32,746 bases of DNA from Bacteroidales bacterium (lineage in GTDB: Bacteria; Bacteroidota; Bacteroidia; Bacteroidales; Tenuifilaceae). Shown piece after piece: positions 1 to 32,746 of the stretch. Each line of letters starts with the position of its first letter. Within the stretch, counting starts at the first letter, position 1. The position numbers and the translations under genes are program-made. Below the pieces are notes generated by a model. It was given only the letters and a program-made list of their open reading frames with translations, did not search any database and was not told the origin of the DNA. The stretch covers positions 1 to 32,746 of the forward strand of contig JAFTDN010000170.1 in NCBI GenBank assembly GCA_017454165.1, read 5' to 3'.

Positions 1-503
1 GCAATATCCCACACTATCAGGAACTGCTAGCACTGCTCAACTCCGCTGGCATTAAGCAGGAGATGCCGCACGACATGTTTGAGTGGATATACATACACAT
101 GGCAATCAATGCTGCGGTAAGCTCAACAGCCGCCCGCAACGGTGGGATTGATAATCCCAATAGACTTGCGCACAAGCTGATGGGCAGTTCGAAAGAACTC
201 GCACTGGCCGTGCGGTGCATCCGCGAGACGGTCAAAACGGTTGCGGCCCGTGGTGTAGATCTGAAGCTTTACCGCAACGAGCTGCTACCATACAAAATCC
301 CAGCCCGCATTGCGGGGCTCGTGATGAAGCGAATGTTTCGGCGCAATGAGCTGGTCTCCAGAATTATGACGCTACACAATGATGTCGATGACATCGTGTA
401 CGGGTGTAGGTGCATATACGATGAGGCCATAAAGCGCAACCTAGACCTCCCATTATTCTATGGCAACATGAACAAAATCCTCTCCACTTTACAAGGCCAA
501 TAG
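1..503 (+). CDS. Ketopantoate reductase-like protein, C-terminal part (cut by window start)
   Basis: The reading frame is open from the first base (first whole codon at position 3), so this is the 3' part of a gene that starts outside the window; about 166 residues are visible. The visible part is all helical, with segments such as FEWIYIHMAINAAVSSTAA and RRNELVSRIMTLHNDVDD. These resemble the C-terminal domain of the ApbA/PanE family, NAD(P)H-dependent reductases that reduce 2-dehydropantoate to pantoate in coenzyme A synthesis. The N-terminal Rossmann domain, which would settle the family, lies outside. Many paralogues of this family are not true PanE, so I give no gene symbol. The gene ends 57 bases before the convergent phosphoethanolamine transferase, and I see no clear hairpin between them. 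An ATG at 63 is internal and is not the real start. Confidence 0.7.
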   Translation, partial: NIPHYQELLALLNSAGIKQEMPHDMFEWIYIHMAINAAVSSTAARNGGIDNPNRLAHKLMGSSKELALAVRCIRETVKTVAARGVDLKLYRNELLPYKIPARIAGLVMKRMFRRNELVSRIMTLHNDVDDIVYGCRCIYDEAIKRNLDLPLFYGNMNKILSTLQGQ

Positions 504-559
504 GCATGGCGAAGAAAAGGAATAGAATTCAGCATTATATTACCATTCACTTTCGTTTT

Positions 560-2173
560 TTATCTTTTAAATATATCATAAGCGCTATCGTATGCAGGAG
601 AGTCGATGGACAGCAGGTTGAGCACGGAGTGGAAAACATGATGCTGCTCGATAACCGCTGGCAGCTCGCCCAAAGGGGCATCTTGCTGGCTCGAAGTGGG
701 CTTGTAGTCCCTGAAATTCTCCGAAGTCCACACTATGAATGGTATTTCATACTGCACCCTTGGGGCCAGCTTCATGGGAACACCGTGCATAAACATCTTG
801 TTCTCGCCCAGCGATTCGCCATGGTCGGAAACGTAGAGCATGGCGCTATTCCAACCTGCCATCGAGCGCAATATGTTGATAATACTGTCCAGCAGAAAGT
901 CGGTGTACAATATGGTGTTGTCGTAGGCATTGACCAGCATGTCAAGATTTTTCTCTCCATCTTCTACATTTTTGGCCACGGGCCTGTACACCTCAAACTC
1001 CTTGGGATATTTGTCGGCATATTTGGGGCCGTGGCTGGTGCTGGTGTGCAGCACAATTAGCACTTTATCTTTTGAGCTGGACTCTATACGCTCACGCAGC
1101 CCTGCTAGGAGTATCCCATCGTAAGCTCCATTCACGTCGGGATACAGCTTGCTAAGGTCGTTGTCGGTGAGATATTCGTCAACATGTATCGGCGGTTCGC
1201 CCCAGTTGGTCGTGCGCCATGCCACATCAACCCCAGTTCTGAAAGCATAGTTGGGCAGCAGCTCATACAGGTCGGAGCTGTTCACAGGCTCAAGAATGGC
1301 TTTAACTCCTGCCGTGGTGTAGGTGGCGCACGAGTTGGCCTGGAACGTCTTCAGCCCTTCTTGTTTTGATAGCAGCGGATTGGTTTCGCGATTGTAGCCG
1401 TAGAGCTGGAAATTGACCCTCCGAGCCGATTCGCCTATAACGAGCACCACAGCGGTCTTTTCGTTATCTCGAATTGTGCCATCGGGCAGCTTTATTCCTT
1501 CGGCCTGCTTGGCGTGTTTAAAATTTGCCACGCGAATGCTGTTCACTATGTATGACCAAGGCTGCACCAATCCTCCCAATTCGGTGTCGTGCTGACCGAT
1601 CCACAGGGTTTGGTTGATATTCGCCAATGCCACAACAAGGACTACGGCCAAAGAGCCCCCACAGTGAATGCCCATTTTTTTAGCTTTGCCCCAGACTATA
1701 GGCTGTAGCAAGCACCATAAGCCAGGCAGAATGCCAAATGCAAAAATGAAGAGCCATAGCCCCCAGCTAAAGAATCCCGATGCCTCTGAGTATCTAGTGT
1801 TAAACACATTGCTTACGGTTGTTTCATCTATTATCACGTTATAGGTGAATATAAAATAAACAGCTGTGGCGTTGATGAACGAAAGGATGAAGAGCAGAAT
1901 TCGCCCCGCAAATCGCATTAAAAACATAGCCAGATAGGTCATCATAAAATTGAGCAACAGCATGATAACCACTAGCGATGCTATTAAAAATATCTTGCCG
2001 CCTATATTTGCGTTGGTATTGTGGACTACATAATTAAAAAAAGGTATGTTGAATAGCAGCAAAGTCCCAACGCTGACGATGCACGAAAACGCGAAGAGCG
2101 AAATGGGACGGACAAGTTTATTTTTCACATCGCCTATCCTGCGAAATAATTCAACTATCATATTCTGAAGCAT
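560..2173 (-). CDS. Phosphoethanolamine transferase, EptA-like (sulfatase/alkaline phosphatase fold)
   Basis: Inner-membrane enzyme of 537 residues that would transfer phosphoethanolamine from phosphatidylethanolamine to lipid A or another envelope acceptor on the periplasmic face. Residues about 20-200 contain several hydrophobic membrane segments (for example 25-45, 60-85, 90-112, 134-160, 173-190). A soluble alkaline-phosphatase-like domain follows: VLVIGESARR at 244-252 carries the metal-binding Glu248; the CATYTT stretch at 282-287 aligns with the nucleophile-Thr motif CGTAT of the family (Thr286 the best candidate); YVSDHGESLGE at 447-457 carries metal ligands Asp450 and His451; MHGVP follows at 462. 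Length matches the family. The start at 2173 lies inside the end of the upstream PAP2 gene (23-base overlap; a second ATG at 2161 also overlaps), which suggests translational coupling. The exact acceptor cannot be told from sequence. Confidence 0.88.
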   Translation of the reverse strand: MLQNMIVELFRRIGDVKNKLVRPISLFAFSCIVSVGTLLLFNIPFFNYVVHNTNANIGGKIFLIASLVVIMLLLNFMMTYLAMFLMRFAGRILLFILSFINATAVYFIFTYNVIIDETTVSNVFNTRYSEASGFFSWGLWLFIFAFGILPGLWCLLQPIVWGKAKKMGIHCGGSLAVVLVVALANINQTLWIGQHDTELGGLVQPWSYIVNSIRVANFKHAKQAEGIKLPDGTIRDNEKTAVVLVIGESARRVNFQLYGYNRETNPLLSKQEGLKTFQANSCATYTTAGVKAILEPVNSSDLYELLPNYAFRTGVDVAWRTTNWGEPPIHVDEYLTDNDLSKLYPDVNGAYDGILLAGLRERIESSSKDKVLIVLHTSTSHGPKYADKYPKEFEVYRPVAKNVEDGEKNLDMLVNAYDNTILYTDFLLDSIINILRSMAGWNSAMLYVSDHGESLGENKMFMHGVPMKLAPRVQYEIPFIVWTSENFRDYKPTSSQQDAPLGELPAVIEQHHVFHSVLNLLSIDSPAYDSAYDIFKR

Positions 2174-2825
2174 TTGTTTTAGGTTTTAAAAGCTTATTTT
2201 TCCCAAAGTAGAACATCAGGCATGGCGTAATAAAACCAATGACGCTGCCCATGCAAACATCCGAAAGGAAGTGCTGCGAAAGATATATACGCGAATAGCC
2301 ACCTAGAGCAGCGAGCAGCAGCGGTAGCAAGAGCAACAGATAGCGAGGCGACCATTTTTGCGATGCGCGTTGCCCTAATTGGAAGGCCATCAGCAGTGCG
2401 CAGCAGGTAAAGAAAACGAAAAAGGTAGAGGTGTGCCCCGATGGGAACGAATTGCTATGGTGCATTTTCACGCCCTCCACCAGGGGCAACGTCAAATCGG
2501 GGTAGCTCTCAAATACGCTCACAGGCCGTGGGGCGGAGAAAAGCTTTTTCAAAACCCATGTGCCAAGACCGCCAGACAGTTCGCATAGCACGTAAAATAG
2601 CGTCAGCCTAACCTTCTTTCTGAATAAGGGTATCAGCGCCAGAACATACAGGGGCCATTCGGCCAATTTGGAGAACGATTTGAAAAACACATCGCAAATA
2701 GATGAGTGCCATCTGTTTAGCATCAAGTGGAGTTCCAACTTCGGGAAAGTTGCAAGCAGCACCAGCATTAGCGCTAACAAGGCCAGATACGCTAGGCCAT
2801 AAACTGAAAAAGCTTTCTTCATCAT
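2151..2825 (-). CDS. PAP2-family membrane phosphatase (possible lipid A or undecaprenyl-PP phosphatase)
   Basis: Polytopic membrane protein of 224 residues with the complete PAP2 acid phosphatase signature: K93-x6-R100-P101, PSGH at 128-131, and S178-R179-x5-H185-x3-D189, where His131 and His185 are the catalytic pair and Asp189 supports it. Hydrophobic segments lie at about 8-27, 58-68, 74-92, 132-150, 161-177 and 190-208. PAP2 enzymes remove phosphate from lipid carriers or lipid A in the periplasm. The 3' end overlaps the phosphoethanolamine transferase gene, so the two are probably one operon. In Helicobacter the lipid A 1-phosphatase LpxE and EptA act in sequence and are encoded together, which makes a lipid A role plausible here, but undecaprenyl-pyrophosphate phosphatases (PgpB/BcrC type) have the same motifs. 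No promoter matching the Bacteroidota consensus was found upstream. Confidence 0.85.
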   Translation of the reverse strand: MMKKAFSVYGLAYLALLALMLVLLATFPKLELHLMLNRWHSSICDVFFKSFSKLAEWPLYVLALIPLFRKKVRLTLFYVLCELSGGLGTWVLKKLFSAPRPVSVFESYPDLTLPLVEGVKMHHSNSFPSGHTSTFFVFFTCCALLMAFQLGQRASQKWSPRYLLLLLPLLLAALGGYSRIYLSQHFLSDVCMGSVIGFITPCLMFYFGKNKLLKPKTNASEYDS

Positions 2826-3088
2826 TAACTAAAGCAACCTCATTTTTCATCATTCCCGCACCACTCCTCCAGCCCCTGCTGAAGGCACAATGCCGCAGCA
2901 AATTTTTATTTATACGAAGCAAAATACCAACGGTTGCACCATAGCCCATATTTTCTCATCGTATCGTTAGCAACAGTTTGATTAACAGCATATTATTCCT
3001 ATACCGCATGACTAACGCCGCCACAATGCTCCCATCCGCCGCCGAACACCTGCCAGCTGCCCATTCATCGCTCTAAACCCTTATTCCG
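2826..3088. other. Intergenic stretch between divergent PAP2 gene and ileS
   Basis: About 260 bases with no credible gene. Short open frames here have no recognisable content and are shadows. I found no clear TAnnTTTG box pointing towards the PAP2 gene; the ileS promoter lies just downstream at 3089-3120. Confidence 0.5.
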
Positions 3089-3120
3089 TTTGCACGGATA
3101 AATCACAATCAGTATCTTTG
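3089..3120 (+). promoter_or_regulatory. Bacteroidota-type promoter of ileS
   Basis: TTTG at 3089-3092 and TATCTTTG at 3113-3120 are separated by 20 bases, an exact match to the primary sigma (ABfA) promoter form TTTG-N19-21-TAnnTTTG. The start codon at 3165 is 44 bases downstream, giving a leader of roughly 35-40 bases. Confidence 0.85.
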
Positions 3121-3164
3121 CGGGCCAAAACCATGCTCCGAGCAGCATAAGAAGAATACGCATA

Positions 3165-6100
3165 ATGAGCTCCAAATTCAACGAATACAAAGGGCTTGAC
3201 CTGTGGCGCATCAACCAGGAGGTGCTTGAGCGCTGGGCCAACAACGACACCTTTAAGCAAAGCGTCGAAACCCGCAGCGGCCACCCCGCATTCGTGTTCT
3301 ACGAGGGGCCGCCATCGGCCAACGGTATGCCCGGCATTCACCACGTGATGGCGCGTACCATAAAGGACGCCATTTGCCGCTACAAAACCCTGAAAGGGTT
3401 CAAGGTGGAGCGCAAGGCTGGTTGGGATACGCACGGACTGCCCGTGGAACTGGGCGTTGAGAAGATGCTCGGCATCACCAAGGAGGACATCGGCAAAAGC
3501 ATTAGCATTGCCGACTACAATCAGGCATGCCGCAAGGAGGTGATGAAATACACCGACCGCTGGGCCGACATCACCCACAAAATGGGCTATTGGGTCGATA
3601 TGGAACACCCCTACATCACCTACGACAACCGCTATATCGAAACCCTGTGGTATTTGCTGCAACAGCTGTTCGACAAAGGATTGCTATATAAGGGCAAAAC
3701 CATTCAGCCCTATTCGCCAGCCGCTGGCACTGGCCTTAGTTCGCACGAGCTCAATCAGCCCGGCTGCTACCGCGATGTGAAGGACACCACCTGCGTGGCT
3801 CAATTTGCCGCCGTGATGGACGCTAAGGCCAAAACCCTGTTCGCCGCCACCCAGTTGCCAGTGCACATTCTGGCCTGGACCACCACACCGTGGACACTGC
3901 CCTCGAACACCGCGCTGGCCGTACATCCCAACGTGCGCTACGTGCTGGTGGAGACCTACAACCCCTACACCAATCAACCCATGGCCGCCCTGATGGCCAA
4001 GGAACGCCTGTACGCCTACCTGCCCGCCGACACCGCCGAGCTCGATTTCGACAGCTACAAGGCGGGCGACAAGAAGATACCCCACCGCGTGGTGGCCGAG
4101 TTCGCTGGCCGCGATTTGGTTGGCGTGGCCTACGAGCAGCTCATACCCTGGGTTAAGCCCGAGGGCAAAGCCTTTGAGGTGATCCCTGGCGACTATGTTA
4201 CCACCGAAGACGGTACGGGCATTGTGCATATCGCCCCCACCTTCGGTGCAGATGATGCCCGCGTGGCCAAAGAGGCTGGCATTGCGCCCCTGATTGTGCG
4301 CGATGCCCAGAACAACGCCGAGCCAATGGTCGATAGGCAGGGTAGGCTTTATCCCATAGCCAACCTGCACCCCGATTTTGTGCGCAGCTACGTGAATGCC
4401 GACCTCTACGGTCAGTATGCTGGCCGCTATGTGAAAAACGCCTACGACGACACGCTCACCGACCAAGACACCACCCTCGATGTGGACTTGGCCGTGATGT
4501 TGAAGCAAGAAAACAAGGCGTTCCGCATAGAGAAGCACACCCACAGCTACCCCCACTGCTGGCGCACCGACAAGCCCGTGCTCTACTACCCGCTCGACAG
4601 TTGGTTCATCCGCGTAACCGCGCTCAAGGAGCGTATGGCCGAGCTCAACACCACCATCAATTGGAAGCCCACCAGCACTGGCACTGGTCGCTTTGGCAAA
4701 TGGCTCGAGAACCTGATGGACTGGAACCTGTCGCGCTCGCGTTTCTGGGGTACGCCCCTGCCCATTTGGGCAACCAAAGATCGCTCCGAAACCATCTGCA
4801 TAGGCTCGGTTGAGCAGCTCAAAGCCGAATGCCAAAAGGCTGTTGATGCTGGTTTTATGTCCACCAACCCGCTAAGCAACTTCGTGCCCAACGATTTCAG
4901 CGACCAAAACTACAACCAAATCGACCTACACCGACCATTTGTCGATGACATCGTGCTTGTGTCGGCCAGCGGCAAGCCCATGCACCGTGAGCCCGACCTA
5001 ATCGACGTTTGGTTCGATTCGGGCGCAATGCCCTACGCGCAGGTGCACTATCCTTTCGAGAACAAGGAGATGTTCGACAAGGTGTTCCCCGCCGATTTCA
5101 TTGCCGAGGGCGTGGACCAAACCCGTGGCTGGTTCTACACCCTACACGCCTTGGCCACGCTGCTGTTCGACTCGGTGGCGTTCAAGAACATCATATCCAA
5201 CGGACTGGTGCTCGACAAGAATGGCAACAAAATGAGCAAACGCCTTGGCAACGCCGTGGACCCCTGGCAGGTGATTGAGCAGCACGGTTCCGACCCCCTG
5301 CGCTGGTACATGCTCACCAACTCGCAACCCTGGGACAACCTAAAGTTCGACGTGGAGGGCGTTGAGGAGGTTAAGCGCAAATTCTTCGGCACGCTCTACA
5401 ACACCTACTCGTTCTTTGCCCTCTACGCCAATGTGGATGGGTTCGACCACCAGCAGCCCGAGGTGCCCGTGGAGCAGCGCCCCGAAATCGACCGCTGGAT
5501 ACTGTCGCTCCTCAACAGCCTCATTGTTGAGGTTGAAGATGCCTACGAGAGCTACGAGCCTACTCGCGCTGGCCGCGCCATTCAGGACTTCGTGAACGAG
5601 CAGCTGAGCAACTGGTACGTGCGCCTCAACCGCAAACGGTTCTGGGGCGGACAGCCCTCGACTGACAAAACGGCAGCCTACCAAACGCTCTATACTTGTC
5701 TCGAAACCGTGGCGCTGCTGGCTTCGCCCATAGCCCCATTTATCACCGACCAAATATTCTCCGACCTCAATAGCGTTAGCCGCCGCCATGCCGAGAGCAG
5801 CGTGCACCTAGCCCAGTTCCCCAAGGCCAACACCGCCCTAATCGACAAGGCCTTGGAGGAGCGTATGCAGATGGCGCAGAGCATCTGCTCGCTGGTGCTG
5901 GCCCTGCGCCGTAAGGTGAACATCAAGGTGCGTCAGCCCCTGAGCAAAATCATGGTGCCTGTGCTCGACGAGCGTTTTGGTCAGCAGCTACAGGCCGTGC
6001 AGAACCTAATCCTCAGCGAGGTGAACGTCAAGGAGCTGGAGCAGATAACCGACGATGCCGGCGTGTTGGTTAAGCGTATAAAGCCCAACTTCAAAACCCT

Positions 6101-6590
6101 TGGCCCACGCTACGGCAAATCCATGAAAGCCATATCGGCACTAATTGCGCAGATGCAGCAGGCCGACATTGCTGCGCTTGAGCGCACTGGCACAGCCACG
6201 CTCAACCTGCCCGAAGGCCCCGCCGAAATCACCCTGGCCGATGTCGAAATCACCAGCGAGGACATCCCTGGCCTCACCGTAGCCAGCGAGGGTCGCTACA
6301 CCGTGGCCTTAGACATCACCATCACCGAGGAGCTACGCCTCGAGGGCATAGCCCGCGAGCTGGTGAACCGCATCCAGAACATGCGCAAGGATGCTGGATT
6401 CGAGGTAACCGACAAAATCAACATCGACATAAAGCCCTCCCAGCTCATGGCGCAGGTAGTCCGGGTTCACGGCAGCTACATAGCCAGCCAAACCCTAGCC
6501 ATGCAGATACAGCTCACCGACAATATTTCTGGCACGATTATTGATATTGACGAGGCGACCTCCACCGAGCTGAAGGTCTCCAAATGCTAG
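3165..6590 (+). CDS. ileS: Isoleucyl-tRNA synthetase, type 2 (eukaryote-like), GIHH signature variant
   Basis: Class I aminoacyl-tRNA synthetase of 1141 residues that charges tRNA-Ile in the cytoplasm. The Rossmann catalytic core contains GWDTHGLPVE after the signature region, the editing (CP1) domain holds the threonine-rich stretch WTTTPWTLPSNTALAV, and KMSKR is at residues 689-693 (bases 5229-5243). The anticodon-binding domain and a long C-terminal extension follow. Length and the GWDTHGLPVE motif fit the eukaryote-like IleRS2 group common in Bacteroidota rather than the shorter IleRS1 with a C-terminal zinc finger. Odd: where class I enzymes have HxGH, this one reads G57-I58-H59-H60 (bases 3333-3344), so the first and third positions are exchanged; this GxHH form is known from a subset of IleRS2 enzymes. 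The gene has its own promoter and sits 32 bases before the barrel protein gene. Confidence 0.97.
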   Translation: MSSKFNEYKGLDLWRINQEVLERWANNDTFKQSVETRSGHPAFVFYEGPPSANGMPGIHHVMARTIKDAICRYKTLKGFKVERKAGWDTHGLPVELGVEKMLGITKEDIGKSISIADYNQACRKEVMKYTDRWADITHKMGYWVDMEHPYITYDNRYIETLWYLLQQLFDKGLLYKGKTIQPYSPAAGTGLSSHELNQPGCYRDVKDTTCVAQFAAVMDAKAKTLFAATQLPVHILAWTTTPWTLPSNTALAVHPNVRYVLVETYNPYTNQPMAALMAKERLYAYLPADTAELDFDSYKAGDKKIPHRVVAEFAGRDLVGVAYEQLIPWVKPEGKAFEVIPGDYVTTEDGTGIVHIAPTFGADDARVAKEAGIAPLIVRDAQNNAEPMVDRQGRLYPIANLHPDFVRSYVNADLYGQYAGRYVKNAYDDTLTDQDTTLDVDLAVMLKQENKAFRIEKHTHSYPHCWRTDKPVLYYPLDSWFIRVTALKERMAELNTTINWKPTSTGTGRFGKWLENLMDWNLSRSRFWGTPLPIWATKDRSETICIGSVEQLKAECQKAVDAGFMSTNPLSNFVPNDFSDQNYNQIDLHRPFVDDIVLVSASGKPMHREPDLIDVWFDSGAMPYAQVHYPFENKEMFDKVFPADFIAEGVDQTRGWFYTLHALATLLFDSVAFKNIISNGLVLDKNGNKMSKRLGNAVDPWQVIEQHGSDPLRWYMLTNSQPWDNLKFDVEGVEEVKRKFFGTLYNTYSFFALYANVDGFDHQQPEVPVEQRPEIDRWILSLLNSLIVEVEDAYESYEPTRAGRAIQDFVNEQLSNWYVRLNRKRFWGGQPSTDKTAAYQTLYTCLETVALLASPIAPFITDQIFSDLNSVSRRHAESSVHLAQFPKANTALIDKALEERMQMAQSICSLVLALRRKVNIKVRQPLSKIMVPVLDERFGQQLQAVQNLILSEVNVKELEQITDDAGVLVKRIKPNFKTLGPRYGKSMKAISALIAQMQQADIAALERTGTATLNLPEGPAEITLADVEITSEDIPGLTVASEGRYTVALDITITEELRLEGIARELVNRIQNMRKDAGFEVTDKINIDIKPSQLMAQVVRVHGSYIASQTLAMQIQLTDNISGTIIDIDEATSTELKVSKC

Positions 6591-6622
6591 CAACATTTTT
6601 TTAACCAATAAATTACACAACC

Positions 6623-7267
6623 ATGAAGAAAGCAATTTTTGCAGTAATCGCCATGCTGGCCATAGGCCCCATGGCCAAAGCCCAGCTCTACGTGGGCGGC
6701 TCAATAGGAGTGAACACCCAAGCAGGCAAAGAGACCGAGGAGAATGAAACCGAGAAGCTGCCCCAAACCACCAACCTCAACATCAGCCCCGAGGTAGGGT
6801 TCTTCCTCTCCGACCAGTTCGCCGTGGGAGCCTACATCAACACGGCATTCTCGTTCGGCAACACCCGCGCCACCGACCCCATCAAGACGAGGTCCACCCA
6901 ATTTGGCATAACCCCATACGCCCGCTACTATGCCATACAGAGCGACAAGTTCGGCGTATTCCTAGAAGGCCAGGTGTTCTTCTCCCACCAAAGCAGCAAG
7001 ACCATAGGCGGCGGAGTAACCGTTGATGGCCCCAAGACCAACAGCTTCGGCGTGGCCATTGTGCCGGGCCTGGCCTACAGCCTCACCGACAACATCCAGC
7101 TGCAAATGCGCCTCAACGTACTGGGCGCACACTTCACGCACACCTCCACCACCTCTGGCGATGGCAAAGAGACAACAGCAAACAACTCCTGTGGCCTCAA
7201 CATCAGCACCCAAAACGTGCTGGGCAGCCTAGGCGGCATCCAGGTGGGATTCATCTACAAGTTCTAA
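6623..7267 (+). CDS. Small outer-membrane beta-barrel protein
   Basis: A 214-residue protein with a Sec signal peptide (MKKAIFAVIAMLAIGPMAKA, cleavage before QLYVGG). The rest shows alternating hydrophobic/polar strands with aromatic girdles (QLYVGGSIGVNT, EVGFFLSDQFAVGAYINTAF, FGVAIVPGLAYSL) and ends in a strand finishing in Phe (GGIQVGFIYKF), the usual signal for BAM-dependent insertion. This fits the OmpA-barrel-like/porin families of Bacteroidota, with about 8 strands. No ligand or enzyme motif is visible, so function is unknown; structural or adhesion roles are possible. The gene begins 32 bases after ileS with no promoter of its own that I can see, so it may be read from the ileS promoter. 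A hairpin at 7288-7319 follows it. Confidence 0.85.
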   Translation: MKKAIFAVIAMLAIGPMAKAQLYVGGSIGVNTQAGKETEENETEKLPQTTNLNISPEVGFFLSDQFAVGAYINTAFSFGNTRATDPIKTRSTQFGITPYARYYAIQSDKFGVFLEGQVFFSHQSSKTIGGGVTVDGPKTNSFGVAIVPGLAYSLTDNIQLQMRLNVLGAHFTHTSTTSGDGKETTANNSCGLNISTQNVLGSLGGIQVGFIYKF

Positions 7268-7287
7268 GACCTACATCTCGAAACTAC

Positions 7288-7319
7288 AGCTGGGGAGGGC
7301 ATGGAGGCTCTCCCCAGCT
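7288..7319 (+). terminator. Hairpin after the barrel gene, probable terminator
   Basis: A 13-bp stem (7288-7300 with 7307-7319, one G-U pair) around the loop ATGGAG, 20 bases after the stop codon. There is no T run after it, so termination may be weak or factor-assisted; it separates the ileS unit from the next promoter at 7358. Confidence 0.6.
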
Positions 7320-7357
7320 CGTTGTACCCCCTCAAACAGACAAAAACACCCCCAAAC

Positions 7358-7390
7358 GTTGGCGAATTAAACAACTAGTTTGTATATTTG
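7358..7390 (+). promoter_or_regulatory. Bacteroidota-type promoter of the TraR/DksA-like gene and lspA
   Basis: GTTG at 7358-7361 and TATATTTG at 7383-7390 are separated by 21 bases. The -7 box is a full match to TAnnTTTG and the -33 box has one mismatch. The start codon at 7411 leaves only a very short leader. Confidence 0.75.
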
Positions 7391-7410
7391 CGCCAAATTC
7401 TGAATGAGCC

Positions 7411-7788
7411 ATGGCAGAGAAGACGAGATACTCAGACGAGGAATTGGCCGAATTCAAGGAAATCATCCTAAACAAGCTCGAAAAGGCCCGCAAGGACTAC
7501 GACCTGCTCAAGAGCACCATAACCCTGGACGAAAGCCACGGCACCGAGGACACCTCGCCCACATTCAAGGTGCTAGAAGAGGGCGCGGCCACCCTATCGA
7601 AAGAGGAAAGCGGCAAGCTGGCCCAGCGCCAGCTCAAGTTCATACAGCACCTTGAGGCCGCGCTGGTGCGCATCGAGAACAAGACCTACGGCATCTGCCG
7701 CGAGACAGGCAAGCTCATCTCCAAGGAGCGCCTGCGCGTGGTGCCCCACGCCACCCTGAGCATCGATGCCAAGAACAACCAAAAGTAG
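7411..7788 (+). CDS. TraR/DksA-like protein with a degenerate zinc finger
   Basis: Cytoplasmic protein of 125 residues. An N-terminal coiled-coil (about 8-35 and 60-92) precedes the DksA/TraR finger region YGICRETGKLISKERLRV. In E. coli DksA the finger is C-x2-C-x17-C-x2-C; here the matching positions are C96, T99, S117 and A120, so only one of four zinc ligands is left. The fold around it (KERLRVVPHATLSIDAK, compare RRLEARPTADLCIDCK) is clearly retained. DksA binds the RNA polymerase secondary channel and works with ppGpp; members lacking cysteines are common in Bacteroidota and their role is less clear. The acidic coil tip DxxDxA of DksA is not evident (the loop reads SHGTEDTSPTF), so it may bind polymerase differently. 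It has its own promoter and lies 31 bases before lspA. Confidence 0.88.
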   Translation: MAEKTRYSDEELAEFKEIILNKLEKARKDYDLLKSTITLDESHGTEDTSPTFKVLEEGAATLSKEESGKLAQRQLKFIQHLEAALVRIENKTYGICRETGKLISKERLRVVPHATLSIDAKNNQK

Positions 7789-7819
7789 CGCACAAAACGC
7801 ACGCACCACCCCCACCGCT

Positions 7820-8497
7820 ATGAGCGATAACCGATGGACCTCGCCACGCGCCTTGGCCATCGCCATCATGGCGGCGGTGCTGCTGGCCGACCAGCTGCTG
7901 AAGCTGTGGGTGAAAACCCACATGGCCATAGGCGAAGAGATACACGTGGCTGGCAACTGGTTCATCCTCCACTTCACCGAGAACCCGGGCATGGCCTTCG
8001 GCATGAAGTTTTGGGGCAGCGGCGGCAAAATCGCCCTGAGCATATTCCGCCTGCTGGCCATTGGGGCCATCGGCTACTACCTGCACCTGATAATATCGCG
8101 CGGAGCAAAGCACGGCATAGTACTGGGCATAGCCCTCATAATGGCCGGTGCGATGGGCAACATGATTGACAGCTCGCTCTACGGCCTGATATTCGACAGC
8201 GGCACCACCTACCACGCCGATGGGGGGTATTGGGCCGCCTACCCAGGCGTATCGCAGCTAGGCGGCGGCTACACGGGATTTCTACAAGGTTGCGTAGTGG
8301 ATATGTTCTACTTCCCCGTAATAGACACCACGCTGCCCAGCTGGGTTCCCTTCTGGGGCGGCGAGCCGTTCGTATTCTTCCGCCCGGTGTTCAACATTGC
8401 CGATGCGGCCATATCGTGCGGGGTAATCTACCTGCTGCTGTTCCAGCGCAAGGCGCTGATGGCCACCGATGGGCCGCAGCTGGACGCTGCGGCCTAG
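7820..8497 (+). CDS. lspA: Lipoprotein signal peptidase (signal peptidase II)
   Basis: Inner-membrane aspartyl protease of 225 residues that cuts prolipoproteins just before the lipid-modified Cys. Family motifs are in order: ADQLLKLWVK (Asp23), FILHFTENPGMAFG (50-61), GAMGNMIDSSLYG (110-122), VVDMFYF with catalytic Asp161, and FRPVFNIADAAIS with catalytic Asp195. About 35 residues are inserted between the GNxxD motif and VVDM, a feature of Bacteroidota LspA that makes it longer than the 160-170 residues of proteobacterial enzymes. I take the ATG at 7820 (MSDNRW) as start; an upstream in-frame ATG at 7766 lies inside the previous gene and would add 18 polar residues. Cotranscribed with the TraR/DksA-like gene. 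It would process the lipoproteins encoded at 13547 and 29930. Confidence 0.95.
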   Translation: MSDNRWTSPRALAIAIMAAVLLADQLLKLWVKTHMAIGEEIHVAGNWFILHFTENPGMAFGMKFWGSGGKIALSIFRLLAIGAIGYYLHLIISRGAKHGIVLGIALIMAGAMGNMIDSSLYGLIFDSGTTYHADGGYWAAYPGVSQLGGGYTGFLQGCVVDMFYFPVIDTTLPSWVPFWGGEPFVFFRPVFNIADAAISCGVIYLLLFQRKALMATDGPQLDAAA

Positions 8498-8511
8498 GAG
8501 CAGAGGCCGCA
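8488..8511. terminator. Hairpin between convergent lspA and rnr
   Basis: An 8-bp perfect stem (TGCGGCCT at 8488-8495 with AGGCCGCA at 8504-8511) overlaps the lspA stop codon. It lacks a T run; it lies between convergent genes and may stop both directions weakly. Confidence 0.4.
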
Positions 8512-8552
8512 CAGCATCTGCACACATTAATTATAGACGGCGTATCGATTCG

Positions 8553-10793
8553 CTACCGTCTCTTTGTGCCCTTACCCTTACTGGCCCTGCCCTTGGGCTG
8601 CGCCGAGGGCTTTTGGGGCTTCGTGCGTCCCCCGTGCGCCTGCTGGGTTTCATCGATGCCCACCACGCGGAAGTCCACCTGCTTGCGCTCGAGGCTCGTG
8701 CGGTACACCTCCACCATCAGCTGCTGGCCCAGCTGGAACACGCGCCCCGTGCGCTCGCCCACGAGCGAGTAGCTCTCCTCATCGAATGTGTAGTAATCAT
8801 CGGTGAGGTCGCGCAGGGCCACCAGCCCCTCGCACTGCGAATCGACCAGCTCCACGAACATGCCGAAGCTGGTAACGCCCGAGATGGTGCCCATAAAGCG
8901 CTGCCCGCGCTTGTCGGCCAGAAACTCCACCTGCTTGTACTTGATGCTGGCCCGCTCGGCCTCGGTGGCGCGAATCTCCTGGCTGGTAGCGTAGGCGCAC
9001 TGCGCCTCGAGCGCATCGGCGTTGGCACTGGCTTGGCCTTCGAGGTAGAGGGCCAGCAGGCGATGCACCAGCATGTCGGGGTAGCGGCGGATGGGCGATG
9101 TGAAGTGCGTGTAGTGGTCGAACGCCAAACCGTAATGCCCAATATTGTTGGTGGAGTAGCGCGCTTTGGCCATGGTGCGAAGTGCTAATGTCTCTATCAT
9201 ATTCTGCTCGATTCGCCCACGTGCGCGGGCTATCAACTGGTTCATCGACCTACCAATCTGCCTATCGCTGCGGCCCTCGAGCGAGTAGCCAAAACGCGCC
9301 ACGAAGGTGCGAAATGCGGCGAGCTTTTCGGAGTTGGGGCGGTCGTGGATGCGGTACACGAAGGGCAGCTCGCGCCTGCGCGATAGCTCGCGGCCCACGA
9401 ACTCGGCCACCCTGCGGTTGGCCAGCAGCATGAACTCCTCTATTAGCTGGTTGGCCTCCTTCGACTCCTTGAAGAACACGCCCACGGGGTGCCCGTGCTG
9501 GTCGAGGTCGAACTTCACCTCGACGCGTTCAAAGGCAATCGCGCCCCGCTCGAAACGGCGGCTGCGCAGCTGCTGGGCCAACCTGTGCATGGTGAGGATC
9601 TCGGAGTGCATGTCGCCCTGCTCGGTCTCAATCTCCTGCTGGGCTTCCTCATAAGCAAAGCGGCGGTTGGAACAGATAACGGTACGCCCGAACCATTGGT
9701 TTTGCACCTCAGCCTGCTCGTTGAGCTCGAATATGGCCGAGAAGCATAGCTTGTCCTCGTTGGGGCGGAGCGAGCATATGTAGTTCGACAGGTGCTCGGG
9801 GAGCATGGGCACACATCGATCCACCAGATAGACCGATGTGGCGCGCTGAGCCGCCTCATCGTCGATGGGCGTGCCGGGGCGCACGTAGTGGGTAACATCG
9901 GCGATGTGCACGCCCACCTCGATGTGGCCGTTGGGCAGCGTTTGGAGCGACAGCGCGTCGTCGAAGTCCTGCGCATCGGCGGGGTCGATGGTGAGGGTGG
10001 GCACGCCGCGCATGTCGCGGCGGCGGGCGCACTCCTGTGGAGTTATGCCCGGCTCGATGGCCTCGGCCAGGCGGGTCAACCCGTCGGGGAAACGGTAGGG
10101 CAACTCGTACTCGGCCAGAATGGCGTGCATCTCCACCTCGTGGAGGCCAGGGGCGCCGAGCACCTCCACCACGCGCCCCTGCGGCGAGGGGCTACGCTCG
10201 GGCCAGCCATCGATGCGTATAATCACCTTTTGCCCATGCTTCGCGCCACGGGTCGCCTGGGGGGGGATCTCAATCTCGTAGGGCAGCGTGCTCCCCTCGG
10301 GGCTAACGCGTATGGCATCGGGGTCGAAATAGATGCAGCCGACAAACTCGCGTTGGGTGCGCTCCAGCACCTGCAGCACATCGCCCTCGATGGTGGCGGC
10401 GCGCTTGGCCTGGCGGTGGATGCCTATCTCCACGGTGTCGCCGTGCAGCGCGTGGCTAAGGCTGCGGGGGCCAATCAACACCTCGGTGCCGTTGGAGGTG
10501 CGCACGGTGCCCGTACCATCGGGGTTCATCAGGAGCAGGCCCGTGGTGCGGCTAGCATCGGCGGCCAGACGGTACTTGCCCGTGCTGGGCTCTGCGAGCC
10601 GCCCTTCATCGGCTAGCTCGCGCAGCACCTCGGTGATTAGGCGGCGTGTGGGGTCGTCCTTCACGGTCAGCCGGGCGGCCAGCTGCTTGTAGTTGAGGGA
10701 GGTGCTGGGGTTCGCCTCGAATATGCCCAGGATGGACAGGCGGAGCTCCTTCTTGGTGATACGCCTGGAGGGCGCGTTCTTTGGCTTTGCCAT
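8553..10793 (-). CDS. rnr: Ribonuclease R (RNB family exoribonuclease)
   Basis: A 746-residue 3'-to-5' exoribonuclease that degrades structured RNA. The order of domains is classical: an N-terminal winged-helix region (about 15-75), cold-shock/OB domains (about 85-230), the RNB catalytic domain with TIDPADAQDFDDALSL carrying the conserved Asp cluster that binds magnesium, then an S1 RNA-binding domain (GQRFMGTISGVTSFGMFVEL) and a lysine/arginine-rich tail (GRASKGKGTKRR). Length fits RNase R rather than RNase II. The RNB core contains the usual motifs VGVHIADVTHYV and HYTHFTSPIRRYPDM. The gene is convergent with lspA and divergent from the TonB receptor gene. Confidence 0.95.
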   Translation of the reverse strand: MAKPKNAPSRRITKKELRLSILGIFEANPSTSLNYKQLAARLTVKDDPTRRLITEVLRELADEGRLAEPSTGKYRLAADASRTTGLLLMNPDGTGTVRTSNGTEVLIGPRSLSHALHGDTVEIGIHRQAKRAATIEGDVLQVLERTQREFVGCIYFDPDAIRVSPEGSTLPYEIEIPPQATRGAKHGQKVIIRIDGWPERSPSPQGRVVEVLGAPGLHEVEMHAILAEYELPYRFPDGLTRLAEAIEPGITPQECARRRDMRGVPTLTIDPADAQDFDDALSLQTLPNGHIEVGVHIADVTHYVRPGTPIDDEAAQRATSVYLVDRCVPMLPEHLSNYICSLRPNEDKLCFSAIFELNEQAEVQNQWFGRTVICSNRRFAYEEAQQEIETEQGDMHSEILTMHRLAQQLRSRRFERGAIAFERVEVKFDLDQHGHPVGVFFKESKEANQLIEEFMLLANRRVAEFVGRELSRRRELPFVYRIHDRPNSEKLAAFRTFVARFGYSLEGRSDRQIGRSMNQLIARARGRIEQNMIETLALRTMAKARYSTNNIGHYGLAFDHYTHFTSPIRRYPDMLVHRLLALYLEGQASANADALEAQCAYATSQEIRATEAERASIKYKQVEFLADKRGQRFMGTISGVTSFGMFVELVDSQCEGLVALRDLTDDYYTFDEESYSLVGERTGRVFQLGQQLMVEVYRTSLERKQVDFRVVGIDETQQAHGGRTKPQKPSAQPKGRASKGKGTKRR

Positions 10794-10830
10794 GGGATAT
10801 GGATGCGTTTGCGGCGGGGCCGATGCACCG

Positions 10831-10838
10831 CAAATTTA
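10831..10838 (-). promoter_or_regulatory. Possible -7 box for rnr
   Basis: On the minus strand this reads TAAATTTG, a full match to TAnnTTTG, 38 bases upstream of the rnr start codon. I see no good TTTG partner 19-21 bases further upstream, so the call rests on the -7 element only. Confidence 0.45.
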
Positions 10839-10913
10839 CTATTTTTGGGGCAGGCTCACCGCATTGAGGCCACAAAACTCTCCAAATTCAACCATTGGAA
10901 AACAAAAGATTTG

Positions 10914-10921
10914 TAATTTTG
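10914..10921 (+). promoter_or_regulatory. Possible -7 box for the TonB receptor operon
   Basis: TAATTTTG matches TAnnTTTG, 45 bases before the receptor start codon at 10967. The nearest TTG (10895-10897) is only 16 bases upstream, too close for a standard -33 box. Confidence 0.5.
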
Positions 10922-10966
10922 TGCGCATCACATCAATCCGCGAACCAACCTAAAAACCAATTGCTT

Positions 10967-13525
10967 ATGAGAACAATCTCTACGAAAATCGCAACCACAG
11001 CGGTGCTCGTGCTCGCCATGATGGGCAGTGCCATGGCGCAGGGCACAGTCAGGGGACTGGTGGTTGACGCCGAGAGCGGCGAGCCGCTGATAGGCACCAC
11101 GGTGTATGTTGATGGCACCACGCACGGCACCGTAGCGGGGCTAGACGGCACCTTCGCGCTGACCGTGCGCCAGCCCAAGGCGCGCATCATGTTCTCCTAC
11201 GTGGGCTACCAGGACTACAGCACCGAGGTGGAGCTGCAGGGCGACATCGACATGGGGCGCATCACAATGGCCGTGAGCTCGATAGGCGTAGAGGAGGTGC
11301 TCGTCACCTCATCGTTCGTGCGCGACCGCACCACGCCCGTGGCCGTATCGACCATTGAGCCGCAGATCATAGTAGAAAAGCTGGGCAACCAGGAGTTCCC
11401 CGAAATTCTGAAATCGACCCCCAGCATATACGCCACCAAGGCCGGCGGCGGGTTCGGCGACTCACGCGTGTACGTGCGCGGCTTCGACTCCGACAACGTG
11501 GGCGTACTCATCAACGGCATACCTGTGAACGGCATGGAGAACGGCAAGGTGTACTGGAGCAACTGGGCCGGCCTGAGCGATGTTACGGAGAACATGCAGG
11601 TGCAGCGCGGCCTAGGTGCCACCCGCTTGGCGCTATCAACGGTGGGCGGCACCATCAACATCATCACCAAATCGACCGATGCCAAGCAGGGCGGCAACGT
11701 GTACCTAGGCATGGGCAACGATGGCTATCTGAAGCAGACCTTCACCCTGTCCACCGGCCTGCTCGACAACGGCTGGGCCATCACCATATCGGGCGGGCAC
11801 ACCACAGGCAACGGCTACGTGGAGGCCACCAATTTTGAGGGATGGACCTACTTCGCCAATATCTCTAAGCGCATAAACGACAAGCACCGGCTGTCGTTCA
11901 ATGCCTTTGGCGCCCCGCAATGGCACAACCAGCGCAACAATCAGCACCTCATTCAGGACTTCCGCGAGAACCCCAAGGGCATACGCTGGAACTCCGACTA
12001 CGGCTACCGCGATGGCAAGATATACAACACCGGCTACGCCTACAACTACTACCACAAGCCCCAGCTATCGCTGATTCACAACTGGAACATCAGCGAGCGG
12101 GCCTCGCTATCGACCCAGGTGTACGCCTCGATGGCCTACGGCGGCGGGCGGCGCGTATTCGGCCCCAACAGCAACTGGCTGGCCCGTGCCTACCCCGGCG
12201 GCAAGCCCTACGAGGGCGTTACCAAGCTCACCCCCGAGGGCTACTACGACTACGACGCCGTGATTGCCGAGAACGCCGCATCGGCCACCGGCTCGCAGTG
12301 CATCATAGCCAACGCCGTGAACGACCACCAGTGGTACGGCCTGCTCTCCACCTACATCCACCAGCTGGGCAACCTGAAGATCACCGCTGGCCTCGATGGC
12401 CGATTCTACAGCGGCGTACATACGTTCGAGATTGATGACCTGCTGGGCGGTGCCTACTTCCTCGACGACAACAATAAGAATCGCGACCCAGGCACCCCGC
12501 TCTATAAAGGCGACTTTGTGAGCTACCACAATCTAGGCCAGGTGTACTGGGCTGGGCTGTTCTTGCAGGGCGAATACGTAACCGACCGCTACTCCGCATT
12601 CCTGTCGGCCTCGGCGGCCAGCAACAACTACCAGCGCGTTGACTACTTTAACTACACCGGTGCCGACCAGAAATCGAAGCTCGTGGGCACCCTGCCCACC
12701 ACCGTCAAGGGCGGCTTTAGCTACAACATCAACGAGAACAACTTCGCTTTCATCAATGGCGGATTCATCACCAAAGCCCCCACATTCGACAACTCGTTCC
12801 TCAACTACACCAATGCCATCAACGAGCAGGCCCGCATGGAGAAGATTATCACCGCCGAGGTGGGCTACGGATTCCGCTCCGCGACATTCGAAGCCTACGC
12901 CAACCTATTCTGGACCAACTGGCGCGATAAGGCTTTGGTGCGCTCCATGGCCGGCCAAACGGCCAACATCCCCGGCATCAACGCCCTGCACCGAGGCGTG
13001 GAGCTCGAAGCTACATATAGGCCAATCAAACGCCTAAAAACCAAGTTGATGGTATCGGCAGGCGACTACATCTGGCAGGACGATGTGAACTTCACCCTAT
13101 ACGATGATGCCCAAAAACCCGTGGGCACCTACAACGCCTACATCAAGGGCATACACGTGGGCAACTCGGCGCAGGTAACGGCCTCGCTCGATGTGAGCTA
13201 CGAGGTGCTGCCCAAGCTCAAAATTGGGGCCGACTGCAACTACTACGGCAAGAACTTCGCCGACTTCAACCCCGTGAACCGCACCAACGCCAACGACCGC
13301 AGCGATGCTTGGCAGATACCAGATGCCGTGGTGTTCGACCTGAACGCCAACTACCAATTCAAAATAGGCAAGCTGAATGCCACTATCTACGGCAACGTGC
13401 ACAACCTATTCAACACCGAATACATACACGATGCTACCGATGGCAGCAAGCACGACATGTACACATCGGTTGTTTACTTCGCCATGGGCCGCACTTGGTC
13501 CACTGGCCTCCGCATACGCTTCTAA
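10967..13525 (+). CDS. TonB-dependent outer-membrane receptor with carboxypeptidase-regulatory-like domain
   Basis: Outer-membrane transporter of 852 residues. I place the start at 10967, because it gives a clean signal peptide ending MMGSAMAQ; an upstream in-frame ATG at 10895 precedes the -7 box at 10914-10921. Order: signal peptide (1-25), a carboxypeptidase-D regulatory-like Ig domain (about 26-105, GTVRGLVVDAESGEPLIGTT), the plug (about 120-235, with VYVRGFDSDNVGVLINGIPV and the end VGGTINIITKST), then a 22-strand barrel ending in Phe (TWSTGLRIRF). It is shorter than SusC-type receptors (about 1000 residues), lacks an evident SusD partner, and looks more like the receptors used for siderophores, metals or peptides. 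The substrate cannot be read from sequence. A lipoprotein gene follows after 21 bases and is probably its cell-surface partner. Confidence 0.93.
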   Translation: MRTISTKIATTAVLVLAMMGSAMAQGTVRGLVVDAESGEPLIGTTVYVDGTTHGTVAGLDGTFALTVRQPKARIMFSYVGYQDYSTEVELQGDIDMGRITMAVSSIGVEEVLVTSSFVRDRTTPVAVSTIEPQIIVEKLGNQEFPEILKSTPSIYATKAGGGFGDSRVYVRGFDSDNVGVLINGIPVNGMENGKVYWSNWAGLSDVTENMQVQRGLGATRLALSTVGGTINIITKSTDAKQGGNVYLGMGNDGYLKQTFTLSTGLLDNGWAITISGGHTTGNGYVEATNFEGWTYFANISKRINDKHRLSFNAFGAPQWHNQRNNQHLIQDFRENPKGIRWNSDYGYRDGKIYNTGYAYNYYHKPQLSLIHNWNISERASLSTQVYASMAYGGGRRVFGPNSNWLARAYPGGKPYEGVTKLTPEGYYDYDAVIAENAASATGSQCIIANAVNDHQWYGLLSTYIHQLGNLKITAGLDGRFYSGVHTFEIDDLLGGAYFLDDNNKNRDPGTPLYKGDFVSYHNLGQVYWAGLFLQGEYVTDRYSAFLSASAASNNYQRVDYFNYTGADQKSKLVGTLPTTVKGGFSYNINENNFAFINGGFITKAPTFDNSFLNYTNAINEQARMEKIITAEVGYGFRSATFEAYANLFWTNWRDKALVRSMAGQTANIPGINALHRGVELEATYRPIKRLKTKLMVSAGDYIWQDDVNFTLYDDAQKPVGTYNAYIKGIHVGNSAQVTASLDVSYEVLPKLKIGADCNYYGKNFADFNPVNRTNANDRSDAWQIPDAVVFDLNANYQFKIGKLNATIYGNVHNLFNTEYIHDATDGSKHDMYTSVVYFAMGRTWSTGLRIRF

Positions 13526-13546
13526 CGCTTAAACACACACCGCGAT

Positions 13547-15532
13547 ATGAAACACCTGTTCAGAAACATCATACCCGCAGCCGCCTGTGCGCTCGCGCTG
13601 GCCGCCTGCAACCCCCTCGACGATGTGTACTCCAAGCTCGATGAGCAGAAAGAGCCCTACCGCGAGGATATAGCCTATACCCTGACCGAGGCCGATTACA
13701 CCGCCGCTAGCAACGCCGCCCTGGCCCTAGCCCAGAATGCCGCCGACAGCGCCGCCGCCAAGCGCATAAAGAGCGAGCAGGCATTCAATCCTACCTTTGG
13801 CCCAGAGAACCTAGTCCCCGCACAGCTGTCCGCCACATTCAAAGCTCTGAATAAGAAGAGCACGGCCAACGTTACCTACAACATGAACAGCGAGAACCTA
13901 GGCCACCTCGACTCTATGCTCGTTCAGCTCAAAACGCACAGCTACACCGTGAATGCCGCTGATTATGCCCATGTGGGAGGTCCAGTGGCCAACATAGAGT
14001 ATTTCGTCCCATCAATGCCCGCCGCAGAGCACCTCCCTTCCCTGCTGGCTGATACCTTTAAATCGGCCCAAAGTGGCGACTATGCGCTAGTTTCATATAA
14101 GCAGAGCCAGTACGAGCCGTCAACGGGTGGTGCTGTTACCAAGACCATATTCTCAGAAGATTGGGAATCTTACTCTAAAAATGACACAATGGGCAAAACG
14201 GGCAATTGGCTGGCCTATATCCCGGACTCAGCCCCGACAGGCAAGCAAAGCTATTGGATGATGTACAATCGTGATGCCAATAACTACGTGCAGTTCTCGG
14301 CCAACAACTACGGAGGCACTGTGGAGAGCTGGATCATTACGCCGAAGGTGGACATCCCCGCCAGCAGCACTGCCGCGCTAACATTCGACATTAAAATCGG
14401 CTACTACACTGCCACCTGCCTGAGCATTAAGGTGTCGAGCGATTTCAATGGTAGCGATGCCGCCGCCGCCACCTGGACCGACATCACCTCCAGCTTCACG
14501 CTGCCCACCGAGCCCACAAATGGATACGGGGCGGCGCTGGAAAATGCTGGTACGCATGATTTATCAGCCTATGCGGGGAGGGCTGTTTACATAGCCTTCG
14601 CCTACAAGGGCGACTCCGAAAGCGACCCGAAGGCGACTACCACATATCAAATTGACAACGTGAATGTTACCGCCACAACGAGCAGTAGCCGTAACGGGGC
14701 CAAGGCCGACCTATTCGAGCAGCGCAACGACGTGTACCGCTACGATGGCACCAAGTGGGCACCCACCAACAAGGTGGTAGCCGTGCAGCCCTCCGAGTAC
14801 AAGCAGATGGGACTTAGCTCGCTCAACGCCGATAAGGCCAAGCTATTCGTGCCCCAAGTGCTGGCCAGCCGCTATCCTTTCGCCATGGAGGGCGACACGG
14901 CCATAGCCGTGTACAAGACCGATGACAAGGGCACCCTGGCGGCCACCAAGTGGACCATGGCCGAGGGCCAGTGGAGCATGTCATCGAGCATTGAGCAACG
15001 CACCATGCAGTTCATACATAATGGTAGCGCATGGTTTTTCGACCCCGCAGTGGACTACGTCATGGTTAAGGACGATTATCAGCTCATGGTCGATTACATC
15101 GGCAACCACGCCGAACTGGGCAAGTTCTACGACCAGCAGTACAAGAACGCCGAATACTACTACGGATTCTCATCGCGATACAGCAACCTGAGCTTCCGCC
15201 TAAGCTATCGTAATCCCTTCTTCTCCAAGGAGTACACACAACCTGCCGAACTCGATTCCGAATTGAGCGCAATCAGCTCAACGGAAGACAAAGTGGCTCT
15301 GCTATGGAAGCGTAGCGAGGAGGGCGTGCGCGTATTCTTAGAGCAGCGCTTCCCCAATGCCGTGCCGCAGGTAAGCGGGATAGACGTGCACTACCACGTA
15401 ACCGTCACCATATACTCGCCTGATGGACTTTCGGCCAGCACTGCCGACAACCAGCTGCACCGCTATTCATACAAGTGCACGGGCAGCAACCCCGCCACGT
15501 TTGAGTTTGTGGAGCGCAAGCAGGTGGAGTAA
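13547..15532 (+). CDS. Surface lipoprotein with choice-of-anchor-J domain, partner of the TonB receptor
   Basis: A 661-residue protein with a lipoprotein signal peptide (ACALALAAC, lipobox LAAC, Cys about residue 21). Residues about 198-377 form a jelly-roll-like domain starting IFSEDWESYSK and containing VESWIITPKVDIP and AVYIAFAYKGDS, characteristic of the choice-of-anchor-J/cleaved-adhesin family seen in secreted Bacteroidota proteins. The flanks (about 25-195 and 380-661) are not assigned to a family by me; the latter has a Trp/Tyr-rich stretch (DVYRYDGTKWAPTN) and looks globular. Only 21 bases separate it from the receptor gene, so the two are an operon, and it probably captures ligand or caps the receptor on the cell surface in the manner of SusD, though it is not a SusD homologue. 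Substrate unknown. Confidence 0.82.
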   Translation: MKHLFRNIIPAAACALALAACNPLDDVYSKLDEQKEPYREDIAYTLTEADYTAASNAALALAQNAADSAAAKRIKSEQAFNPTFGPENLVPAQLSATFKALNKKSTANVTYNMNSENLGHLDSMLVQLKTHSYTVNAADYAHVGGPVANIEYFVPSMPAAEHLPSLLADTFKSAQSGDYALVSYKQSQYEPSTGGAVTKTIFSEDWESYSKNDTMGKTGNWLAYIPDSAPTGKQSYWMMYNRDANNYVQFSANNYGGTVESWIITPKVDIPASSTAALTFDIKIGYYTATCLSIKVSSDFNGSDAAAATWTDITSSFTLPTEPTNGYGAALENAGTHDLSAYAGRAVYIAFAYKGDSESDPKATTTYQIDNVNVTATTSSSRNGAKADLFEQRNDVYRYDGTKWAPTNKVVAVQPSEYKQMGLSSLNADKAKLFVPQVLASRYPFAMEGDTAIAVYKTDDKGTLAATKWTMAEGQWSMSSSIEQRTMQFIHNGSAWFFDPAVDYVMVKDDYQLMVDYIGNHAELGKFYDQQYKNAEYYYGFSSRYSNLSFRLSYRNPFFSKEYTQPAELDSELSAISSTEDKVALLWKRSEEGVRVFLEQRFPNAVPQVSGIDVHYHVTVTIYSPDGLSASTADNQLHRYSYKCTGSNPATFEFVERKQVE

Positions 15533-15560
15533 GCACATCCAATAGCGCAAACAACCATGC

Positions 15561-15592
15561 AATGGGGCCGCGGGCAGCATCGCGGCCCCATT
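15561..15592 (+). terminator. GC-rich hairpin after the TonB operon
   Basis: A 12-bp perfect stem (15561-15572 with 15581-15592) around the loop GGCAGCAT, 28 bases after the lipoprotein stop codon. Only a short T-rich stretch follows (TTCTGTTG), so it is a plausible but not ideal terminator. Confidence 0.6.
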
Positions 15593-15671
15593 CTGTTGCG
15601 CCACAGCGCAAAACGCGGACGAGACCTGCGGGCTGTTCAAATCTTGTTCATAAATAGAGCACCAGCGCAGC

Positions 15672-15679
15672 TAATTTAG
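15672..15679 (+). promoter_or_regulatory. Weak candidate -7 box for the ribonucleotide reductase
   Basis: TAATTTAG differs from TAnnTTTG at one position; a TTG lies at 15644-15646 but at 25 bases is too far. It is placed directly upstream of the C10 tract. Low confidence. Confidence 0.3.
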
Positions 15680-15687
15680 ATGCACCA

Positions 15688-15697
15688 CCCCCCCCCC
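15688..15697 (+). repeat. Homopolymer tract of ten C
   Basis: Ten consecutive C bases in the leader region of the ribonucleotide reductase gene, about 107 bases before its start codon, followed by a further C-rich stretch (ACCCC). Tracts of this length are prone to slippage. It is outside any gene that I can support. Confidence 0.8.
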
Positions 15698-15804
15698 ACC
15701 CCATGACGCTGTATGCCCCATGGACAGGGACAATGCCAACCGAACAGAGCCCACCAACAATGCACACAACACAACGCAAACAACTGCATACCAGCGCATA
15801 AGCA

Positions 15805-18354
15805 ATGGAGACAAAAAAAAATAAGCCCAAAACACCACCGCCCACCTACAGCTTCGATGAGGCCTACAAGGCCAGCATCGACTACTTCAATGGCGATGAG
15901 ATGGCCGCCAAGGTGTGGGTGAGCAAGTACGCCCTGAAGGACTCGTTCGGCAACATCTACGAGCGCACACCCGACGACATGCACCGACGCATAGCCAACG
16001 AGATTGCCCGCGTGGAGGCCAACTACCCCAACCCGCTGACCGCCGAACAGATACACGCCGTGCTGGCCAACTTCCGTTACATAGTACCGCAGGGCGGCCC
16101 CATGACCGGCATTGGCAACCAGCACCAGATAGCCTCGCTGTCGAACTGCTTCGTGATAGGGCAATCGGAGCGGGCCGACAGCTACGGCGGCATCATGAAG
16201 GTGGACGAAGAGCAGGTGCAGCTCATGAAACGGCGCGGCGGCGTGGGGCACGACCTATCGCACATACGCCCCAAGGGCAGCCCCGTGCTCAACAGCGCCC
16301 TGACCTCAACGGGCATAGTGCCGTTCATGGAGCGCTTCTCCAACTCCACCCGCGAAGTGGCCCAAGATGGGCGGCGTGGCGCGCTGATGCTCAGCATAAG
16401 CATAAAACATCCTGATTCAGAATCGTTCATCGATGCCAAGATGACCGCTGGCAAGGTTACGGGCGCCAACGTATCGGTGAAGATCGACGATGAATTCATG
16501 CGCTGCGCCAAGCAGGGCAAGCCCTACGTGCAGCAGTACCCCATAGACGACCCCAACCCCAAGTACCGCAAGGAGGTGAACGCCGCCGAGCTGTGGAAGA
16601 AAATCATCCACAACGCCTGGAAGTCGGCTGAACCCGGCGTGCTGTTCTGGGACACCATACTGCGCGAGTCAGTGCCCGACTGCTACGCCGACCTAGGCTA
16701 CCGCACCGTATCGACCAACCCCTGCGGCGAGATACCGCTCTGCCCCTACGACTCGTGCCGCCTGCTGGCCATCAACCTCTACAGCTACGTGGAGCAGCCG
16801 TTCACCCCCCAGGCCAGCTTCAATTTCGACCTCTTCCGCCAGCACGTGCACATAGCCCAGCGCATGATGGACGACATCATAGACCTGGAGGCCGAAAAGA
16901 TCGATGCCATAATCGAGAAAATACAGTCGGACCCCGAGAGCGATGACATCAAGGCCGTAGAGCACACGCTGTGGCTCAAGATAAAGGACAAAACGCTCAA
17001 AGGGAGGCGCACCGGCATAGGCATCACCGCCGAGGGCGACATGCTGGCCGCCATGAACCTGCAGTACGGCACCGATCAGGCCACTGAGTTCGCCGTGCAG
17101 GTGCAGCAGACGCTGGCCGTGGAGGCCTACCGCTCATCGATGCTGCTGGCCCGAGAACGGGGCGCATTCCCCATCTACGATGCGCAGCGCGAGAAGGACA
17201 ACCCGTTCGTCAACCGCATAAAGAAGGCCGACCCGGCCCTCTACGCCGAGATGGCCAAGCACGGGCGCCGCAACATAGCCCTGCTCACCATAGCCCCCAC
17301 GGGCACCACCAGCCTGATGACCCAAACCACATCGGGCATAGAGCCCGTGTTCCTACCCGTGTACAAGCGCCGCCGCAAGGTGAACCCCAACGACAAGAAC
17401 GTGAAGGTGTCGTTCCGCGACCAGTCGGGCGATGCGTTCGAGGAGTTCAACGTGTTCCACCACAAGTTTTTGGTGTGGGCCGAGGTCAACGGCCACAAGC
17501 CCAGCGAGGTGGCCCAGTACACCGACGAGCAGGTGCAGGAGCTGGTGCGGCAGTCGCCCTACCACGGCGCCACATCGAACGATGTGAACTGGGTGAACAA
17601 GGTGCGCATGCAGGGGCTAATACAGCAATGGGTGGACCACTCCATCAGCGTGACCGTGAACCTGCCCAACAACATCACCGAGGACATGGTGGCCAAGGTG
17701 TACGAGACCGCCTGGGAGAGCGGCTTCAAGGGCTGCACCGTGTACCGCGATGGTTCACGCGACGGCGTGCTGGTGGCCCTCACCCCCAAAAACGACCGTC
17801 AGGACAGCTTCCCCAGCAAGCGCCCGCAGGTGCTCGACTGCGATGTGCTGCGATTCAAGAACAACTCCGAGGACTGGATAGCCTTTGTGGGCCTGTTCGA
17901 TGGCCGCCCCTACGAGATCTTCACCGGCCTCACCAACAACGAGGTGCTGCCCATCCCCAAGAGCGTTACCAAGGGCAAAATCATCAAGATAAAAGACACG
18001 AACGGCAGCCGCTACGACTTCCAGTACGTCGACAAGTACGGCTACACCAACACGCTGGGCGGCCTGTCGCACATGTTCCAGAAGGAGTTCTGGAACTACG
18101 CCAAGCTCATATCGAGCGTGCTGCGCTACGGCATGCCCATCCCCGATGTGGTGAACCTGGTGTCATCGCTCAAGTTCGACAACGACACCATAAACACCTG
18201 GAAGGCCGGCGTGGAGCGGGCGCTGCACCGCTACATCCCCAACGGCACCAAGGCCAAACCGGGCAAGAAGTGCCCCGAGTGCGGACAGGAGTCGCTGGTG
18301 TACTCCGAGGGCTGCCTGATATGCACCAACTGCGGCCACTCGCGCTGCGGGTAG
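15805..18354 (+). CDS. nrdJ: Class II (adenosylcobalamin-dependent) ribonucleoside reductase
   Basis: An 849-residue enzyme that reduces ribonucleotides to deoxyribonucleotides with a thiyl radical generated from coenzyme B12, needing no oxygen. Key sites: SNCF with Cys115 (one of the redox cysteines), NPCGE at 305-309 with Cys307 and Glu309 in the active site, APTGTTSLM in the substrate-binding loop, and GCTVYRDGSR near the end of the barrel. The C-terminus holds a zinc-ribbon-like tail with CPEC, GCLIC and TNCGH, which in this family carries the cysteines that re-reduce the active site. No intein or insertion is seen. Single-gene unit with a strong terminator at 18382-18429. I looked for a cobalamin riboswitch in the 270-base leader and saw no recognisable B12 box. 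An anaerobic or microaerophilic life fits this enzyme. Confidence 0.95.
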   Translation: METKKNKPKTPPPTYSFDEAYKASIDYFNGDEMAAKVWVSKYALKDSFGNIYERTPDDMHRRIANEIARVEANYPNPLTAEQIHAVLANFRYIVPQGGPMTGIGNQHQIASLSNCFVIGQSERADSYGGIMKVDEEQVQLMKRRGGVGHDLSHIRPKGSPVLNSALTSTGIVPFMERFSNSTREVAQDGRRGALMLSISIKHPDSESFIDAKMTAGKVTGANVSVKIDDEFMRCAKQGKPYVQQYPIDDPNPKYRKEVNAAELWKKIIHNAWKSAEPGVLFWDTILRESVPDCYADLGYRTVSTNPCGEIPLCPYDSCRLLAINLYSYVEQPFTPQASFNFDLFRQHVHIAQRMMDDIIDLEAEKIDAIIEKIQSDPESDDIKAVEHTLWLKIKDKTLKGRRTGIGITAEGDMLAAMNLQYGTDQATEFAVQVQQTLAVEAYRSSMLLARERGAFPIYDAQREKDNPFVNRIKKADPALYAEMAKHGRRNIALLTIAPTGTTSLMTQTTSGIEPVFLPVYKRRRKVNPNDKNVKVSFRDQSGDAFEEFNVFHHKFLVWAEVNGHKPSEVAQYTDEQVQELVRQSPYHGATSNDVNWVNKVRMQGLIQQWVDHSISVTVNLPNNITEDMVAKVYETAWESGFKGCTVYRDGSRDGVLVALTPKNDRQDSFPSKRPQVLDCDVLRFKNNSEDWIAFVGLFDGRPYEIFTGLTNNEVLPIPKSVTKGKIIKIKDTNGSRYDFQYVDKYGYTNTLGGLSHMFQKEFWNYAKLISSVLRYGMPIPDVVNLVSSLKFDNDTINTWKAGVERALHRYIPNGTKAKPGKKCPECGQESLVYSEGCLICTNCGHSRCG

Positions 18355-18381
18355 CCCACGAGAGCCCTACACATCGCCCAA

Positions 18382-18429
18382 AGCTACCGGGGGAGCAGAA
18401 CGCTGATCTGCTCCCTCGGTGGCTTTTTT
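18382..18429 (+). terminator. Strong intrinsic terminator of the ribonucleotide reductase gene
   Basis: An 18-bp stem (18382-18399 with 18407-18424, two G-U pairs) around the loop ACGCTGA, followed by six T (18424-18429), 27 bases after the stop codon. Confidence 0.93.
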
Positions 18430-18493
18430 AGGGGATGTGGATGCCATGACACAAACGGCTGGCACTTATTCGTTTATATATTTTATCGGCATA

Positions 18494-18527
18494 TTTGGTA
18501 ATCGTATCATTCTTTTATCTACCTTTG
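18494..18527 (+). promoter_or_regulatory. Bacteroidota-type promoter of recQ
   Basis: TTTG at 18494-18497 and TACCTTTG at 18520-18527, spaced by 22 bases. The recQ start at 18719 would leave a leader of about 185 bases, long enough to hold the small frame at 18571-18669. Confidence 0.7.
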
Positions 18528-18570
18528 CAGCGCGGCCCATCAGTCATGTCCAACGCAAACCATAATACAG

Positions 18571-18669
18571 ATGAGCACAGTGCCCATCGTACACGAGAAA
18601 ACCTTCCGCCGCGATAGAATTGGAAAAAAGCTACACAAAATGCTCCCCTCCGCCAGCAACGATTTTTAA
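18571..18669 (+). CDS. Possible 32-residue leader peptide upstream of recQ
   Basis: A short frame starting MSTVPIVHEKTFRRDRIG and ending SASNDF, rich in basic residues, lying between the promoter at 18494-18527 and recQ at 18719. I recognise no family. It could be a translated leader peptide, the remnant of a deleted gene, or chance. Its only support is position behind a good promoter; a second short frame (from 18546) overlaps it. Confidence 0.2.
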   Translation: MSTVPIVHEKTFRRDRIGKKLHKMLPSASNDF

Positions 18670-18718
18670 TATCATTAGAGAAAGGGGAAGACAAAAGCAA
18701 ATTTTAATATGATATACA

Positions 18719-20883
18719 ATGATAGTAGATGACAATGCGCTCAAACACTCTTTAAAATCATATTTCGGATACGACACCTTCCTCCCCATGCAGGAGGAAA
18801 TCATACGCCACACTATCAACGGCGGCGATTCGATGGTGCTGATGCCTACGGGCGGTGGGAAATCATTGTGTTTCCAAATGTCGGCCCTGCAGATGGATGG
18901 CATGGCGGTAATCGTGTCGCCACTCATCTCGCTCATGAAAGACCAAGTGGATGGGCTGCGGATGAATGGCATAGCGGCGGAAGCCCTGAACAGCAGCAAC
19001 GATGAGGGATACAACCGCGACATCATGGAGCGTTGCTTGACGGGCAAGGTGAAGCTGCTCTACATCTCCCCCGAACGGCTGGTAAACAGAACATTAAGCC
19101 TGATACATGCAATAAAAGTGTCGTTGTTCGCCATCGATGAGGCCCCCATTGCATCTCAAGCTGGGGGCACGATTTTCGTCCAGAATACGCACAGCTAAGC
19201 CAACTAAAGGGACGGTTCCCACATGTCCCCATCATGGCCCTGACGGCCACAGCCGATAGGATAACAAGGGAAGACATCCTTGAACAGCTTAGCATCGCGC
19301 AGGCCCAAACTTTTATAAGCAGCTTCGACCGCCCAAATCTGAGCCTAGACGTTAAGCGGGGATACTCATCCCTCGAAAAGTTGCGCTACATAGAGAACCT
19401 CATCCACCACCACCATGGCGAAAGCGGAATAATTTATTGTCTCGCACGCAAGACAACCGAAGCCCTCGCTGTAAAACTGACGCTCGCTGGTTTTTCTGTT
19501 GGTGTGTACCATGCAGGCCTGTCAAACGCCGAGCGCAGCAGGGTGCAGGACGACTTTTTGAACGACAGGGTGCAGGTGGTGTGCGCCACCATTGCTTTCG
19601 GCATGGGAATCGACAAAAGCAATGTCAGATTCGTTGTCCACTACAATCTACCCAAGAGCATCGAGAGCTTTTATCAGGAGATTGGGCGTGGTGGCCGCGA
19701 TGGCCTGCCATGCGAAACGGTGCTATTCTACAACCTACAGGACATCATTATGCTGCGCAACTTTGCCAACAAAAGCGGGCAGCAGTCCATCAACCTCAAC
19801 AAACTGCAGCGTATGCAGGAGTACGCCGAGTCGCAGGTATGCCGCCGCCGCATCCTCCTGAACTATTTTGGCGAAGTGAGCGAGCACAACTGCGGCAATT
19901 GCGATGCCTGCCACGCTCCACCGCAATTATTCGATGGCACTACTATCGCACAGAAGGCTCTTTCGTTATTAGTTCGCGCAAATGAAAACATTGGATTCAC
20001 CATGACCATTGATATTCTACGCGGAATACAATCGGCAGAGGTGGTGTCCAACGGCTATAACCAAATAAAAACATTTGGCGTAGGCCGCGACATCTCTGCC
20101 CGCGACTGGCACGACTATTTGCTGCAGATGCTACAGATGGGTTTTTTCGATGTTGCTTACAATGAAAACCGTCACCTACGCATCACATCGTTGGGACGCA
20201 AAGTGCTCCATGACAAACAGAATGTACAGCTAGCCGTTATAAAACGCGAGGATTTCCCAGTCAAATCACGCAAGCGGAAGTTGTTAGAAACGAAACAAGA
20301 TACCATCGCAAAGCCGCACGATGCCACGCTATTCAACCGTCTGCGCGAGGTGCGGAAACGGCTGGCCGATGCAATAAAAAAACCTGCATTTGTGGTTTTA
20401 TCAGACCATTCACTTCAAGATTTAGCCCTTAAACGCCCCACATCAATGAAGGCCTTGCACGATGTATTCGGTTTTGGAGAGCATAAAGCAAGAACCTATG
20501 GAGAGCCTTTTATTGAGGCCATTGAGCAATACATATCCAACACTGAGGTCAAAGCGGCAGAAGTCCCTGCCACATGTAATCCCAGCTCCAACTGGTTTGT
20601 CGAGTATGAGCAGGAACTGCAACGCCTCATAGCTCTGAAAGAAGATACAGAAAGCCGCATCGAAGATATACGCACAAAAATTTTGCATCAGATGGAAACG
20701 CATCAGGAAGAAGAGCTGCAAACCGCGCTGTTCTCCATCCGCTATACGCCCGCAAAACAAATCATGCGATTCGATAGCAAACGGTTTAAGGCTGAAAACG
20801 AAGCACTGTTTTCATCGTACTGCGAACCACAAGAAAAGCCTGCATGTATCGTCGTTAGAAAGAAAAAAACAGCCGAATTATAG
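18719..20883 (+). pseudogene. recQ: ATP-dependent DNA helicase RecQ, frameshifted in the DEAH box
   Basis: RecQ helicases unwind DNA 3'-to-5' in recombination and repair. Two frames together give a complete protein of about 720 residues. The first (18719-19198) has motif 0 (FGYDTFLPMQEE), Walker A (MPTGGGKSLCF) and motif Ia, then derails at the Walker B site. The second continues as HCISSWGHDFRPEY and has LTATA, the motif VI region YQEIGRGGRDGLP, the zinc-binding CGNCDAC, the winged-helix RQC domain, an HRDC domain (about residues 535-615 of the joined protein) and a C-terminal coil. The break lies in a run of five C at 19143-19147: the DEAH codons require three C (GCC CAT), so two C are extra. 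Every later motif is intact, which argues for a very recent mutation, a reversible slippage site or a sequencing error. As written, only a 159-residue truncated product would be made. Confidence 0.92.
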
Positions 20884-21071
20884 TCGCGTTGCCCCTGTTC
20901 GATCAAATTCCTAAATTCAAGTTATAGACGCCCCGCTGGGAGCGCTGGAAAACGAAATTGGAACGGATGATGAGGTAAGCCCCCTCCACACCGCCCTAAA
21001 GGAAGCCATGGCCGGACGCAGCGCTGCCTACCTTGCGCACTCTCAATCGCACGTCGCCGCGTACACCAACA
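20884..21071. other. Intergenic stretch between convergent recQ and the giant gene
   Basis: About 190 bases with no gene, repeat or motif that I can recognise, ending at the terminator hairpin at 21072-21099. Confidence 0.5.
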
Positions 21072-21099
21072 AAAAGGGGCGGATTGCTCCGCCCCTTTT
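21072..21099. terminator. Bidirectional intrinsic terminator
   Basis: A perfect 12-bp stem (AAAAGGGGCGGA at 21072-21083 with its complement at 21088-21099) with a 4-base loop TTGC. On the minus strand it ends in five T, so it fits best as the terminator of the giant gene whose stop is at 21124; in the plus direction it may also stop recQ transcripts. Confidence 0.9.
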
Positions 21100-21123
21100 G
21101 TCAATAGCATGTAGCGCTAGCAC

Positions 21124-24100
21124 CTACAGCTTCACCAGCTTGGCGGCCATGCTACCCGCCCGCACCACGTACACCCCTGCGGGCATACGGCTGATGTCCA
21201 CCCGGGTGCTGCCCTCGGGCAGCAGCGGCTGGCGGTGCAGCAGCTGGCCGCTGATGCTATGCACCTGCACCTCCGTGGCCATCGGGGCCTCAATGTTGAA
21301 TATGCCCGTGGTGGGGTTCGGGTAGAGCGTCAGCGACTCGCGCAGCGTGGCACCATCGCCAAGGCCTAGGGTGGTCTGGTGCACCACCGTCAGGTAGAGC
21401 GTTACTACGCTATCGCAGCCGTATACGTTCTTCAGCGTGTCGGCATAGGCACCGCTCTCGGTGTAGATTTTGCCGTTCCAGCTGTAGCTATCATCGGCGA
21501 GCACCGTCAGCCAGTAGTGCTCGTGCGAGCTGATTGTCAGGTTGAGCGTTACGATGCTGTCGCAGCCAGCCTGGCCCTTGAGCTCCTTGATATGCGTACC
21601 GCTGGTGGTGTACACATCGCCATCCCAGGCGAAGCTACGGCCCTCGCACAGCACCGTGTCGATGGTGGTGGTGCTAGGTAGCCCCATGGTCAGATGCAAC
21701 GTTACTATGCTATCGCGGCAGTCGCCCACAGCCCGAATCGTCTGGATGTAGTCGCCTCCCTCGGTGTAGGTTGTGCCCTCCCAGGTGTAGCTATCGCCGC
21801 AGATGCTCTCCCACACCTCGTTGTACACCGGATCGGCCACATCGCCCAGCAGCAGGCTCATCGTTACAACGCTGTCGCAGCCGCCCATGGCGGTGAACGT
21901 TTGGGTGTAATCGCCGCTGGCCGTGTAAAGGGTGCCATTCCAGGTGTAATCAGATGCGCAGGTGCTCACGGCGATGGCCTCATTGAAGCCGTCCACCTTG
22001 GTCAGGTGCAGCGTTACGGTGCTGTCGCAGCCGAGCTGCGAGGTGAACGACTTGGTGTAGGTGCCAGCCTCGGTGTAGGCCGTACCCTCCCAGGTGTAGC
22101 TACCGCAGAACGCCGCATCGATGTCGATGTTGTGCGCAGGGAGCACCGTCAGGTCGATGTAGGCCAATGTGTCGCCAGCGGGGTTGCTGATGCGCTTGGA
22201 GTGCTCGCCCGTGCGGTTCAGCTCATCGCCATACCACGGGTAGGGCAGCTCGTTGGCGCAAATTGAGGTGCGGATGGTGTCGTACACCGTCTCTATTACA
22301 TTCAGGTACAGCACCTTGGTGGCATCGCAGCCTGTGGGCAGATGCGTAATCTTGGTATAGATGCCAGCGGAGGTGTACGTCTCGCCCTCCCAGAGGTAGG
22401 GGTAGCCCTCACGGATGGTGGCGGCCTCGTACACGGTGGTGGGCGGCGTGCTGATGTTCAGGTGCAGCGTCACCACGCTGTCGCGACCGCAGCTGCCCAC
22501 AAAGGTGGTGTCGTAAGTGCCGCTGACCGTGTAGGTGCGACCGTTCCAGATGTAGTTGTCGCAGGCGTTCACAGTCTCATCGTGGGCTATGGGGGTAACC
22601 ACGCCCAGCTCTATGTCGAGGTTTACGATGCTATCGCAGCCGCCCACGGCGGTGAACTTGCCCGTGTACTGGCCGCTGGCCGTCAGCGTGATGGCATTGC
22701 CATCGGCATCGGCAAAGTCGTAGGTGGGCTCACAGATGCTCAGAACCACGGTCTCGTTGTAGCCCGGAACCTTGGCCAGATGCAGCGTTACGGTGCTGTC
22801 GCAGCCGAACTTCGACACCAGGGTCTTGGTGTAGTCGCCCTCGGTGAGGTAGGTGCTGCCCTCCCAGGTGTAGTCGGCTCCGCAGAATGTGGCGTTGGCA
22901 TCAATGCCGCTATAGATGGGATGTACGGTGAGCGTTAGCGTTTTCACGGTGTCTCGGTCGTTGGGGTTGTACACCGTGGCCTCGTGCACTCCTGTCTTGT
23001 TCAGCACGTTGCCCAGCCAGGAGTACGACTGGCCCTCGCAGATGTGGGCCGTCTCGTCCACGGTGATGGGCTCGAGCACCGTCAGGCGCAGCACCGAGGT
23101 GGCCACGCAGCCCGCTGCGGTGGTGCTGGTGTGGGTGTACTCGCCGCCATCGGTGAGCTGGTCGCCCTCCCAGACAAACGGGGCCTGACTGCGGCGTATG
23201 GTGGTGTCGAGCACCGCGGGGGCCGGAGTTTGGCCTATGGTCAGGTGCAGCGTTACTATGCTATCGCGGCAGCCCGTGCCGATGGTCTCGGTGTAGTCGC
23301 CGCTAGTCGTGTACACATTGCCGTTCCAAGTGAAGCTGCCAGCGCAGATGGTCTCGCTCACCTCGTTGTACACGGGGGCCAGGTTGTCGTTCAGCAGCAG
23401 GCGTAGCACCACGGTGCTATCGCAGCCGCTGGTCGAGGCCACAGTGCACTCATAGTCGCCGCTGGCCGTGTAGGTCTCGGTGGTGCCATCGGGCTTGGCC
23501 CAGGCGTAGCTATCCTCGCAGGTGCTCAGCTTCAGGGTGTCGCGGTAGCCGTCCACCTTGGTCAGGTGCAGCGTTACGGTGCTGTCGCAGCCAAACTTCG
23601 ACACCAAGGTCTTGGTGTAGTCGCCGCTGGCCGTGTAGGTGTTGCCCTCCCAGGTGTAGTCGGCTCCGCAGAACGATGCGCTGGCATCTATGCCGCTATA
23701 CACAGGGTGCACGTTGAGCGTCAGCGTGGCGCGGATGGGGGGCTGGCCCACCTGGGGCAGCATCTTCACGTGGTCGCCAGCGGTGTACAGCTCATCGCCG
23801 TACCACTTGACGGGCAGATTGTTGGCGCAGACGTTCACCGTGCTGTCAACGGGCACTGCATCGAGCATGGTCAGGTTGAGCACCTCCTCAGTGATGGTGC
23901 AGCCATCAGCCGAAGTGAACGTCTTGGTATGCTTACCGCTGTGCGTGTAGGTGTCACCAAACCATGTGTAGGGCTCAAACACCGTCAGGTCGGTGGTGTT
24001 GGTAACGGTGATGGGCACACCGAAGGTCAGGTTGAGCGTTACTGTGCTGTCGCAGCCGCTGGCGGTCTTGTAGGTATCATCGGTATAGGCCCCATCGGCG

Positions 24101-27100
24101 GTGAGCTTCACCACCGTGCCATCGAGCTTCGTCCAGCTGTACTCGCTGAGGCAGAAAGTGGTGTCGATGCTCTCGGCATAGGCCGAGCCCTCTGTGAAAT
24201 GCAGCGTTACGATGCTGTCGCAGCCGCTAACCGTGGTGAACTTGCCGGTGTAGTCACCCGTGGCGCTCACCGTGATGTCGTTGCCCGCAGCATCCTTGAA
24301 CGGGTACGCGCAGGCGGTGATGCTCACCTCCTCCTCGTACTTATCAATCAGCGTAAAGTGCAGCGTTACGGTGCTATCGCAGCCACCTGCAGTGGTGAAC
24401 TTACCCACGTAGTCGCCGCTAGCCGACAGGGTGATGGGGTTGCCATCGATGTCGTTGAACGCGTAGGGGCCACAGGCCGTCAGGCTCTGCTCCTCGTTGA
24501 ACTCGCTCACTATGCTCAGGTGCAGCGTTACTACGCTGTCGCAGCCGCTGGCCGTGGTGAGCGTCTGGGTGTAGTCGCCGCTGGCATCGTAGGTGGTGCC
24601 GTTCCAGATGTAGCTGCCGCAGGCCGCTGCGCTAAACTCGTGGCTTAGAACCGGCGCAGCGTTCAGGTGCAGCGTTACGATGCTGTCGCAGCCGAACTTC
24701 GACACCAGGGTCTTGGTGTAGTCGCCGGGGGCGGTGTACGTGTCGCCCGCCCAGATGTAGCTGCCGCAGAACTCGGCATCAATGTCGAGGTTGTACACAG
24801 GATTGATGGTCAGGGTCAGCCTCTCGATGGTGTCCTGCACTGGGTTGGGCAGTATCCACTCGTGTTCGCCCGAGGTCGTAATCACATCGCCCGTTCTCGG
24901 GTGGACGTACTCTCCGCACACGGTAGCCGGTGCGCCTATCACTGCGGGCTCCACCACGTGGGCTAAAATGATGGGAAGGTCGGTGGTCACGGTGAAGGTG
25001 TAGGGGTTGGCGGTGGTTACCAGAACGCCGCCCACATACCACCCAGCGAAGCGGTGGTTAGCGATGGGCTCAAAGGTGAACGTAACCTCGCTGCTGCAGG
25101 TCATTCTGATGTCGATAGGCGCTGTTTCGCCATTGATTGTGCCACCCTTGATAGGATTGCCCGTGTTGTTGCCCTCGCCATCGATATTCAGCACCATGGC
25201 CGAGATCATATGCTCGTTCAGGCTGAACGTGGCCTCCACGGTAACATCGCTGGCGGGCATTATTATCAGGGTATCCCCCTGAACGGGTACAGGGTTGTTG
25301 CTGGCATCGAAAGCCGTCACGAAACCGCTGCGGTGGTAGCAGGCATCGGGGTTGAAGCTGAGCAGCACCGAGTCGCCAGCGAACAGCTCGCTGGTGCGGC
25401 TGGCGGAAACCGAGCCGTTGGCCGTCGATGCTATGGTAACCGTGTACACGCGCTCGAACTGGGCTTCCACATCAACGGGGGTTGTTACATCCATGTCGGT
25501 GCGCGGGTTGTCGGTGCGGCCATCGCTCCACCGCTTGAAGCGGTAACCCTCGGCGGTAGGCGTTGCTAGCACCGCCTCACCGTTGCCACCGTAGGTTACA
25601 GCCTGCTCTGCGGTGCCAATCAGGGCTCCATTGGCATCGGCGGTGTAGCGCAGCTTTATAGTATCAATCTCGAAGTACACATGTGCCTCTATGTTCAGGC
25701 CAGGGTCGGGCATGGTGATGGTGCTGTCGGCGAGGTTCACCTGCCCCGTCAGGTCGTTGGTGTCATTTCCAGTCTCGTGGGCCGCAATGCCACCCGCACC
25801 CTTCTTCAGGTGGTAGCCCACCACGGGTTTTATGGGTATCTTCACCGCCTCGGTGGGCGAACCCGTGGTTTGCCACTTTGCGCCTATGGCGCTCATAGCC
25901 GCCTCGTGGTAGTACACCTCTATGGTGAATGCGGGCTTAAATGTTACCTCGAACTTGAGGTCATATGGCGGCATTATCAAACTGTCGTTTATTGAAGGAG
26001 GAACATTAGTAAGGTAGGTCGATAGCATGGGTTCTACCATCTCCTTCCATGTGTTGCCATCTTTGTAATAGATCGTCACATCATCGATGGTGTAGCCTGG
26101 GGCAGGTTTTATTATGTCCTGTATGCTTATCTTGTCACCAGCGAATAGGCTGTCCACAGGGCATATCTTGTTGCCTTGGCCATCCACCACCGTATCCTGC
26201 GGATTGGTGGGGTCGGGGGCTATGTTGTAGAATTTTTCGAACACCACGTCCACCTGCACATGGCTGGCGGGCATGTCGAAGGCGTAGCCCGCTGTGGGGG
26301 CCACCTTTTGGGTGGGGTCGCCAGAGTGGTAAATATCGAGGCTGCGCAGCTTGTACCCAGCGTTGGGCGTGAGGGTGAGCTGCACGGGGTCGCCCGCGAA
26401 CAGCCCGCTGGTCTTGTCAGCCGTGGCCGTGCCATCGGTAACGCTCAGGGTTACCGTGTATATAGGTGCGAACACGGGCACCACCGTTACATCGCCGGCG
26501 GGCATGGTTAGCTTGTAGGTATTGCTACCAGTGGTGATAGGAGCGGCGGGATTGGTGGGCACGGCGTTGGCAGGGTCGCCGCCGTAGTACACGCTCAGCC
26601 CCTTGAACCCGTAACCCGTTGCGGGAGCAATGGTGAGCGTAACCTCATCGCCCTCGAACAGCTCGCTGGACTTGTCAGCCGTGGCCGTGCCGTTGGTGTA
26701 CGGGGCCATGTTTACCTTGTACACCTGCTCGTACACCACCTCTACGGTTACCGCGTAGGCGGGCATCTTGTTCTTCAGCGTGGTGTCGGTGGCGTAGGTT
26801 AGCTCCACGGCGGTGGAGGGGTCGCCCGCCTTGTATGCCTTTATGCTCTTGATCTTGTATCCCTCGTTGGGCTTATGCCCTGTAACGGTTACGGGGTCGC
26901 CCTCGGCGTAGTAGGCCACAGCGGGGCCAGTGCCGTTGGTAACCGTATAGGTGAGTGGGTAGAGCTGTACGAACTCGGCCATCACGCTGAGGTCGGCTGT
27001 TACAGTCGTATCGGTGCGGGGATTCTCAGTGTTGCCATCGCTCCATTGTTTGAAGCGGTACGCATTGGCATCCGTAGGCTTTGCCGTTACGGGTGTACCA

Positions 27101-29805
27101 TTGGCTCCGTGCTCCACGGTTTGCGGTGTGGTGCCCTCTATGATGCCGCCCACACCGGCGGTGTAAGTGAGCGTGTAGGTGTTTTTCTCGTACTCTACAT
27201 TTACCACTATATTGACCGGTGTGCTGGGCATGGTTACTTTGGGGTTATCCTTGTCCACCACAATGGTGTTGGGCGTGGCGGTGATGCTCTTCACATGGTA
27301 GCCCGTGGCGGGGCTCACAGGTATGCTGAGCGTGCTGTCGGGGGCCAGCCTATAGATGGCATCGGGCAGGGTGCCATTGGGCCCATACTTCACCGTTACG
27401 GTGTACTTGGGCTTAAAGTCCACCTCTATCTTGATGTTACCTCCGGGCACTATTATGGTGTCGTTCAGCGTGGCCGGGCTGCCCGTTACGTATGGGGCGG
27501 TCAGCGGTTTCCACGTGCATGGCTCGCTGTCGCAGTATAGTATACGCACGGTGTCAACCTCGTAGCCAGGCTGCGCGGGGTTCACTATGTCGCCTATCCG
27601 CACCGAGTCACCGGCGAACAGGCTGTCCACGGGATATATGGTGTTGCCAGCAGGGTCGGTTATGGTGTCCAACATTGGGGTCGAGGGGTCGGGATCGATG
27701 CTGTAGAGCTTCTCGAACTCCACGCTCACCTTTACGTTCTTGGCAGGCATGGTGAAGCTGGTGTCGGCCCCTATGGTTACATCTGCCGATGTGATGCCCC
27801 GCAGGCTGGGATGCAGGGCGTAACCAGCATTGGGGGTAAAGGCATATTTGCCCAGCCGCACCACCTCTAGGCTATCCAACTCGCCAATGGTGAGCGGATC
27901 TGCGCCGTTCACCTTGCCATTGGTGGCATCCACCGTGAGGGTAAACTCCTCAAAGAATGTCCAGCCCAACCAGGTTTTGTCGCTGGGGTTGTAGTAGTTG
28001 GTATGATTCTTATAGGTAGCCTTGGCGTTCTTGTACTGATCGCTCGGCGGCAACAGCTCAGCTCCAGTGCTGGGGTTCACAAAGCGGAGGTACCTAGGCG
28101 TAGGTATCTGATAAAACGGATTATTACCCCCTGTAGGGGAGCTCAACTTAGTCAAGGCACCTGTGTTATAATTTTTTGTAACTGCAACAGGTGCTACAGG
28201 AGGTAGCCATATTGAATCCAATCTAGCATATGCAAAAGCCGATGCAACCAACCGTTGTACTCTAGGAAGCTTTATCTTCTTAAGTTGTGTGCATCCATGA
28301 AAAGCATACTGGCCAATCTGTTCAGCATATGGCAGCTCAACATGGCTAAGGTTTGTTAGTCCATAAAACGCGCAGGCACCAACTTCTATCACAGAATCCC
28401 CAATAAATGTGGTGAGCGTTGTAGGAAAAAACATTCTACCATTGGAATTAGGCGCATTTTCTATATTGGGGATGCTCACAGGGGGGCGTATGATGAATTC
28501 CTGCAGGCTAGTGAAATTCGCACGGCTGTCGCGCATGTGGTTCCAATCCAAATAGATAAAGCTACCCGACACCACCTCAATGCTGGTGATAGCGTTGTAC
28601 GCCACTCCACTTGCGTCCAGCACATCTTTCAACCTCGCCATTGTAATAGGAGCTCCCCCGTTCACACTTACGGTTAGATCTTTCAATCCACTTCCCACAG
28701 CGCCACCGAACCAGAACCCATCGTAGCCATGACAGGATTTATCATCTGTGCTATCAGCCACATATGCCGCTTGGGCATCTCGCAGAGCTTGTCCTGTAAG
28801 TGGAGTACCATCGGCAGCCGATGGTATTATCAGAACAGGCATGGGCACTCCCGCCCAAGTTAATCTGACCGCAGCACACAAATAAGAGGTATCGGAACCA
28901 AGTCCATCAGGCCCATTGCCATGCGTTGTCTTTGAAATAGGTTCTCCGCCGCTACAATAATTATTTCCTTTGTATCCAACTACTGCAGGGGGAGTTGCTC
29001 CCAAGTACAGCTCAGAAAGATTAATACACTGCTGAAATGCATGATGTCCAATTGAATCAACCAATGGGGCCACTACTTTGACAAGTTGTGGCTCCGACCC
29101 TATTGTATAGTTAACCATGCTAAATGCTCCGTATCCAATGTATTTAGCTTTTGGAATATTTATTTCCTTTAACTTATAACATTGTTTAAAGCAAAAACGT
29201 GGAATATATTCCACATTGGGAATTTCTATCTCTTCTAACGATTTACACTCTTGAAATACCGAGCCTGCTCCCCCATTCGCTGACATGTTATACCGATAAT
29301 CATAAGTGGATTCTTTCTTTGTATAGGTGCCGCCCAAGTATTTTAGCTCAGGCAGAATAACTCTTTTTAAATTTGTACAGCCATAAAATGTATAATCACC
29401 CATAAACTCTAATTTACGAGCAATAAATTCTTCTATCGCGGGCAAATCTTTAATTCCATTTTGTCTTATGCGCCCAAAGTTATCATCATCATAACAGTCA
29501 TACCGTGAGTGCCTACCCCCTCCCAAATTCGCTACGGAATTTATCCCATCAGTAATATGAAACCTTTTTAACTCTTCAAAGCCAGATGCCAAAGTCTCCC
29601 AATCAGCTGCTATAAAATCGCCCGCAGTAATTATCAGTGAGTCTATATCTCCCTTATTCCCAACATCCGACAATCGCCCCGATGCTGAGAATTCAGCTGC
29701 TCCTCTATAGATCTTTATTTCAAGGGGAAGGTTCTGCGCCCAAGCCGTCTGCGCAAGGGCAGCGAGCAAAAGAGCAAAAAGAATGCGTAAAGTATTGCCT
29801 TTCAT
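21124..29805 (-). CDS. Giant T9SS-exported repeat protein (BspA-like LRR, InlB-type repeats, Cys-pair repeats)
   Basis: A 2893-residue cell-surface or secreted protein. I place the start at 29805 (MKGNTLRILFALLLAALAQ), which gives a Sec signal peptide cut near TAWA-QN; an in-frame ATG at 29871 would bury it. Order: BspA-type leucine-rich repeats (about 40-600, as in INIPKAKYIGYGAFSM and YAFHGCTQLKKIKLP); InlB/Listeria-Bacteroides-type repeats (about 620-1610, as in EGYRFKRWSDGRTDNPRTD); about 23 units of about 50 residues (about 1625-2815), most of the form C-G-x-Y-x-W-x-G-x-x-Y, then G-D-Y-T, then G-C-D-S-x-V-T-L; and a C-terminal type A sorting domain (about 2822-2893, LTLYPNPTTGIFNIEA, MPAGVYVVRAG) that directs T9SS export. 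Likely an adhesin or matrix protein; the ligand is unknown. No enzymatic domain is seen. The LRR part is coded in AT-richer DNA than the rest. Confidence 0.93.
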   Translation of the reverse strand: MKGNTLRILFALLLAALAQTAWAQNLPLEIKIYRGAAEFSASGRLSDVGNKGDIDSLIITAGDFIAADWETLASGFEELKRFHITDGINSVANLGGGRHSRYDCYDDDNFGRIRQNGIKDLPAIEEFIARKLEFMGDYTFYGCTNLKRVILPELKYLGGTYTKKESTYDYRYNMSANGGAGSVFQECKSLEEIEIPNVEYIPRFCFKQCYKLKEINIPKAKYIGYGAFSMVNYTIGSEPQLVKVVAPLVDSIGHHAFQQCINLSELYLGATPPAVVGYKGNNYCSGGEPISKTTHGNGPDGLGSDTSYLCAAVRLTWAGVPMPVLIIPSAADGTPLTGQALRDAQAAYVADSTDDKSCHGYDGFWFGGAVGSGLKDLTVSVNGGAPITMARLKDVLDASGVAYNAITSIEVVSGSFIYLDWNHMRDSRANFTSLQEFIIRPPVSIPNIENAPNSNGRMFFPTTLTTFIGDSVIEVGACAFYGLTNLSHVELPYAEQIGQYAFHGCTQLKKIKLPRVQRLVASAFAYARLDSIWLPPVAPVAVTKNYNTGALTKLSSPTGGNNPFYQIPTPRYLRFVNPSTGAELLPPSDQYKNAKATYKNHTNYYNPSDKTWLGWTFFEEFTLTVDATNGKVNGADPLTIGELDSLEVVRLGKYAFTPNAGYALHPSLRGITSADVTIGADTSFTMPAKNVKVSVEFEKLYSIDPDPSTPMLDTITDPAGNTIYPVDSLFAGDSVRIGDIVNPAQPGYEVDTVRILYCDSEPCTWKPLTAPYVTGSPATLNDTIIVPGGNIKIEVDFKPKYTVTVKYGPNGTLPDAIYRLAPDSTLSIPVSPATGYHVKSITATPNTIVVDKDNPKVTMPSTPVNIVVNVEYEKNTYTLTYTAGVGGIIEGTTPQTVEHGANGTPVTAKPTDANAYRFKQWSDGNTENPRTDTTVTADLSVMAEFVQLYPLTYTVTNGTGPAVAYYAEGDPVTVTGHKPNEGYKIKSIKAYKAGDPSTAVELTYATDTTLKNKMPAYAVTVEVVYEQVYKVNMAPYTNGTATADKSSELFEGDEVTLTIAPATGYGFKGLSVYYGGDPANAVPTNPAAPITTGSNTYKLTMPAGDVTVVPVFAPIYTVTLSVTDGTATADKTSGLFAGDPVQLTLTPNAGYKLRSLDIYHSGDPTQKVAPTAGYAFDMPASHVQVDVVFEKFYNIAPDPTNPQDTVVDGQGNKICPVDSLFAGDKISIQDIIKPAPGYTIDDVTIYYKDGNTWKEMVEPMLSTYLTNVPPSINDSLIMPPYDLKFEVTFKPAFTIEVYYHEAAMSAIGAKWQTTGSPTEAVKIPIKPVVGYHLKKGAGGIAAHETGNDTNDLTGQVNLADSTITMPDPGLNIEAHVYFEIDTIKLRYTADANGALIGTAEQAVTYGGNGEAVLATPTAEGYRFKRWSDGRTDNPRTDMDVTTPVDVEAQFERVYTVTIASTANGSVSASRTSELFAGDSVLLSFNPDACYHRSGFVTAFDASNNPVPVQGDTLIIMPASDVTVEATFSLNEHMISAMVLNIDGEGNNTGNPIKGGTINGETAPIDIRMTCSSEVTFTFEPIANHRFAGWYVGGVLVTTANPYTFTVTTDLPIILAHVVEPAVIGAPATVCGEYVHPRTGDVITTSGEHEWILPNPVQDTIERLTLTINPVYNLDIDAEFCGSYIWAGDTYTAPGDYTKTLVSKFGCDSIVTLHLNAAPVLSHEFSAAACGSYIWNGTTYDASGDYTQTLTTASGCDSVVTLHLSIVSEFNEEQSLTACGPYAFNDIDGNPITLSASGDYVGKFTTAGGCDSTVTLHFTLIDKYEEEVSITACAYPFKDAAGNDITVSATGDYTGKFTTVSGCDSIVTLHFTEGSAYAESIDTTFCLSEYSWTKLDGTVVKLTADGAYTDDTYKTASGCDSTVTLNLTFGVPITVTNTTDLTVFEPYTWFGDTYTHSGKHTKTFTSADGCTITEEVLNLTMLDAVPVDSTVNVCANNLPVKWYGDELYTAGDHVKMLPQVGQPPIRATLTLNVHPVYSGIDASASFCGADYTWEGNTYTASGDYTKTLVSKFGCDSTVTLHLTKVDGYRDTLKLSTCEDSYAWAKPDGTTETYTASGDYECTVASTSGCDSTVVLRLLLNDNLAPVYNEVSETICAGSFTWNGNVYTTSGDYTETIGTGCRDSIVTLHLTIGQTPAPAVLDTTIRRSQAPFVWEGDQLTDGGEYTHTSTTAAGCVATSVLRLTVLEPITVDETAHICEGQSYSWLGNVLNKTGVHEATVYNPNDRDTVKTLTLTVHPIYSGIDANATFCGADYTWEGSTYLTEGDYTKTLVSKFGCDSTVTLHLAKVPGYNETVVLSICEPTYDFADADGNAITLTASGQYTGKFTAVGGCDSIVNLDIELGVVTPIAHDETVNACDNYIWNGRTYTVSGTYDTTFVGSCGRDSVVTLHLNISTPPTTVYEAATIREGYPYLWEGETYTSAGIYTKITHLPTGCDATKVLYLNVIETVYDTIRTSICANELPYPWYGDELNRTGEHSKRISNPAGDTLAYIDLTVLPAHNIDIDAAFCGSYTWEGTAYTEAGTYTKSFTSQLGCDSTVTLHLTKVDGFNEAIAVSTCASDYTWNGTLYTASGDYTQTFTAMGGCDSVVTMSLLLGDVADPVYNEVWESICGDSYTWEGTTYTEGGDYIQTIRAVGDCRDSIVTLHLTMGLPSTTTIDTVLCEGRSFAWDGDVYTTSGTHIKELKGQAGCDSIVTLNLTISSHEHYWLTVLADDSYSWNGKIYTESGAYADTLKNVYGCDSVVTLYLTVVHQTTLGLGDGATLRESLTLYPNPTTGIFNIEAPMATEVQVHSISGQLLHRQPLLPEGSTRVDISRMPAGVYVVRAGSMAAKLVKL
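21330..24905 (-). repeat. Tandem array of about 23 Cys-containing repeat units inside the giant gene
   Basis: Counted by eye on the protein: 23 units of 48-58 residues (about 150 bp each). In DNA the most conserved core is GCAGCGTTACGGTGCTGTCG or close variants on the plus strand (reverse complement of the CDSTVTLHL codons). A typical unit has one Cys at its start (FCG, ICA, ACG) and one in GCDS, suggesting a disulfide per unit; units near 1625, 1990, 2245 and 2505 lack the second Cys. Every fifth unit is nearly identical between residues about 2030 and 2700. Confidence 0.88.
25500..27730 (-). repeat. Duplicated module of InlB-type repeats inside the giant gene
   Basis: Two copies of the same series of domains: PVDSLFAGDSVRIGDI then a TVTVKYG-type unit then EGYRFK-W-SDG units. 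The marker GGCTGTCCAC lies at 27621-27630 and again at 26148-26157 (1473 bp apart); the marker GCCATCGCTCCA lies at 27034 and 25519 (1515 bp apart). The copies have clearly diverged at protein level, so the duplication is not recent. Confidence 0.7.
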
Positions 29806-29896
29806 GGTATGTGTGTAGTTAGTTGTTAGCACTTCGTTACTTGGACATTGGTACGAGCATCGCCACCGCAATGTTACACATCCGCCTTTTTTTTAC

Positions 29897-29904
29897 TACC
29901 TTTG
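29897..29904 (+). promoter_or_regulatory. -7 box of the DUF4296 lipoprotein/amidohydrolase operon
   Basis: TACCTTTG matches TAnnTTTG, 26 bases before the start codon at 29930. The -33 position (29873-29876, GTTA, 20-base spacer) is a poor match. A run of eight T lies just upstream. Confidence 0.65.
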
Positions 29905-29929
29905 CAGCACCCATAGAAACCCACCGCAC

Positions 29930-30814
29930 ATGCCCCACCGCACATGCCCCCGCATAGCGCTGCTGCTGGTCGCCCTAGCGGCGACCCTGTCGGGATGCCG
30001 CAGCCGCATGGTCATCCCCGAGGACGACATGGTGAGGGTGCTCACCAAGCTCTACCTCACCGATGCCACCCAGTTCGGACGCGAGGCCGCCCCTGGCCAG
30101 CCCATGCTCTACTACGAGCCCGTGCTGGAGCGCTACGGCTACACCATGCAGCAGTTCGACAGCTCGCTGCGCTACTACTCATCGCGCCCCGAGGTGCTCG
30201 ACCAAATATACGACCACGTGATAGGCGAGCTCACCAAGCTCGAGGCCCACATAGCCGAACAGGCCCAGCGCGCCGCCGAGGAGGCCGCCCGCAACCTATG
30301 GCCCTGGGCCGAGCACCTCAGCCTGCATCAGGCCGACTCCATGCACAACCCCCACCTGCGCTTCGAGGTGCAGCTCCCCCGCCCAGGCCTGTACGCCCTC
30401 GCCTTCACCCTGCGCCGGGGCATCGCCGACAGCACCATCGCCCCGCGCTTCGAGGCCGCCCTATGGGGGCCCGACAGCATGGCCGCCAGCGCGCAGTCGC
30501 ACCCCTACCCCGCCGACACCTCGGCGCACGAGCTTGTGTTCGAGTTCGATGCGCCCGACTCCAGCACCACCCTGCGCGGTGCGCTCTACCTCCACGCCAA
30601 CAGCCCCTCGGCCCAACGCAGCGCGGCTTTCAGCGGAATATCGCTGCGCTACAACGCGGAGGCCGCCGAAAAGCAGCGGCTCAAAAAATTTACCCCGTTC
30701 AGCCTAAAGCGCAGCGAGCAGGCCCCAGCGCAGACCGAGGCTCCCCAGAAGAAGCTCAAGCTGAGCAGGCGGGTCGAGAAGCTGCAACGGGAAAAGCAGC
30801 CCGAAGCGCGATGA
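29930..30814 (+). CDS. DUF4296 lipoprotein
   Basis: A 294-residue lipoprotein: the signal peptide ends in the lipobox LSGC with Cys23. Residues about 30-108 fit DUF4296, a small helical Bacteroidota domain (IPEDDMVRVLTKLYLTDA, YYEPVLERYGYTMQQFDSSL, VLDQIYDHVIGEL). The rest (about 125-250) looks like a beta-sandwich region, followed by a very basic tail (KLKLSRRVEKLQREKQ). The function of DUF4296 is unknown; it is usually found next to lspA or other envelope genes. The stop codon overlaps the next start by 4 bases (ATGA), so the two genes are translated together. The start at 29930 is the first ATG after the promoter. Confidence 0.85.
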   Translation: MPHRTCPRIALLLVALAATLSGCRSRMVIPEDDMVRVLTKLYLTDATQFGREAAPGQPMLYYEPVLERYGYTMQQFDSSLRYYSSRPEVLDQIYDHVIGELTKLEAHIAEQAQRAAEEAARNLWPWAEHLSLHQADSMHNPHLRFEVQLPRPGLYALAFTLRRGIADSTIAPRFEAALWGPDSMAASAQSHPYPADTSAHELVFEFDAPDSSTTLRGALYLHANSPSAQRSAAFSGISLRYNAEAAEKQRLKKFTPFSLKRSEQAPAQTEAPQKKLKLSRRVEKLQREKQPEAR

Positions 30815-31989
30815 GCATCCGCCGATTTGCGGCCCACTATGTGTTCCCCATCGAGGGCCCACCCCTCAGGAACGGCGTGGTGGAGCTAGACGGGCAGGGC
30901 TACGTGCGGGCCGTATGGGAGGCCCGCAACCCCGATGCGCTGCACAGCACCGAGTTCCACAACGGGGCAATCGTGCCCGGCTTCGTGAACGCACACTGCC
31001 ACCTAGAGCTGTCGCACCTGCGTGGGACTATGCCCAAAGGGCTGGGGCTCACGGAGTTCGTGCGCCGCGTGGGCAGCCTGCGGCAGGCCCCGCCCGAGCG
31101 GGTGGCCCAGGCCATCGATCAGGCCATCGATGAGCTGCAGCGCACGGGCGCCGTGGCCGTGGCCGACATCTGCAACACGCCCGACACCATTGCCGCCAAG
31201 CGGCAGGCCAAGGGGCTGCGCTTCTGCAACCTGGTGGAGGTCTTCGGCATAGGCCCGCACGAGGCCCAGTCGGCCTACGCCAAGGCCAAGTCCGTGCAGG
31301 CCAGCTTCGCCGCCCAGCTGGACGGGGCCCAGCTGGTGCCCCACGCACCCTACAGCGTGAGCGATGCCCTGTGGGTGCTGCTACAGCCCGAGCTGCAAGG
31401 GCAGCGCGTGAGCTTACACCTAGGCGAGAGCCAAGCCGAGTACGAGCTACTACAGCACGAGCGCGGCGAGCTGTTCAACCGCTACTCGCGCAGCATAGCC
31501 AGCTATAGCATACCCACGGGCGGCTCGCCCGAGGGGGTGGCGGCGCACTGGCTGCCAGCTTCCTGCCACCCGCTGCTGGTGCACTGCACCTACGCCCATC
31601 CCGAGGCGCTGCGGGCGCTATGCGCCCGCTTTGGGCAGGCCACGGTGGTTACCTGCCCCGAATCGAACCTGCACCTAGAGGGCCAGCTGCCCCCGCTGCC
31701 CGAATGGCGGCGGCTGGGCCTGCACGTGGCCATGGGCACCGACAGCCTGGCCAGCGCCACGCAGCTCTCCATGCTGCACAACATCAACCTAGCGCTCGAT
31801 ACATTCGCCGAGCTGCCGTTCGTCGAGGTGCTGCGCTGGGCCACGCTGGGCGGCGCCGAGGCCCTAGGCCTCGAGACCCAGCTGGGGAGCATTGCCGTGG
31901 GCAAGCAGCCCGGCCTGTGCCTGATAGAGCAATTCGACTTCGCCTTCATGCGTCCCACCCCGCAGAGCACCGTGCGGCGGCTGGCGTAG
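30811..31989 (+). CDS. Metal-dependent amidohydrolase (deaminase-type, SsnA/MqnX-like)
   Basis: A 392-residue TIM-barrel hydrolase of the amidohydrolase superfamily. Metal ligands are visible: NAHCHLE with His62 and His64, His in SLHLGESQAE, His in LLVHCTYAH, and Asp in MGTDSLAS; the C-terminal GSIAVGKQPGLCLI is the usual beta-sandwich closing segment. The cluster that reads NAHCHLELSHL followed by VPHAPYSVS is typical of the chlorohydrolase/aminofutalosine-deaminase-like branch, which deaminates nucleosides or related ring compounds. The true substrate cannot be assigned; no other menaquinone gene is in the window. The start at 30811 overlaps the previous stop; a longer in-frame extension back to 29944 is the other frame of the lipoprotein gene and is not real. 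Confidence 0.87.
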   Translation: MSIRRFAAHYVFPIEGPPLRNGVVELDGQGYVRAVWEARNPDALHSTEFHNGAIVPGFVNAHCHLELSHLRGTMPKGLGLTEFVRRVGSLRQAPPERVAQAIDQAIDELQRTGAVAVADICNTPDTIAAKRQAKGLRFCNLVEVFGIGPHEAQSAYAKAKSVQASFAAQLDGAQLVPHAPYSVSDALWVLLQPELQGQRVSLHLGESQAEYELLQHERGELFNRYSRSIASYSIPTGGSPEGVAAHWLPASCHPLLVHCTYAHPEALRALCARFGQATVVTCPESNLHLEGQLPPLPEWRRLGLHVAMGTDSLASATQLSMLHNINLALDTFAELPFVEVLRWATLGGAEALGLETQLGSIAVGKQPGLCLIEQFDFAFMRPTPQSTVRRLA

Positions 31990-32186
31990 TAGGGCAGCGC
32001 ATCAATTGACGGGCTCAGCAAACGGCCCGTACACCCCTCCCTCCATAATATGCTTAGTGCAGCCTGTAGGGCTGCAACAGATATTGCTTAGGGCATCGCC
32101 CTGGGCGCAGAGGGGGTGGGATTATGCGCGATGGACAATGCAGCCTGTAGGGCTGCAACATCGGCAGGCTGCGGTGCCATCAGCGG

Positions 32187-32244
32187 TGCCTGAGCCTGTC
32201 GAAGGCACCGTTCCCCGCCCCCACGCCTTCGACAGGCTCAGGCA
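32187..32244. repeat. Family B inverted repeat, copy 1
   Basis: Arms TGCCTGAGCCTGTCGAAGGC (32187-32206) and its exact reverse complement (32225-32244) flank an 18-base C-rich loop. Downstream sequence CATCCCAAAAACAGCAGAGGCGG is shared in part with copy 2. Confidence 0.92.
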
Positions 32245-32624
32245 TCCCAAAAACAGCAGAGGCGGAGCTCGATCCGCACCTGCATCTATCGCGGCTACAA
32301 TGGCAACGGACACACGCGGTGTGTCCCTACAGGCCGCAATTCGAGGTAATTTGCTTGCACCCACGGCGGTTTGGCCGCGAGCTTTTAGTGCAGCCCTGCG
32401 GGCTGCAACAGATATTGCCTGGGGCATCGCCTTGGGCACGGGGCGGGGCCATGCGCGATGGCAATGCAGCCCTGCGGGCTGCAACAGATATTGCCTAGGG
32501 CATCGCCCTGGGCGCAGAGGGGTGGGATTATGCGCGATGGACAATGCAGCCTGTAGGGCTGCAACATCGGCAGGTGGCAGCACCATCAGCAGCACCTGAG
32601 CCTGTCGTAATCGGCGGTTGACGG

Positions 32625-32681
32625 TGCCTGAGCCTGTCGAAGGCACCGTTCCCCGCCCCACGCCTTCGACAGGCTCAGGCA
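32625..32681. repeat. Family B inverted repeat, copy 2
   Basis: Same 20-bp arms (32625-32644 and 32662-32681) with a 17-base loop that differs from copy 1 by one missing C. A broken half-copy (CCTGAGCCTGTCG) lies at 32595-32607. Confidence 0.92.
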
Positions 32682-32694
32682 TCCCAAAAACCGC

Positions 32695-32718
32695 AGAGGC
32701 GGGGAGCTCCCCGCCTCT
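32695..32718. repeat. Perfect 24-bp palindrome
   Basis: The half-site AGAGGCGGGGAG at 32695-32706 is followed immediately by its reverse complement. It lies directly after family B copy 2 and has no loop, so it is either a cruciform or a dimeric binding site. Confidence 0.8.
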
Positions 32719-32746
32719 ACCATCTATTACAGCTGCGCTGCTATCA

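Follow-up and report, generated by a model that had tools for sequence, protein, structure and literature searches.

On the minus strand of the window, by which we mean the whole stretch of 32,746 nucleotides that was analysed, lies a giant gene which combines leucine-rich repeats, InlB-type repeats, a long array of cysteine-containing units and a C-terminal sorting domain. Its open frame covers 21124..29871 when counted from the first TTG, while the ATG at 29805, the first one with a signal peptide after it, leads to a product of 2,893 amino acids. All residue numbers given here refer to P0001, the numbering of which begins 22 residues before this product. The gene is divided as follows.

21124..29805, minus strand: whole coding sequence of a T9SS cargo protein of 2,893 aa (open frame and translation, Pfam and NCBIfam domains)
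29734..29805, minus strand: predicted Sec signal peptide MKGNTLRILFALLLAALAQTAWAQ (read from the sequence)
28972..29424, minus strand: BspA-type LRR block 1, residues ~150-300 (PF13306 and PDB 4fs7)
28192..28476, minus strand: BspA-type LRR block 2, residues ~466-560 (PDB 6mlx and a second LRR_5 stretch)
24955..27924, minus strand: InlB-type (Flg_new_2) repeat region, residues ~650-1639 (eight Pfam stretches; outer limits approximate)
21388..24954, minus strand: array of 23 Ig-like Cys units, residues 1640-2828 (segmentation, alignment, HMM and AF2 models)
21127..21327, minus strand: T9SS type A C-terminal sorting domain (PF18962 and TIGR04183; genome-search match at 21136-21327)

The BspA-type family LRR_5 (PF13306) is recognised by Pfam with an E-value of 1.4e-26 (93.3 bits at a gathering score of 27.7), its best stretch comprising residues 150 to 252, and the PDB entries 4fs7 and 6mlx (TpLRR) match residues 191-282 (E 5.5e-16) and 491-541 (E 7e-09), respectively. 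Flg_new_2, the divergent InlB B-repeat (PF18998), is found in eight stretches with an E-value of 4e-46 and 155.3 bits (gathering score 23.6). At the C-terminus, Por_Secre_tail (PF18962) scores 34.6 bits (E 2.4e-08; cut-off 27) and the T9SS type A sorting domain of NCBIfam (TIGR04183) 31.1 bits, placing the protein above the curated cut-off of 23 by which type A T9SS cargo is told from its sequence. The open frame, Pfam and NCBIfam thus bear out an earlier note on this DNA, according to which one chain of 2,893 residues unites LRRs and InlB-type repeats with an array of Cys repeats and a sorting signal.

The same note had pictured the protein as a stalk which is anchored at its C-terminus and carries an LRR tip. 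The interpretation given in the note is partly supported. Its picture of the stalk agrees with the order of the domains, with the type A tail, with the bead-like AF2 models described below and with the presence in the genome of SprA and of a full-length PorU sortase (1,200 bits). The T9SS is able to release cargo as well, so that the protein might instead be set free to diffuse and to serve as a binding or matrix protein. We regard such a release as unlikely, since the type A tail together with the complete PorU favours anchoring to A-LPS and since a stalk with a tip would make little sense in solution.

The combination of domains, considered unusual in the earlier note, proved to recur, and is hence not unique. 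Two further proteins of the same genome, L001 (2,056 aa) and L002 (1,507 aa), contain LRR, InlB, Cys-unit and C-terminal sorting parts in the order of the window protein, and additional mixes of these parts are encoded elsewhere in this genome. In the congener (G001) an LRR-InlB-Cys protein (L123), cut by a contig end, is 55% identical in its LRR region, and two further homologues of the N-terminal part are present. L067, from a Paludibacteraceae MAG of horse faeces, possesses LRR, InlB and many Cys units with no recognised tail, and L078, from goat, LRR and Cys units plus the tail. Neither did the supposedly unusual size hold, as related arrays reach, among the matches listed, 59 detected units within one frame of 4,306 aa. 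In total, 38 T9SS tail matches were counted in the genome of the window, many of them on frames of 1,000-3,600 aa; the tail carriers include three subtilase giants (L003, L005 and L006) with GEVED, Laminin_G-like and InlB domains.

A gene pair encoding a DUF4296-like lipoprotein and an amidohydrolase (29930-31989, plus strand) adjoins the giant gene and is conserved in the congener (G001:C36). The divergent neighbour of the pair is there, in place of the giant gene, a 153-aa protein, from which it follows that the locus is not conserved, and the notion of a conserved gene neighbourhood was discarded. A perfect 14-bp repeat of 2.2 copies, CCCACCGCACATGC, occupies 29920-29950, in the gap that separates the giant gene from its divergent neighbour. 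A recQ-like helicase gene, which also lies beside the giant gene and on the plus strand, is split just past its AIDEA motif into two frames (18719-19198 and 19234-20883). The same genome contains another recQ homologue elsewhere (G000:C148); the best recQ match of the congener (G001:C141) is a homologue of similar identity, and a close copy of the window recQ was not found there.

Distribution of the Cys units

Segmentation of residues 1640-2828 yields 23 units of 48-56 aa each, which resemble each other more at an offset of five units, where identity rises up to 84%. TRF detects no tandem DNA repeat within the gene, indicating that the array is old and diverged instead of being a product of recent slippage. 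No model in Pfam, NCBIfam or PHROGs corresponds to the Cys units of the window protein, and no Pfam model covers the units of a 51-unit array from another genome; PF13573 (SprB) is absent from both proteins at an E-value threshold of 0.1. Searches of the PDB with the units (phmmer and profile searches) returned weak antibody or unrelated matches only, and the PHROGs search nothing of note. A contig scan with a 437-aa stretch of the array as query gave no matches; the consensus unit used as query did, and matched at least 351 confirmed stretches in GTDB genomes. Among the matches listed, the kept loci belong mostly to Bacteroidales of the rumen or of other herbivore guts. The Cys unit is common in herbivore-gut Bacteroidales despite the missing library model, while its occurrence within the family of the window organism itself is patchy. 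Judging by the congener, this organism is probably a herbivore-gut bacterium, too.

Cysteine pattern and bead geometry

In the following, C1 denotes the conserved cysteine after strand A and C2 the one within the GCDS motif before the last strand; units are coded 2 if they possess both cysteines, s if they possess C1 only and e if they possess C2 only. In this code the window array reads s22222e s222e s222e s2222e and is divisible into four blocks, within which we infer the units to be stapled to one another.

23869..24954, minus strand: putative stapled block 1, units U1-U7, s22222e, U1 with C1 only and U7 with C2 only (cysteine pattern)
23080..23868, minus strand: putative stapled block 2, units U8-U12, s222e (cysteine pattern, five-unit super-repeat)
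22303..23079, minus strand: putative stapled block 3, units U13-U17, s222e (cysteine pattern, five-unit super-repeat)
21388..22302, minus strand: putative stapled block 4, units U18-U23, s2222e, final unit without C1 (cysteine pattern)

The term "Cys-pair repeats" used in the earlier note calls for correction, since 8 of the 23 units hold a single cysteine, in an ordered pattern. If C1 of each unit is paired with C2 of the following one, 19 pairs result and no cysteine of the array is orphaned; pairing within units leaves eight orphans and pairing of C2(i) with C1(i+1) ten. Four C2 losses can be distributed in 8,855 ways, of which the observed arrangement is one. The pairing of C2(i) with C1(i+1), at first hinted at by adjacent single-Cys units, was discarded on account of this orphan count and of the coupling described below.

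Over all arrays, the C1(i)-C2(i+1) rule holds at 1,183 of 1,202 junctions (98%), both cysteines being kept at 1,144 and both lost at 39, with 19 mismatches. The odds ratio of this association amounts to about 500 with a p-value of 4e-55 which, like the other p-values, should be taken as indicative, since the co-losses are clustered and the sequences related, so that independence is overstated. Shuffling of the unit order leads to 9.5 co-losses and, in 2,000 trials, to never more than 18 co-losses or fewer than 96 mismatches. The coupling does not change if zero tolerance is applied to the position of the Cys columns. In the alignment of the co-loss dyads, the eye readily picks out a change of C1 to Tyr followed, one unit later, by a change of C2 to Ala (TAYDSY compared with the usual TACDSY, then GADS compared with GCDS) in units which otherwise follow the consensus. 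In loci from genomes outside the set used to find the rule, 68 junctions are kept, four co-lost and three mismatched, which are small counts; the corresponding C2(i)-C1(i+1) table contains six joint losses, as expected where s and e units alternate.

Direct-coupling analysis (DCA) of 1,184 distinct unit pairs points in the same direction. C1(i) and C2(i+1) are coupled with a z-score of 20.8, which is still 5.3 once the co-loss pairs are removed, while the value for the two cysteines within a unit is 0.1. The analysis further reveals an antiparallel D-E hairpin and a parallel A-E ladder; a hairpin between E(i) and A(i+1) is not found in these pairs. As strand A runs parallel to strand E, C1 is located at the exit end of the unit and C2 at its entry end, so that C1(i) comes together with C2(i+1) where the two units join. 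The AF2 models of three and four adjacent units (pLDDT 89.6 and 90.7) represent serial Ig-like beads at high confidence. The strands of the first unit (6-14, 19-21, 24-26, 30-37 and 43-52) fit the geometry obtained from DCA. The four-unit model spans an unstapled junction at which its confidence is equally high. Such junctions need not be flexible hinges, and the idea that they are finds no support in the model confidence.

The C-terminal end of the arrays is in line with the rule as well. In the unit directly preceding the sorting domain C1 is missing in 35 of 41 proteins and C2 is present in all 41; C1 losses in interior units amount to 38 in 1,064. The final unit has nothing to bond to, and the rule predicts its C1 to be of no use. 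Six proteins keep C1 in their last unit, and in most of these the tail that follows contains a cysteine. Some C1-less terminal units (in L108, L088, L091, L100 and L049) have gained a close Cys pair (DSCYTWNG..YC), which is perhaps a local replacement disulfide. The opposite end is less clear-cut: 78 of 94 array starts checked open with a two-Cys unit, and in all 78 a cysteine occurs no more than 70 residues upstream. Several of these upstream stretches resemble, by eye, missed start units or Ig_7-type domains, and cysteines upstream of the first unit that match the usual spacing exactly are no commoner than background. The partner of the first unit's C2 is thus presumably often a domain of another type.

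An ordinary disulfide within each unit, as in a classical Ig domain, would render the single-Cys units decayed or inherited variants. Both cysteines are in fact present in 1,262 of 1,442 units, and 66 of 138 runs consist of two-Cys units throughout, so that they contain no orphans under within-unit pairing. Yet 148 single losses are opposed by no double loss within a unit, and the parallel arrangement of strands A and E puts the two cysteines at opposite ends of the bead. Taken together with the absent within-unit coupling and the eight orphans in the window protein, this makes a bond inside the unit quite improbable. As far as coevolution can tell, the cysteines display neither the coupling nor the co-loss of a classical intradomain pair.

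About equally improbable is the view that the block pattern merely mirrors descent, i.e. that a start/end module of single origin was copied and the co-loss inherited along with it, which would leave the pattern silent on bonding. Blocks 2 and 3 of the window array are indeed clear duplicates, and the nearest neighbour of many single-Cys units falls in the same class. Nevertheless, the co-loss dyads are spread over 18 loci and, depending on the threshold, 8 to 23 clusters, a two-Cys unit is the closest relative of 46 of 78 start-type units, C1-less terminal units span several different sequence classes, and the SprB repeats, although another family, exhibit the same pairing. An assembly chimera joining repeats of several genes, conceivable in a genome of 190 contigs where several such genes reach contig ends, as they do in the congener, is highly improbable given a single open frame that possesses a start, a signal peptide and the tail, a cysteine grammar which is perfect along the whole array, and other proteins of the same domain order.

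All statements on disulfides made here are inferred from sequence variation. The patterns of cysteine loss in more than 1,000 related beads point to a disulfide which ties each bead to its successor. This predicted linkage, absent from the earlier note, is what is new about the protein.

Related systems and the predicted stalk

SprB-type repeats (PF13573), which occur in giant T9SS adhesins of the same bacterial order, likewise consist of tandem small Cys units with an early cysteine and with a GC motif that precedes the last strand. In the loci sampled, their C1(i)-C2(i+1) odds ratio is 124 (p 1e-16), exceeding unit-order shuffles too, and no within-unit coupling is present; this coupling is a trait common to both repeat types and not an established criterion of the SprB family. 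The SprB unit differs in belonging to another sequence family, with 75 positions, and Pfam finds no SprB match in the window protein. A search with the SprB consensus gave weak matches to phage decoration and similar proteins.

In Foldseek, both of our models match best to fragments of the Aureispira grappling hook protein GhpA (PDB 9flp, 9flw and 9fly), with E-values of 1e-3 for the three-unit and 1.5e-6 for the four-unit model. GhpA is also a giant extracellular protein, but its identity to the window models is 13-15% with TM-scores of 0.28-0.35 and VIA Z-scores below 5, and VIA-align of the models found no match with a Z-score of 5 or more. The hooks of Aureispira have been reported (PMC11205867) to be heptameric and to be made of a protein secreted by the T9SS; heptamer and hooks are features of GhpA, whereas the window protein is known from its sequence and from predicted models.

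With the BspA-type surface proteins (PF13306) the window protein shares the N-terminal LRR_5 repeats and their PDB relatives, yet its LRR head makes up about one fifth of the chain and sits atop the InlB and Cys-unit regions. Gram-positive giant adhesins of the Mobiluncus mulieris type resemble it in their very long Ig-like array with covalent cross-links (PMC10619420). These ester, isopeptide or disulfide cross-links are formed within domains connected by flexible linkers (PMC10619420), while the links predicted here connect one domain to another. Disulfides are treated for the attachment of SprF tracks (PMC12635249), not as inter-unit links. In a search largely confined to literature outside subscription journals, we found no paper that describes disulfides between the units of SprB or similar arrays, and none that explains how long T9SS stalks stay extended.

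We consider it probable, at roughly three chances in four, that the window protein is a T9SS-exported, A-LPS-anchored stalk with an LRR tip, the beads of which are chained by predicted C1(i)-C2(i+1) disulfides, and that the SprB repeats obey the same rule. On the standard path of such cargo, the chain would be exported by Sec, form its disulfides in the periplasm and then leave the cell via the T9SS; a VKOR homologue, which scores above its cut-off in this genome, offers a possible disulfide-forming route. From what is known of the family, PorU would remove the tail and link the C-terminus to A-LPS, whereby the Cys array would end up nearest the cell, with the LRR head, borne on an InlB neck, at the distal end. 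The head is predicted to bind a glycan or protein ligand; as to what it adheres to, plant fibre, mucus or other cells are the natural guess.

According to the coevolution data, each unit of about 50 residues would form a small Ig-like bead, the chain running in at its bottom and out at its top, with C1, at the end of strand A, at the top and C2, before strand E, at the bottom. A bond from C1 of one unit to C2 of the next would then act as a covalent staple locking each junction, and a block would open with a C1-only unit and close with a C2-only unit. The window stalk would accordingly comprise blocks of 7, 5, 5 and 6 units separated by three unstapled junctions. Provided that each bead spans ~3 to 4 nm, we estimate the length of the Cys array at ~70-90 nm. 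Owing to the staples, the stalk should remain extended and withstand both pulling and proteolysis.

In gliding, for instance, giant T9SS adhesins have to bear force. It seems to us somewhat likelier than the contrary, if less assured than the reading of the window protein itself, that T9SS stalks of Bacteroidota in general, SprB-type adhesins included, consist of Ig-like beads in series, each linked through a disulfide at its top to the bottom of its successor, with start-cap and end-cap beads setting the length of every covalently locked segment. Apart from this, the present work defines a widespread repeat family missing from the profile libraries searched. If the beads are indeed stapled, the stalk would represent one chain-linked filament whose stiffness may be read from its cysteine grammar, with cap units marking start and end of the locked segments, and the rule would predict disulfide maps for many unannotated surface proteins.
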